NCBI GenBank assembly: GCA_025060135.1
Contig: JANXCY010000006.1
Location: 32,607-96,606, forward strand
Direction of reading: 5' to 3'
Length of the DNA stretch: 64,000 bases
DNA from: Anaerolineae bacterium
GTDB taxonomy: Bacteria; Chloroflexota; Anaerolineae; B4-G1; DUEL01
Positions within the stretch are counted from its first letter, which is position 1. Every line of letters begins with the position of its first letter. The position numbers were made by a program, and so were the translations under genes. Below, in pieces: positions 1-64,000 of this stretch. Under the pieces are notes generated by a model, which saw only the letters and a program-made list of their open reading frames with translations, did no database searches and had not been told where the DNA came from.

Positions 1-4
1 ACAT

Positions 5-652
5 CTATGATCTCCGAAGAAGCCGGTGCACCAGTGGGCCCACATCCAGCACGCTGGCCACCGTGAAGTCCACACCGTCCTGGAGAGGGCCGTTGATCAG
101 AACGGTTGTCATCCCCCACCGCTTAGCGGGCTGCAGGTTGACGGCTCGGTCATCCACCAGGATGCAGGCCCGGCCCGGGGTGTTCAGGAGAGCCAGCAGC
201 CGCTCGTAGGCCTCTGGGCGCGGTTTATGTACAAAGTTCAGGGCCCGGATGTCTACGATACGCTCAAAGAGGTCATCCACGCCCAGCGCGCGCAGCACCC
301 GAACGGCATGTTCAGTGGTGGCATTAGTGAAGATCACCCGGCCCAGCGGAATCCCCGCCAGCATAGTCCGAAGAGCCGGGTCGGGCTGGAGATAAGTCTC
401 CACCGGGACATCGTGGACATACGCCAGGTAGTCTTCCACATCTACCCGACCCGGATGTTCAGCCAGCAGGCCCGCCAGGGTGGTGCCGTAGCGTTGAATG
501 TAGGTTCTCCGCAGATAAGAGGCCTCTTCGGGGTCCAGACCCAGCCGGCGCTGCAGCCAGTCAGTAATCCGACGGGCTACCCTCTGCATGAGCCCGGTGC
601 TGGTTGGGTACAGGGTCTCATCCAGGTCAAAGACAGCATGGGTAAAGGGCAC
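5..652 (-). CDS. HAD-superfamily hydrolase (pyrimidine 5'-nucleotidase-like)
   Basis: FDLDETLYP motif I, IFTNAT motif II, HKPRPEAY and LVDDRAVN motifs; likely GTG start at 652 with upstream GGAGG. Confidence 0.85.
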   Translation of the reverse strand: MPFTHAVFDLDETLYPTSTGLMQRVARRITDWLQRRLGLDPEEASYLRRTYIQRYGTTLAGLLAEHPGRVDVEDYLAYVHDVPVETYLQPDPALRTMLAGIPLGRVIFTNATTEHAVRVLRALGVDDLFERIVDIRALNFVHKPRPEAYERLLALLNTPGRACILVDDRAVNLQPAKRWGMTTVLINGPLQDGVDFTVASVLDVGPLVHRLLRRS

Positions 653-779
653 GGAACTGTTGCCTCCAGGAAATGGCAGAAGAAGTATACCCGATTTCGG
701 AGCGGGTGCAAAGTGGCGCTTGACATCCCGTGATTCTGGGATATGCTTAATATGCAGGGTTGGATAACGAGGTAAGGAT

Positions 780-3008
780 ATGGAGCCCTGGGTCGGAATC
801 ATCCGGCTGGTAGGAGGGCGACGGCAGGAAGGAGGACATCCGGGCTGCGCGTGGTTCCTTCCTCCGCTCCAACCGGCCCCGGGACGGGAAAGGGAACGGT
901 TCGCTATGGTGTTGAGCCTGAACGGACCAGCCCCTTCCCGCCTCTACCGGGAAATCCGTGAGGCGACGGCCCAGGCCTTCTGGTCCACGCCGGGGAGCCC
1001 GGTGGCCGCGCTGCGCCGGGCCGCCATCGCCGCCAATCGGACGCTGGTCCGCTTCAACCGTCAGGTCCCTGGCGAGAGTCGCTATCTGGGAAGCCTGGCC
1101 TGCGCTGCCCTGCGGGCCCACGAGGGCTTCCTGGCCCATGTGGGCCCGGCCTGGTCCCGGGCCATCGGCGCAGGTGGGGAGGAGCAGTTCCCAGAGCAAA
1201 CCCTTCCCTCACTGGGCACACGGCCATATGTGGAAACGGCTATCTCTTATATCCCCATCCAGCCGGGCACCACGCTTTTGCTGAGCGCCCCTAATCCCCT
1301 CCAGTTTGCCACCCTGGACGCGCTGGACCACGTCCTGCAACGGGAAGAAGCAGCCATCCTGGACGGACTGGAGCAACTGGCCAGCGATGAGGACTGGGCC
1401 GCGCTGGTCGTACGGTGGGTAGAGGAAGCCCTCCGTCCTGTGTCAGTGCCTGCCCCACGCCGCCCGAAGCCACGCCGTCTGGCCGAACCCTCCGCTGTGC
1501 CTCCTCCCAGGCCGGAGCCACCCAGAAGGCCCGAATCCGCTCCCCCGGTCGGAGAACGGGCTCTGGCTCCAGAACCCGGACCCCGAACGGCACCGGCGCA
1601 AGAAGCCGAGGAAGAAACGGAGTCAGAGGCCGGCTTCTGGGAGCCGGAACCGGTCTATCGGCCAGAAGAGATGCCGGTTCGGGAAACGTCCAGCGTTCGG
1701 GCCGAGGGGCCAGGGGCCTGGGCCCGGCTTGGGGAAGCGCTGGCGACCCGTGCGTCGGCCATCGGGAAGAGAATCCAGGCAGGATTTTCCGGCCTGCGTC
1801 GCGGAGGACGCACCCTGCTCCGGCGCGCCCTCCCTGGAGTGGATCGCCGCCGGATTACCTCGGCGCGGATGGTCCGGGTGCCTCCGCAGGAAAATCCGCG
1901 CCAGATGGCGGCTCTGGCCATCATTATTCTGATGCTGGTTATCCTGCTTACGCTGATTGCCTGGCTCCGATATGGGCGAGACCTGCGATTGAGTCAGGCG
2001 CTTTCCCTGGCCCAGGCCCATGTCCGGGCCGCTCAGCAGGCTACCCGTCCAGAGGAAGCCCGTCTCCACTGGGAAGCCGTCCTGAATGCTCTCAACGGAT
2101 ACGAGAACCCGGAGGCTGTGGCGCTTCACACTGCCGCCCAGGAGGCCCTGGATCGGATGGACGGCGTTCTTCGGGTCCAACCCACTCTGGTCGCCGATGT
2201 GGGAATGCCGGATGCCCGTTACCGTCTGGCGGCCTGGGATCACAGCGTAGCGGTTCTGCAAGACGGCAGACGTATCCTGACCTTTGCTCCCGGCAGCCAG
2301 GGCAAGACCATCCCGCTACCAGAATCTATCATGCTGTTAGACATTGCTCCCACCGGAGCTCTCCATCCTCAGGCCGATGCCGGACAATGGCCGCCGGGGT
2401 TGCTGATTTTGGGAACGGGAGGTCATCTGTGGGTGTATGACTGGCAATGGCCGGAACCCCGTCCTGTACCGTTCCCGGCCCCTCCAGGTGGGCACGATCC
2501 GGCCGCCATAGCCACCTACGAAGGGCGGTTATATCTGCTGGACCCGGTCGCCGGACAGATATGGCGGTACGTCCCGCAAGGTGGAGGGGGATTCCGGCAG
2601 GAGGCCGAGCCGTATTTCCCCCCGGACGCGCCCCCCCTGGCCGGTGCCCGGGATATGACCATTGACGGGAATATCTACATCCTTTTTGAAAATGGTCAGG
2701 TGGCCCGTTACCTGAAAGGACAGGCAATGCCATTTACCGTGGCCAGGGTACCCGAGCCTACACCGCATTTTGTCGCATTCACGGTAGACCCAGCGCTGAC
2801 CGATGGGCCGATTTATCTGGCCGACAGGGCCGCAGAGCGCATTGTCGTCCTGAGGGCCAACGGAGAGTTCTGCGCCCAATTGCGGCCCCCCGGAACGGAA
2901 TTCCGCCACCTAAAAGCCATAGCCATCAGCCAAACCGGAGACACGCTCTTCGTACTGGCCGGGGGACGGGTGTATCGGCTTCCCCTTCCTCCATTGCCAT
3001 GCCGATAA
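780..3008 (+). CDS. Membrane protein: degenerate PP2C-like N-terminal domain, one TM helix, C-terminal beta-propeller-like region; start uncertain (ATG 906 also possible)
   Basis: Long ORF; hydrophobic segment MAALAIIILMLVILLTLIAWL; Pro/Glu-rich linker; C-terminal repeats resembling NHL/WD blades. Confidence 0.6.
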   Translation: MEPWVGIIRLVGGRRQEGGHPGCAWFLPPLQPAPGRERERFAMVLSLNGPAPSRLYREIREATAQAFWSTPGSPVAALRRAAIAANRTLVRFNRQVPGESRYLGSLACAALRAHEGFLAHVGPAWSRAIGAGGEEQFPEQTLPSLGTRPYVETAISYIPIQPGTTLLLSAPNPLQFATLDALDHVLQREEAAILDGLEQLASDEDWAALVVRWVEEALRPVSVPAPRRPKPRRLAEPSAVPPPRPEPPRRPESAPPVGERALAPEPGPRTAPAQEAEEETESEAGFWEPEPVYRPEEMPVRETSSVRAEGPGAWARLGEALATRASAIGKRIQAGFSGLRRGGRTLLRRALPGVDRRRITSARMVRVPPQENPRQMAALAIIILMLVILLTLIAWLRYGRDLRLSQALSLAQAHVRAAQQATRPEEARLHWEAVLNALNGYENPEAVALHTAAQEALDRMDGVLRVQPTLVADVGMPDARYRLAAWDHSVAVLQDGRRILTFAPGSQGKTIPLPESIMLLDIAPTGALHPQADAGQWPPGLLILGTGGHLWVYDWQWPEPRPVPFPAPPGGHDPAAIATYEGRLYLLDPVAGQIWRYVPQGGGGFRQEAEPYFPPDAPPLAGARDMTIDGNIYILFENGQVARYLKGQAMPFTVARVPEPTPHFVAFTVDPALTDGPIYLADRAAERIVVLRANGEFCAQLRPPGTEFRHLKAIAISQTGDTLFVLAGGRVYRLPLPPLPCR

Positions 3009-3222
3009 GGTCAGCGGCTGCAGCCGGATGGGGTTTCGGGTCTTATAGAGAACCATCCTCTAGCCCCCCGATACCGACACGCCTTCAGACCCCTGGATCG
3101 CCCGATATACCGAAACTGCGTCTTGGTCAACCGGCGTGGCTGCCCGTATCGCCCACAGATACCCTCTGCTCCCCCTCATCGCGATTTCCGACTGATGTCC
3201 GAACCTCGGTATGGCGCGAGAC

Positions 3223-3250
3223 TTGCACCTTTTGACGTCCTAAATATAAT
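3223..3250 (+). promoter_or_regulatory. Sigma70-type promoter TTGCAC-N16-TATAAT upstream of acyl-CoA dehydrogenase
   Basis: -35 at 3223-3228, -10 TATAAT at 3245-3250. Confidence 0.6.
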
Positions 3251-3285
3251 GACCGGTGGTCAGTTATCCCGCGCGGGAGAGTGAT

Positions 3286-4497
3286 ATGGATTTTTCCCTG
3301 ACCCCCGAACACGAGATGGTCGTCCGCATGGTGCGGGATTTTGCGGAAAAGGAAGTGGCCCCCTGGGTGAAAGAGTACGATCGCGCCCACCGGCCCTTCG
3401 TCCGAGCCATTGAACGGATGGCCGAACTGGGCATCCTGGGGATCTGCATCCCCGTCCGCTATGGCGGGCAGGGGATGGACTATATCAGCCTGGGGCTGGC
3501 CTGCGAGGAACTGGAGCGAGTGGACACGTTCCTGCGGGTGGTGATGAGCGTCCATGTAGGCCTGAACAGCCTGGGCATTTTCCAGTGGGGGACGGAGGAA
3601 CAGAAGCACCGGTTCCTGGTGCCCCAGGCCCGGGGAGAACGCTGGGCCGCCTTCGGCCTGACGGAACCCGGGGCCGGCTCCGATGTGGCCGCCATCACCG
3701 CGACGGCCCGTCGGGAGGGGGACGTCTACATCCTCAATGGTGAGAAGATGTGGATCAGTATGGCCTCCCTGGCCCACCATTTTCTGGTCTTTGCCCGGAC
3801 CGATCCCAAGGCTCCACCGCACCAGGGGATCACCGCCTTCATCGTGGAGCGAGAGATGAAGGGGATCACCACCGGCGATCTTCATGGCAAACTGGGCATC
3901 CGCGCCGGCTCCACCGGTTGGATCGCGATGAACAATGTGGAGGTCCCAGAGGGAAACCGGCTGGGCGAGGAGGGCGAGGGCTTTAAAATCGCCATGTCCT
4001 GCCTGGATAATGGCCGTTATACCATTGGCGCCGGGGCTACTGGCCTCATCCGGGCCTGTCTGGAGGCATCGGTCCGGTACGCGCTGGAGCGCCGCACCTT
4101 TGGCCGCCCCATTGCAGAGCACCAGTTGGTCCAGCAAATGATTGCCCGGATGCGGCGGGACTACGAAATCGGGCGGTTGCTCTATCTGCGGGCTGGCTGG
4201 CTGAAGAACCAGGGAGTCCGCAACACCTGGCAGACCAGTATGGCCAAGTGGTTTGCCACGGAGGCCAGTTTTGCCGCCGCTTCGGACGCGGTCCAGATTC
4301 ACGGTGCCTATGGCTACTCCGACGAGTACGACGTGGAGCGGTTCCTGCGCAACGCTAAAGGGGCCTGTATCTACGAAGGCACCACCCAGATTCACGAACT
4401 TATCCAGGCTCAGTACGTTCTAGGATACCGGCAGGACAAGCCCCTGCGCTGCGAATTGCCCCCTTACGATCCGGAAGAGTGGCAACGGGAGGCGTAA
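3286..4497 (+). CDS. Acyl-CoA dehydrogenase
   Basis: Family motifs [58 protein letters not shown]. Confidence 0.93.
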
Positions 4498-4556
4498 CCT
4501 CACCCCACCCCGGCCCTTCGGGCCACGGGAGGGGATAGGGGGGAGGTGAGGTCCAT
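4498..4556. repeat. Interspersed palindromic element of CCTCACCCC...GGGGGAGGTGAGG type
   Basis: cctcaccccaccccggcccttcgggccacgggaggggataggggggaggtgagg; outer arms CCTCACC/GGTGAGG, inner GGCCCTTCGGGCC. Confidence 0.65.
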
Positions 4557-4585
4557 TTCCCCATCCCACAACCGGAGGTGAAGCC

Positions 4586-5389
4586 ATGCATATTGTCGTC
4601 TGTACCAAACAGACACCCGACTCGGCGGCCAAATTGACGGTGGACGCTGCAGGCCACGTCTCGTGGGGGGATTCTCCTATTGTCATCAACCCATGGGATG
4701 AGTACGCGGTGGAGGAAGCGTTGCTCATCAAGGAACGGCTGGGAGGCAACGCGACCGTTACCGTCATCTCCATGGGGCCCGAGGCCGCGCTGGAGGCGCT
4801 CAAACACGCCATCGCGATGGGGGCCGACGAGGGCATCCGCATCTGGGACCCCGCTTTTGAGGGCTCAGACACGCTGGCGACCTCCTATGTCCTGGCGAAG
4901 GCCATAGAGAAAATAGGAGACGTGGACCTGGTCCTTTTCGGCAAGTCCGCCATTGACAGCCAGACGGGACAGACACCGGTGGAAGTGGCCCGGCGGCTGG
5001 GCTTTTCCCCTCTCACGTACGTCATCAGGATTGCCGAACTGGACCCCGTGGGGAAGTCCATCACCGTAGAGCGACTCCTGGAGCAGGGTCGCCAGGTGGT
5101 GAAGGCTCCCCTGCCCGCCGTCATCGGCACCATTAAGGGGATCAACGAACCCCGCTACCCCTCGTTTATGGGCATCCGCAAGGCCACCCGCGCCCAGTAC
5201 CCGGTCTGGAGCGCGGCCGACATCGGCGCGGACCTGGCCAAGGTCGGCGCGGTCGGCTCCGGCGTCCGCTGGACCCGGATTTTCCCGCCCCCGGCCCGGG
5301 AGGGGAGAGCCGAAATCATCCAGGCCGAGACAGTGGAGGAGACTGTCCGCATCCTGGTAGATAAACTGATGGCGGAGAAGGTGATTTAA
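4586..5389 (+). CDS. etfB: Electron transfer flavoprotein beta subunit
   Basis: MHIVVCTKQTPDSAAKL start, DSQTGQTPVEVARRLG, ETF beta signature region. Confidence 0.93.
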   Translation: MHIVVCTKQTPDSAAKLTVDAAGHVSWGDSPIVINPWDEYAVEEALLIKERLGGNATVTVISMGPEAALEALKHAIAMGADEGIRIWDPAFEGSDTLATSYVLAKAIEKIGDVDLVLFGKSAIDSQTGQTPVEVARRLGFSPLTYVIRIAELDPVGKSITVERLLEQGRQVVKAPLPAVIGTIKGINEPRYPSFMGIRKATRAQYPVWSAADIGADLAKVGAVGSGVRWTRIFPPPAREGRAEIIQAETVEETVRILVDKLMAEKVI

Positions 5390-5402
5390 ACCGGAGGAAA
5401 CA

Positions 5403-6389
5403 ATGAGCAACGACATTTTCGTCTGGATGGAGCAATTCAACGGACAGGTGGCAACCCCGTCGTGGGAGGCCATCGGCGCCGCCCGGGCCCTGAGCGAGAC
5501 CCTGGGCGGACAGGTCTGCGCCTGCCTCTTCGGGCACGGTGTGGAGGCGCTGGCGAAAGAGGCTATCGCCTACGGCGCCGACCGGGTCTTCCTGGCCGAC
5601 GACCCCACCCTGGCCGATTTTCGTCTGGAGCCGTACACGGCCCTGATGGCCGAACTGGCCCGCCAGTATCAGCCCGCGCTCATCCTGATGGGCGCCACCG
5701 CCCGGGGCCGCGACCTGGGCCCAGCCGTGGCGGTGGACCTGGACACCGGATGTGTGGCAGACTGCACCGCGCTGGAATTCCAGGATGGACAACTGGTGGC
5801 TACCCGGCCCATCTACGCCGGGAAACTCCTCTGCACCTGCACGGTCCCGGAACGACGGCCCGCCATCTTCACCCTGCGGGCCCGCGCCTTCCCGAAGCCC
5901 GAACCCGACCCCTCCCGTACCGGCGAGGTTGTCCGGCTGGCCCCCGTTCTTAAAGAAGAGGACATCCCCTCCAAAGTCGTTGGCTTCCAGGAGACGGTGG
6001 GGGGAGTCAGCCTGACCGATGCCGCCATCATCGTCTCCGGCGGTCGGGGGGTGGGCGGGCCAGAGGGATTTGAGCCCATCCGCGAACTGGCACGGGTGCT
6101 GAAGGCCGCCGTCGGCGCTTCCCGCGCCGCCGTGGACGCCGGGTGGATTCCCTATGAGCACCAGGTCGGGCAGACCGGCAAGACCGTCAGCCCGGACCTC
6201 TACATCGCCTGCGGCATCTCCGGCGCCATCCAGCACCAGGCCGGAATGCGCACCAGTAAGGTCATCGTCGCCATCAACAAGGACCCGGAAGCACCCATCT
6301 TTCAACTGGCCCGCTACGGGATCGTCGGCGACCTCTTCCAGTACGTCCCCGCTCTCACTGCCGAATTGAAGAAGCGACTGGGAACGTAG
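5403..6389 (+). CDS. etfA: Electron transfer flavoprotein alpha subunit
   Basis: [50 protein letters not shown]-binding signature. Confidence 0.94.
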
Positions 6390-6466
6390 GATGAACAGCC
6401 TCCTACAGGCCGCCGGTGAAAATTTTCACCGCACCGCAGAGAACGCAGAATAGTACCAGAAGGATT

Positions 6467-7381
6467 ATGGAAAGAGCAGAGATAGAGACCGAAATCCATG
6501 CGGAAGAGCCGGTCCGGGAAGAACACCCGCCCCATCTGGAGCCGGCGGAACAGCCCATCGTGGGCGTCCGTTTCCAGGAAGGGGGGAAGATTTACTCCTT
6601 CCTGCCCGGCTCCTGCAGCGATCTGATTCCGGGCGACTTCGTCGTGGTGGATACCGCCTGGGGGCGACAGATCGGGCGGGTCGTCTTCATCCAGTATCTG
6701 CCTCCAGAGCAGCGCCGGGACGATTTGAAGACCATCCTCCGGCGAGCCACCGGCGCCGACCTGGCCCTGCGGCAACAGTGGGAAGAAAAGGCCAGAGAAG
6801 TCCTCCAGCAATTGCGGGAGCGGGCCTTCCGACAGTCCATGCCGGTGAAATTTGCCACCGCCGAATACACCCTGGACGGCAAACGGCTTACCATCCTCTA
6901 TGAGACGGAGGGAAAAGTAGACCTGGAGGAACTCCGTCAGGAACTGGCGGCAAACCTCCAGACCCAGGTGGAGATGCGGCAAATCGGACCCCGGGACCGA
7001 GCGAAACTGCTGGGTGGGTACGGGGCCTGCGGCGAACTCCGCTGCTGCTCCCGCTTCCTGGCAGAGTTCAACCCCGTCTCCATCCGGATGGGAAAGGCCC
7101 AGGGTATCTCCCTGACCCCCTCCGACATTACCGGGATGTGCGGACGGCTGCGCTGCTGCCTGGCCTACGAGTACGAGACCTACCAGGAGGCCCTTCAGAG
7201 ACTGCCCAAACTCAAGAGCATCGTTCGCACGCCCAGGGGAGTTGGCAAGGTGGTGGACCTGGCCCCACTGAAAGGAACAGTCATCGTCCAGATAGAAGAC
7301 CAGCGGGTGGAAGTCCCCGCCGGTGAGATAGAAGTGCTCCCGAAAGACTCCCTCCAATCCGTCCCGAAGGAGGAAGCATGA
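6467..7381 (+). CDS. PSP1/RicT-family protein
   Basis: GDFVVVDT...GRQIGRVV; GGYGACGELRCCSRFL and DITGMCGRLRCCLAYEYETY cysteine motifs typical of RicT/YaaT. Confidence 0.88.
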   Translation: MERAEIETEIHAEEPVREEHPPHLEPAEQPIVGVRFQEGGKIYSFLPGSCSDLIPGDFVVVDTAWGRQIGRVVFIQYLPPEQRRDDLKTILRRATGADLALRQQWEEKAREVLQQLRERAFRQSMPVKFATAEYTLDGKRLTILYETEGKVDLEELRQELAANLQTQVEMRQIGPRDRAKLLGGYGACGELRCCSRFLAEFNPVSIRMGKAQGISLTPSDITGMCGRLRCCLAYEYETYQEALQRLPKLKSIVRTPRGVGKVVDLAPLKGTVIVQIEDQRVEVPAGEIEVLPKDSLQSVPKEEA

Positions 7382-8076
7382 ACACACCCGAGCGGGTTAT
7401 GGTCATCCTGGCCCATCCGGATGACCCGGAGTTTTTCTGCGGAGGAACGATCGGGCGGTGGGTTCGGGAGGGCCGGGAGGTAGTCTACGTCCTGGCGACC
7501 CATGGGGAGCGGGGCTCCGATGACCCGACCCTCTCCCCGGAGCAACTGGCCCGCATCCGGGAAGAGGAACAGCGGGCCGCTGCGCGCGTCCTGGGCGTAC
7601 GGGAGGTCATCTTTCTGGACTACCCCGACGGGTCCCTGACCCCCAGCCTGGAACTGCGCCGGGACCTGGCCCGTCAGATTCGCCGCTGGAAGCCCGACAT
7701 CGTCATCACCTGCGACCCTACCGTCCGTTACCGCTCCGGATACCTGAACCACCCTGACCACCGGGCGATCGGCGATGCTGCGCTGGACGCCGTCTACCCC
7801 GATGCCCGTAATCCGATGCAGTTTCCTGAACTGCGGGCCGAAGGGCTGGAGCCCCATCGGGTGCGGGAAGTCTATATCGCTGGCGCCGCCGAACCGGATA
7901 CCGAAGTGGACATCACCGACACCCTGGCCCTGAAACTGGAAGCCCTCCGCCAGCACCGCTCCCAGATTGCCGACCCGGACGGCCTGGAAGCCCGGTTGAG
8001 GGAGTGGTACCGCAAAGAGGGGCCCGACGGAACGGTCCGGTACATAGAACGGTTCCGGCGGGTCATGCTGAGGTGA
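7378..8076 (+). CDS. PIG-L/LmbE-family deacetylase
   Basis: ILAHPDDPEFFCGGTI and HPDHRAIGDAALDAVY motifs; 4-bp overlap with previous CDS. Confidence 0.92.
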   Translation: MNTPERVMVILAHPDDPEFFCGGTIGRWVREGREVVYVLATHGERGSDDPTLSPEQLARIREEEQRAAARVLGVREVIFLDYPDGSLTPSLELRRDLARQIRRWKPDIVITCDPTVRYRSGYLNHPDHRAIGDAALDAVYPDARNPMQFPELRAEGLEPHRVREVYIAGAAEPDTEVDITDTLALKLEALRQHRSQIADPDGLEARLREWYRKEGPDGTVRYIERFRRVMLR

Positions 8077-8080
8077 ATCC

Positions 8081-9253
8081 ATGATCCCGTGGCTCACGGC
8101 AGCGCAGAGCAAGCGGGAACAACTGATCGCCTGGCGGCGGGATTTCCACCGCCACCCCGAACTGGCCTACGCCGAAGAACGGACAGCCAGCATCGTTGCG
8201 GCCCACCTGGAGCGGCTGGGCTATCGGGTACGGACCGGCGTTGGGAGGACTGGCGTTGTCGGTGTCCTGGAGGGCGCCCGGCCCGGCCCCGTGGTGATGG
8301 TCCGCTTTGATATGGACGCTCTCCCCATCACCGAGGAGACCGGTGCGGAGTACGCCTCCACCATCCCTGGCCGGATGCATGCCTGTGGCCACGATGGCCA
8401 CGTCGCGATGGGGATGGGACTGGCAGAACTGCTGACCGAAATCCGAGACCGGATGGCCGGCGCGGTCAAACTGGTCTTCCAGCCCGCTGAGGAGGGCGGG
8501 AACGGAGCCGAGGCGATGATTCGGGACGGCGTGCTGGAGGATCCCCGCCCGGACGTCTTCCTGGCCGCGCACCTCTGGGCAGACCGACCGGTGGGGTCGG
8601 TGGACGTAACCCCAGGCCCGGTGATGGCAGCAGCGGAGCGGTGGGTCTGCACAGTGCATGGGCAGGGCGGCCACGGGGCCCTCCCCCACCAGACGGTAGA
8701 CCCCATTGTGGCGGCGGCCCATATGGTCTGTGCCCTGCAAACGGTGGTCAGCCGCAACGTGAGCCCGCTGGAGACCGCGGTGGTAACCGTGGGAGCGATC
8801 CACGGCGGCGACGCCTTCAACGTCATTCCGGCCCAGGTGGAAATGAGCGGGACCATCCGCACCTACGAGCCATCGGCACGGGAAGTGGCCATCCGGCGGG
8901 TACGGGAGGTGCTGGAGGGCGTAGCGGGGGCCTTCGGCGCCCGGGCCGAAGTAACCATCGTCTCCCTGACCCCCGCCGTCATCAACGACCCCAAGGTAAC
9001 TTCGGTAGTGCGACAGGCAGCGGAGGCCATCCTGGGCCCGGAACGGGTTACTTCCGGAGAGCGGACGATGGGGAGCGAAGACGCTGCCTTCTTCCTGCGC
9101 CAGGTACCCGGGTGCTACTTCTTCGTTGGTGCGGCCAACCCGGCCCGGGGCCTGGGCGCGCCCCACCACAATCCCCGCTTTGACTTTGACGAGGAGGCAA
9201 TGGAGATCGGCCTGGCCGTCCTGGCCCAGGCCATCGGCCTCTATCTGCTGTAA
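8081..9253 (+). CDS. M20-family amidohydrolase/aminoacylase
   Basis: RFDMDALPITEETGAEYAS, MHACGHDGH, FQPAEEGGNGAEAMI motifs. Confidence 0.93.
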   Translation: MIPWLTAAQSKREQLIAWRRDFHRHPELAYAEERTASIVAAHLERLGYRVRTGVGRTGVVGVLEGARPGPVVMVRFDMDALPITEETGAEYASTIPGRMHACGHDGHVAMGMGLAELLTEIRDRMAGAVKLVFQPAEEGGNGAEAMIRDGVLEDPRPDVFLAAHLWADRPVGSVDVTPGPVMAAAERWVCTVHGQGGHGALPHQTVDPIVAAAHMVCALQTVVSRNVSPLETAVVTVGAIHGGDAFNVIPAQVEMSGTIRTYEPSAREVAIRRVREVLEGVAGAFGARAEVTIVSLTPAVINDPKVTSVVRQAAEAILGPERVTSGERTMGSEDAAFFLRQVPGCYFFVGAANPARGLGAPHHNPRFDFDEEAMEIGLAVLAQAIGLYLL

Positions 9254-9304
9254 TTATCCGTATCCGGGCTGTTGGAGCCTCCGGTCGGGAAAGAGAGGAA
9301 CTCC

Positions 9305-10474
9305 GTGGATGAAAGACTCTTTCAGGCCGCTGTGGATGGATTTCGGGCTCATTTCGGATATGATCCGGCCCTCCTGGTGCGCGCGCCAGGGCGGGTCAAC
9401 CTCCTGGGCGAGCACACCGACTACAACGAGGGCTTCGTCCTGCCCGTTGCAGTGGACCGCGCCGCGTGGGTAGCAGCCTCCCCGCGTCCTGATTCCACCG
9501 TCCGCCTGGTGGCCCTGGATATGGGGACAGAAGCGACCTTCCCGCTGGACCCCATCCCGCCCCGCCAGGGGGACTGGGCCGATTACCCGCGCGGGGTGGC
9601 CTGGGCACTGGCGGGGGCCGGATTCTCCCTCGCCGGGATGGACGCCGTCCTGACCTCCGATGTCCCCATCGGCGCCGGCCTCTCCTCCTCAGCGGCGGTG
9701 GAGGTCGCCTTCGCCTGGACCTGGAAGGAACTCTCCGGCCTGCCGCTGGAGCGTACCGAACTGGCCCTCCTCTGCCAGCGGGCCGAGAACGAGTACGTGG
9801 GGGTCCGCTGCGGGATTATGGACCAGATGGCCTCGGTCTGGGGGCGGGCGGGGCATGCCCTCCTGCTGGACTGCCGGACCCTGGCCGTGGAGACCGTCCC
9901 CATCCCCCCGGGCGTTGCCATCGTGGTGGCGGATACGCTGGTGCGGCGGGAACTGGCGGCTTCCGAGTACAACCGCCGCCGCCAGGAGTGTGAGGAAGCC
10001 GTGCAAATTCTGGCTGACTATATTCCGGGCACTCGCGCTCTGCGGGACGTCTCGCTGGAGGACCTGGACCGCTTCGGCGGCCATCTCCCTCCGACTCTCC
10101 TCCGGCGTGCCCGCCACGTGGTCCGCTCCAACATCCGGGTGCTGTGGGCCGTCGCCGCCTTCCGCGCTGGCGACCTGGCGGCCGTCGGCAAAGCAATGAA
10201 ATACTCTCACCTCAGCCTTCGGGACGACTACCAGGTCAGTTCGCCGGAACTGGACACCCTGGCCGAGGCGGCCTGGGAAGTGCCGGGCTGCTGGGGCGCC
10301 CGGCTCACCGGCGCTGGATTCGGGGGGTGCATCGTCGCCCTGGTCGCCGAGGAGGCAGTGCCGGAACTGGCCCGCCACCTGGAAGAAGTCTACCAGGCCC
10401 GCTTCGGGCGCCGTCCCACCGTTACCGTCTGCCGCGCCTCGGATGGGGCTCAGAGCGTGAAGAGGGCAACGTGA
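9305..10474 (+). CDS. galK: Galactokinase
   Basis: RAPGRVNLLGEHTDYNEGFVLP, GLSSSAAVEVA, GARLTGAGFGGC; likely GTG start at 9305. Confidence 0.93.
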   Translation: MDERLFQAAVDGFRAHFGYDPALLVRAPGRVNLLGEHTDYNEGFVLPVAVDRAAWVAASPRPDSTVRLVALDMGTEATFPLDPIPPRQGDWADYPRGVAWALAGAGFSLAGMDAVLTSDVPIGAGLSSSAAVEVAFAWTWKELSGLPLERTELALLCQRAENEYVGVRCGIMDQMASVWGRAGHALLLDCRTLAVETVPIPPGVAIVVADTLVRRELAASEYNRRRQECEEAVQILADYIPGTRALRDVSLEDLDRFGGHLPPTLLRRARHVVRSNIRVLWAVAAFRAGDLAAVGKAMKYSHLSLRDDYQVSSPELDTLAEAAWEVPGCWGARLTGAGFGGCIVALVAEEAVPELARHLEEVYQARFGRRPTVTVCRASDGAQSVKRAT

Positions 10475-12357
10475 AGCGTGGGAATCGCTTGCTCCTGCCC
10501 GGGGTCGCGCTCCTGGCGTTCTGGACCCTCGCGCTGCGGGGGCTGGGAACGCATAGTTTCTGGTACGACGAAATCTTCAACGCCGATCTGGCCCTCAACT
10601 CCTCCGCTGGTAGTATCCTGCACGTCCTGCGTACAGCCCAGCCGTACCCGCCCCTTTATCTGCTGCTGCTGAAGGGATGGGTCGGGCTGACCGGCGCGCG
10701 GCCGTATGCGCCGGGCCTGGAGGCGGCCGGCGCGCTGGAGACCCTCCTGCGCTTCCCCAGCGTGGCCGCCGCCGCGCTGACACTGGCGCTCCTGGCCCCG
10801 CTGGGCCGCCGGATCGGAGGACCGACCGCATGGGTAGCCCCCTACCTGCTGGCTTTCCACCCCACCCTTCTGGCCTACACGCGGGATGCCCGTATGTACC
10901 CTCTCTGGAGTTTCTGGCTCCTTCTGGCCCTCCTGGGCCTGACGGCGCGTCGCCCCGGGCTCTGGCTCCTGGGTGGGACAGCGGCCCTTCTGACCCACTA
11001 TTTCTCCCTCTTTCCCCTGGGCGCCGCCGCGCTGGTTGTCTTCCTCTCCCGCCGCTTTCCCGGCTGGAAGGGGCTCCTGTGGCTGGCGGCTCCCTTCGTA
11101 CCGGCGGCCCTCTGGGGTCTCTGGGCCCTGCCGGTAACGGCCGGATTCGGGAGTTTCGCCACAGCCGCGCCGCCCACCTTTGCGGTTTTCCTCCGGGAGA
11201 TGGGGCCAGAATTGATGACGGCCGGGGAATGGCTGACCCCTCTGGCCTGGACGCCGCCGGACCTCTGGGGGTACGGAGGGCTGGCGTTGGGGACGCTGGG
11301 CCTGCTCCTGGCCGGGATTCGCTCCCCGCGAGGCTATCCGGTAGCCGGGGCTCTTATCCTCGGCGGACTAACCCTCTTTGCTTTCTGGCAATTCCGCCCC
11401 GTCTACCACACCCGATACCTCTTCTGGGCACTCCCCCTGGTCGCGCTGGGGTTGGTCGCGCTGCTTGGGGAGGTGGCCCGCCCGCTGGGCCGCTACGGGG
11501 GGCCTGTGCTGACGGCTGGAGTCGCGGCGGCGGTCCTGCTCTGGAGTGCCCGCGCCACGGCGGCGATACACGCCGCCCCGCGCACCACCTGGTACCCCGA
11601 CTTCCGCCAGGCGGCGGCTCTGATCAACGCCCGCGCCCGGCCCGAAGACCGGGGACTGACGGTGGCCGCCCACGGGGTCCAGGCCCTGCAGGTCTATCGG
11701 ACCGTCATTCCCTTCGCCGAAGGGCCAGGCATCGGCCAGTTGGTCCTGCCCGAGGATGGGGCGCTCTGGCTGGACCGGCACCGTCCATCGGGAGATGGCC
11801 GCTACTGGCTGTTGCTCTACCAGGACGGAGCCGTAGACCCGGGCGGGGTCATCGTGGGGACGCTGGAGGAAGCCGGCGGGTACCGGGTAGAGATGCTCTA
11901 TAGCCACGAACTGCGCCTCTACGCCTACGCGCTGCCGGAGGAGGTGCGGTTCCGGCCGCTGATGCCGGAGCGGGAAATCGGGGCCCACTTTGAGGGGGGC
12001 ATCGTCCTGCGGGGCGCGACCGTCCATCGGGAGGACCGGTTGGTGCCCGTCTACCTTTTCTGGGAACTGACGGCCCCGCAGAGCCGGGGGCTGACCGGTG
12101 CCGTCCACCTGGTGCGCCAGGCCGGGGAGCGACCGATCACCCAGCAGGACAAACCCGTCCTCAACGAATACTGGCCGCTCCCCCGGCTGCCGGTGGGGAG
12201 GCTCCTCGCCGATCGGTACGAACTGATCATCCCCTCTGACCTTCCCGCCGGAACCTACACCCTCTTCGCGCTGCTCTACGATCCGGAGACTGGCCGGCGG
12301 TGCCTCATAGAGGGGGGCGGGGAAATGGTCAACCTGGGAGCATTCTCCTGGCCGTGA
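10471..12357 (+). CDS. GT39/ArnT-like multi-TM glycosyltransferase
   Basis: GTG start overlaps the galK stop; FWYDEIFNADLA, many TM helices, ARMYPLWSFWLLLALLG. Confidence 0.75.
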   Translation: MKRGNRLLLPGVALLAFWTLALRGLGTHSFWYDEIFNADLALNSSAGSILHVLRTAQPYPPLYLLLLKGWVGLTGARPYAPGLEAAGALETLLRFPSVAAAALTLALLAPLGRRIGGPTAWVAPYLLAFHPTLLAYTRDARMYPLWSFWLLLALLGLTARRPGLWLLGGTAALLTHYFSLFPLGAAALVVFLSRRFPGWKGLLWLAAPFVPAALWGLWALPVTAGFGSFATAAPPTFAVFLREMGPELMTAGEWLTPLAWTPPDLWGYGGLALGTLGLLLAGIRSPRGYPVAGALILGGLTLFAFWQFRPVYHTRYLFWALPLVALGLVALLGEVARPLGRYGGPVLTAGVAAAVLLWSARATAAIHAAPRTTWYPDFRQAAALINARARPEDRGLTVAAHGVQALQVYRTVIPFAEGPGIGQLVLPEDGALWLDRHRPSGDGRYWLLLYQDGAVDPGGVIVGTLEEAGGYRVEMLYSHELRLYAYALPEEVRFRPLMPEREIGAHFEGGIVLRGATVHREDRLVPVYLFWELTAPQSRGLTGAVHLVRQAGERPITQQDKPVLNEYWPLPRLPVGRLLADRYELIIPSDLPAGTYTLFALLYDPETGRRCLIEGGGEMVNLGAFSWP

Positions 12358-12371
12358 GAATAGGGGTAGCA

Positions 12372-12650
12372 CTCAGAAAATCGTGGAGTCGTTCGTAGTG
12401 AGCCACGAAGCGCCACGCGCCGATTGCTTCGGGCACTTTGTGCCCTCGCCTCGGCGCAAGCGCCTTCGGCGCGTGGCGCAATGACATTAGGCGTTCGCGC
12501 CGAGGTTGTCACTGCGAGCGAAGCGAAGCAGGCGCAGCGGAGTGGCTCTTTATCGCTGCAAAACACCCTTTTCCTGGCGCAAAGCGGCACTCCACCTTGG
12601 TGCGAGCGCTTTCAGCGCGTGGCACTGCGTTCCGTGCCTGACTACGAGCC
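12372..12650. repeat. Repeat-rich intergenic block with ERSEA-type dispersed repeat (GTCACTGCGAGCGAAGCGAAGCAG) and GCGC hairpins
   Basis: Direct reading at 12506-12530; hairpin GCGCAAGCGCCTTCGGCGCGTGGCGC; hypothetical short ORFs only. Confidence 0.6.
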
Positions 12651-13409
12651 CTCCACGCTATCATGCGGTGCTACCAGGTTGGGCCCAACCCGCGCGAACT
12701 TTGAGGCCCTCTCGCTACAACGGGTCGGCGCAGGCAACCCCTGCCCTAATTGACAAAATTCCGCTCCGGAGAGGCCAGAAACGGCCTGCTTCAGCGTGTA
12801 CGGGTCGGTCAGCGCCCCGGCCATACGCTGGATCAACTGTTCCTTGCACACATTTACATAGTCCACATCGTGTACCCGGGCCATCGCCACCAGGGACCCC
12901 CGGGTCAGCCGCTCCAGACATTCCCTTAGCGGGACATCGGGCTGGATAGGCCGGATCCGTTTGCGCTCATGATACCGCCGGGATTGTTCCTCATATCTTT
13001 GCAGGAACGAACCCGGATACCGCCATTCCACCCGCCAGTCCAGGTGCTGAAACCGTTCATCTTCTGAGGCCCACTCTAGGGCCACGTCGGTGTAAAAGCG
13101 GGCCAGAGCCATCGGGCCGTCCGAAAATGGCCCAGGTTGGCAGCGGCAGAACCCATGATGACCAGAACCATCGGGTCTTCCACCTGGCTCACCAGAGGGA
13201 GATACTGTCGGTACAGACGGCATATCCCTTTATCGTCGCTCAGGTATCCCAGCGCCCTGACCGCTTCCTCCACTTCCGAGTCCGAATCGTAGAAACGGGT
13301 CCGTTTTTTCCTCTTCCTGGAGAGCCTGGGCTCGGGAGAGAATCTCCCCCAGACCCGGCCCCCGATGAACGGGCGATTGGGAATGTCGGCGTTTCGGTTT
13401 TTGGGCCAT
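12642..13409 (-). pseudogene. Frameshifted remnant of a hypothetical protein
   Basis: Coding-like sequence moves between frames: MAQKPKRRHSQSPVHRGPGLGEILSRAQALQEEEKTDPF -> YDSDSEVEEAVRALGYL...ANLGHF -> ALARFYTDVALEWASEDERFQHLDW...; breaks near 13283 and near the TTTT run at ~13126. Confidence 0.65.
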
Positions 13410-13524
13410 AGGATGTCTTGTAATCATTTTGTGCCTGGAAAGGGTTAGGAAAGAGCCATTTTCCTGGGTTTCGTGGCTCCCCACGAACAATATGCCCATT
13501 TTCGGCGTGGTTGACCAGCGGCCT

Positions 13525-15759
13525 CTACGGGCGATGGATGCTCTTCCACACCCGCTCCGGAGTCAGCGGGAATTCATGGAACCAGATGCCAATAGCATCG
13601 TGGACTGCCGCGATCAGAGCGGGCGCGGCGGGGAGGACCGGCATCTCTCCCATCCCCCGCGCGCCCCAAGGCCCCCGTGGGTCGGGCCGCTCTACAATGA
13701 CCGATTCCACCCGCTCCGGCACATCCAGCGCGGTGGGGATCAGATAGGTGCTCAGCCGGTCGGTGAGGACCCGGCCTTCCCGGACGATGAAGTTCTCCAC
13801 AGTGGCCCAGCCCAATCCCATAACCACGCCGCCTTCTATCTGCCCCTCTACCTGCTGAGGGTTGATAGCCATCCCCACGTCGTTGGCACAGGCTACTCGG
13901 GGAATGCGAATCTGCCCGGTCTCGGTATCCACTTCTACCTCTACCGCTTCAGCGACATAACCATAGGCAAAGTTGGGAGTGCCATAACCGGTTTCCGGAT
14001 CAAAGGGAGTGGTCTTCGGAGCCAGATAGGTGTACTCGGCGACAGCGGGTCGCTCCTCCGCGCGCCATTTTTCCAGCGCGACTGCCGCCGCGCCCCGGAT
14101 GGCGTTGCCCGCCATAAAGGTGGTCCGGGAGGCTGAGGAGGAGCCGGAACTGCCAGGGCTGGTAGCGGTATCGGAGGAGACCAGACGGACCCGATCCACC
14201 GGAATCCCCAGCGCCTCGGCGGCCATCTGGACGATGACTGTATGGGCCCCCTGACCCACCTCGGCGCTGCCTATGTAGACAACGGCCTCTTCTATCTCCA
14301 CCTCTCCCCGCAGTTCCACCTTTGCCCAGCAGTTCTCCTGATAGCCAAAGGAGAAGCCGATGTTTTTGAAACCGACCGCAAAGCCAATCCCCCGTCGGAC
14401 CGGTCCAGACGGCTGGGGGAGTTCGGGCTTGCGCCAGCCGGATGCTGTCTTCACCCATCCGGCAGCAACCGCACACCGTTCCGTCACCTCCACCAGATGG
14501 ACGCCGCCCGGGAGGGGCGTCCCCATTGCCGTTAGGCTTCCTTCCCGCAGGAGGTTGCGCACCCGCAGTTCCACCGGGTCCATCCCCAATACTTCGGCCA
14601 GTTTGTTCATCTGCGTCTCTGCCAGAAAGAGGCCCTGGGGCGCGCCGAAGCCCCGCATGGCCGCACTGGGCGGGTTATTGGTGTAATAAGCATCCACGTC
14701 CACCCGGATGTTGGGGATTTCGTAAGGGCCCGTACAGGTAACAGTCAGATTCCCCATGACCTTGTTGGTGGTATAGCAGTAGGCGCCGCCGTCGGCGACG
14801 ACGCGCACTTCGGCGGCCACCAGTTTCCCCTCCCGGGTCGCGCCCCACCGGCAGCGAGCCCAGACGGGGTGCCGTTTCCCGTGCCCGATGATGGATTCTT
14901 CCCGTGTCCAGACGATTTTCACCGGGCGGCGGAGTTTCCAGGCCGCCAGGGCCAGGACAATCTGGATGGACATGTCTTCCCGTCCGCCAAAGGCACCACC
15001 GATGGCCGGGTAGACCACCCGAATCTGCTCCGGTGGGAGATTCAGCGCGTGGGCAATCTGATGCTGGTCCTCCCAGGCCCATTGCCCGGCAACGATGACG
15101 GTGATTCGCCCCTCTTCGTCTATGTAGGCCAGGCCAGCCTCCGGCTGAAGATATGCGTGCTCCTGCGAGGGAAGCCGGTATTCGGCCTCCACAACCACGT
15201 CGCAGGCAGCCCAGGCGGCCTCTACGTCCCCCTTGCGAATCTGATGATGACTGATCCAGTTCCCCTCCGTCTGGAGTTCCGGATGGACAGGGTTGGGTGC
15301 GCGGGGCGGATGGATCGGATAGGCATCCGGTCTCATCGCCTCAAAGGGATCGGTGATGATCGGGAGGTCCTGGTACTCCACGCGGATGAGGTCTCGCGCG
15401 CGGGCGGCGGCCTCCTCCGTCTCGGCGACCACCAGGGCTACCTGGTCGCCCACCCAGCGGACGACATCGGCGCCAGGTTTAGCGGAGCCGGGCCCGCAGA
15501 GGACAGGCTGGTCGGGGGTCTGGAGACCGTATTCGTTGACAGGCACATCCTTCGCTGTGAAAATGGCCACCACACCGGGGACTTTCTCCGCATCGGAGGT
15601 TTCTATACTCAGGATGCGCGCGTGGGGCCGTCCGGCGAAGAGGATTTTGGCATACAGCATCCCCGGCATAGAGAAATCCCCGGGATACATCGCCTCGCCG
15701 GTAACTTTGGCGCGGGCATCGACGCGGGGAATGGATTGGCCAATGACTTGCTCGGGCAT
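13525..15759 (-). CDS. Xanthine dehydrogenase-family molybdopterin-binding subunit
   Basis: IGGAFGGRED, AMRGFGAPQGLFLAE, VGQGAHTVIVQMAAE, GARGMGEMPVLPAAPA. Confidence 0.92.
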   Translation of the reverse strand: MPEQVIGQSIPRVDARAKVTGEAMYPGDFSMPGMLYAKILFAGRPHARILSIETSDAEKVPGVVAIFTAKDVPVNEYGLQTPDQPVLCGPGSAKPGADVVRWVGDQVALVVAETEEAAARARDLIRVEYQDLPIITDPFEAMRPDAYPIHPPRAPNPVHPELQTEGNWISHHQIRKGDVEAAWAACDVVVEAEYRLPSQEHAYLQPEAGLAYIDEEGRITVIVAGQWAWEDQHQIAHALNLPPEQIRVVYPAIGGAFGGREDMSIQIVLALAAWKLRRPVKIVWTREESIIGHGKRHPVWARCRWGATREGKLVAAEVRVVADGGAYCYTTNKVMGNLTVTCTGPYEIPNIRVDVDAYYTNNPPSAAMRGFGAPQGLFLAETQMNKLAEVLGMDPVELRVRNLLREGSLTAMGTPLPGGVHLVEVTERCAVAAGWVKTASGWRKPELPQPSGPVRRGIGFAVGFKNIGFSFGYQENCWAKVELRGEVEIEEAVVYIGSAEVGQGAHTVIVQMAAEALGIPVDRVRLVSSDTATSPGSSGSSSASRTTFMAGNAIRGAAAVALEKWRAEERPAVAEYTYLAPKTTPFDPETGYGTPNFAYGYVAEAVEVEVDTETGQIRIPRVACANDVGMAINPQQVEGQIEGGVVMGLGWATVENFIVREGRVLTDRLSTYLIPTALDVPERVESVIVERPDPRGPWGARGMGEMPVLPAAPALIAAVHDAIGIWFHEFPLTPERVWKSIHRP

Positions 15760-15950
15760 AACCGTTACCTCCTCCATACGGTCTCATCCAACCAGGCCCC
15801 TTTCCCAAATGCACCACTTCGTGTATCATATCAGGAAAGGCTTCCCGATGCAAGGGAAGACGAGGGCCGGGTAAAGGGGGCGAAATCATCGGTCCGATGC
15901 CGATCCCCTCGGCCAATCGGGATCGACAAAACCGTACCTATTTCGCTGGG

Positions 15951-18407
15951 TTATGGCCCATAGAGGGCAGCGTAGACAGCGTAGTGCTCCCGAATCCGCT
16001 GGAGGTAGAGTCGTGTCTCTCCCAGCGTGATGGATTCCAGGAACAGGTCCACATCCTCACCGGCCGCATCCAGCCAGCGCTGCGCGTTAGAGGGCCCCCC
16101 GTTGTAGGCAGCCAGCGCCACATCCAGCCGCCCAAAGCGGTCCCGCTGACGTGCCAGATACCAGACTCCGAAGCGGACACTGACATAGGGTCGGTACAGG
16201 TCGGCGGTGCGGTAGTTCGGCGGCCAGCCCAGTTGACTGGCAATGTACTCGCCGGTGGAGGGAATAACCTGCATCAGGCCATGGGCGGCGGCCGAGGAGG
16301 TGGCCAGGGCTTCAAAAAGGCTCTCTTGGCGGACCAGCGCGAATAGCAGAAGCGGCGAAAGCCCCTCCCGTCCGGCTTCGGCCACGACAAGGTCTTCGTA
16401 GTACGTGGGATAGGCCAGACGGGCCAGGAAGGGAGGCGCGTCCCCCGGGGAGACGCCGGTCAGCCGCAGGACCGTCGCCGCGGCCAGGATGGAAGAACGG
16501 TAGAGGCCAATATCGCGGAACAGGAGGGCCAGCCGATACTGGGTCAGGACATCTCCAGCAGTGGCCTGCCGGAGGGCCTCCAGTTCGGCCTTTGCTTCCT
16601 CAGGCCGGCCCAGCCGCCAGAGTTCCAGCCCGCGTATCAGACGGGGGTCGCTCAGGAGCGCGGCATCCGGCTCGCCCAGGCGGTCCGCCGAAGCCAGACC
16701 CAGATGCGCGGCCAGCCACGCTTCCGCATCGGCGCGCATCTGAGGCGTCTCCGGGACAGGCTCGTAGCGGACCGGCGGGAAAGGGGAAGCGTTCGGATCG
16801 GCCAGGAGGTCTGCCGCGCGCAGGCCATAGTATCCGGTGGGTTCCGCCTGGACCGCCTGGCTGAGGGCATCGGTGGCCGACAGGGTCTGCCCGATAGCCC
16901 GGTACGCCTTGCCCAACCAGAGGAATCCGGCGGCCCGGTAGCGGGACTGCGGGTATCCATCCACCAGGGTGCGCCAGTCCGCGATGGCGGCATCCAATGC
17001 GCCCAGGCGGTAGCGCTGGAGGCCCGCCCGCAGGAGGGAAGGCGGAGCGTATTCCGAAGCCGGAAACGTCCGATAGACGGCCTCGTAAAGGTCGGCGGCC
17101 TCTCCGATCCGTCCGGCCCGTTCCAGGAGACCAGCAGCGGCCCAGAGAGCTTCCGGTGCGCGGGGGTGCGCCGGCGCGGTCGCCGCAAAGGTCCGATAAA
17201 TCTCCACCGCGCCATCCATGTCCCCCTGGGCAGCCAGAGCCTGGGCCCACCCCATCCAGCCATCTCCCCAGTGCTCGTTTTCAGGATGAGTCTCCACCAG
17301 AATGCGGAACTGAGAGGCTGCCAGCCCGGGGCTTCCGGCCGCCAGATGGGCCAGCCCGGCATAGTAGTGAGCGTCGCCGGAATGGGTCTGGGGGTGGGCA
17401 TTAATATAGCGGTAAAGGGCCTCCACAGCAGGTCCGTAGGCACCGCCGTAGTAGTCCACGATACCCCTCGTCAGGTCGTCCACCGGCACTCCGGCCTCCA
17501 CCAGGGCAATGAGAGACTGGTAGGCCCAGGGGCTTTCGGGATAATGCTGGACGACGCCCAGGAAACGATCGTAGGCTTCATTGGGCCGACCCAGCAGGAG
17601 GAGCGTCTGGGCAGCCTGGTGCTGGATGCGGGCCCGGTACCCGGGGATGCGAGCACGGGCCAGGATGAGATCGTATTGCGCCAGCGCCCCTTCGTAATTC
17701 CCCTGGGCGGCCAGGGTCAGGGCCAGTTTCTCTCGCACGCCAACCTCAAAAGAGAGATCGGGAGCCGCGTCTATGGCCGACTGGTAGGCACTGACAGCAG
17801 CGGAGTAGTCCGCACCCGCGCGGAGCGCGTCCCCCAGCCACTCGTAGACGTAAGGCGCGATGGCCGTCCCTTCCTGCAAGTAGGCCTGGTACTGCTGAGC
17901 CGCTCCCTGTGGATCACCCTGACCCAGGAGCGCCTGGGCCAGCAGGATACGGGCATCATGGGCCTCCCGAGCAGACGGGAAGCGGGTCAGAAGTTCCTGG
18001 AGAACAGTCGCTGCCCGGGCGTAATCCTCGTCCAGAAGAAGGGCCTTTCCCATCCCCAAGAGAGCCCGGGGAGCCAATTCTCCGTTGGGGTCGGCGAAGT
18101 AGGCGGCATGGAGAACCGGAAGGGCCGCTCCAGTATCGCCAACGCTCAGTGCCACCTCCCCCTGCCGGAGGAGCAGGTCCGGAGACGGAGTCGGCGTGGG
18201 GGTCGGAGTCGGCGTAGGCGTTGGAGTGGGAGTCGGCGTGAAGGTCGGAGTAGGGGTAGCTGTAGGAGTAGGAGACGGCGTGGGCGTGGCCAGAAAGAGC
18301 GACCATCCTTCCAAACGACAGGCCAAGGCAACCAGCAAAAGGAACAGAGAACCCCATGCCAGGAAGTGGATCAAAGGGTTGGATAAGCCTGCACGCATAG
18401 CGTGCAT
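15951..18407 (-). CDS. Lytic transglycosylase (SLT domain) with TPR array, N-terminal membrane anchor and Thr-Pro stalk
   Basis: ALVRQESLFEALATSSAAAHGLMQVIPSTGEYIA and LAAYNGGPSNAQRW SLT motifs; TPR-like helices; TPTPTP tract. Confidence 0.9.
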   Translation of the reverse strand: MHAMRAGLSNPLIHFLAWGSLFLLLVALACRLEGWSLFLATPTPSPTPTATPTPTFTPTPTPTPTPTPTPTPTPSPDLLLRQGEVALSVGDTGAALPVLHAAYFADPNGELAPRALLGMGKALLLDEDYARAATVLQELLTRFPSAREAHDARILLAQALLGQGDPQGAAQQYQAYLQEGTAIAPYVYEWLGDALRAGADYSAAVSAYQSAIDAAPDLSFEVGVREKLALTLAAQGNYEGALAQYDLILARARIPGYRARIQHQAAQTLLLLGRPNEAYDRFLGVVQHYPESPWAYQSLIALVEAGVPVDDLTRGIVDYYGGAYGPAVEALYRYINAHPQTHSGDAHYYAGLAHLAAGSPGLAASQFRILVETHPENEHWGDGWMGWAQALAAQGDMDGAVEIYRTFAATAPAHPRAPEALWAAAGLLERAGRIGEAADLYEAVYRTFPASEYAPPSLLRAGLQRYRLGALDAAIADWRTLVDGYPQSRYRAAGFLWLGKAYRAIGQTLSATDALSQAVQAEPTGYYGLRAADLLADPNASPFPPVRYEPVPETPQMRADAEAWLAAHLGLASADRLGEPDAALLSDPRLIRGLELWRLGRPEEAKAELEALRQATAGDVLTQYRLALLFRDIGLYRSSILAAATVLRLTGVSPGDAPPFLARLAYPTYYEDLVVAEAGREGLSPLLLFALVRQESLFEALATSSAAAHGLMQVIPSTGEYIASQLGWPPNYRTADLYRPYVSVRFGVWYLARQRDRFGRLDVALAAYNGGPSNAQRWLDAAGEDVDLFLESITLGETRLYLQRIREHYAVYAALYGP

Positions 18408-18455
18408 ATTGTACCCGAAAAAGAAAGGGAGAGCAACCAACAATGGGAGGCGCCC

Positions 18456-19007
18456 ATGGGGCAAACGTTGCTGTTGACCGGAAGACCGGGTGTCGGGAAG
18501 ACAACAGTGATCAAGGCAGTGGTGGAGGCGCTGGGCCCCCGGGCAGGCGGATTCTACACCGAGGAGATTCGCGGGCCCGGTGGCCGGAAAGGATTCCGTC
18601 TGATCACTCTGGACGGGGAAGAAGCCGTGATGGCCCATGTGGAGTTTCGCGGCCCCCGCTATCCCCGTGTGAGCCGGTACGGGGTGGATGTGGAAGCCAT
18701 CGCGCAGGTGGGGGTAGAGGCCCTGCGGCGGGCAATGCGGTCAGGGCGCATCATCGTGGTGGACGAAATCGGCAAAATGGAACTCTTCTGCGGCTCGTTC
18801 AAGGAGACAGTCCTCCAGGCCATCAGTGGCCCGTATATCGTCCTGGCGACGGTGATGGCTCACCCCCACCCCTGGACTGATGCACTGAAAGCCCTCCCCA
18901 CCCTAACCCTCTGGGAGGTAACAGTGGAAAACCGGACCGGGATGCCCGAGCGGGTCCGGCGCTGGATAGAGCAGGTAACTCGCTCAGCAGCAGGAGTTAC
19001 GCCCTGA
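18456..19007 (+). CDS. THEP1-family nucleoside-triphosphatase
   Basis: LLTGRPGVGKTTVIK Walker A; GFYTEEIRGPGGRKGF; VVDEIGKMELF. Confidence 0.92.
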   Translation: MGQTLLLTGRPGVGKTTVIKAVVEALGPRAGGFYTEEIRGPGGRKGFRLITLDGEEAVMAHVEFRGPRYPRVSRYGVDVEAIAQVGVEALRRAMRSGRIIVVDEIGKMELFCGSFKETVLQAISGPYIVLATVMAHPHPWTDALKALPTLTLWEVTVENRTGMPERVRRWIEQVTRSAAGVTP

Positions 19008-19071
19008 TCCTTCGGATACCGGCGGATAATGATGCGGAGCATCCGCTGTGAACCGGCATCCCACAGACTAA

Positions 19072-19147
19072 GCGCAGGCCCGGCGGCCTGCGTTACACCG
19101 TAGCACCGGCTGTTCGCCTGGGGTTGCAGGCCCGGCGGCCTGGGCTA
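19072..19147. repeat. Two GCAGGCC-CGGC-GGCCTGC palindromic repeat units
   Basis: gcgcaggcccggcggcctgcgttac and ttgcaggcccggcggcctgggctac. Confidence 0.75.
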
Positions 19148-19216
19148 CAGGGCAAACTACGGAGATCCTATAAGGAGATTGGTCGCTTATCCCCTTCGCG
19201 GGTTTCAAAGTTCCCT

Positions 19217-19244
19217 TTGCGCTCCGCCTTTCTCGTGGTAAAAT
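19217..19244 (+). promoter_or_regulatory. Promoter TTGCGC-N16-TAAAAT upstream of the Wzz-like gene
   Basis: Direct reading. Confidence 0.5.
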
Positions 19245-19269
19245 AAACCCATCTACAGGGAGGTGTCCG

Positions 19270-19926
19270 ATGGAACTGGCGCGCTATCTCAGCATCCTGC
19301 GGAAACGCTGGTGGATCATCCTGGTGGCTGTCCTGGCGACGGCCATCAGCGCGGTGGTCTTCAGCCGCCTGCAGACCCCCGTCTATCAGTCTACCGCCGA
19401 GGTAGTCATCCAGCCTGCTCGCCCCGACTTCGGCCTCACCCAATCCGCCAAGACGCTCCTACGTTCGTACATGACTGTTGCCGATTCCAATAAATGGGCC
19501 CGGGAAGTCCTGAATCGGGAGCGGCTGGACATGGAGCCGGAGGAACTGCGGGCCAACGCCCGCTTTGCCGCCGAAGACGACCGCATGATTATCCGGATTG
19601 AGATTGAGGACACCGATGGCGAGGTCGCCAACCGGATCGCCAGAACTTGGGCCACCTTGCTGGTAGAATGGCGCGACCAGGAAAACCAGAGGCAACGCAA
19701 AGAAGACCGGGTCTTCGCGGAACTGCGGGACGACCCCACCTATTCCCAGACCTGGCCCCCGCGCCTGCCCATTATGGCGATGGCCGGGGCCATCCTCGGC
19801 CTGATCCTCGCTTTCGTCATCATCTTCTTCCTGGAATGGGCCGAGTCGGGCATCCTTCGCACTCCTGAAGATGTGGAACAAGGGCTGGGCCTGACGGTGC
19901 TGGGCATTGTTCCTCCGGCCGAATAA
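19270..19926 (+). CDS. Wzz/YveK-type chain-length determinant protein
   Basis: MELARYLSILRKRWWIILVAVLATAISAVV N-terminal TM, periplasmic helical region, C-terminal TM. Confidence 0.82.
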   Translation: MELARYLSILRKRWWIILVAVLATAISAVVFSRLQTPVYQSTAEVVIQPARPDFGLTQSAKTLLRSYMTVADSNKWAREVLNRERLDMEPEELRANARFAAEDDRMIIRIEIEDTDGEVANRIARTWATLLVEWRDQENQRQRKEDRVFAELRDDPTYSQTWPPRLPIMAMAGAILGLILAFVIIFFLEWAESGILRTPEDVEQGLGLTVLGIVPPAE

Positions 19927-19943
19927 CTGATGGGAGACTACCG

Positions 19944-20600
19944 ATGAGCAAACTTCCACTGATCACTATGACCGATCCCCGTTCACCGGTCGCGGAGGCC
20001 TATCGGACACTGCGGACCAACCTGACATTCGCGGGCCTGGACCAGCCCATTGAGAAACTGGTGATCACTTCTCCGGCTCCCGATCGGGAGAAGTCCATCG
20101 CAGCGGCGAACCTGGCCGTGACGATGGCCCAGGGCGAGCGCCGAACCATTCTGGTGGACGCTGACCTGCGTCGGCCGGTCCTCCACGAAATTTTCGGTGT
20201 TTCCAGCGAGCGCGGCCTGACGACGATGTTCGTGGACCCTCAGGCGCGGGCCGATCCCCCGCTGGTAGAGGTCGGAGTGGAGAACCTCTGGTTGCTTCCC
20301 AGCGGGCCATTGCCCCCCAATCCCGCCGACCTGCTGGGCTCCCGTCGGATGGGAGAAATCATCGCCGCCCTCCACTCCCGGGCCGACATCCTCATCTTTG
20401 ACGTCCCACCCGTCCTGGTGGCCACCGACGCGGCGGTTCTGGGCATGAAGGTGGACGGGGTCCTGCTGGTCGTGGTCGCCGGTCGCACCCGCCGGGAGCA
20501 GGCCCGACAGGCCCAGGAACTGCTGGAACGGGCCCGGGTCCGCATCGTCGGCGCCGTGCTGACCGACGTGCCAGCCCTCATGGCTCGGCGGTATTACTAA
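19944..20600 (+). CDS. CpsD/CapB-like BY-kinase-family protein with degenerate Walker A
   Basis: SPVAEAYRTLRTNL, TILVDADLRRPVLHEIFG (Walker A'), DILIFDVPPVLVATDAAVLG; P-loop reads SPAPDREKSIAAANLA. Confidence 0.88.
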   Translation: MSKLPLITMTDPRSPVAEAYRTLRTNLTFAGLDQPIEKLVITSPAPDREKSIAAANLAVTMAQGERRTILVDADLRRPVLHEIFGVSSERGLTTMFVDPQARADPPLVEVGVENLWLLPSGPLPPNPADLLGSRRMGEIIAALHSRADILIFDVPPVLVATDAAVLGMKVDGVLLVVVAGRTRREQARQAQELLERARVRIVGAVLTDVPALMARRYY

Positions 20601-20644
20601 ACTGCATCGGCCATAAGACGCGGTAACACAAGGAAAAGAGCTCC

Positions 20645-21253
20645 ATGCGCGACTTCCGCGCAGCGGCAGAATGGAACTTCCTGTTTGTCGGCGTCGGCGG
20701 TCAGGGCGTGCTGACCGCCTCGGACATTGCCGCGCAGGTCGGGCTGGACCTGGGCTTAGAAGCCAAGAAATCGGAAGTGCATGGGTTTGCCCAGCGAGGC
20801 GGTGTGGTGGAAAGCCACGTCCGCTGGGGAAAGCGGGTCGGGGCTCCCATCGCTGAGCCGGGGACAGTGGACATCCTGGTAGCCTTTGAACTCCTGGAGG
20901 CCGTCCGCTGGATAGAATGGCTGCGGCCAGGCGGAAGCGTAGTTGTCAACCGCCAGAAGATTGCGCCAATGTCGGTAACTGTGGGCAACACAGTCTATCC
21001 GGAGGAGGCGGCCATCCTGGACGCGCTGCGTCGTCGGGCCGCGCGGGTGGTTCTGGTGGATGGGCTGAGCCTGGCCCGACAGGTCGGGACGATCCGTGCC
21101 GTCAACAGCGTCATCCTGGGCGCGCTTTCCGCTCTTCTGGAGACTCCGCCGGAAGTGTGGGAAGAGGCTATTATCCGGCGCGTCCCCCCGCGCTATGTGG
21201 AGGCCAACCAGGCTGCTTTCCGCCTGGGCCGGGAAGCCGCCCTGCATTCGTAA
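20645..21253 (+). CDS. iorB: Indolepyruvate:ferredoxin oxidoreductase beta subunit / 2-oxoacid oxidoreductase gamma-type
   Basis: VGVGGQGVLTASDIAAQ, KKSEVHGFAQRGGVVESHVRWG. Confidence 0.88.
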   Translation: MRDFRAAAEWNFLFVGVGGQGVLTASDIAAQVGLDLGLEAKKSEVHGFAQRGGVVESHVRWGKRVGAPIAEPGTVDILVAFELLEAVRWIEWLRPGGSVVVNRQKIAPMSVTVGNTVYPEEAAILDALRRRAARVVLVDGLSLARQVGTIRAVNSVILGALSALLETPPEVWEEAIIRRVPPRYVEANQAAFRLGREAALHS

Positions 21254-21317
21254 GAGCACGCCGGAAAATCCTGGCTCTCCGGGAATTTGCGGCCAGGTAA
21301 CGCCGATCGCCCGGCCG

Positions 21318-21431
21318 GTATCCCGGTATCGTCCGGGCCAACAAGCCTACGCTACGTTGGACGAGTTGCCGACTGGCGTAGCCGGTGGTCCCGTATCCCG
21401 GTATCGTCCGGGCCAACAAGCCTACGCTACG
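21318..21431. repeat. Two exact 39-bp direct repeats (21318-21356 and 21393-21431), 75-bp period
   Basis: gtatcccggtatcgtccgggccaacaagcctacgctacg twice. Confidence 0.9.
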
Positions 21432-21452
21432 GGGAACGCAGAGCGCTGTACC

Positions 21453-21470
21453 GCAGGCCGCCCGGCCTGC
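21453..21470. repeat. GCAGGCC-GCCC-GGCCTGC palindromic repeat unit
   Basis: Direct reading. Confidence 0.7.
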
Positions 21471-21675
21471 AACCCGTCGCCGAAACCCGCAGGCAGCCCT
21501 TTCTTTTCAGGCCACATCGGGTACAGCCCCGAGCCCTGGGTACCCTTTGTGGCCTTGGGGGTGAAAAATTCGGGGTTTGCAGCCACCTCCGGCCATCGCA
21601 AACCCCTCTTTTGTAACCGTAACTTCTGGACGCGATGGCTGTTATTATGTATATAACTCTGAAGCAGAGGTGGAC

Positions 21676-22581
21676 ATGAAGGCAGACCATTTGCTCATCG
21701 TCAACCCCGTTGCCGGACGGGGAGCCGGAGAGCGGGTCATCCCCATCATCATTCGGTTGCTCCGGGAGTATGGCCTCTCCTTTGATTGGGTGCGCACAGA
21801 GCGGCCCTGGCATGCCGCGGAACTGGCCCGCCAGGCAGTGAGGAGCGGCTACCAGAAAGTGATCGCCGTGGGCGGGGACGGGACATCCAACGAGGTCCTG
21901 AATGGGTTGATGACAGCCCGGGAGGCCGGGGAGGGCGAAGCCACCATGGGCGTACTCTGCGTCGGTACCGGCAACGACTTCGCCTACGGCATGGGCATCC
22001 CCCTGGACCTGGAGAAGGGGTGCGCAGCCCTGGCCCGGGGGCGCACCCGTCGCGTGGACGTGGGGCATGCCCGGGGCTTCCGCTACTTCGGCAACGGCAT
22101 CGGCATCGGCTTTGATGCGGCTGTGAACGTTGTCGCTTCCCGTCTCCGGCGGCTCCGGGGGTTCCTGGTGTACCTCATCGCTGTCCTGCGCACGCTCATC
22201 TTCTACTACCGCGCGCCGCTTACCCGAATAGAACTGGACGATAACACCCTGGAACAACCCGCGCTGATGATTTCGGTGATGAACGGGCGGCGGATGGGCG
22301 GCGGCTTCCTGATGACTCCTTTCTCTCGGCCCGACGATGGCCTCTTTGATCTCTGCATTGGGGGAAAGATGAATCAACTGGAGATGCTCTCCTTCGTCCC
22401 CCGCTTTATGAAGGGAACCCAAGTCGGCGATCCCCGGGTCACCATGGCCCGCTCCCGTCGGGTTCGGGTAACCGTTCAGGACGGAGCCCAGGTCGTCCAC
22501 GCCGACGGGGAGACCCTGACCCTGGAAGCGCGCGAACTGGACCTGGAGGTGATCCCCCAGAGCCTGAGCGTGATTGTGTAA
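21676..22581 (+). CDS. Diacylglycerol/lipid kinase-family protein
   Basis: LLIVNPVAGRGAG, IAVGGDGTSNEVLNGL, VGTGNDFAYGMGI. Confidence 0.92.
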   Translation: MKADHLLIVNPVAGRGAGERVIPIIIRLLREYGLSFDWVRTERPWHAAELARQAVRSGYQKVIAVGGDGTSNEVLNGLMTAREAGEGEATMGVLCVGTGNDFAYGMGIPLDLEKGCAALARGRTRRVDVGHARGFRYFGNGIGIGFDAAVNVVASRLRRLRGFLVYLIAVLRTLIFYYRAPLTRIELDDNTLEQPALMISVMNGRRMGGGFLMTPFSRPDDGLFDLCIGGKMNQLEMLSFVPRFMKGTQVGDPRVTMARSRRVRVTVQDGAQVVHADGETLTLEARELDLEVIPQSLSVIV

Positions 22582-22616
22582 TCTTCGCCCATGGGAGAGC
22601 ATTGGGGAGATAACCA

Positions 22617-23414
22617 ATGGCCCGACCGTTTCTTCAAGGCCGTGTCGCGCTGGTAACCGGTGCTTCCAGTGGCATCGGACGAGCCACCGCGCTGCTGCTG
22701 GCACGGGCAGGAGCCTACCTGGCACTGGTGGCCCGCCGCGAAGACCTGCTCCGGGAGGTCGCTGGGGAAATGGAGAGAATGGGACAGGAGGCCTTGGTCC
22801 TCCCCGCCGACGTCACCCGGCCGGAGGAAATGGCGCGCGCGGCCGAGCAGACCATTGCTCGCTGGGGGCGGATAGACGTCCTGGTGGCCTGCGCTGGTGC
22901 CTATATCCGCGCCCCCGTTCTCCAGATGACCATCGCCGACGTGGAGCAGTCGATGGCGGTGAACTTCTACGGCGTCCTCCACGCCGTCCAGGCCGTCCTC
23001 CCCCATATGGTAGCCCAAAAGAGCGGCCACATCGTCATCGTCTCTTCCGCCGACGGCAAAAAGGGCATCCCACCGGACGGCCCCTATGTGGCGGCGAAAT
23101 TCGCTGTCACCGGCCTAGGCGACATCCTGCGGCAGGAACTGCGGCCCTACGGTATCGCCGTTACCACCATCTTCCCCGGACGGGTGGATACGCCGATGAT
23201 CGCCCACCTACGGGTGCCCTGGATTTCGGCCAAAATCCCACCGGAGACAGTAGCGCGAGCCGTTCTGCGCGCCCTGCGCCGCCGCTCTCCGGAGATCATC
23301 CTCCCCTTCCAAGTCCGTCTGTTCGTCTACCTTAGTGCCCTTTTTCCTTCCTTGGGCGACTGGTTCACCCGCCAGTTTCATCTGGAAGGATGGGAACAAC
23401 CTGGCAGATCATAA
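22617..23414 (+). CDS. Short-chain dehydrogenase/reductase (SDR)
   Basis: ALVTGASSGIGRATAL; IVIVSSADGKKGIPPDGPYVAAKFAVTGL (YxxxK). Confidence 0.93.
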   Translation: MARPFLQGRVALVTGASSGIGRATALLLARAGAYLALVARREDLLREVAGEMERMGQEALVLPADVTRPEEMARAAEQTIARWGRIDVLVACAGAYIRAPVLQMTIADVEQSMAVNFYGVLHAVQAVLPHMVAQKSGHIVIVSSADGKKGIPPDGPYVAAKFAVTGLGDILRQELRPYGIAVTTIFPGRVDTPMIAHLRVPWISAKIPPETVARAVLRALRRRSPEIILPFQVRLFVYLSALFPSLGDWFTRQFHLEGWEQPGRS

Positions 23415-23423
23415 GGGGGGCTG

Positions 23424-24914
23424 ATGAGTCTGCTGACTTGTCCTGCGGTACATCCCTGGCTGCGGCGGGGAATCGGGGTCGCCTTCGTGCCCGGCCTCTC
23501 TATGACTGCCATGCTGGAGGAAGTGGTGGAGCGGCTGCTGGCCCGCTTCCGGGCACGAGGAGACGTGATTCAATCCGCCCCCGACCACCAGACCGACCTT
23601 CTCCTGACAACGGCGCCCTTTGCCGAACCGCTCGGCTGGCGACAGTCGCTGCTCCTCACCGCCCGGCGTCGCTTCCGCCTCTCCCGGACGCCCACAGTGG
23701 TTACCCTGGTCCATGCGACCCGGCGGAAATTCCGCTACTTCCTGGACCACTTCCGGCAGGCGCTCTCCCGCCCCGAGCCGGACCCGGTGGATTTTGCCTT
23801 TCCTGGACTGGCTCCGGAGGCCTGGCGCGTGCTGGTGGAGCAAGGACGGCGTGGCGGCCCCCTCCTGGCGCTGGAACGAATGGTTCAGGCCCAGGCCAAA
23901 TGCCTGCGCGTCCTCCTGTTCGTGGGAGACGAATCCCCACAGGTCGCCTATGCCTTTGACCTGGTCGGGGCTTATCCCTGCTGTCGGGCCCCGGAGCCCG
24001 ACCAGTTTTATGACGACCTGATCCTGCGAATGGTAACCGCGGTCAGCGTGGAAGCAGTAACCCACCACACGCCGGTGGAGCCACCCATCGCGCGTCCGGT
24101 CTGGGAGGCGCTGGAAACGCCCGCTGCCATGGCAGAGGCAGCCCGAGAACTGAGCCATCGGGATTTCTTTACCGAGATGGTCCGCATCGCCGACCTGGTC
24201 CACGTCCCCGCCGTTTCCGACGCCGTGGCGAAACAATACAGCGAGGGGTGCTTTGCCACCTGGGACCCCCACCTGGGTGCCCTGGTCACCACGGTTACCG
24301 GGAGCGCGCGCCCAGTGGATAAGCGCCAGGTTACCGAAGACGACCTGGCGGTCATCGTGGGCGTCCGGCCCGACCGAAAGGGAGCATTCTACCGGCCAGT
24401 GGAGGGGAAACGCAACGACCCGCCCTCCTCCGAGGCGTTGGAAATGTTCGCGATGGATGGGCCGTTGCCCCAGATTCGTTGGGAGACCCCGGAGGGAATC
24501 ACAGAAGTACCAGTGGCTCGCTCCAAACTACACGGCCATCGGGGAATCGCTGCCTACGACCCTCGGTACGTGGAGTACGTCCCCGTGGCCTACTCCTACC
24601 AGTGCTATCCGGTCTCCTGCGGGACGAGCGCCCAAGCAGAAGGAATTGTGGAAGCCTTCAGCCGGGCCGAGAGCCTGCGGAATCCAGATGACCCCCGCGC
24701 GGTGGCATTCACCATCCTGCCTGGTCACGGCGTCTTCCTGGTAGAGAAATGGCTGCCGGGGAAAGCGCCTTTCCAGGCCATCTGGGAGTTCATAGACGCA
24801 GGGTACCTGCAGATCGATCGTTTCGTCCCCCAGGGCCCCCTGGAGTACCTCCCTGACCCGATGGGCCGGATGCATGTCCAGGCAGAAGACCCCCTGGAAT
24901 GGTTGCAGGAGTAG
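23424..24914 (+). CDS. Hypothetical protein, no family recognised
   Basis: 496-aa ORF, 9 bp after the SDR stop, codon bias consistent with coding. Confidence 0.75.
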   Translation: MSLLTCPAVHPWLRRGIGVAFVPGLSMTAMLEEVVERLLARFRARGDVIQSAPDHQTDLLLTTAPFAEPLGWRQSLLLTARRRFRLSRTPTVVTLVHATRRKFRYFLDHFRQALSRPEPDPVDFAFPGLAPEAWRVLVEQGRRGGPLLALERMVQAQAKCLRVLLFVGDESPQVAYAFDLVGAYPCCRAPEPDQFYDDLILRMVTAVSVEAVTHHTPVEPPIARPVWEALETPAAMAEAARELSHRDFFTEMVRIADLVHVPAVSDAVAKQYSEGCFATWDPHLGALVTTVTGSARPVDKRQVTEDDLAVIVGVRPDRKGAFYRPVEGKRNDPPSSEALEMFAMDGPLPQIRWETPEGITEVPVARSKLHGHRGIAAYDPRYVEYVPVAYSYQCYPVSCGTSAQAEGIVEAFSRAESLRNPDDPRAVAFTILPGHGVFLVEKWLPGKAPFQAIWEFIDAGYLQIDRFVPQGPLEYLPDPMGRMHVQAEDPLEWLQE

Positions 24915-25042
24915 AGAACAGGCCGCGAATGGCCAGGCCATCCACCGCCCATTGCCCTTTCAGAGAGAAAAGGGAACTCCACCTACCACTCAGACGTCAT
25001 AAATTTTAGCCATCGGCTGAGTTCTTGGAGGAGGTGGGCCCT

Positions 25043-26983
25043 ATGGGAGACATCTTCAGAACCCTGGAGAAGAGCCCCCGATCCGGGTTGACGATTCTCG
25101 CCCTCCTGAGCGCCGGCCTGATGGTCCTGGCGCTGTGCATCCTTGGCGCGGCCATCCTGACCAGCCGGTATGGATGGTTTCCCACCCCCGCGCCGGCCCC
25201 GGCAACTCCCGTCATCCGCCTGACGCCAGAGAACGGCGCCCCCGGCACCTCTATCACCGTGAGTGGCGAAGGCTGGAAGCCGGGAGACACCGTTTTTGTC
25301 GGTCTGGAACGCCCGGACAGAGGACGAACCCCGCTGGCCTCTGCCGCCGTGGGGACGGACGGTCGGTTCACGGCGGTATTCGCAGTGCCCGCCGATGCGG
25401 GAACCGGTGAGCGCGTCCTCTCCGTAGCCGCCTGGTCGTCCACGACCGGCGCTACGGCCAAAGCCGCCCTCTCCATCATCGTGACTGAAACCCCCACCCC
25501 GACCCCGATGCCCACCCACACTGCAACGCCCATCCCCTCCCCGGAACCTACCGCGACAGCCATCCCGGCCCCGCGACCGACCCCAACGGCCTCCCCAAGG
25601 CCGACCCCCCGGCCTACGACCCCGGCTGCCGCCTGGCTTGGAGAGTACTTCACCAACATCTCCCTGAGCGGCCTTCCGGCCTTCGTGCGAAACGATGCGG
25701 AGATCAACTTCACCTGGGGACAGGGTGCGCCCGCCCAGGGGTTCCCGGCCGATAACTTCTCCGTCCGCTGGAATCGCACGGTCCGCTTTGAAGAAGGATT
25801 ATACCGATTCCACGTCCTGGTGGATGATGGGGTACGCCTGTATGTGGACAACGCGCTGGTGATTGATGCCTGGCAGGACGGGAGCCGACGGGAAATTACC
25901 GGAGACCGGAAGATGACCGCCGGGTCCCATACCCTGCGAGTGGAATACTATGAACGGGGCGGCGACGCGGTGATCCAAGTCTGGTGGGAGAAACTGACCG
26001 CCTACCCGGACTGGAAGGGGGAATACTGGCCCAACCGGACCCTGAGCGGCTCCCCGGTACTGGTCCGTAACGATGAGAACATCTCGTTCAACTGGGGGAC
26101 CGGTTCGCCTGCGGCCAACCTCCCCGCCAACGGTTTTTCGGCCCGCTGGACCCGTACCCTCTTCTTGGAAGGAGCCACCTACCGGTTCCACGTCATCGTG
26201 GACGACGGAGCGCGCCTGTGGGTGGACGACCAGTTACTCATCAACTCCTGGCACGACGGCAGTGCCCGGGAAATCACAGCGGACATGGCTCTGGTACAAG
26301 GAACCCATAGCCTTCGGGTAGAATATTATGAGAACACCGGAGATGCGCGCATCCAGGTGTGGTGGGAAAAAGTAACACCTTCGTTTCCGAACTGGAAAGG
26401 GGAATACTGGTCCAATCCCCATCTGAGCGGGAACCCCGCGCTGGTTCGCAACGACCTATCGCTGGACTTTGATTGGGGCAGTGGTTCGCCCGCCGCAGGG
26501 CTGCCTCCGGATAACTTCTCCGCCCGGTGGACCCGGCAGATCACCTTTGAGCCGGCCCGCTATCGCCTGCACGCCCAGGCTGACGATGGAGTCCGCATCT
26601 ACGTGGACGACACGCGGGTAGTGGACGAGTGGCACCCCAGCGATGGCAGCCGGGTCTACACGGTGGACCTGCTGCTGACCGGCACCCGACGGCTGACGGT
26701 GGAATATTACGAGGGAGCGGGCAGGGCCCTCATCAAGTTCTGGTGGCAACGGATCGGAGACTGGCCGACACCGACGCCAACCCCCACGCCCACAGCCACC
26801 CGCACACCCACGGCGACACCCACTGGCACGCCGACGGCGACGCCCACGCGCACGCCGACGCCGAGCCCGACTCCCACGGGGACCCCGACCGCCACGCCCA
26901 CGCCGAGCCCGACACCCACCAGCACGCCCACTACCCCACCGACGACGCCGACCCCGGAGCCCTCGCCGACGGCAACGCCCTAA
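25043..26983 (+). CDS. Membrane-anchored surface protein with Ig-like region, three tandem PA14 domains and a long Thr-Pro tail
   Basis: Three copies of W.GEY..N..LSG.P.LVRND..I.F.WG.G.PA...P..NFS.RW.R...F....YRFH...DDG.R..VDD....D.W; TM near N terminus. Confidence 0.88.
25634..26755 (+). repeat. Three tandem PA14-encoding repeats of roughly 370 bp
   Basis: Approximate units 25634-26000, 26010-26375, 26390-26755, read from the translation. Confidence 0.8.
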
Positions 26984-27002
26984 TCCCAAAGCCCAAAGAA
27001 AA

Positions 27003-27115
27003 GCGGGGGGGGGGGGGGGGGGGGGGGGCCCCCCCCCCCCCGCGCCCCCCCCGGCGCCCCCGCCCCCGCCACCCCCCAACCCCCCACCCCCACCCCCCCG
27101 GGGGGGGGGGGGGGC
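27003..27115. other. Nearly pure G/C homopolymer block, probable artefact or gap-fill
   Basis: About 20+ G followed by C-only runs and a terminal G run; almost no A/T in a genome that otherwise has normal complexity. Confidence 0.8.
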
Positions 27116-27149
27116 TTTGCCGCCCGCCCTCCGCTTCAGGCCACCGGGT

Positions 27150-27171
27150 CCAGGCTAACAGCCTGGGCTAC
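27150..27171. repeat. Palindromic repeat CCAGGCT-AAC-AGCCTGG-GCTAC
   Basis: Direct reading. Confidence 0.55.
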
Positions 27172-27274
27172 GTGGCGCAACGCCAATCCATCGGGCCAAC
27201 CGCCGTGCCAAGCGAACCGTTCACGTCGGGCCAGCAGGCTCTTTCTGCCACACAAACGACACGGGCCCGCTGCA

Positions 27275-28570
27275 TCAGCACTCCCTCTGCCCTCGCCGCC
27301 CATGGGCCAGGGCCATCCCAATCCACCCTCCCAGGAATCCCAGAAGACCGATAACGACGATTCCCGCCACCTGGGCAATCATCTGGCCGGGGCCATCGCC
27401 GAGGAAGCCCGGGGCTACAAAGAAGCCACTGACTCCCTGTCCGATCACTGTGCGGTAGACCTCGGCGCCCACACCATTCCAACCCTGCCCCCAGCGCCCA
27501 TCGGCGAAGAGAGCAACCGCCAGCAGTCCCCACAGTCCGGGGAGAACGGCTGTGGCCACTGCCGCGCTTCCGTCGGCCAGCCGCAGCACCCGGTCTACCA
27601 GATAGACTCCCAGTGGGACCAGCAGTCCGGCTACGCCGCCGACCACCAGCGCGGCCCAGGGGGGAAGGAACGGCGCCCCGGCGGAGATGGCGACCAATCC
27701 TCCAGCCGCGCCGCGCGCCCCCATCAGAGGGTCGCCGTGTCCCAGAGCCAGCCAGCAGTACAGAAGAGCCGTCAACGTTGCCCCGGCAATCGCCAGCAGG
27801 CCATTCACGGCCATCGCCCCGGCATCCAGGCGGGCTCCTTCGGCGTGCAGAGGGACATTCAGCGACCAGCCCAGCCAGCCAACGGCGGCAAGGAGGGCAC
27901 CCAGGTTGGCCAGCAAGGGGAAGTGGGCTGGGGGCATCTCGGCGGGCCCTTCCTGGGGAGGGGTCCGTCCCAGCGCGAGCAGCCCGCCCCAGGCCACCAT
28001 CCCGCCCAGCAGGTAGACGACTCCGCTGCCGGCGTAGTCCACTGTTCCGTGGCCGCGCGCCAACGTCTGGCCCAGGGAGGCCAACCACCCTCCACCCCAT
28101 ACCCAGCAGGCCGCCAGGGGAAAAACGAACGCCGCCGTTGCCAGACCCACCAGGGCCACCCATCCGCCGCCTGCCCGTCCGAAAAGGGCCAGCATCGGAA
28201 TCAGGACTGCCGTTGCAACCATCGGCAGGTAGGCCATAAAAAGAGCCAGTATCTGAGAAGCCTCCGCCGGACTGCCCAGGAAGAACCCTTTCAGCCCGAT
28301 GACCCCCCATCCCAGGCCCCGAACCCGGTCCAGGGGCGACCAGATGCTATCCAGCGCTTCCAGGCCGGGCCGATCCGAGAAGACCGCCGCGCCCCCCAGG
28401 TGGAACGCAAAGCCCGTGGCAAAGTAGCCCACCGTCGCCAGCGCCAGCACCAACACGCCGTACACCGCCGCCCGACGAGCCCGCTCCGGCTCCATCCCGC
28501 TCCACCCCAACAGGAAGAAACCGACCGGGAGCAAGTAACCCAGTGTCCATTGCATTCCGTTGTCGCCCAT
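27275..28570 (-). CDS. Ammonium transporter (Amt)-family protein lacking both pore histidines
   Basis: Amt-like motifs DYAGSGVVYLLGGMVAWGG, ARGAAGGLVAISAGAPFLPPWAALVVGGVAGLLV, LPGLWGLLAVALFADG; about 10-11 TM segments. Confidence 0.8.
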   Translation of the reverse strand: MGDNGMQWTLGYLLPVGFFLLGWSGMEPERARRAAVYGVLVLALATVGYFATGFAFHLGGAAVFSDRPGLEALDSIWSPLDRVRGLGWGVIGLKGFFLGSPAEASQILALFMAYLPMVATAVLIPMLALFGRAGGGWVALVGLATAAFVFPLAACWVWGGGWLASLGQTLARGHGTVDYAGSGVVYLLGGMVAWGGLLALGRTPPQEGPAEMPPAHFPLLANLGALLAAVGWLGWSLNVPLHAEGARLDAGAMAVNGLLAIAGATLTALLYCWLALGHGDPLMGARGAAGGLVAISAGAPFLPPWAALVVGGVAGLLVPLGVYLVDRVLRLADGSAAVATAVLPGLWGLLAVALFADGRWGQGWNGVGAEVYRTVIGQGVSGFFVAPGFLGDGPGQMIAQVAGIVVIGLLGFLGGWIGMALAHGRRGQREC

Positions 28571-28769
28571 AATCGGCTCCTACCCCATCTGGAGATCCTG
28601 CTCTGGATCGGTCCTGCCCCGGTCCGGGACTGATCAACGCCCCGGCCAAGGGCTGTTCAATTTCTGGATTGGATACCTTTTCCCGATCTGTGGGAAGGAT
28701 TAAGAAAATATTTCAATTTTATCCCGCTTGGCGAGATTATAGAAAAGCCCTGCCTCCACCGATGCCCGG

Positions 28770-28797
28770 TTGACGCGGGGCATTTTTGGGGTAAAAT
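28770..28797 (+). promoter_or_regulatory. Promoter TTGACG-N16-TAAAAT upstream of Mut7-C gene
   Basis: Direct reading in an AT-richer intergenic region. Confidence 0.6.
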
Positions 28798-28820
28798 GAG
28801 ATCCAGAGCCCCTTCCGCAG

Positions 28821-29444
28821 ATGGCTCTATCTTACCAGAATTCGAGGTTTTTGCCAATCGGAATGGGCCACGGAGAAGAAACACCGGGAAACGAAGAACA
28901 AGCCACCGATGGGAGTCTCCGCCTACTGGCCGACGGGATGCTGGGACGGCTGGCCCGGTGGCTCCGACTCCTGGGATACGACACCGCCTACGAGAACCAT
29001 GCTGACGACCTGGAACTGGCCCGGCGTGCTCGAGCGGAGGGCCGTATCCTGCTGACCCGCGACCGCGCGCTGGCTGCCCGGCGGGGCCTCCGTTCCCTGC
29101 TGATAGAGTCGGAGCACGTACAGGAACAAGTCCGGCAGGTGGTGGAGACGCTGGGCCCGCCTCCCCACCCCGCCCTTTCCCGCTGCAGCCTCTGCAATGT
29201 ACCCTTAGAACCGGCCACCCCTCGGCAGGTCGCTGATCGGGTGCCGCCATACGTCCTGCAGACCCAGCGCCGCTTCGGGGTCTGCCCGGCTTGCAGACGG
29301 GTCTACTGGGCTGGTACGCATCTCCAGCACATGCGGCGCTACCTCCGCAGCCCCCTGGCCGGACGGCTGCTCAGCGATCCGCCTGCTGAATCCCCTGTCG
29401 CTGCCAGTACCGCCAGCGCATCAGCGCCAGAACCCGGGGCATGA
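28821..29444 (+). CDS. Mut7-C RNase domain protein with C-terminal zinc ribbon
   Basis: LADGMLGRLARWLRLLGYDTAY, RILLTRDRALAAR, CSLCN...CPACRRVYWAGTH. Confidence 0.88.
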   Translation: MALSYQNSRFLPIGMGHGEETPGNEEQATDGSLRLLADGMLGRLARWLRLLGYDTAYENHADDLELARRARAEGRILLTRDRALAARRGLRSLLIESEHVQEQVRQVVETLGPPPHPALSRCSLCNVPLEPATPRQVADRVPPYVLQTQRRFGVCPACRRVYWAGTHLQHMRRYLRSPLAGRLLSDPPAESPVAASTASASAPEPGA

Positions 29445-30426
29445 GCGCCATATACAGCCGGTAGCCCAGGGGGTGGGCGGGGAAATCCCAGGCCCCGATG
29501 TGTCGCACCAGACGGGCACCAAACCCGGCCTTGAAGCGGTAGACCCCCCACATCGGGTCGGATTCATCGGGCGTGTCCGGTGCTCCCCAGAGGTCATAGA
29601 CGGTGCAGCCCTGTTGCCGGGCCCAGCGGATGGCTTCCCACTGGAGCAGATGGTTGGGCATCCAGTCCCGGTATACGGAGCGGGAAGCGCCGTACATATA
29701 CCATGCCCGTTGCCCAAACCGGAACAATATCACCATCGCCACCGGCTCCCCGGCCACCTCCGCCACCAGGGGACAGGCCAGCCCGGCTGCGATGAACGTC
29801 CCCCACGCGTCCTGATAATACTCCTCGGGCCGGATGACAAAACGGTCCCGTATACTGGTCTCCTGGTACATCCGATAGAGAAGCGACAGGTCCGCCAGTG
29901 TCCCCTCCCGAATGGTTACCCCCTTCCGCTGGGCCAGCCGGATGTTGTAGCGCCACTTAGGTTTCATCCGCGCCAGAATCTCCTCCGGTGAAGCCCTCAG
30001 GTCCAGCAGCAGCGTGCTGCGGAACTGAACCTGCTCGGGGGAAGGAAGCCATCCTCGAGCCTGTAAGACTGTCGTTACCCGCTCCCCCAGGGGCGATTCC
30101 GCCTCCACATCGGGGTCTATTTTCAGAAACAGAGCCTTCTGAGCCCGGGCCAGCGTCTCCAGATCGCTCAGTACTGCCTGGAGCAGGCTCTCGTCCTCAT
30201 AGGGCAACAACGGCCCTTTGGGAACGTACATCACTCGGGGCAAGAAGCGACTGGCACGGCGAGAGAGGACCAGCGCGGCCGCCCGGGGAAGCCCGTCCGC
30301 CTCCCAGAGCAACGGTATCATCCGCCATCCCTGCCGTTCTTTGAACGCCCCCCATTCCCAGGTCTGGAGAACATGGGGGGCTGGCAGACGCAGGAGCGCA
30401 TCGTTCCACGCCCAGGGGTCAGCCAT
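29371..30426 (-). CDS. FemAB-family peptidoglycan bridge / GNAT-like aminoacyltransferase
   Basis: [54 protein letters not shown]. Confidence 0.88.
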
Positions 30427-30590
30427 TCGTTGGACTCTTAGACCAACCATTGCCACGGGGCTATTATACACCGTTCCCAAAAACCCGCAGACCTCTGCCA
30501 CGGAGTAGCCGCTCCTATCCAGCGCCGCCGGTTGCGCGTTTGGCGGAAACGGGGTATCATCCTCCTGACCCCTGGTACCTCGGAGGAGGT

Positions 30591-31574
30591 ATGAATATCC
30601 TGGTTACTGGAGGCGCCGGATACATCGGTAGCATTGTTACAGAAGAATTGATTCGGCGGGGATATTCGGTGATTGTCCTGGATAATCTCTCCACAGGCCA
30701 TCGCGCCGCCGTCCCCCCTCAGGCCACTTTTGTCTATGGAGACCTGGCCGACCGGCGGGTCCTCCGCGCCGTCTTTGAAACCTACTCGATAGACGCTGTC
30801 ATGCACTTCGCCGCCCATATTATGGCGCCGGAGTCTATGGAGGTACCTTTCAAGTACCTCCGGGATAACGTCTGCAACGGGCTGAACCTACTGGAGGAGG
30901 CATTGATCCACGGAGTACGCCGGTTCATTCTCTCCTCCACGGCCAACCTGTACGACCGACCAAAACGCATCCCGATAGATGAGGAAGAGGAAGTGATCCC
31001 CGGCACACCTTATGGGGAGTCCAAATACATTCTGGAGCGGATTCTGGCCTGGATGGACCGGATCTACGGCCTTCGGTACGCGGCGCTCCGGTACTTCAAC
31101 GCCGCCGGAGCCTCCCCTTCCGGGGAACGGGGGGAAGACCACCGTCCTGAAAGCCATCTGATCCCCTTGGTTCTTCAGGTGGCGCTGGGGTTACGGGATA
31201 AAATCATCATTTATGGGGACGATTATCCAACCCGCGATGGGACCTGTATCCGGGATTACATCCACGTTACCGACCTGGCACAGGCTCACATTCTGGCACT
31301 GGAGGCCCTGGATCGGGGAAGTCGGATATACAACTTGGGTAACGGGCAGGGGTTCACGGTCAAAGAAGTCATAGAGACCTGCCGAGAGGTTACTGGGCAT
31401 CCCATCCCGGCAGAGGTAGGCCCCCGGCGACCCGGCGACGTGGCGATTCTGGTCGCCAGCAGCGAGCGGATCCGCCGTGAGTTAGGCTGGGAACCGAAGT
31501 ATCCCGACCTGCGCACCATCGTCGAACATGCCTGGAACTGGCACCGGACCCATCCGCACGGGTATCCGGACTGA
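30591..31574 (+). CDS. galE: UDP-glucose 4-epimerase
   Basis: [58 protein letters not shown]. Confidence 0.93.
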
Positions 31575-31596
31575 GAACACAGGATTGGGAAAGCCT

Positions 31597-31660
31597 GTAG
31601 CCCAGGCCGCCCAGCCGATGTGTGCGGGCTACCCCCCTGTGCTACACCTTTAGCCTGTTC
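31597..31660. repeat. Copy of the GTAGCCCAGGCCGCC palindromic repeat family
   Basis: gcctgtagcccaggccgcccagccgatgtgtgcgggctac; reverse complement matches 19133-19147. Confidence 0.55.
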
Positions 31661-31792
31661 GGACATGCTCGGAGGGACGAAACCCTGAGAAGAGCCATCG
31701 TTCGTGCGGTTCAACGCTGTTCCGCCCTGACGAACTGCGAGCGCTTTTCAACCCCGGCGGCGTCTTTCGGACACGCTGAGAGGAAAATCCGA

Positions 31793-32827
31793 TTATGCCG
31801 ATAGCGCCACCTGAACCGCGCGCAGCGTGGCTTCTATATCCTCATCGGTGATCCAGTAGTGGGTAACGGCCCGAAAGCGTCCGTCCTCCCGTCCCAGGAC
31901 CAGCACCCCTTGCTCCCGGAGGCGGCGGATGAACTCCTGAGGAACCAGGGGCACCTCGGCGTCCAGCCAGAAGTAAAGGATATTGGTATAGACGGGGCCC
32001 ACCTGGATGCCGGGGATCTGGGCCAGCCCTTCCGCCAGCCGACGGGCGCGGGCGTGGTCTTCCGCCAGTCGTTCGGTCATCTGCTCCAAGGCAACGATTC
32101 CCGCCGCTGCCAGAATCCCGGCCTGGCGCATGCCGCCGCCCACCACCTTGCGCGCTCGCCGTGCCTCATAAATGAAGTCAGCGCTCCCGCAGAGAACAGA
32201 CCCCACCGGCGCACACAGCCCTTTGGAAAGGCAAAACATCACCGAATCCACTTCCCGCACCAGGTCCCGCACGTCGCAGTTCAGGGCAGCGGCGGCGTTG
32301 AAAATGCGGGCCCCATCCAGATGCACCCGCAGGCCATGGGCATGGGCCAGCGCAGCAACGGCAGCCGTGTACTCCGCTGTGAGCGGCGCTCCATCGCACA
32401 GGTTATGGGTGTTCTCCAGGCAGATCAGGCGGGTACGCGGGAAGTGAACATTCTCTGGCCGGATCGCGGCCTGGATCTCCTCCAGCCGCAGAGTGCCATC
32501 GGGCTGATTGGACAGAGGGCGGGGAGTGATGCCGCCCAGTGCAGCCATCCCGCCCTGTTCGTAGAGGAAAGTATGACTGCGGTCGCCCAGGATGACCTCA
32601 TCCCCCCGACCGCAGTGGGTCAGCAGAGCCACCAGATTGCCCATCGTTCCGCTGGCAACAAAGAGCGCCGCCTCTTTTCCCATTCGCTCCGCCGCCATCT
32701 CCTCCAACCGCCGGACCGTGGGGTCTTCTCCGAAGACATCGTCCCCTACCTCTGCCCGAGACATGGCCTCCCGCATCGCGGGAGTGGGGGGAGTTACCGT
32801 GTCGCTACGCAGGTCGATGCACCGCAT
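31793..32827 (-). CDS. ltaE: Low-specificity L-threonine aldolase
   Basis: IDLRSDTVTPPTPAMREAM, GDDVFGEDPTVRRLE, LDGARIFNAA, SVMFCLSKGLCAPVGSVLCG. Confidence 0.94.
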   Translation of the reverse strand: MRCIDLRSDTVTPPTPAMREAMSRAEVGDDVFGEDPTVRRLEEMAAERMGKEAALFVASGTMGNLVALLTHCGRGDEVILGDRSHTFLYEQGGMAALGGITPRPLSNQPDGTLRLEEIQAAIRPENVHFPRTRLICLENTHNLCDGAPLTAEYTAAVAALAHAHGLRVHLDGARIFNAAAALNCDVRDLVREVDSVMFCLSKGLCAPVGSVLCGSADFIYEARRARKVVGGGMRQAGILAAAGIVALEQMTERLAEDHARARRLAEGLAQIPGIQVGPVYTNILYFWLDAEVPLVPQEFIRRLREQGVLVLGREDGRFRAVTHYWITDEDIEATLRAVQVALSA

Positions 32828-32848
32828 ACCTGACCTCCTCAGGATAGC

Positions 32849-32877
32849 AAAAAGCAGGCTGGCTTGTCCCAGCCTGC
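32849..32877 (-). terminator. Intrinsic terminator between tRNA-Phe and ltaE
   Basis: Minus strand GCAGGCTGG-GACAAG-CCAGCCTGC followed by TTTTT. Confidence 0.75.
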
Positions 32878-32992
32878 CGGAACCGGTACTCGCGCTTCTC
32901 CTGCTGGAATTCAAAAAGGAACCCGGCCGATCGCGGGCAGGCTCGTCGTACTCAAAGGCGCCCCCCTGAGCCGCCCATCCAGGCTCCCCAGG

Positions 32993-33066
32993 TGCCGAGG
33001 GGCGGATTTGGACCGCCGACTCCCTGATTTTCAGTCAGGTGCTCTACCAGGCTGAGCTACCTCGGC
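32993..33066 (-). tRNA. tRNA-Phe (anticodon GAA)
   Basis: GCCGAGGTAGCTCAGCCTGGTAGAGCACCTGACTGAAAATCAGGGAGTCGGCGGTCCAAATCCGCCCCTCGGCA; complete cloverleaf; CCA not encoded. Confidence 0.96.
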
Positions 33067-33203
33067 GCTTGTTAGGTGGAAATTATTTTACCACACTTTC
33101 CTGTTTTCGCAAGCGCTCACGTTCCCTTGCCAACTTCCCCGTTTTCTGTTATTATAGAAAGCGTATCCGATGGGCCGCGCTTGCATCCCGGAGAGGAGGT
33201 TTC

Positions 33204-36200
33204 ATGACCCCTATCTGGACGTTACGCCACATCGCCCTGCGGCGACAGCAGCGCCGCCGTATCCGCGCTCGTACCGGCACTGGCGCCTGGATGCGGGCCC
33301 TGGGTGTGTTGCTGCTGGTCATCGTGATGCTCAACCTGACCGGATTTTCCGGGATGGTCGGCGGCATGGCTGCTGTCTACTCCTCTATCGCCCGCGAACT
33401 GCCCGAACCGGAGCAGATTGAGTTTGTGGAACAGGAGTTTGAGACCACCCGTATCTACGACCGAACCGGCGAGCACCTCCTCTGGGAAATCATTGACCCC
33501 CACGCAGGCGATCGGGTCTGGGTGCCGCTGGAGGAGGTGCCGGAGCACCTGATCTGCGCCACCATCGCCATTGAGGACCGGACATTCTGGGAGAACCCCG
33601 GGGTCAACCCGCGCGGGATCCTCCGGGCCTTCTGGGCCAATCTCCAGGGCCAGCAAATCCAGGGCGGCTCCTCCATCACCCAGCAACTCATTAAGAACGT
33701 CCTCATCCCGCCCGAGGAGCGGGTCGTCAGCGCAGAGGGGCCGAAATGGCGGGACTACGCGCGCAAAGTCAAAGAAATCATTCTGGCCCTGGAAATCACC
33801 CGCCGCTACGAGAAAGAGAAAATTCTGGAATGGTACCTGAACACCAACTTTTACGGCAACCTGGCCTATGGCATTGAAGCCGCCGCCCAGGTCTACTTTG
33901 GCAAACCCGCCAGGGAACTGAACCTTGCGGAAGCCGCGACGCTGGCCGCCATCCCCCAATTCCCCCAGAAAAATCCCTTTGATGACCCCATTGAGGCCCG
34001 CAAGCGGCAGAACTTGGTCCTGGACGCGATGGTTCGGCAGGGCTGTATCACCGAGGCGCAGGCAGCCAAGGCCAAAGTGGAGCCCTGGCGGCTGGCCTCC
34101 CCCACCGAGCAATTTGACTTCCAGGCTCCTCACTTCTCCGTCTACGTCCGCAACGAACTGGAAAAAATGTTCGGCGCGGATATGGTCTATCGGGGTGGCC
34201 TGAAGGTCTATACCACCCTGGACTACGACCTTCAGCAACAAGCGGAATGCGTCGCCCGAGCCCAGATTCGCCGTCTCTCCGGCGAGGACGAGCAAAAAGT
34301 GATTGAAGAAGCCATCGCTTCCGGCTGTCAGGCTGCCCAGTACCTCCCCCCCCTGCGGGCCGCCAGCCGGGGGAAAGACCATCATGTTACCAACGCCGCC
34401 GTCGTCGTCCTGCGGCCCGGGACAGGGGAGATTCTGGCTATGGTCGGCAGCCTGGACTACTGGAACGAGGCTATTTCCGGCCGGTTCAACGCCGCTCTGG
34501 GCCACCGCCAACCCGGCTCCGCCTTCAAGCCCTTCACCTACGTAACGCTCCTCTCCCAGGGCTACACCGCCGCCCACCTCTTCTGGGACGTCCGGACGGC
34601 CTTCCCCCAACCGGGGCAGGCCCCATACGTCCCCGAGAACTACGACCGGAAATACCACGGCCCTCAGCGGCTGCGGCTGGCACTCGCCCGCTCCTACAAC
34701 ATCCCCGCTGTCGCCGCGTTGCAACTGGCCGGGATTGATAACGTGATCCGCACCGCGCACAAAATGGGCATCAACACCCTGGACAAAGGGACCGAATACT
34801 ATGGCCTGAGCCTCACCCTGGGCGGTGGCGAGGTTACCCTCCTGGATATGGCCTACGCCTACTCCGTCTTTGCCAACTACGGCAAGATGATCGGCAAGCC
34901 CACGACCCCCAAAGGGCCCGGATACCGGGACCTGGACCCCGTCGCCATCCTGCGGGTGGAGGACCGCAACGGCCGGGTCCTCTACGAGTACCAACCAGAG
35001 GAGCGGCAGATTCTCTCTCCCCAACTGGCTTATCTGATCACCAGCATCCTTTCCGACCGGCAGGCCCGCTGGGCTGCCTTCGGCCACCCCAACGCGCTGG
35101 AACTCTCCGGCGACCGCCCAGCGGCCGCCAAAACCGGTACCACCAACGACTTCGTGGATAACTGGTGCATCGGCTTCACTCCGCAGATTCTCACCGGCGT
35201 CTGGATCGGCAACTCCGATAACACCGAAATGGCCAATCTCCCCGGCTCCGAGGGTGCCGCGCCGATCTGGCACGCCGTAATGGAATACGCCCACCAGGGC
35301 CTGGAAATCCTCCCCTTCCCCCGACCCGAAGGACTGGTGGAGCGGGAAATCTGCGCCACCAGCGGCGAAATCCCCACCGAAGATTGCCCTTGCCCCCGGA
35401 CACGAGAACTCTTCATCCCGGGGACGGAACCCGAACCCAGTTGCAACTTTTACCAGAAACTGCGAGTGAATCGGGAGACAGGACGCCTCTGCACCGTCTT
35501 TACACCGCCCGAACTCTGTGAGGAGCGGGTGTACGAGGTCTACCCGCCAGAGGCCCAGGACTGGCTGATGAGCCTCCCGGAGGACAAGCGCCCCCCCCTT
35601 CCGCCTACCGAATACGACACCATCTACGGCCCCAACCTGGCCGATGCGGACGTCATCATCACCGAGCCCCAGCCCTACGCCTACATCGGGGGCGAAGTCA
35701 TCACCATCACCGGAAGTGCCAAAGGCGGCAACTTCGCTTTCTACCGCATCGCCGTTGGCGAGGGAATGAACCCCACCGAATGGATTCAGATCGGCCCCGA
35801 CCACTACAACCAGGTGGACCGCAACGTCCTGGAGTACTGGTACCTGGCCGGCTTTGAGGGCCTCTACACGCTCCAGTTGATGGTGGTGGACCACAGTCAG
35901 GCTGTACGGCAGTACGCCATCCAGGTAACCGTGGACCACACCCCGCCGAAGGTGCAACTAACCAATCCGGAGCCAGGCAAAGAGTATACCCTGGGCAAGG
36001 ACGAATGGGTCAACGTCAACGCCGACGTCCAAGACAACTATGCCATCGCGCGAGTGGAATTCTACCGGAACGACGAGACGGAGCCCTTCGCCGTCCGCAC
36101 CATCCCGCCCTACAACGTCAACTGGTGGATCAAGGAGACCGGCGAACAGCGCTTCCGGGCCGTGGTCTACGACGCGGCGGGGAACCGGGCGGAGTCCGAA

Positions 36201-36242
36201 GTGGTGAAGATTCGGGTGAAACCGAAAGCCCAGGGACCGTAA
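33204..36242 (+). CDS. Class A penicillin-binding protein (transglycosylase/transpeptidase, PBP1A-type)
   Basis: [50 protein letters not shown] (SXXK), [16 protein letters not shown] (KTG); C-terminal Ig-like domain. Confidence 0.95.
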
Positions 36243-36252
36243 GGAGGGCCAG

Positions 36253-37707
36253 GTGCACCTTTACGAACTGACCATCCACGAAGCCCGCGCCCTGCTGAAC
36301 GCAGGGGAGATTTCGGCAGTGGAACTGACCCAGGCCGTGATAGACCGCATCCTGGCAGTGGATAATGCCGTTCGGGCCTACATCACGCTGACGCCGGAGG
36401 CCGCGCTGGAGCAGGCCCGCGCAGCCGACACCGCGTTCCGGCAAGGACAGGCCCTCCCCCTGCTGGGAATCCCCCTCGCGATTAAGGATATCCTCTGTAC
36501 TGCGGGCATTCCCACCACCTGTGGATCCCGCATCCTGGAGAACTTCGTTCCGCCCTACGACGCCACTGCCGTAGCCCGGCTGAAGGCCGCTGGAGCGGTG
36601 ATCCTGGGAAAAACCAACACCGACGAATTCGCCATGGGCTCCTCCACCGAGAACTCCGCCTTCTTCCCCACCCATAACCCCTGGGACCTGGAGCGGGTCC
36701 CGGGCGGGTCCAGCGGAGGGAGCGCCGCCGCCGTCGCCGCTGGGGAGTGTCTGGGCGCTCTGGGCACCGATACCGGCGGCTCTGTGCGCCAGCCCGCCGC
36801 CTTCTGCGGCATCGTCGGCCTGAAACCGACCTACGGTCGGGTGAGCCGCTACGGGCTCATTGCCTTTGCCTCCTCGCTGGACCAAGTGGGCGTACTGACC
36901 CGCGATGTTACCGACGCGGCGATGCTCATGAACGTCATCGCCGGGCACGACCCGAAGGATTCCACCTCGCTGGACGCGCCCGTTCCCGACTACACCACCG
37001 CGCTGACCGGCGACATCCGGGGAATGCGGATTGGTGTCCCCCGGGAGTATTTCATTCCCGGCATGCAGCCGGAAGTGGAAGCCGCTGTGCGCGCGGCCTT
37101 GCAGCGACTGGCCGACCTCGGCGCCGAGATCGTGGAAGTTAGCCTGCCCCACACCGACTACGCCCTCCCCGTCTACTACCTGATCGCTCCCGCGGAAGCC
37201 AGCGCGAATCTCGCCCGCTATGACGGTGTCCGCTATGGCCTTCGGATGGTGGGCAACTCCCTGGAAGATACCTACCAGCAGACCCGCGGCCAGGGATTCG
37301 GCCCGGAAGTCAAACGGCGCATCATGCTGGGCACCTATGCGCTCAGCGCCGGATACTACGACGCCTATTACCTGAAAGCCCAAAAAGTCCGCACCCTGAT
37401 CAAAGGAGATTTTGACCGCGCCTTTGAGCAGGTGGACGTAGTCGTTGCCCCCACCAGCCCCACCACGGCTTTCCGTATCGGTGAAAAGACAGAGGACCCC
37501 ATCCAAATGTACCTCTCCGACGTTTTCACCCTCTCCCTCAACCTGGCTGGTATCTGCGGGATCAACGTCCCCTGCGGTTTTGATGCCCAGGGATTGCCCA
37601 TCGGGATGCAGATCATGGGACCGGCCCTGGGAGAGATGACTGTCCTGCGGGTCGCCTATGCCTACGAACAGGCTACCGATTGGCACACCCGCCGACCGCC
37701 GATTTGA
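36253..37707 (+). CDS. gatA: Asp-tRNA(Asn)/Glu-tRNA(Gln) amidotransferase subunit A
   Basis: Amidase signature [54 protein letters not shown] start. Confidence 0.95.
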
Positions 37708-37730
37708 AGCAAGGCAAACGAGGGAGAACC

Positions 37731-38417
37731 ATGCCCAGAGAGACCTTTGATCGGGAACTGCAGCGCCTGCAGGACGAATTGCTGGTCCTGGGAAGCATGG
37801 TGGAAAGAGCCATCGCCGAATCCGTGGATGCCCTGAAGCGACGGGATTTTGAGGCTTCCCAGCGCATTATTGCCCAGGACCGGAACATCAACGCCCTGCG
37901 GTTCACCATTGAATCCGATGTGCTGGTGCTGATTGCTACCCAGCAGCCGATGGCCAGTGATCTGCGCGCGCTGGCAGCCATTCTGGACCTGGCCTCGGAA
38001 CTGGAACGGATGGGGGATTACGCCAAGGGCATCGCTCGCATCAATCTACTGATCGGCAATCAGCCACTGATGAAGCCCCTCATTGACATCCCCCGGATGG
38101 CGGAGCGGGCATGCAGCATGCTCCATCGGGCCTTGGATGCGTTTGCCCGCCGGGACGTGGCGTTGGCCCGCGCCATCCCCGCTGAGGATGATGAGGTGGA
38201 TGCTCTGTATAACCAGGTCTATCGGGAACTGGTAACCTACATCCTGGCCGACCCCAAGCACATAGACCAGGCCAATTATCTCCTGTGGGCGGCCCACAAC
38301 CTGGAGCGAGCCGCCGATCGGGTAACCAATATCTGTGAGCGGGTGATCTTCACCGTAACCGGAGAACTGGGAGAACTGAACCAGGAAGCCACCCGTCTGG
38401 AGAACCTGCCCGGTTAA
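37731..38417 (+). CDS. phoU: Phosphate transport/signalling regulator PhoU
   Basis: FDRELQRLQDELLVLGSMVERAI, LASELERMGDYAKGIAR, NLERAADRVTNICERVIF. Confidence 0.93.
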   Translation: MPRETFDRELQRLQDELLVLGSMVERAIAESVDALKRRDFEASQRIIAQDRNINALRFTIESDVLVLIATQQPMASDLRALAAILDLASELERMGDYAKGIARINLLIGNQPLMKPLIDIPRMAERACSMLHRALDAFARRDVALARAIPAEDDEVDALYNQVYRELVTYILADPKHIDQANYLLWAAHNLERAADRVTNICERVIFTVTGELGELNQEATRLENLPG

Positions 38418-38534
38418 AGCCGGTTGCACCAGCCGCACAACCGCCAATGGAACATCATGGTCTGGGCGTCCGTCTGCTTTTCCCGCCGCGAGTACGGATC
38501 CTTTCCCACCTCACCCTTCGGAAGGAGGTAAAGC

Positions 38535-38666
38535 ATGGACGAGAACGTGCTGAGACGAAGGGAATCCTCCATCCTTCGGCTCAATGAGGACTGGTGGGCC
38601 GTCATTGTGGGCTTTCTTCTTATCGCCCTGGTGGTTCTGGGCATACTGGGACCCGTTCGCTGGTAA
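38535..38666 (+). CDS. 43-aa single-TM small protein (not in supplied ORF list)
   Basis: ATG 38535 preceded by GGAAGGAGG; MDENVLRRRESSILRLNEDWWAVIVGFLLIALVVLGILGPVRW*, 47 bp before the YeiH-like start. Confidence 0.75.
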   Translation: MDENVLRRRESSILRLNEDWWAVIVGFLLIALVVLGILGPVRW

Positions 38667-38713
38667 CTTCTCGCGTCTTCTCGCGGCCCGACATCTTCTC
38701 GAAAGGAGCAGTG

Positions 38714-39757
38714 ATGACCCGGTCAATTTCTGTGTCCTCCCGAAAATGGACCGAGGTGGTGTGGTTTATCGCATCGGTCCTGTTGCTGGCAGCCCTGGCA
38801 CTGGCCACCAACCGTCTGGCAGCCCATAGCCCCAAAGCGCTGGAATATCCCCTGTGGGCCGCTGTACTGGGACTGATCGCCAACGGAATCGCCAGCGGGT
38901 TGAAAATTAAACCGAAACTGGGCACAGCCTTTCGCACAGAACTGTTCCTGAAAGTGGGCCTGGTTCTTCTGGGGGCCAGCGTCAACATCACAGAGATTCT
39001 CAGCGTGGGCGCCCGGGGGGTCGTGCAGGCAGTGGTGCTGGTGGTGAGTGTCTTCCTGTTCACCTGGTGGCTGGGCGGAGCGCTCCATCTGGAAAAGAAA
39101 CTACGGGCAGTGATGTGTGCCGCCGTCTCCATTTGTGGCGTCTCCGCCGCCATCGCAGCCGGAGGCTCCATCCTGGCCCGAAAGGAACACCTGGCCTACG
39201 TAACCGCGCTGGTCATTATTACCGCGCTGCCCATGATGATTCTGATGCCCTGGATCGCGGCGCTGATGGGCATGTCCCCCGAATGGGCCGGGGCCTGGTT
39301 CGGTGGCAACATCGATACTACGGCCGCTGTGGTGGGCGCAGGAGCCATCTATGGCGAGGCGGCTGTACGCGTGGCATCCATTGTCAAAATGGCCCAGAAC
39401 GCTCTCATCGGCGTGATGGCTTTCCTGTTGGCGCTCTACTGGGTGACGCAAGAAGAACAAACGGAAATCGGACGTCCCAGCGCGCGGGTGCTCTGGGACC
39501 GGTTTCCCAAGTTCGTTCTGGGCTTCATCCTGGTCTCGGTGCTGGCCTCAGCGGGAGCGTTCACGAAGGCCCAGATCAAGGACATCACAGCCCTTCGCCA
39601 CTGGGCCTTCACCCTGGCCTTCGTTGGCATCGGTTGGGACCTGGCCCTCGGAGAGTTCCGCAGAATTGGCTTTCGCCCCCTGGCGGTCTATCTCGCCGCG
39701 ACGGTGTTCAACACCCTGCTGGCGCTGGGGGCCTCCTGGCTTCTCTTCGGGCAGTGA
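38714..39757 (+). CDS. YeiH/UPF0324-family putative sulfate exporter
   Basis: FLKVGLVLLGASVNI, AVSICGVSAAIAAGGSI, WFGGNIDTTAAVVGAGAIYGE, VKMAQNALIG. Confidence 0.92.
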   Translation: MTRSISVSSRKWTEVVWFIASVLLLAALALATNRLAAHSPKALEYPLWAAVLGLIANGIASGLKIKPKLGTAFRTELFLKVGLVLLGASVNITEILSVGARGVVQAVVLVVSVFLFTWWLGGALHLEKKLRAVMCAAVSICGVSAAIAAGGSILARKEHLAYVTALVIITALPMMILMPWIAALMGMSPEWAGAWFGGNIDTTAAVVGAGAIYGEAAVRVASIVKMAQNALIGVMAFLLALYWVTQEEQTEIGRPSARVLWDRFPKFVLGFILVSVLASAGAFTKAQIKDITALRHWAFTLAFVGIGWDLALGEFRRIGFRPLAVYLAATVFNTLLALGASWLLFGQ

Positions 39758-39901
39758 GCCCTCCCCGGCCACGAGCCAGCCAGCGTGATCGGGTACGTGC
39801 TCATTCCAGGGAGAAAATGAGGGGTGGAGAGCGGCTGTCTATGCCGCCCCCCACCCCCTTTCGTTTCCTCCTGCACCGCGCTGCGCCGGAGGAGATGAGG
39901 T

Positions 39902-40561
39902 TCAATCCCGGAGCGGACGGTGCTCCTCCCCGGGATGCTGGATGCTCCCCTCGGGCCGCAGGGCCGCCAGCAACCGGCCCTGTAAAAGGGCCTGGGTTAC
40001 ATCCCCACGCGTCCGCTCCAGAACCCCCCGTAACTGATCCACCCGGTGGCGCAGGCCGCCGGTTACCACATCGGGAAAGTCATAGGTCATCAGGAGGTCG
40101 TAGACGGCCTCCATGACGGAAAGCAAGCGCTCTGCCTCTGGCAAACGGTCCTGGCGCAAGAGGTCCAGGCATCGCCGCCGCAGTTCGGAGGCCGCCTCAC
40201 AGAGGCCGTTGAGGTAAACAGCCGAGGAGACTCCCAATCCGGCAGGATCAGGGAGCGGTGCGCCGGTCACCATCGCCAGCACCAGGTGGGCCTCTGCCCG
40301 TTCTTTCAGGCCATCCTGAACGTAACCGGCGTAGAGAAGGTCCGGGTACGCGGTTACCGCCTCCACCATTTCAGCGGCGACCTCGTCGGCCTGATCCAGC
40401 AATTCCCGGGCGGTTCCCCATTCCTCCCGATGGACCGCGCGGATGGCCGTGGCACAAAGGCGGACCAGTTCGCGGGAACGGCGCAGGGCCTCGTCCCGGG
40501 CCGCATCCCGGGCAGAGAGATCAGCCCGAATTTCCTCGCCGAGAGCCTCCAATCGTTCCAA
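39902..40561 (-). CDS. Translin-family-like protein; probable TTG start next to the pyk stop
   Basis: SARDAARDEALRRSRELVRLCATAIRAVHREEW helical translin-like N terminus; YLNGLCEAASELRRRCLDLLRQDRLPEAERLLSVME. Confidence 0.65.
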   Translation of the reverse strand: MERLEALGEEIRADLSARDAARDEALRRSRELVRLCATAIRAVHREEWGTARELLDQADEVAAEMVEAVTAYPDLLYAGYVQDGLKERAEAHLVLAMVTGAPLPDPAGLGVSSAVYLNGLCEAASELRRRCLDLLRQDRLPEAERLLSVMEAVYDLLMTYDFPDVVTGGLRHRVDQLRGVLERTRGDVTQALLQGRLLAALRPEGSIQHPGEEHRPLRD

Positions 40562-40563
40562 CG

Positions 40564-41973
40564 CTATTCTCCCACTACGTGGACCTGGAGCATATTGGTG
40601 CGGCCCTCCCCGCCGAAGGGGACCCCTGCCGTCAACACCACCCGGTCGCCGTTCCGGACCAGGCCGGTTTGGAGGGCGGCCTGGATCATCCGGGCCATCA
40701 TCTCGTCGGTGGTAGTAAATGGTGGAACCAGGATCGGCGTTACTCCCCAGACCAGCGATAGCCGCATCAACGTGCGGAGGTTCGGCGTGGCGGCAATAAT
40801 TGGCACCGGTGGACGGTAGCGGGCAACCATTCGGGCGGTGGTACCAGACATAGTGGCCGTCAGAATGGCCCGGGCACCAACCTCGGCAGCAATCTCTACC
40901 GTTGCTCGGCTGATGGCTCCAGTAACCGATCCTTTTGGACACTCCAGTTCATGCAGAAAGCGCTCCGGAGAAAGATGGGCTTCCGCGCTGGCACAGATGC
41001 GGGCCATGGTCCGGGCTGCCTCCACCGGATAGGCTCCCACAGCCGTCTCGCCGGAGAGCATCACCGCGTCAGTGCCGTCCAGGACCGCATTGGCCACGTC
41101 GGACGCCTCGGCGCGGGTAGGGGTAGGGTTTTCTATCATCGTCTGGAGCATCTGGGTAGCGGTAATAACAGGCTTGCCGACCCGGTTGCAGGCACGGATG
41201 ATCCGCTTCTGGTGGAACGGTACCTCTTCGGCGGAAGTTTCCACCCCCAGGTCGCCCCGCGCCACCATCACTGCGTCGGCGACCTCTAAGATGGCATCAA
41301 ACGCCGCCACTGCCTCTGCTTTCTCGATTTTGACGACGATGGGCAGGTCGGCCGCGCCCCATTCCCTCAGCCATCGCCGCAGTTCCTGCACATCCGATGC
41401 AGACCGGACAAAGGAGAGAGCGATGAGGTCCACGCCCTGCTCCACGGCGAAACGAGCATCCTGGCGGTCTTTTTCGGTGAGCGCGGAGATGCGCAGGGCC
41501 GCGCCGGGGAGGTTCAGCCCTTTGTGAGAAGTCAGCCGTCCACCGAAGACGACCCGGCAGCGAACGCGCTCTCCATCGGCCCCCTCCACCCGTAGTTCCA
41601 GTTGCCCATCATCCAGAAGGACCCTCTGGCCCTCCCGCAAATCGGCCAGGACCTCCGGATGGGGCACCGGGAGGCGGCCTGGAGCGAAGGGAGCCGGGGA
41701 GAGGACAACCTCTTCTCCTGCCCGCAGGACAATACCATCGGGAGGAAGTGCTCCCAGCCGCAGTTTGGGGCCTTGAAGGTCAGCCATAATCGCCAGCAAG
41801 CAGCCCTCTTCCTGGGCCACCTGTCGCGCGACAGCAATGATGCGGGCATGGGTCTCCTGGTCGCCGTGGGAGAAGTTGATACGGGCAACCGTCATTCCAG
41901 CCCGGAGAAGGCCTCGGATGACCTCGGGGTCTCGCGAAGCCGGCCCTAAGGTGCAGACCAGTTTGGTGCGCAT
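40564..41973 (-). CDS. pyk: Pyruvate kinase
   Basis: RTKLVCTLGPASRDPEVI, ARINFSHGDQETH, MVARGDLGVE, TATQMLQTMIENPTPTRAEASDVANAVLDGTDAVMLSGETAVGAYP. Confidence 0.97.
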   Translation of the reverse strand: MRTKLVCTLGPASRDPEVIRGLLRAGMTVARINFSHGDQETHARIIAVARQVAQEEGCLLAIMADLQGPKLRLGALPPDGIVLRAGEEVVLSPAPFAPGRLPVPHPEVLADLREGQRVLLDDGQLELRVEGADGERVRCRVVFGGRLTSHKGLNLPGAALRISALTEKDRQDARFAVEQGVDLIALSFVRSASDVQELRRWLREWGAADLPIVVKIEKAEAVAAFDAILEVADAVMVARGDLGVETSAEEVPFHQKRIIRACNRVGKPVITATQMLQTMIENPTPTRAEASDVANAVLDGTDAVMLSGETAVGAYPVEAARTMARICASAEAHLSPERFLHELECPKGSVTGAISRATVEIAAEVGARAILTATMSGTTARMVARYRPPVPIIAATPNLRTLMRLSLVWGVTPILVPPFTTTDEMMARMIQAALQTGLVRNGDRVVLTAGVPFGGEGRTNMLQVHVVGE

Positions 41974-42044
41974 TGGAATCGCCCCTCCGCTAGGCATCCT
42001 GCAACCCGCCACGAAGGCTGAACGGTAACCACCGGTATCCTGAC

Positions 42045-43142
42045 CTACGGGAGCGCTTCCCAACGTCCCACCAGTTTTTCCATGACCTGGGGGAGGGTGG
42101 TATACTCCATCTCTTCCATCGGGAGGCGATGGGGCTCAAAGGGGCCATGGCGGCGGAAGTGGTCAGCGATGACGTTGCAGAGGCGGCGCGCTTCATCAAA
42201 GCCAGGGTCATCAAACATGTCCCGGGGACCCACCAGCCGCCCTCCGGCGATCTGGAACCCCAGGCAGACCACGCGCGGAGGGCCATCAAAACGGCTGGGA
42301 GTGGCATACCGGAGAGGAACGGGCATCAGCGGGCCGTAGTGAGAACCGCGCATCCACCCCTCCACGATATGTGGGAGGGTGAACGGCTCCAGTACCTCGC
42401 CCACGGCCGGGAAATCCCCCTGGCTCCGAACGATGCAGACCGGGTCATCCTTGCCCACATACCGTCCGGCAATCAACGCCAGACGCTGGGTAGAGGAGAC
42501 AGCAGCAATCTCCCCCCTCTTGGTGTAGACGGCCTTGACCGCATAACGGCCCGACGCCCCGATAAAGACCAGCAAGTCATAGATTTCCTCGGGGGTATTA
42601 AAAAAGATTCGCTTGCTCGCCTTGACATCGTGGACCTCAAACCGGAAGCCCTCGTGCATGGCAGGGGAGATGACCAGCCCAGCCGTGTTGAAGGGATCGG
42701 CGAACATCCGGTAAAGGGGAAGGTTCCAGGCTCCGGCAGAGGTCTTATCGGCCATAAAGATCAGCACCGGCTCGGAAGGCCGTTCGGTGAATTCCATTTC
42801 CGCCACGCCGGGGCCCATCCCCTTGACGTTGCCGGAAAACGCGTCCGCCAGCAGGTCCTGCCCGGCGCCATAGAGTTTCAGCCGTCTGGCCACTTCCGTA
42901 CAGGCGGCAAAGGTCTCCCAGGCCAGGCGGTGAATCTCAGGGCTATCCACTCCTTTGCGATGGGTCATAATGAGTTGCAGGTCATCCCCACAGGCGGTAA
43001 CGTGGAAATCCACCAGAATGTTGGCCTTTACTGCTGCTTCCAGCCGGTCCTCCGCTTCCTCAATTAATTCTTTATGAACGCTGGAATGTCCTACAAATCC
43101 ACCCACATCCGCTTTGATGACGCTGAGAGTGATCAGGTCCAT
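42045..43142 (-). CDS. fbp: Archaeal-type bifunctional fructose-1,6-bisphosphate aldolase/phosphatase (class V FBPase)
   Basis: LITLSVIKADVGGFVGHSSVH, TACGDDLQLIMTH, ADKTSAGAWNLPLYRMFADPFNTAGLVI. Confidence 0.93.
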   Translation of the reverse strand: MDLITLSVIKADVGGFVGHSSVHKELIEEAEDRLEAAVKANILVDFHVTACGDDLQLIMTHRKGVDSPEIHRLAWETFAACTEVARRLKLYGAGQDLLADAFSGNVKGMGPGVAEMEFTERPSEPVLIFMADKTSAGAWNLPLYRMFADPFNTAGLVISPAMHEGFRFEVHDVKASKRIFFNTPEEIYDLLVFIGASGRYAVKAVYTKRGEIAAVSSTQRLALIAGRYVGKDDPVCIVRSQGDFPAVGEVLEPFTLPHIVEGWMRGSHYGPLMPVPLRYATPSRFDGPPRVVCLGFQIAGGRLVGPRDMFDDPGFDEARRLCNVIADHFRRHGPFEPHRLPMEEMEYTTLPQVMEKLVGRWEALP

Positions 43143-43223
43143 GTTTCCTCCTTTCCTCAGCAACTTGGGAACGGTCCGCACGGCTTCAGGGAACGACCAT
43201 TTCTCCCGGGGCACAGGTCTCTA

Positions 43224-43535
43224 TCACCAGTAACGATAACGACTGCCTCTGGCATCTGGATGCTCCCTGCCCGGCCTTAACATCCCAGAGAATGCGGCGC
43301 AGAGAGACGAAAGAGCCAAGACCGGCCTCACCATCTGGCGACAGACCTGCTCCACCCCTTTTTGACCCCGCCCCAGAACCCTGCGCGCCCGCTGGAGCCA
43401 ACGAGGGAGAACCCGCCACCAGCGGGAGCGATAGAGGCCGTAATTCAACAGCGTCATCAGCGCTACCCCGGCCAGGGCGCCCAGGGCTATCTCCAGGGCC
43501 AGCAACATCAGCGCCAGGTCTCGCAGGATACTCAC
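43224..43535 (-). CDS. Small membrane protein, function unknown
   Basis: Start overlaps the stop of the CreD-like gene; N-terminal hydrophobic helix then basic region. Confidence 0.6.
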   Translation of the reverse strand: MSILRDLALMLLALEIALGALAGVALMTLLNYGLYRSRWWRVLPRWLQRARRVLGRGQKGVEQVCRQMVRPVLALSSLCAAFSGMLRPGREHPDARGSRYRYW

Positions 43536-44755
43536 TTTCCCTCTTCTCCTGGCTGTTGGGCTTCGACGCCTTTGGGCTCTTTCGGTTTTTCCCGGAAGAC
43601 TTCCACCCAGTCTACTTTAGCCGTCGCATGCATCAACACGGCCAGCGTAATAATGGCCCCAATGGTTACCACCAGGCCCGTATATCCCTCAAAGAAAAAG
43701 GCATAGGAGAAGAGCACCAGGAAAATGAACTGGGAACCACCCGCTGGCCAGAGGGCGAACCGCCAGTGGACCACTCGGGCCAGATACGAGACCACCAGGG
43801 CCAGGGAGACCAGGGACGCAATCACAAACGACCATTCCAGCAGGACATGGTCCACCAGATACGCAAACAGCAGGTGGAAGGCAAAGAAACCGGCCGCCAG
43901 GAAGAAATAATGCATCGGGTGCAAGTTGATCCCCCATACAGCGCCGATCACGACCAACACGGTGAAGAAAAACAGCAGGGAAACCGGCGCAAAGAAACTC
44001 ATCCGGCTGGCCATTGGGCCGGGATTAATCTTACGGGGCATCTCTATCCCGATATCAAAATCCGAAAGCAGGTTAGAGAATTTCCATTCTAACTGCCAGC
44101 CTTGGGGCGTAGGAGTTTTCGTAGTGGGGGAAACCGTGCTCTCCGGGAAGTTGAAACCGCCGAAATCGGTATTGGCAATCAGAGAAAAGTTCCGGACAGC
44201 CGTAACTCCGGGACCGAAGTCATAGCGCCACTCGTCCAGTCCTCGGGAGCGGTAGGCCAGACGGATGTCAGCGGTCTCGCCAGGCGCGAGAACGACCCGG
44301 GTATAGAGTGTCCCCCATTCATCGCCCACCAAACGCGCGTCCACATCCCGGACTCGGAAGACAAAATCATCGTAAATCGCATTGGAGGAAGGGAATTGGA
44401 AGGTTACAGTGGCCACAACTGTGCTGGTGAGAGGATTTCGGAAGGTGTACTTTGCATCAAAAGCCACCGTATAGGTGGCGTACCAGAGCAGCCCTTTCCG
44501 CCGATGCTGAAGATGGAAATCCACCCGAATGTCACTGGACTCCAACTCGCCGATCATAGGGGCCTGCCCGGGTACGGCCAACTGGATGGCGGGCGCGGCC
44601 TGGGTATGCGAAGCCCCCCAGAGGGTCTCTACCAAACGGCTCATCGCGTCATAGCCGGTGTAGGTCCGCGCGGCAATGCTGCCCCCCAGGATGGCCCAGG
44701 CGATGGAAGTACAGGCAAAAATAAAGATAATCGCGACCAAACGGCGCACAGTCAT
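43532..44755 (-). CDS. CreD-like inner-membrane protein
   Basis: N-terminal TM, large exoplasmic beta-rich domain, C-terminal TM bundle with LHPMHYFFLAAGFFAFHLLFAYLVDHV resembling CreD. Confidence 0.6.
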   Translation of the reverse strand: MTVRRLVAIIFIFACTSIAWAILGGSIAARTYTGYDAMSRLVETLWGASHTQAAPAIQLAVPGQAPMIGELESSDIRVDFHLQHRRKGLLWYATYTVAFDAKYTFRNPLTSTVVATVTFQFPSSNAIYDDFVFRVRDVDARLVGDEWGTLYTRVVLAPGETADIRLAYRSRGLDEWRYDFGPGVTAVRNFSLIANTDFGGFNFPESTVSPTTKTPTPQGWQLEWKFSNLLSDFDIGIEMPRKINPGPMASRMSFFAPVSLLFFFTVLVVIGAVWGINLHPMHYFFLAAGFFAFHLLFAYLVDHVLLEWSFVIASLVSLALVVSYLARVVHWRFALWPAGGSQFIFLVLFSYAFFFEGYTGLVVTIGAIITLAVLMHATAKVDWVEVFREKPKEPKGVEAQQPGEEGK

Positions 44756-44828
44756 AGATCACCCCCTTTTCGTGATATGAACAAAGGGGCGGCGGCCTGG
44801 CCACCGCCCCACTCTATCCCTGGTCCTC

Positions 44829-46568
44829 CTACTCGCCCTCCGGTGGAGGCGGCGGAGGCTGGCTGGCTGCCTTCGCCCGCTCCTCCGCCACCAGCATCCG
44901 TCGCAGCGTCTTGCCCACAAAGGTCTTGGGCAGTTCGGAGCGGAACTCCACATAGCGAGGGTATTTGTACTTCGCCAGCCGCTCCTTGGACCACTCAATA
45001 ATCTCTTCTTCGGTGGCCGTCTCCCCCGGCTTAAGGACGACCCAGGCCTTTACCGTCTCCCCCCGATACGGGTCGGGGATACCCGCCACTGCAACTTCCA
45101 GAATCTTGGGGTGTTGCTTCAGGACTTCCTCCACTTCGCGCGGGTAGACGTTGTAGCCACCGCAAATAATCATGTCCTTTTTGCGATCCACAATGTAGAA
45201 ATAGCCATCCTCGTCCATCTTAGCGATGTCGCCGGTGAAGAGCCAGACATGGCCATCGGGAAGTTGCCGAAGGACGTTGGCCGTCTCTGTGGGCATCTGC
45301 CAGTAGCCCTTGAAGACCTGGGGGCCCCGCAGGACCAGTTCCCCTTCCTCGCCCGGGCTCAGGAAACGGGTGCCGGTATCCAGGTCCACGATGGCTGCGT
45401 CCACGTCCGGCAGGGGCAGGCCAATACTCCCTTCCCGGTTCTCGCCCAGCATAGGGTTACAGTGAGAGGCCGTTGGGGCTTCGCTCAGGCCGTACCCTTC
45501 CCGCAGATTGCCGCCCGTCAACTGCTCAAATCGGGTCTGCGTCTCCCGAAGGAGCGGGGCTGAGCCGCTGATGCAGGCCCGGATGGAGCGAATGTTGACC
45601 TTTCCCTCCAGGACCTTGGGGTGGTTGTTGATGGCGTTGTACATCGTTGGAACGCCGGGGAAGATACTGGGCCGGTACTTGTTGATGGTCTCCAGGATGT
45701 CGTCAATATCCCGGGGGTTGGGGATGAGAATCTGAGTGGCACAGGCAGCCATCGCGAAGCACATCGCCGCCACCATCCCGTAGACATGGAAGAGGGGGAG
45801 GGCTGTCAGAACCGTCAGTTCGGCATCCCTCACCCCCGGCAGCCAGGACTTGATCTGGAGCGAATTCGCTACCAGGTTGAAATGGGTCCCCATTGCTCCC
45901 TTGGGGATTCCCGTCGTGCCGCCCGTGTACTGGAAGATGGCCACGTCTTCTTTGGGATTGATCTCCACCCTCGGGCGTGCAGCGGGCGAATGGGCCTTCA
46001 GGACATCCTGAAACCAGTGGTCGCCGGGCTCCAGCGTTACCCGATCGCCCGACTTTCTTTCCATCGCCAGGGTGAAGAGGAGTTTGAGGAGCGGCGGGAA
46101 ATATTCCTTAATGTTAGTAACGATGACGCGCCGGATTTGGGTGCGGGGCTGGACTTTCTTCACTACAGGATAGAAACGGCTCATCGCGATGATGACTTCC
46201 GCCCCGCAGTCATTCAACTGGTGCTCCAGTTCCGGCGGCGCGTAGAGGGGGTTACAGGCCACAACGATGCCGCCCGCCTTCAGGATGCCGAAGTAGGAAA
46301 TAATGAACTGGGGGCAATTCACCAGCAGAAGGGCAACCCGATCTCCCTTCTTCACCCCCATCCCGGCCAGGGCTGCCGCCATCCGGTCGGTCAATTCGTC
46401 CAGTTGCCGGTAGGTAAGCGTGCGCCCTTTAAAAATGATAGCGGCATGGTCGGGATATCGGCGCGCAGCATCCTCTACGAAATGGTACAAGGGGATAACA
46501 GGATAATCAATGTGGTGGGGGACGCCGGGGTCGTACTTCCTCAGCCACGGTCGCTGAATCTCCTCCAT
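44829..46568 (-). CDS. Long-chain acyl-CoA synthetase (AMP-forming)
   Basis: YTGGTTGIPKGAMGTH, GYGLSEAPTASHCNP, TGDIAKMDEDGYFYIVDRKKDMIICGGYNVYPREVEE. Confidence 0.94.
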   Translation of the reverse strand: MEEIQRPWLRKYDPGVPHHIDYPVIPLYHFVEDAARRYPDHAAIIFKGRTLTYRQLDELTDRMAAALAGMGVKKGDRVALLLVNCPQFIISYFGILKAGGIVVACNPLYAPPELEHQLNDCGAEVIIAMSRFYPVVKKVQPRTQIRRVIVTNIKEYFPPLLKLLFTLAMERKSGDRVTLEPGDHWFQDVLKAHSPAARPRVEINPKEDVAIFQYTGGTTGIPKGAMGTHFNLVANSLQIKSWLPGVRDAELTVLTALPLFHVYGMVAAMCFAMAACATQILIPNPRDIDDILETINKYRPSIFPGVPTMYNAINNHPKVLEGKVNIRSIRACISGSAPLLRETQTRFEQLTGGNLREGYGLSEAPTASHCNPMLGENREGSIGLPLPDVDAAIVDLDTGTRFLSPGEEGELVLRGPQVFKGYWQMPTETANVLRQLPDGHVWLFTGDIAKMDEDGYFYIVDRKKDMIICGGYNVYPREVEEVLKQHPKILEVAVAGIPDPYRGETVKAWVVLKPGETATEEEIIEWSKERLAKYKYPRYVEFRSELPKTFVGKTLRRMLVAEERAKAASQPPPPPPEGE

Positions 46569-46730
46569 GGCAGTCGCCTCCTTCGCTGGGGATATAGATC
46601 GGACCTGGACGCCAGAGGGGAAAGACGGGATACCCTATCTTGGTGAGTCCGCCTCACCTCCTTTCAGAACCCGGAATACATGATCCGGGGCAGCGAAGAA
46701 ATGGCCGCCCCGCAGACGCTCGGGTCCGGC

Positions 46731-47426
46731 CTAAGGGCTCACCGGAATACGGATGACCTGCCCCACGCGAATGTGATGGGGGTTCGCAATACCGTTATAG
46801 GAGGCCAGATAGAGGTAGTTCAGGTTGTACCGCAGAGCAATACGGAAGAGGTTGTCCCCCGGCTGAACTGTGTAAAGGATTTCGTTCCCGCTTGGCGGCT
46901 GCCCCCCCGCCCCGGGGATGCGCAAAACCTGACCGGGATAAATGCGGTTGGGATTGAGAATATTGTTGTAAGCCGCCAGGTCCCGCCAGTCCACCCCATA
47001 TTGCCGGGCGATTTGCAGAAGCCACTCTCCCGGTTGCACAACATGCGTTCTCTCGCCACCCGTAGCAACCGCAGCGGCCTCAGGGGTCGGAAGCAGCGCC
47101 GGGGTCGGAGAGGGAGTCTCTATTGGGACTGGCGAGGCCTCCGCAGGCGCAGAAACAGATTCGGCCATAGGCGATGGTGTCTCTGTCGCTACAACGGTGG
47201 GAAACGGGGTCGGCGTCTCAGAGGGAATTGGCGATAGGAACGCCACCGCCGTTGCGGTCGCCTGCTCCCAGAGCGCCTGAGCGGCAGCAGTCGCCATACC
47301 GGATTCTATCAGTTCCTCCTGGGAAGGAGTGGGGGTAACGTCGGGGGCCGCAGGCAGGTAGCAACCGGCCATCAGAGAGCACACCAGTCCTATACCCAAC
47401 AGGAGAAGAAAGCAGTTATATTTCAT
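46731..47426 (-). CDS. Lipoprotein with two LysM domains
   Basis: Lipobox LMAGC; two LysM modules THVVQPGEWLLQIARQYGVDWRDLAAYNNILNPNRIYPGQVLRIP and YTVQPGDNLFRIALRYNLNYLYLASYNGIANPHHIRVGQVIRIP. Confidence 0.93.
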   Translation of the reverse strand: MKYNCFLLLLGIGLVCSLMAGCYLPAAPDVTPTPSQEELIESGMATAAAQALWEQATATAVAFLSPIPSETPTPFPTVVATETPSPMAESVSAPAEASPVPIETPSPTPALLPTPEAAAVATGGERTHVVQPGEWLLQIARQYGVDWRDLAAYNNILNPNRIYPGQVLRIPGAGGQPPSGNEILYTVQPGDNLFRIALRYNLNYLYLASYNGIANPHHIRVGQVIRIPVSP

Positions 47427-47473
47427 CCATCCTCCTGGCAAATGGACAGACCAATATGAAATAAGACATTTAC

Positions 47474-47502
47474 ATCATACCATAAGAAAGTGAGAAAGTC
47501 AA
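47474..47502 (-). promoter_or_regulatory. Promoter TTGACT-N17-TATGAT upstream of LysM lipoprotein
   Basis: Direct reading on the minus strand. Confidence 0.7.
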
Positions 47503-47609
47503 GAATTTTGCCTTCACGGCCAAAGGTTACGCTCCTGTAACCTTGCGGACACCCCCCACCGAACCAGCCCGAGGTATCATATAGACAGGGATTTCAGTTA
47601 GGGGGAATC

Positions 47610-50600
47610 ATGAGATCCGCCATTAAAGCTCGTATACCGCAACTCCTGCTGGCTCCAGGGATTGGTCTGGCTCTGACGATGCTCCTGGTCCTCCTGCCGC
47701 CCGCCACCCATTCACTGGACGTGGCCCCTCCTTCGCGCCTCTGTTTTTGGTCCGATCAGGGGGTGGCCTGTGTGGAGCGAGCGCTACTCGCTGTGAGCAC
47801 TGCCGCAGCAACAGATGACACGGCCCGAGGCATAGCGCTCCTGCGAGCCCTCCTGGCTGGTCCCACCCCCCACGAGAAGGCGCAGGGACTCACCAGCGCG
47901 TTCCCGCCCGGCACTCGCCTGGCCGGTTTCCGCCTGGAGCCCCACCGTACCGCCGTAGTCCAATTGGAAGTCCCAGCGACGGCTCTCTCCCCCCTGGACC
48001 CCGCTGCCTTTGAGGCCATGGTCGGGCAACTGGCGGGGACACTGGAGCCGCTGGGTTGGCAAGACCTGCGGATTCAGACCCGCGACCCGGCCACCGGGGC
48101 CTTTATCCCTCTGGCGACCTTTCTGCCGGAGATGCCCGTACCCCGGAAGGAGACAGTAACAGCTGAAGTCGCCCCCCAGGAGCCTTCGGCCAGCGGGTCG
48201 GCCTTGTCCAACCTGGGGGAGACGTCAACGCAGGTGGACACTTGGCACGCCAGCGCCCAAGAAGGCCAATTTCTAATCGGCGCCGGCAGCCTGAAGGGCA
48301 AAACGGTCTACCTCAGCGCCGGGCACGGCTGGCTCTGGAACGGCTACCAATGGCGCACCCAGCGGCCCCCCTACCCCACCGCCCCCTACGTCGGCCCTAT
48401 CATTGAGGACCACAACAACGCCGAAGCCGTCAACCAGTACCTGGTCCGCTACCTCCAGAACGCTGGCGCCACCGTCATCCCCGTCCGGGAGCGGGATATG
48501 AACCCCGCCGCCATCGTCGGTGACAACGACAACCCCGGCAGTGGCTACGCCGAGACCGGGACCTGGATCACCAGCATTTATACCGGCTATCTGGGCAGTA
48601 CGTACCGCTACACGACCACTGTTACCGGCACCGCTACTGCTACCGCTACCTGGACCTTCGCTGTCCCCGCCGACGGGGAGTACGCCGTCTACGCCTGGTA
48701 CCGACAGGGGACCAACCGCGCCCCCGATGCCCGTTATACCATCCACCATGCCGGCGGCGCGACAGAAGTGGTGGTGGACCAGCGCATCCACGGCAATACC
48801 TGGCGGTATCTGGGCACCTTCGGTTTCCGCGCCGGGCAGGTCGCCACGGTCACCCTAAGCAACCGCTCGGCCTACGCGGGTCGGGCCGTGATCGCGGACG
48901 CCGTCCGGGTCGGCGGTGGGGTCTTCTCCAGCCTGACCGGTATCTACACCACGACGGCCCCCTACGCCCCCAACAAGCCCTGGTGGGAGGTCGCCGCGTA
49001 TTACCATGTCCAGCGCATGGGCCTGAATCCCTCCGGCTGGCCCTCCTACGGCTACTTCAACGACGTCGTCGCCCGGCCCATGTACGCCCGCTGGGAGCAC
49101 GCCGGGACCGGCGAGGATGCCCTCTACATTTCCTGGCATTCCAACGGGAGCAGTAGCGGCTACCAGACAACCACGCGGGGCACCGACCTGTACATCTACA
49201 ACGGTGAGGTGCCTACCCGTCCCGTTACTCCGGGCAGCACCGAACTCCGGGAGGCCCTGTTCACGGAAATCAGCCGTACCCTACGGGCCGCCTGGGACCC
49301 CACATGGCCCGTCCGCAAGCGGGCCGCCAACCTGGGCGAACTGCGGGAACTCTGGGACCCGGACCCCACTGTCCAGATGCCCGGTGTCCTCATAGAGGTC
49401 GCCTTCCACGACCATCCCACCGATACCGACGCGCTGAAGGAACCGAAGTTCAACCAACTGGTCGCCCGTGCCGTCTACCGGGGGATCATTCGGTACTTTG
49501 AGACCCGCAACGGGACAGACCTGCCGCTTCTCCCGGAGCCACCCACCCATTTGGCCGTCCGGAACCTGGGGGATGGACGGGTCCAGGTCTCCTGGCGGCC
49601 CCCTGCGACGAACACTCCCGGTCTGGAGAGCGACCCGCCCACCGGCTACCGGGTCTACACCTCTACCAACGGCGTCGGCTGGTCAGCAGCCGCGTTGGTC
49701 TCCACCACTGTCTACACCCTGACCGGTGTCCCGGCGGGGCAAATCCTCTTTGTCCGCGTTACCGCTGTGAATGGCGGCGGTGAATCCTTCCCAACAGAAG
49801 TACTGGCAGTCCGCGTGGCGCAGGCTGAAAGCCTGCGCGACCGCTCTAATGCCGTCAACCATAGCGAATCCTTCCCGAGGGAGGTGCTGGGGACCCTCAC
49901 CCCCTCCTCCGCACTTCCTCTCCCGCAAACAGGAGAGGAGGAAGCCGAAGGGGTAGGCATGAGGGCCCTCCTGGTCAACGGCTTTGACCGCCTGAACCGC
50001 GCCATGCTGATCCCGGAAACCGACCCGGTGATGGGCTTCAACCTGCGAATGCTCCTGAACCGGATGAACGCGCGCAACTACGTCCTCCAGCACGGGCCGG
50101 CGATCTCCTTACCCTTTGATAGCGCCAGCAACGAGGCCGTCCGGGATGGCGACGTCTCCCTGACCGAGTACGGGCTGGTGGATTGGATGCTTGGGGAAGA
50201 ATCCGCCGCCGACCAGACGCTGGACCCCACGGAGCGGGCCCTCCTGCGGGCGTATCTGAATCGGTGCGGGAGGCTTCTCATCAGCGGGACAGAAATCGGC
50301 TGGCATCTGGATGGCCAGGGTGCCGACCCGGACTTCTACCGCAACACCCTACGGGCCCGATACGTCGCCGATGACGCTGGAACCTATGGGGTTACCCCCA
50401 CCGCCGGCTCCATTTTCGCAGGCCTGGGGCCTTTCCGCTTTGACGCGCCCGGGATGTACGACCCAGACTTTCCGGACGTCATCAGTCCCACCGCCGGGTC
50501 GGTCGCCGCGCTAACGTACGTGGGCGGAACAGGCGGCGTCGCTGCCGTCCAGTACGTCAGCGACTGCTCCCGCCTGGTCTACCTGGCCTTTCCCTTTGAA

Positions 50601-51761
50601 ACGATAGACCTGCCAGCCCGTGCGGCAGTGATGGCGCGGGCTGTGGACTTTCTGCAGGCATCCGTCTCTACCGTCTCTATCCTTTCCCCCAGGCCCAACA
50701 ACGCCTACAACCACCCCCCGCCTTTCACGGGGACGGCCACAGCCACCCTGGGAACTCTCTCTCGGGTAGAAGTCCAGATTCAGCGAGAGGACCGGTACTG
50801 GTCCGGCAACGGCTGGGTCTCAGAGCCTCGCTGGCTCATGGCAACCGGCACGCTCACCTGGGCCTACGACCTGGCCCCCGCGCTGGATACAGATGGCGAT
50901 TACCATCTCCAGGCCCGCGCGGTGGTGGCGGGATGGCCTGCGGCAGAGAACCCGCCTTCTGCTTCCGCATCGTTTATCTACGACACCCGCCCCCCGGCCC
51001 CGGCGACCCTGATCACACCGACCGGCGGGGTCGTCCTCAGCGCGCTTCCCAGCCTGACGCTCCGGTGGGCCCTTCCGGCGCCCGACGGCGGCTCACCGCT
51101 GGCCGCCATCGTCGCGCTGGACGGGGAAGTCCTTACCATAACGACGGCCTCCGTCTACACCCTGACCACCATCGCGGAGGGTCCCCACACCTGGGGCGTG
51201 CAGATGGTGGACGGGGCCGACAACCGCTCCTCCTGGATCACCGATACTTTTGTTGTATCCCGCCACCGGGTCCTCCTGCCTCTGGTTCTGAGGGCTTTCC
51301 AGGGCCCCCCACCCTCGGGCCTGGTCAATGGCGGCTTTGAGACCGACGAGGGGTGGACCCTGAACCGGCTGGCTCTCTACGATACCTCCCTGGCCCGATC
51401 CGGTGCGCGGAGCATGCGGCTGGGCATCCCTCTAGGAGAACCTGGACAGTATGTCTACTCCTCCGTCTCCCAGAGTTTTGTGGTCCCGGACGGCCCGGCG
51501 ATCACCCTGAGCCTGTGGGTCTACCCTCAGAGTGCCGGAGACCGGGACGACGTATTTTACGTCAGCCTGTACGATGGGAACGGACAATTCCGCCTACTGG
51601 ACTACTGGTCTCCTGGCGGTCTGCCGGAGCGCACATGGACAGAGCGGAGAGTAGACCTGACGCCTTACGCAGGCCAGCAAGTTGTGATGTACATCGGAGT
51701 CAAGAACGACGGAGACGACCAGACCGCGGCTATGAATGTAGATGACGTGGGGATTCCGTAG
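47610..51761 (+). CDS. Large secreted N-acetylmuramoyl-L-alanine amidase (amidase_3) interrupted by a golvesin-like domain, followed by FN3 and further extracellular domains
   Basis: VYLSAGHGW ... EDHNNAEAVNQYLVRYLQNAGATVIPVRERD ... ISWHSNG ... VLIEVAFHDHPTD amidase_3 motifs; inserted Ig-like TGTATATATWTFAVPADGEYAVYAWY...ADAVRVGGG; FN3 PEPPTHLAVRNLGDGRVQVSWRPP. Confidence 0.85.
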   Translation: MRSAIKARIPQLLLAPGIGLALTMLLVLLPPATHSLDVAPPSRLCFWSDQGVACVERALLAVSTAAATDDTARGIALLRALLAGPTPHEKAQGLTSAFPPGTRLAGFRLEPHRTAVVQLEVPATALSPLDPAAFEAMVGQLAGTLEPLGWQDLRIQTRDPATGAFIPLATFLPEMPVPRKETVTAEVAPQEPSASGSALSNLGETSTQVDTWHASAQEGQFLIGAGSLKGKTVYLSAGHGWLWNGYQWRTQRPPYPTAPYVGPIIEDHNNAEAVNQYLVRYLQNAGATVIPVRERDMNPAAIVGDNDNPGSGYAETGTWITSIYTGYLGSTYRYTTTVTGTATATATWTFAVPADGEYAVYAWYRQGTNRAPDARYTIHHAGGATEVVVDQRIHGNTWRYLGTFGFRAGQVATVTLSNRSAYAGRAVIADAVRVGGGVFSSLTGIYTTTAPYAPNKPWWEVAAYYHVQRMGLNPSGWPSYGYFNDVVARPMYARWEHAGTGEDALYISWHSNGSSSGYQTTTRGTDLYIYNGEVPTRPVTPGSTELREALFTEISRTLRAAWDPTWPVRKRAANLGELRELWDPDPTVQMPGVLIEVAFHDHPTDTDALKEPKFNQLVARAVYRGIIRYFETRNGTDLPLLPEPPTHLAVRNLGDGRVQVSWRPPATNTPGLESDPPTGYRVYTSTNGVGWSAAALVSTTVYTLTGVPAGQILFVRVTAVNGGGESFPTEVLAVRVAQAESLRDRSNAVNHSESFPREVLGTLTPSSALPLPQTGEEEAEGVGMRALLVNGFDRLNRAMLIPETDPVMGFNLRMLLNRMNARNYVLQHGPAISLPFDSASNEAVRDGDVSLTEYGLVDWMLGEESAADQTLDPTERALLRAYLNRCGRLLISGTEIGWHLDGQGADPDFYRNTLRARYVADDAGTYGVTPTAGSIFAGLGPFRFDAPGMYDPDFPDVISPTAGSVAALTYVGGTGGVAAVQYVSDCSRLVYLAFPFETIDLPARAAVMARAVDFLQASVSTVSILSPRPNNAYNHPPPFTGTATATLGTLSRVEVQIQREDRYWSGNGWVSEPRWLMATGTLTWAYDLAPALDTDGDYHLQARAVVAGWPAAENPPSASASFIYDTRPPAPATLITPTGGVVLSALPSLTLRWALPAPDGGSPLAAIVALDGEVLTITTASVYTLTTIAEGPHTWGVQMVDGADNRSSWITDTFVVSRHRVLLPLVLRAFQGPPPSGLVNGGFETDEGWTLNRLALYDTSLARSGARSMRLGIPLGEPGQYVYSSVSQSFVVPDGPAITLSLWVYPQSAGDRDDVFYVSLYDGNGQFRLLDYWSPGGLPERTWTERRVDLTPYAGQQVVMYIGVKNDGDDQTAAMNVDDVGIP
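49818..49838. repeat. REP-like hairpin GCGCAGGCT-GAA-AGCCTGCGC inside the amidase CDS
   Basis: Perfect 9-bp stem, 3-nt loop. Confidence 0.8.
49893..49966. repeat. CCCTCACCCCCTC...GAGGGGTGAGGG-type palindromic element inside the amidase CDS
   Basis: ggaccctcaccccctcctccgcacttcctctcccgcaaacaggagaggaggaagccgaaggggtaggcatgagggc; imperfect stem. Confidence 0.65.
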
Positions 51762-51795
51762 TTCCGGGGGTGCTTGCCAGACCACCGGGATAGGA

Positions 51796-51829
51796 GGGGT
51801 TTACGGCGGCCTCAGCCGCCGTAAACCCC
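51796..51829 (+). terminator. Strong 15-bp hairpin downstream of the amidase gene
   Basis: GGGGTTTACGGCGGC-CTCA-GCCGCCGTAAACCCC then CGTTTCTT. Confidence 0.75.
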
Positions 51830-51841
51830 CGTTTCTTCTGA

Positions 51842-51878
51842 AAAAGAAGGCCGGCGCTTAATAGCGAGCGCCGGCCTT
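51842..51878 (-). terminator. Intrinsic terminator of the superoxide reductase gene
   Basis: 12-bp stem AAGGCCGGCGCT/AGCGCCGGCCTT, followed on the minus strand by CTTTTTC. Confidence 0.75.
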
Positions 51879-51901
51879 AGATCGGGGCCATCGAAGCCAC
51901 C

Positions 51902-52294
51902 TCAGGCAACCGCGAGCGCTTTACTGCTCTCCCACAGCCCATGGATATTGCAATAAGAGACCGCGATCAGCGTGCCTGGCGCGTTCACCTGGGCGGAAAA
52001 GAGAGCCACCGGATGGGTATAAGCCGGCCCCTGATTGGGCCCCTTGACCGACTCGCCATGGGCGGAGAAATCGCATCGCCCGATCTCGTAGATGAACTTA
52101 TCCCCTTCGGGTTGGAAGTAGAGAGCGATCCAGCGGATATGATGCTCGGTGGTATTGGGGTGAGGAATTTCCTTGCCCACAGTGACCGTAACCTGAAAGG
52201 GCTGATTGATGCCCACCTGGTCCGGCCCTTCTATGACGGGAACGTGCTTCTCCGCCTTCCAGTCCGCCGACTGAATCCGATCTCCGAATTTCAT
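51902..52294 (-). CDS. Superoxide reductase (neelaredoxin-type, 1Fe)
   Basis: EKHVPVI, HPNTTEHHIRWIALYF, YCNIHGLWE iron-ligand motifs; no desulforedoxin N-terminal domain. Confidence 0.93.
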   Translation of the reverse strand: MKFGDRIQSADWKAEKHVPVIEGPDQVGINQPFQVTVTVGKEIPHPNTTEHHIRWIALYFQPEGDKFIYEIGRCDFSAHGESVKGPNQGPAYTHPVALFSAQVNAPGTLIAVSYCNIHGLWESSKALAVA

Positions 52295-52375
52295 TTTACT
52301 CCCTCCCGAGAACAGATAGATTGAATCACCATTGCCATAGATGCTCCACCTGCCACATCTGTTGGCTATGTTTTA

Positions 52376-52403
52376 ATTATACCAGGATAATAGTAATTGT
52401 CAA
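52376..52403 (-). promoter_or_regulatory. Consensus promoter TTGACA-N16-TATAAT of the superoxide reductase gene
   Basis: Direct reading on the minus strand. Confidence 0.8.
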
Positions 52404-52501
52404 ACAGGCTCCAGATCCTCTCCCTCAGGACCGGAATGGGGGATTCAGACACGCCCGGGGCAGAACAGCCGATGTCCTCTATCAGTCCTCAGCCAGAACA
52501 T

Positions 52502-52529
52502 TTGACTTTCCTTAATGACGTGATAAAAT
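52502..52529 (+). promoter_or_regulatory. Promoter TTGACT-N16-TAAAAT upstream of the S1 gene
   Basis: Direct reading. Confidence 0.7.
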
Positions 52530-52647
52530 ATCTATAACTATTTCTGGCTACCCGTCTGCAGCGCGCTGGGAAAGATCGTTCCCGTTGCCGGTCAGGAAGG
52601 GAGGGCAAGGGAAGAGAAGATGGCCGCGATGCTGGGTATGGGTGATT

Positions 52648-52698
52648 CCCCGGTATCGCCCGCGCAGCGGTGGGAGCGTTGGCGAGGCCGGGTTTTTT
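52648..52698 (+). promoter_or_regulatory. Putative intrinsic terminator/attenuator in the S1 leader
   Basis: CCCGG-TA-TCGCC-(20 nt)-GGCGA-GG-CCGGG followed by TTTTTT, ending 33 nt before ATG 52731. Confidence 0.45.
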
Positions 52699-52730
52699 AT
52701 GGACGGGTGCCGGTGTTGAGGGGAGGAACG

Positions 52731-54002
52731 ATGCTATTAGAATTCGCCGAATCGTCTCCTGCCCAGCCGGAGACGGCTGTGGATATGGAAGTCCTGCTTC
52801 GGGGGCAGGAGGGATACGTCGCTCGCCCCGGGGAAGTTCGTAGAGGGCGCGTGATTCAGATCACCGGAGACGGAGCCCTGGTGGATATAGGGCTCAAACG
52901 GGAAGGATTCGTTCCGGCCAGCGACCTTCGTCTGGTCCGCAAGGAGATGGGGGAAATCCACGAGGGCGACGAAGTCTTTGTCAAACTTCTGGAGACTGAG
53001 ACGGAAGGATACATCCGGGCTTCTATCTATCAGGCCCGTCTGGAGGAAGACTGGATGCGGGCCGAGGAGATGATGAGAAAAGGGACGATTTACGAAGGGC
53101 GCATCTCCTCGTACAACCGGGGTGGGTTGACAGTTCCTTTTGGCCGCCTTCGGGGCTTTATCCCGGTTTCCCAGATTGTAGGCATTCCGCGCGGCCTGAA
53201 AGAAGCGGAGCGGCGCCAGCGCCTGGCCGCGATGGTCGGCCAGACCATTGGCCTGCGGGTGGTGGACGTCAACCGAGCAGAGAAACGGCTGATCCTTTCG
53301 CAGCGGCGTGCCCACCGAGCCTGGCAGCGCATCCTTCGCAAGCGGTTGCTGGATAGCCTGGAGGTCGGGCAGCGCCGCCGCGGGAAGGTCTCCAGTATCA
53401 CGGACTTCGGTGTGTTCGTGGACCTGGGCGGCGTGGAGGGCATGGTCCATATCTCTGAACTCTCCTGGCAACGCGTGGAAGACCCTCGTCAGGTGGTGCG
53501 GGTGGGAGACGAGGTGGAGGTTGTCGTCCTGGAAGTGAACCGATCCAAAGAGCGGGTCGGCCTCAGCATCAAGCAAACCCAGGAAGACCCCTGGACTCGG
53601 GTGGATGAGAAATACCGCGAGAATCAATTGGTGGAAGGGAAAATCACCCGTGTAACCGACATCGGCGCTTTCGTGGAACTGGAACCCGGGGTAGAAGGAC
53701 TTCTGCACGCCAGCGAACTGCTGGGCGCTCCAAATGTAACCCCTCAGCAGGTCCTGAAACCGGGCGAGACCATCCTCCTGAAAGTTCTGGAGGTGAATCC
53801 CTCCCGTCGCCGCATCCGCCTGAGCGCTAAAAGAGTGAGGCGAGAGGAATGGGAGCGATGGGCAGCCGAAAAAGCAGTCCATGAGCGGACAACTCCAGCC
53901 CCCGCTCCGCCCTCAGCGCCTCCCACTGAAGGCACGGAAACGATTGATCCATCCGTGCTGCCCTCAGAAGCAGAGCCCTCCGATCCGATGGACGAGCCGT
54001 AA
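52731..54002 (+). CDS. rpsA: S1-domain ribosomal protein (30S S1-like), four S1 repeats
   Basis: PGEVRRGRVIQITGDGALVDIGLKREGFVPASDL, VGQRRRGKVSSITDFGVFVDLGGVEGMVHISELSW, LVEGKITRVTDIGAFVELEPGVEGLLHASEL. Confidence 0.9.
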   Translation: MLLEFAESSPAQPETAVDMEVLLRGQEGYVARPGEVRRGRVIQITGDGALVDIGLKREGFVPASDLRLVRKEMGEIHEGDEVFVKLLETETEGYIRASIYQARLEEDWMRAEEMMRKGTIYEGRISSYNRGGLTVPFGRLRGFIPVSQIVGIPRGLKEAERRQRLAAMVGQTIGLRVVDVNRAEKRLILSQRRAHRAWQRILRKRLLDSLEVGQRRRGKVSSITDFGVFVDLGGVEGMVHISELSWQRVEDPRQVVRVGDEVEVVVLEVNRSKERVGLSIKQTQEDPWTRVDEKYRENQLVEGKITRVTDIGAFVELEPGVEGLLHASELLGAPNVTPQQVLKPGETILLKVLEVNPSRRRIRLSAKRVRREEWERWAAEKAVHERTTPAPAPPSAPPTEGTETIDPSVLPSEAEPSDPMDEP

Positions 54003-54041
54003 GCCCGACCCTCATCCAAGAGCAACAGGAAAGAGCCACCG

Positions 54042-54290
54042 ATGGCCAAACGAGAAGATAAAGTAGAAATTGAGGGCACAGTGGTGGAAACCCTCCCAGG
54101 CACTCAGTTCCGGGTGAAACTGGATACCGGCCACGAGGTCCTGGCCTACCTTTCTGGCCGGATGCGCAAATATTACATCCGCATCCTGTTAGGCGACCGG
54201 GTGCGGGTGGAACTCTCCCCATATGACCTGACCCGAGGGCGGATTGTCTACCGGTACAAGCGACCAGAGGAAGGGGAATTGGAAGAGTAG
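54042..54290 (+). CDS. infA: Translation initiation factor IF-1
   Basis: [66 protein letters not shown]. Confidence 0.93.
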
Positions 54291-54404
54291 TTTGCCGACC
54301 TGGACTCTTCCATGCCCGGGGGAACTTTCATCCCTCGGCATGGCCATTCCTGCTCCTTTCCACCTCTATTGCTTTTCCGCTCCCAAGAGGGGAAAGGGAA
54401 AAGG

Positions 54405-54585
<181 letters not shown>

Positions 54586-54724
54586 CCCCCTCCTTATCTC
54601 CTTCCCCTCCCCTGGGGGCAAGCAGCCTGCGCACCAGGGCCAACCGCCTCAGGCCCGTCCGAATGCAGGAATGGGCCATATCGCCACAGCCGCCTCCAGG
54701 GAAGCAAGTCTCTGAGGAACAACA

Positions 54725-57202
54725 ATGGAACTCGGCGTGGTCCGTGAAGTAGAGATTCGGGACGAACTCCAGCGGGCGTACCTGGACTACGCGATGAGCG
54801 TCATCGTCGCGCGGGCGCTGCCGGATGTGCGCGACGGCCTCAAGCCTGTCCAGCGGCGCATCCTCTACGCCATGCACGAACTGGGCCTGCACCCCGGCGC
54901 GCCCTACAAAAAGTCCGCCCGCATCGTCGGCGAGGTCCTGGGCAAGTACCACCCCCACGGCGACGCCGCCGTCTACGAGGCCATGGCCCGTATGGCCCAG
55001 GACTTCTCCCTGCGCTACCCTCTGGTAGACGGCCAGGGCAACTTCGGCTCGGTGGACGGCGACAGCCCGGCCGCGATGCGCTACACCGAGGCCCGTCTGG
55101 CCCCCATCGCCGCCGAGATGCTGGCCGACATCGGGAAGGATACGGTGGACTTCGTCCCCAACTTTGACGCTACCCTCCAGGAGCCGTCCATCCTTCCGGC
55201 AGCCATCCCCAACCTGCTGGTCAACGGCTCCTCGGGCATCGCCGTGGGCATGGCCACCTCTATCCCGCCCCACAACCTGGGCGAGGTCTGCGATGCCCTC
55301 ATCTACCTGCTGGATAACTGGAAGCGGCTGGACGACATCGGCGTGGAGGACCTGCTGGGCTTCATCCAGGGCCCCGACTTCCCCACCGGCGGCATCGTCT
55401 ACCGAGAAACACCGGAGGGGGAGGATGCGCTGGCCGCTGCCTACGGCACCGGCCGCGGCCGCATCACCGTCCGCGCCCGTGTGCGGTTGGAAATGGATCG
55501 CGCCCGTCAGCGGCTGGTCGTTACCGAAATCCCCTACCAGGTCAACAAAAGCAGTCTGGTAGAACGGATCGCCGAACTGGCCCGAGAGGGCCGCCTGGAG
55601 GGCATCACCGACCTGCGAGACGAATCGGACCGTCATGGCATCCGGGTTGTCATAGAACTGGCCCGGACGGCGGAGCCGGAGGCGGTTCTGGCCGAACTCT
55701 TCCGTCATACCCCTCTGGAGAGCACGTTCAGCATCATCCTGCTGGCGCTGGTGGACGGCGAACCGCGTCTCCTGACCCTCAAGCGGGCCCTGCTCCTCTA
55801 CCTGGAACACCGCCAGGAGATTGTCACCCGGCGCAGCCGCTACGACCTGGAGCGGGCGAAGGAACGGGCCCACATCCTGGAAGGGCTCCTGGTCGCCCTG
55901 GACAACCTGGACGAAGTGATTGATATGATTCGCCGCTCCCGAACAGTGGAGACGGCACGCACCAACCTGATGCGCCGGTTCAAACTGACGGAGGTCCAGG
56001 CCCAGGCGATTCTGGATCTGCCCCTCAAGCGGCTGGCTGCGCTGGAGCGGCACAAACTGCAGGAAGAGTACAAGGAGAAGCAGCAGCAGATTCGCTACCT
56101 GACGTCGCTCCTGAAGAGCCCGGCCAAAATCCGGGAAGTCATCAAAGAGGAACTGGTTGCACTGAAAGGGAAATACGCCGACGCGCGCCGGACCGAAATC
56201 GCGGGCGCGCGGGCGGCGATCTCGGTGGAGGAACTGGTCCCGGACGTCCCGGTCTGGATCGGCGTGACGGAGACGGGCCGAGTGGCCCGCGTAGCCGATG
56301 AGGGCGGGCCCCTCGCGCTCCCCGATAAACTGGAGAAGATGGCTCTGCCGGTGGCCCTGCTCCGGGCATCTACGCGGGACACTCTCTACATCTTCTCTGC
56401 CGACGGGCGCTTTGTCGCCTACCCCGTCCACCAGTTGCCGGAGGGCGCGGTCTGGGAGGGCAAGGGCCGCGCCATCGGCGACATGGTCTCCCTGAGTGGC
56501 CCCTTCTTGGCTGTCGCCGCGCTGGCGCTCTGCAGCGCGGGCGCTCAGCGGGGTGCAGGCTCTCCGCCCGCGCCACCAGAATACCTCTTCCTCGCCACCC
56601 GTCGCGGCATGGTCAAGCGGGTCGCGGTGGCCGACCTGCCCCCCGTTGGCTCCGGGACCGCCATTGGCCTTGCGGAGGGCGACGCGGTGGTCGGCGCGGC
56701 CTGGACAACGGGCACCGACGAGGTGATCCTGGTTACCCGAGCAGGGCAGGCCATCCGCTTCCGGGAAGAGGACGTCCGCCCTATGGGCCTTCCGGCTGGG
56801 GGCGTCGCGGGGGTCAAACTGGAAGACCCAGGTCGCACGTCGCAGGTCGCAGGAAGCAAGAAAGAAGACCAGGTCGTTGCGTTGGTGGTCGTACGTCCGA
56901 AAGAAGACCTGGCAGTGGTGGCAGAGGACGGGCGCGGCAAGCGGACCCCGCTCACCGAGTACCCCACCCAGGGCCGCCACGGGAAGGGCGTCATCACCGC
57001 TCGCTTTGCCACGGCTGGTGTGGGGCTGGCCGGCGCGGCCTGCGTCCCCACTGGCGCATCCCTGATCCTGCTCACCGAGGCCGGCGCGGTCCGGGTGGTG
57101 GGTACCCGCTCCATCCCTCGGCTGGACCGCCCCGCGCAGGGCCGCTCCCTCATCCCCCTACGCAAAGGGGACCAGGTGAAACGGGTGCTGGTTCTCGGGT
57201 AA
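54725..57202 (+). CDS. gyrA: DNA gyrase subunit A / type IIA topoisomerase A subunit
   Basis: [71 protein letters not shown]; GyrA-box-like QGRHGKG in the C-terminal region. Confidence 0.93.
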
Positions 57203-57207
57203 TCATC

Positions 57208-57302
57208 GCCACGAAGGACACGAATGGGCACAAAGCTCCTTCGCGTTCCCTAATGTCTTGCTTCCCGAGCGCATAGTTCGTGAAATTCGTGCCATTCGTG
57301 GC
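57208..57302. repeat. Imperfect inverted repeat of CACGAA-type dispersed element
   Basis: gccacgaaggacacgaatgggcac ... gttcgtgaaattcgtgccattcgtggc. Confidence 0.65.
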
Positions 57303-57326
57303 TACTTCACTCTCACCGGAGGCTCT

Positions 57327-59378
57327 ATGCACCGCATCTTCTACCCCCGGAGCATCGTCGTCATCGGCGTCTCGGAGAAACCCGACAATCTGGCCCGGAA
57401 CATCATCCTGAACCTGCGCACCTTCAATTATGCCGGTGCCCTCTACGCTGTAGGACGGGAGCGGGGGGAAGTCTACGGCGTCCCTATCGTCCCCTCGCTG
57501 GACGAAGTCCCCGATGGCCTGGACCTGGCGGCTATCCTGGTCCCCGCCCCCCTGGTCCCCGGCCTGATGGAGGCCTGCGGACGAAAGGGCATCCGCCACG
57601 TGGTGATTGAGTCCGGCGGCTTTTCCGAATTTTCGGAAGAGGGCCGTCGGCTGGAGGAACAACTGAAAGAAATCGCCCGCCGCTGGGGCATCCGCTTCGT
57701 GGGCCCCAACTGTATCAGCGTGGTCAACCTGGACGCCGGGGTCTGCCTGCCCTTTGTGCCCATCAGTCGGGAGACGCTGCACTTCGGGCCCGTCTCGGTG
57801 GTCGCCCAGAGCGGCGGCGTCTCCATCACCTACGCGGGGATGTTCTCCGCCGCCGGGCTGGGTGTCAACAAGGTCGTCAGCATCGGCAACAAGGCCAACC
57901 TGGACGAGGCAGACTATCTGGCCTATCTGCTGGAGGACCCCGGCACCCATATCGTCTGCCTGTATCTGGAGTCGGTGGACGAGGGACGGAGGCTGATGGA
58001 CCTGGCCCGTCGGTCGGAGAAACCCATCATCGTCCACAAGGCCAACCGGGGGAGCGCCAGCCAGAACATCGCCCGTTCCCACACGGCGGCGCTGGCCAAC
58101 GACGACCGCATTGTGAGCGCTGCCTTCCGCCAGGTCGGCGTCCTGCGGGCCGACACCTTCGGCGACGCGGTCGCTATCGCCCAGGGGCTGACGCTGCCGC
58201 CTGTCCGGGGGAACGACATCGTGGTCATTTCCCGCTCCGGGGGGCACGCCGTCATCGCTGCGGACTTGGTGGAGCAGTACGGCTTCCGCCTGGCCTCGCT
58301 ACCGGAAGACTTTATCCGGGCTGTACGGTCGCTCTTCCGGGCCGATGTCATCGCGCCGACCAACCCCCTGGACCTGGGCACGATTTTCGACTTTGACCTC
58401 TATGCCCGGATCGTGGAGCAAACACTGCAGATGCTCCGACCAGATGCGGTCCTCCTGATTACCACCTATAGTCGCCCCGAGGCAGAGGGCGCCCATCGGC
58501 TGGCCGATCAGGTGGACACGATTGTCCGGAAGACAGGGATGCCCGTGGCTTTCTGCGCGTACGGAGAGGGAGGAAGTGCGGAGGAACTCATCGGTCGGCT
58601 TTCCATCCCGGTCTTCCTGGATATAGAACAGGCGGTCTGCGGCTTGGCAGCCTCACGGGCATGGCATTGCCGCCGGACCTGGATGGGAGCCTGGCCGGAG
58701 GCCATGCCCTCCGGGCCAGTTCAGCCGCTGGACCTGGAAGCCCTAGACGGTGCCCTGGCCCTCTGTCGGGAATACGGCATTCCGGTGGCCCCCTGGGCAG
58801 TGGTCCAAGCCCCCGACGAGGCGGCAGAGGCGGCAGACGCTCTGGGCTACCCCGTCGTCCTCAAGGCCCTCTCCGCGCGGGTGGTGCACAAATCGGACGT
58901 GGGCGGAGTGGTCCTGGACCTGCGGGATCGGGAGGCGGTCCGGCGGGAGGCAGAGGCAATGCGGGCACGAGTCCGAGCACGCGTACCGGAGGCCACAGAC
59001 CTGCACTTCCTGGTCCAGCGGATGGTGGAAGGGGGCGTAGAGGTCATCCTGGGCGGTAAACAGGACCCCAGTTTCGGACCTGTGGTGATGTTCGGGCTGG
59101 GCGGCATCTTCGTGGAAGTTTTCGGAGACGTCTCCTTCCGGGTGGCGCCGCTGGCCCGCGCCGACGCCGAGGAGATGATAGAGGAGGTTCGGGGGAAAGC
59201 ATTGCTGCAAGGCGCGCGCGGCCGTTCTCCGGTGGACCGAGAGGCGCTGGTGGAGGCCATCATGGCCTTTTCTCGCCTGCTGGTAGAGAATCCCGCCCTG
59301 GCAGAGATAGAAATCAACCCGCTGCTGGCCCTGCCCTGGGGAGTTATGGCGGTGGATGCCCGGTGGGTGGGCGCATAA
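57327..59378 (+). CDS. Acetate--CoA ligase (ADP-forming), fused alpha/beta
   Basis: IFYPRSIVVIGVSEKPDNLARNIILNL, VGPNCISVVNL, VAQSGGVSITYAGMF, VVLKALSARVVHKSDVGGVVLDL, FVEVFGDVSFRVAPL. Confidence 0.93.
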   Translation: MHRIFYPRSIVVIGVSEKPDNLARNIILNLRTFNYAGALYAVGRERGEVYGVPIVPSLDEVPDGLDLAAILVPAPLVPGLMEACGRKGIRHVVIESGGFSEFSEEGRRLEEQLKEIARRWGIRFVGPNCISVVNLDAGVCLPFVPISRETLHFGPVSVVAQSGGVSITYAGMFSAAGLGVNKVVSIGNKANLDEADYLAYLLEDPGTHIVCLYLESVDEGRRLMDLARRSEKPIIVHKANRGSASQNIARSHTAALANDDRIVSAAFRQVGVLRADTFGDAVAIAQGLTLPPVRGNDIVVISRSGGHAVIAADLVEQYGFRLASLPEDFIRAVRSLFRADVIAPTNPLDLGTIFDFDLYARIVEQTLQMLRPDAVLLITTYSRPEAEGAHRLADQVDTIVRKTGMPVAFCAYGEGGSAEELIGRLSIPVFLDIEQAVCGLAASRAWHCRRTWMGAWPEAMPSGPVQPLDLEALDGALALCREYGIPVAPWAVVQAPDEAAEAADALGYPVVLKALSARVVHKSDVGGVVLDLRDREAVRREAEAMRARVRARVPEATDLHFLVQRMVEGGVEVILGGKQDPSFGPVVMFGLGGIFVEVFGDVSFRVAPLARADAEEMIEEVRGKALLQGARGRSPVDREALVEAIMAFSRLLVENPALAEIEINPLLALPWGVMAVDARWVGA

Positions 59379-59426
59379 CGATGTTCCCTTTCAGAAATGC
59401 GGATGAGAAAAGGAAAGGAGCCAACA

Positions 59427-60620
59427 ATGAAGAGCGATCGCGTCCTTCGCCTGTGGCTGTTCGCTTTGACCCTGCTGGCGATGCTGGCCGCTCTGCTGGG
59501 CGGATTGGTCGGCTGTGGGGGTACGGCTCCAGTCGCTACCCCGACGCCGACCCGGACCCCATTACCGGCGAGAACACCCACGCCGTGGCCCTCGCCGACC
59601 CTGACACCGACCCCTCTCGCCACCCCCACCTCCACGCCGTTGCCGGAGAACGTCAACCCCCTGACCGGCGAGGTGGTAGCGGATAAGACGGTGCTGGACC
59701 GGGTGCCCGTCCTCATTAAAATCACCAATTACCCGCCGGAGCATGTCTGGCCGCAAGCGGGAATCAACAGCGCCGACCTGATTTTTGAGCACTACAACGA
59801 GGGCTTCCGCTACAGCACCCGCTGGACGGGCATCTACCTGAGTAAAGACCCCGCGCGGGTGGGGCCGGTCCGCAGCGGTCGGTTGATTGATATGGAACTG
59901 ACCGCTATCTACAAAGGGGTCCTGGCCTGCTGGGGCTTCAGCGACGGTGTCCGGGACATCATGCGGGATTCCGACCTGTATCCCGACCGGATTGTCTCCT
60001 ACAGCCTCCCCGAGACGCTGAGTCCGGACCCCTTCTACCGGGATTTCAGCCGGGACGTCCCCCTGGAGCATACCGGCTACACCGATCCGGGCCGGGTGCG
60101 GGTCTGGGCAGAAGCGCGCGGGATCAAAGGTCGCCAGCCGGGCCTGGAGGGGATGGTTTTCTCCAGCGAGCCCCCTACAGATGGGATGCCTGCCCGCCGC
60201 CTGCGCATCTCCTGGCATCAACTGGAAACGGAGTGGGTCTACGACCCGGCCTCCGGCCGCTACCTCCGGTTCTCCAACGGCCAGGCGCACACCGACGCGC
60301 TGGACGGTCAGCAACTGAGTGTGGCCAACGTCGTCGTCCTCTACGTCTCCCAGTGGCTAACAAACATTGTGGAGGAACCCCACAGCGGCCTGCTATCCAT
60401 CCAGTGGGCCCTATGGAACCAGGATAATCCTTACCGGCGCGCCGTTATCCTGCGAGATGGGGTGGCCATAGAGGGTATCTGGAATCGGGAAAGGCGCTGG
60501 GACATGCTTATCCTGACCGACCCAGTTGGCAACCCCATCCCCCTGAAGCCGGGCAACACCTTTTTTGAAGTCGTCCCGACGACAGGAGAGTGGGAAATCC
60601 CGGTGGTGTTAGAGCCCTGA
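59427..60620 (+). CDS. DUF3048 (YerB-like) lipoprotein
   Basis: Lipobox LVGCGG; NPLTGEVV...DRVPVLIKITNYPPEHVWPQAGINSADLIFEHYNEGFRYSTRWTGIYLSKDPARVGPVRSGRLID. Confidence 0.92.
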   Translation: MKSDRVLRLWLFALTLLAMLAALLGGLVGCGGTAPVATPTPTRTPLPARTPTPWPSPTLTPTPLATPTSTPLPENVNPLTGEVVADKTVLDRVPVLIKITNYPPEHVWPQAGINSADLIFEHYNEGFRYSTRWTGIYLSKDPARVGPVRSGRLIDMELTAIYKGVLACWGFSDGVRDIMRDSDLYPDRIVSYSLPETLSPDPFYRDFSRDVPLEHTGYTDPGRVRVWAEARGIKGRQPGLEGMVFSSEPPTDGMPARRLRISWHQLETEWVYDPASGRYLRFSNGQAHTDALDGQQLSVANVVVLYVSQWLTNIVEEPHSGLLSIQWALWNQDNPYRRAVILRDGVAIEGIWNRERRWDMLILTDPVGNPIPLKPGNTFFEVVPTTGEWEIPVVLEP

Positions 60621-60647
60621 CGGACGATTTCGCCGCCTAAAACTAAA

Positions 60648-60680
60648 GGTGCGGTGGCCTCTGGCCACCGCACCCTCTCT
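60648..60680 (+). terminator. Hairpin downstream of DUF3048 gene
   Basis: Perfect 12-bp stem GGTGCGGTGGCC-TCT-GGCCACCGCACC. Confidence 0.65.
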
Positions 60681-60794
60681 CGCCGCAAAATCCACCCACT
60701 CCTGTTCCGCCCTCGCTTCTCGGCCGACCGCGATCCAACCCCCCAGTTCCATTCCCGGGGCTGGATCCCTTATGACGCGCTGCTTACCCGATAA

Positions 60795-60826
60795 TTGTTG
60801 ACAAAATCGCTCAACAATGTTACAAT
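60795..60826 (+). promoter_or_regulatory. Consensus promoter TTGACA-N17-TACAAT with overlapping inverted repeat TTGTTGA-N9-TCAACAA
   Basis: -35 60798-60803, -10 60821-60826; IR arms 60795-60801 and 60811-60817. Confidence 0.8.
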
Positions 60827-60835
60827 ACAGACACT

Positions 60836-61297
60836 ATGAGACTCTCCACCCGAGGCCGATACGCGGTTCGCGCGATGGTGGATATCGCCCTTCATGCCCA
60901 TGAGGGTCCCATCTCCCGGGGGGCAATTGCCCATCGTCAGGGAATTTCCTCCGACTATATCGCCCAGTTGTTCCGCAGACTGGAGCGGGCCGGGCTGGTG
61001 GAGGGGGTGAAGGGCCCCGCTGGAGGATACCGCTTGAGGCGCCCCCCCTCGGAAATCACTGTTGGCGAGATTATCCGGGCGGTAGAAGGCCCCATTGCGC
61101 TGGTGCATTGTGTGGCGCCAGGCAGTGAAAAACAGTGCCGCCGGGCTAACGGTTGTGTAACCCGATCCCTGTGGCAACAGGTCTCGGAGACCCTCACCGC
61201 TCTGCTGGATCGCGTGACGCTCCAGGACCTATGTAATCAGGCCAGGGAAAGGGAGACAATTCCTGGCGGCTCTATCCTCTCCCAGAAAACTCGATAA
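60836..61297 (+). CDS. Rrf2-family transcriptional regulator
   Basis: [70 protein letters not shown]; Cys-x8-Cys-x5-Cys. Confidence 0.93.
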
Positions 61298-61326
61298 AGA
61301 CTTTTTATCTACCCAGAGGAGGTACC

Positions 61327-62286
61327 ATGGCCCGCATCTACAGCGACATCACCAAAACCATCGGCGATACCCCCCTGGTCCGCCTGAATCGTCTGACGGC
61401 TGGGTTGGAGGCGACGGTGCTGGTCAAACTGGAGTGCTTCAATCCCCTCTCCAGCGTCAAAGACCGCATCGGCGTCAGCATGATTGAGGCGGCGGAGCGG
61501 GAGGGGAAAATCGGCCCGGATACCATTCTCATAGAGCCTACCAGCGGGAATACGGGTATCGCGCTGGCTTTCGTCTGCGCGGCGCGGGGGTACCGGCTGG
61601 TCTTGACGATGCCGGAGACGATGAGCATAGAGCGGCGCAAACTCCTGCGCGCGCTGGGAGCCGAACTCATCCTGACCCCGGGCGAGGAAGGAATGCGGGG
61701 CGCGGTGCGGCGGGCCGAAGAACTGGCCGCGAAAGACCCCCGGTATTTGCTACTGAACCAGTTCGGCAACCCCGCCAATCCGGACATCCATCGCCGGACC
61801 ACTGCGATAGAAATCTGGCGGGATACCGATGGCGCGGTGGACATTGTGGTGGCGGGAGTCGGCACCGGTGGAACCATAACGGGAGTAGCGGAGACACTGA
61901 AGCCCCTCAAGCCCTCCCTGCGGACCGTGGCGGTGGAACCGGCCGCTTCCCCGGTCCTCTCCGGTGGCCAGCCCGGCCGACACCGCATCCAGGGCATCGG
62001 CGCGGGGTTTATCCCCGACGTGCTCCGATTAGACCTGGTGGACGAAATCATCCAGGCGACGGACGACGACGCTATCCGAACAGCCCGGCGGCTGGCCCGG
62101 GAGGAGGGGATTCTGGTGGGGATTTCCTCCGGTGCGGTGGCCTGGGCCGCACTACAGGTGGCAGCCCGCCCGGAGAACGCGGGCAAACTGATCGTCGCCG
62201 TTCTCCCCGATACCGGCGAGCGCTACCTGAGCACCGACCTCTTTGCCGACGAGGAGGCCGGGATGACCGTCGCCGGATGTCTGTAG
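61327..62286 (+). CDS. cysK: Cysteine synthase A (O-acetylserine sulfhydrylase)
   Basis: [63 protein letters not shown]. Confidence 0.95.
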
Positions 62287-62307
62287 CGGAAATAAACAGC
62301 GCCACTT

Positions 62308-62376
62308 AGCACAGGCGGTTAGCCTGTGCTCTGCAGGCCTGGCGGCCTGCGCTACAGGCCAGCGGCCTGCGCTACG
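62308..62376. repeat. Cluster of palindromic repeat units (AGCACAGGC/GCCTGTGCT and GCAGGCC-TGGC-GGCCTGC)
   Basis: Direct reading. Confidence 0.75.
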
Positions 62377-62428
62377 GTGCCGCAAGTCTCCGGAGGACCT
62401 GAATTTTCAGATAGGCTTTCAGTCACAA

Positions 62429-64000
62429 ATGGCTCAACAGCAAACGGTAGAGATTCCGATCAAGGGGATGGACTGTGCCGAGTGCGCCCTGCACGTTCAG
62501 CAGGCTATCGCCCGCCTGCCTGGCGTGGAATCGGTCCAGGTCCTGCTGGCGGCCGAAAAGGCCATCGTCCGGCTGGACCCGGAGCAGGTGGACCTATCCG
62601 CCATTCGCCGGGCCGTCGCCGCAGCGGGCGACTATTGGGTGCCCGAAACCGCGCCCGCCATCCGCCCGACCGGTGACCTGAGCCGCCGCCCGCTGATGCT
62701 GCTGGGGATTGTCTTCGGCATCGTGCTGGTTGCCGTCGTTGCAGGGGAATGGCTGGGCCTGTTCCGGGCCCTCAACGAGCGGGTGCCGTTGCCGATCGGC
62801 ATCGCTCTCGTGATTGCGGGCGGCTGGCCCGTGTTCCGCAACGTGGTCCGCGCGGCGCTCAAGGGGCAGATTCTCTCCCATACCCTGATGACGCTGGGGG
62901 TGATCGCGGCGCTGGCCGTGGGCGAGTGGGTGACCGCCGTGCTCCTGGTCGTCTTTATGCGCATCGGCGACTACGTGGAGAACGCGACCACGACCGGTGC
63001 CCGCCGGGCCATCCGGGAACTGATGGCCCTCACTCCGCAGACAGCCCGCGTGGAACGGGACGGCGCGGAGGTGGAGGTGCCTGTCGCGGAAGTCCGGGCC
63101 GGTGAGACGGTGATTGTGCGGCCCGGCGAGCGGATCCCGGTGGACGGCGAGGTCGTCGCCGGGCAGGCCACGGTGGACCAGTCGGCCATCACGGGGGAAT
63201 CCATGCCCGTGGAGGTCGCTGCGGGTTCCTGTGTCTTCGCCGCGACGATCGCCCAACTGGGAGGCCTGCGCGTCCGGGCGCTGCGGGTGGGCGCGGATAC
63301 GACCTTCGGGCGGGTCATCCGGATGGTAGAGGAAGCCGAAGCCCACCGCGCCGAGGTCCAGCGGTTCGCCGACCGGTTCAGTACCTACTATCTGCCCGTT
63401 GTCCTGGGGATCGCCGCACTGACGTGGCTCTTCGGCCGCAATCTGCTGGCCGTTGCTGCCGTGCTGGTCGTGGTGTGCTCCTGCTCCATCGCGTTGGCGA
63501 CGCCGGTGGCGATGCTGGCCGCCATTGGCGGGAGCGCCCGGCGCGGGCTGCTCATCAAAGGCGGCCGGTACATGGAGGCACTGGCGCGCGCCGATGTGGT
63601 GCTGGTAGATAAGACCGGCACGCTGACGCTGGGCCGTCCACAGATTACGGACATCCTTTCGCTGGACGGGAGGCCTGTCTCCGAGATTCTGGTTCTGGCC
63701 GCCTCGGCGGAGCGGTACTCCGAGCATCCGCTGGCCGAGGCGTTGCGCGCGGCGGCGCGGGCCCGGGGGCTTCCGCTCCTGGAGCCGGAAGAGTTCACCG
63801 CGGTGCCCGGTTTGGGCGTTCGGGCCCGGGTGAACGGCGAAGTCATCGCCGTCGGCAACCGCCGGTTTCTGCCAGAGGCGGAGGCATTGCCCCAGACGCA
63901 GCAACTGGAGAGAGAGGGCAAGACGCCGCTGTTTGTCTCCTGCAACGGCAGGGTCATCGGTATCCTCGCCGCCGCCGACACGCTCCGGCCGGAAGTCCCT
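62429..64000 (+). CDS. Heavy-metal P1B-type ATPase (3' truncated by window), CSC metal-site motif
   Basis: N-terminal HMA GMDCAEC; QSAITGESMPVEV; VVVCSCSIALATPVAMLAAIGGSARRGLLIKGG; DKTGTLTLG; no stop before window end, so missing from the ORF list. Confidence 0.93.
   Translation, partial: MAQQQTVEIPIKGMDCAECALHVQQAIARLPGVESVQVLLAAEKAIVRLDPEQVDLSAIRRAVAAAGDYWVPETAPAIRPTGDLSRRPLMLLGIVFGIVLVAVVAGEWLGLFRALNERVPLPIGIALVIAGGWPVFRNVVRAALKGQILSHTLMTLGVIAALAVGEWVTAVLLVVFMRIGDYVENATTTGARRAIRELMALTPQTARVERDGAEVEVPVAEVRAGETVIVRPGERIPVDGEVVAGQATVDQSAITGESMPVEVAAGSCVFAATIAQLGGLRVRALRVGADTTFGRVIRMVEEAEAHRAEVQRFADRFSTYYLPVVLGIAALTWLFGRNLLAVAAVLVVVCSCSIALATPVAMLAAIGGSARRGLLIKGGRYMEALARADVVLVDKTGTLTLGRPQITDILSLDGRPVSEILVLAASAERYSEHPLAEALRAAARARGLPLLEPEEFTAVPGLGVRARVNGEVIAVGNRRFLPEAEALPQTQQLEREGKTPLFVSCNGRVIGILAAADTLRPEVP

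Follow-up and report, generated by a model that had tools for sequence, protein, structure and literature searches.

A cell-wall amidase gene of a hot-spring Thermoflexus-group bacterium carries two kinds of hairpin repeat in frame

Palindromic repeats that are read in frame within protein genes are already known, both as the Rickettsia palindromic elements (RPEs) and as intragenic copies of REPs (Di Nocera et al. 2013, PMC3733652). The GTAG-tagged REPs are known from Chloroflexi (GTAG-23 of T. roseum), and intragenic in-frame GTAG or CGTC REPs have been described in several species in UvrD, UvrA, DnaE and tRNA synthetases (PMC3733652). In one case, recB of X. campestris and X. oryzae, an in-frame REP lies at the same site in related species (PMC3733652). 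RPE-1 and the other Rickettsia elements (Ogata et al. 2000, 2002) are presented in later reviews (PMC10969869, PMC2229807) as in-frame residents of protein genes.

The locus analysed here comes from a hot-spring bacterium of the Thermoflexus group, whose cell-wall amidase gene contains two kinds of hairpin repeat in frame. Within the window (the whole stretch of 64,000 nucleotides), the gene occupies positions 47610-51761 of the plus strand and, according to the open reading frame list and Pfam, encodes a secreted N-acetylmuramoyl-L-alanine amidase-like protein of 1383 aa with Germane (residues 67-146), Golvesin_C (305-434), Amidase_3 (492-627) and fn3 (644-733) domains. Of 60 related genomes, 53 contain a match to its product. 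An extra segment, VAQAESLRDRSNAVNHSESFPREVLGTLTPSSALPLPQTGEEEAEGVGMR (VAQAES...GVGMR), encoded on the plus strand at 49815-49964, follows immediately on the last fn3 strand (…ESFPTEVLAVR) and precedes the next domain, which begins ALLVNGFDRLN. It amounts to 50 residues beyond the orthologues of other genera, not the 49 given in an earlier note on this DNA; that note's central observation, of repeats lying in frame inside the 1383-aa ORF, is borne out by the ORF list and the sequence. The DNA of the segment consists, in order, of a 27-nt REP palindrome, a diverged second fn3 end and a CCCTCACCCC…GGTAGGCATGAGGG palindrome, called element 2 below. A frameshift or pseudogene is ruled out, since the frame is open throughout and the downstream part is orthologous to relatives.

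Outside the genus the orthologues have no such segment, as had been anticipated. Orthologue alignment shows the joint in sister genera and families to be short (AVRV-GNTAG-VLLVNGFDRLN; ESFPTETLAVRV-GNTAG-VLLVNGFDRL), at 5-9 residues in other genera, whereas the six genus members with data all have linkers derived from repeats. In a fold model of a 381-aa fragment, made from six sequences and of low confidence overall (mean pLDDT 45), the 50 residues separate the last fn3 strand from the strand that follows, with pLDDT values of 21-30 and no secondary structure.

The REP palindrome (49815-49841, plus strand, 27 nt, GTGGCGCAGGCTGAAAGCCTGCGCGAC) is read as VAQAESLRD. Its core is a perfect 9+3+9 hairpin, GCGCAGGCTGAAAGCCTGCGC, at 49818-49838, with a single-stranded DNA fold of -12.9 kcal/mol (z -5.85). 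Only five REP-hairpin sites with up to three mismatches are present in the window, where 0.1 would be expected, while GCAGGCTnnnAGCCTGC has 96 sites (up to two mismatches) in the 2.29-Mb assembly compared with eight for the reversed control pattern. Across the genus the consensus is GTAGCGCAGGCTGT[C/T]AGCCTGC, found at anything from a few sites to more than 100 per genome, with 96-110 per strand in one relative (G006). These site counts and controls rule out a chance resemblance to repeats. Among 41 close copies in the genome, 29 are non-coding and 12 lie inside genes, the genome having been sampled in stretches, genes called from ORFs, codon-position GC, Pfam and orthologues, and ORFs whose REP precedes their first domain (FGGY, alanine racemase, AlaRS-like) counted as non-coding. 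The REP is mostly intergenic, in line with the earlier description.

The GTAG tag places this repeat with the GTAG-REPs of PMC3733652. It is a member of that kind, being a stem-loop of 20-40 nt with a GTAG end in the consensus, a high copy number and a mostly intergenic distribution; in the window copy this end is GTGG, with one mismatch to the tag. A RAYT gene in the genome is a common but non-universal trait of GTAG-REPs. PF01797 has no match in the 94.9%-complete window-genome assembly, in a search whose controls were positive, and a RAYT was accordingly rejected as mobiliser of the REP.

The arithmetic of the consensus, GTA GCG CAG GCT NNN AGC CTG CGC TAC, shows how it can be read in protein genes. 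At 27 nt it is a multiple of three; frame 1 (VAQAxSLRY) is open for any non-stop loop codon, frame 2 (SAGxQPA) is closed only by a loop ending in T, and frame 3 is closed, beginning with a TAG stop. All intragenic REP copies use the two open frames and none the closed one, and it is because of this arithmetic that the peptides VAQAxSLRY and SAGxQPA appear. A GAA loop occurs in 5-6 of 11-12 intragenic REPs as against none of 29 non-coding copies (Fisher p 0.0002-0.0007), perhaps because coding constraint has preserved an older subfamily or because a charged residue is favoured by selection. Another REP-like palindrome, GCAGGCCnGGCGGCCTGCGTTACA, is seen at 19074-19149 and 62309-62356 of the window, in tandem and often adjoining the main REP; the two may pair as units of a REP dimer.

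Element 2 (49894-49965, plus strand) is about 72 nt long, runs CCCTCACCCC...CTCTCCC...GGAGAGG...GGCATGAGGG and is read as TLTPSSALPLPQTGEEEAEGVGMR(A). Its hairpin (CCCTCACCCCCT...GGCATGAGGG) is degenerate in the window, with a z of -1.87, and strong in G001 and G005, with z about -6.7. The pattern CCCTCACCCCC-n-CCTCTCCC finds 1 to 63 matches per genus genome, the 63 being in G005, and 0-1 in controls. The intergenic label, which the earlier note gave to both repeats, mostly fits the REP but is too simple for element 2: three of the four pattern matches in the window assembly are inside genes and the fourth is in a poly-G/N region. The scarcity of intergenic matches is partly due to the tendency of contigs to break at intergenic copies. 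Long poly-G/poly-C stretches also occur at 26990-27132 and 54390-54640 of the window, resembling those at the amidase joint of G006 and at L115; errors of sequencing or assembly at G-rich palindromes are their probable origin.

The two repeats have different histories at the amidase joint. Relatives compared within the genus included Thermoflexus sp. RSWP15, Tumba.bins.32, Thermoflexales MAG-30, S1_Bin_9 and SKYB113. Element-2 relatives occupy the joint in all five of the other genus members with data (G001, G002, G004, G005 and G006), and the REP is absent from these at this place, the REP and duplication being confined, among the genus members with data, to the window genome. Since every genus member with data has it, element 2 probably entered in the genus ancestor, with the REP and the doubled fn3 end being specific to the window genome.

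The first copy of the fn3 end (49764-49808, plus strand, AVNGGGESFPTEVLA) is the predicted last fn3 strand by sequence and orthologue alignment, and corresponds to a strand modelled, with moderate to low confidence, at residues 92-96 of the 381-aa fragment. The second (49851-49892, plus strand, AVNHSESFPREVLG) is diverged and falls outside the predicted fold. The copies share 21 of 29 core matches, where the best of 300 codon-shuffled genes reached 20. Thus the diverged duplication proposed in the earlier note exceeds chance, but it flanks the REP only and not the whole insert. As copy 2 is closer to the fn3 end of G001 (41/51 nt) than to copy 1 (30/51 nt), the duplication is more likely to be a recombination scar than part of the insertion mechanism. 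Furthermore, the pre-element end AVRV is kept by copy 1 only, and the phylogeny changes across the joint. Upstream, the window genome and G006 are sisters (support 100/100) with 91% DNA identity; downstream, they are 81% identical and not sisters. Yet no member of the genus is more distant than G006 in LeuRS, UvrD, GH38 and GrpE. Recombination inside the linker is the simplest reading of this conflict. A poly-G stretch lies exactly at the amidase joint of the G006 contig and, for that reason, part of the mosaic signal could come from a chimeric contig.

Alternatively, the doubled end could be an old tandem duplication in the window lineage into which a REP was later inserted, with no recombination between lineages. 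Two in-frame copies on either side of a REP, and the small size of the duplication, are what such an event might leave. We nevertheless think it rather unlikely, given the affinity of copy 2 for the G001 end, albeit in a comparison of 51 nt, the restriction of AVRV to copy 1 and the disagreement of the trees upstream and downstream.

It is also conceivable that the window joint is an assembly artefact, a chimeric join of two strains at the repeat that gave rise to the doubled fn3 end. All the genus genomes are fragmented MAG-type assemblies in which contigs break at these repeats, and the joint here coincides exactly with a repeat. The same element marks a contig end or start in G004 and G005, the G004 contig stopping inside the element-2 hairpin at the amidase joint; G006 has poly-G junk there, and the window-genome assembly has poly-G/N junk at another copy (L115). 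Against this, the sequence of the window joint is clean and stays in frame over the 1383-aa ORF, and repeat-derived linkers are found independently at the same place in five other assemblies and in other genes. A chimera, which we regard as improbable, could account for the duplication but not for the phenomenon.

The explanation we favour, and hold to be very probable, is that the segment is an inter-domain linker made from two mobile or repetitive palindromes, which landed in frame in a tolerant joint between fn3 and the following domain. Element 2 would have arrived in the genus ancestor, been kept as a disordered linker and then drifted. In the window lineage, recombination within that linker would have brought together a REP and its accompanying fn3 end, of foreign or divergent origin, with the native fn3 end and its element 2, a step expected to leave the fn3 terminus doubled. 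The linker is best read as near-neutral and tolerated, with selection acting only to maintain frame and solubility.

Both repeats also lie in frame in the genes of other proteins, as the earlier note had suggested might be found. Inside genes of the window genome, the REP occurs in the amidase, UvrD, LeuRS, GH38 mannosidase, GT4, DnaE, GrpE, an IstB/DnaC-like ATPase and IleRS, the in-frame copies in UvrD, LeuRS, GH38, the GT4 glycosyltransferase, DnaE and GrpE having Pfam support. The GT4 identification comes from the Pfam match of L092, and its REP is counted as intragenic accordingly. In the IstB/DnaC-like ORF (L086) the REP is near the N-terminus and the start codon is uncertain, and the IleRS match (L098) lacks the GTAG tag and is possibly due to chance; a clear REP is present in IleRS of another genus member (L196). 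REP peptides in other members of the genus are found in IleRS, GNAT, GT4 and FGGY proteins. UvrD has four tandem REP units between UvrD_C and the tudor domain, while in LeuRS the REP lies at the joint of the catalytic and anticodon parts. In the UvrD linkers of two species the REP unit is tandemly multiplied with a 24-nt period (L088 6870-6960; G003:C7:2697-2795). A third type of repeat is seen at the LeuRS joint of G004 (L124), where NVIASEAKQ (ATCGCGAGCGAAGCGAAGCAA) adjoins the REP in frame.

Orthologue alignments show gain and turnover at the REP sites. GrpE has gained RSAGSQPTL (+6 aa) in the window genome only, GH38 of G005 contains a fresh VAQAVSLRP, and the LeuRS copies in G002 and G006 have decayed. 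MutS and Mfd both carry element 2 in frame, and the peptide it encodes there (LTPSPAASGGFPLPLSR…GEGEGGRGxGVR) is shared with the G001 amidase, to the extent that a tblastn search with MutS retrieves Mfd and the G001 amidase through it; the element-encoded peptide had no match in the plasmid collection. In MutS, element 2 stands in place of a native linker of similar length. Its orientation is reversed between species, a pattern suggesting that a single tolerant joint has undergone repeated insertion, or inversion. The repeat-derived segments of MutS and LeuRS are no longer than the native ones, so that 'insertion' there means replacement, and to judge from the alignments the repeat has in several genes supplanted native linker sequence with no gain in protein length. 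Throughout the genus the in-frame repeats are in loops, linkers and disordered tails.

The distribution of these copies bears on whether the palindromes might be retained because an mRNA hairpin acts at the domain boundary, by pausing the ribosome for folding, by attenuation or by protecting the mRNA. They do recur at domain boundaries (amidase, UvrD, LeuRS), and the hairpins in G001 and G005 are very stable, but hairpin strength is not conserved, with degeneration in the window and decay in LeuRS of G002 and G006, and intragenic REPs occur in disordered N-termini (GrpE) too; we consider such a role very unlikely. That the segment is an ordinary lineage-specific low-complexity linker whose DNA merely resembles repeats is scarcely credible: fast-evolving linkers of GC-rich genomes are often rich in P, S, G and E, and element 2 of the window is degenerate, but there is a perfect 21-nt hairpin from a 96-copy family, the same DNA and peptide appear in unrelated proteins, and strong hairpins are found at the same position in G001 and G005.

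A lead on the mobility of element 2 comes from a minus-strand ORF of G004 (L073, G004:C19, 1-2370). It encodes a STAND-type P-loop NTPase, named from sequence motifs, with three in-frame CCCTCACCC elements (element 2), and Pfam matches only a DUF559 domain (E 3e-34) lying between two of the copies. DUF559 is a Vsr-like nuclease of the PD-(D/E)XK type. This arrangement led us to survey the surroundings of plasmid-borne solitary DUF559 genes from several phyla (Azospirillum, Deinococcus, Sphingomonas, cyanobacteria and others). Of 20 loci, 17 have a pyrimidine-armed ('C-first') hairpin no more than 200 bp away on one side or the other, and five of these have one on each side, for example the Deinococcus paa locus (L272); the purine-first mirror control gave none in 20. 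Counted by flank, hairpins are present in 22 of 40 DUF559 flanks and in 28 of 188 control gene-end windows (15%) from four of the same replicons, with a Fisher p of 3e-7 that is optimistic, the hairpin rule having been chosen once 12 of the 20 loci had been seen and related strains contributing several of the loci. DUF559 genes were absent from the stretches sampled in the window genome and from viral contigs, and a full-text literature search of a limited collection for DUF559 together with palindromes returned nothing relevant.

On this sequence evidence DUF559 is a candidate mobiliser of pyrimidine-armed palindromes. We tentatively suggest, as a possibility that falls short of even odds, that the CCCTCACCCC-type palindrome is the non-autonomous form, and the solitary palindrome-bordered DUF559 endonuclease gene the autonomous form, of an unrecognised RAYT/REP-like class of selfish element, whose insertions in Thermoflexales became in-frame linkers in MutS, Mfd, the STAND-type NTPase and the amidase. 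Should the link to DUF559 prove right, it would supply a candidate enzyme for bacterial palindromes of a widespread orphan class, and their mobility could be tested directly.

Parasitic repeats thus supply new protein linkers as a genus-wide habit. The earlier interpretation of selfish repeats as a source of new inter-domain linkers agrees with our results, both repeats being multicopy and read in frame in other protein genes of the genus. What is new is the stacking of two families in one linker, the re-use of the same joints throughout the genus, replacement without net growth and the association with DUF559. These free-living thermophiles form a second well-populated natural system for the question raised by the RPEs in 2000, namely how often selfish palindromes turn into protein sequence and what decides the places where they are tolerated. 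The MutS, LeuRS, UvrD, GH38 and amidase joints, each available from at least six species, let one follow how repeats insert, replace native sequence, decay and insert again.

How do these repeats relate to the systems already described? Like known GTAG-REPs, the REP is a short palindrome with a GTAG end and many mostly intergenic copies, and here too it enters UvrD, DnaE and LeuRS. It differs in that the window genome has no match to an IS200/IS605-type RAYT (PF01797), in being joined at one joint by a second, unrelated palindrome family, and in the GAA loops of intragenic copies. Other translated MITEs (ERIC, Correia, QMITE1) are likewise non-autonomous repeats whose open frames have become part of host ORFs (PMC2229807, PMC10969869), but here neither terminal TA nor target-site duplication is seen, and the association with DUF559 is the only transposase link. 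The likeness to Rickettsia palindromic elements noted earlier holds at the level of behaviour. These too, according to the reviews, are in-frame palindromes in conserved protein genes, at positions expected to be tolerant and with a recurring peptide, and element 2, at about 72-110 bp, is close in size to RPE-1, at 105-150 bp. The CGTC terminal tag and Rickettsia origin of RPE-4/RPE-6 are replaced here by a GTAG tag and by Thermoflexus/Thermoflexales/Anaerolineae relatives. Phylum and sequence are different, element 2 being a pyrimidine-armed GC-rich palindrome, and in MutS it appears to replace a native linker with no net growth. Element 2 behaves in the manner of an RPE without belonging to the RPEs.
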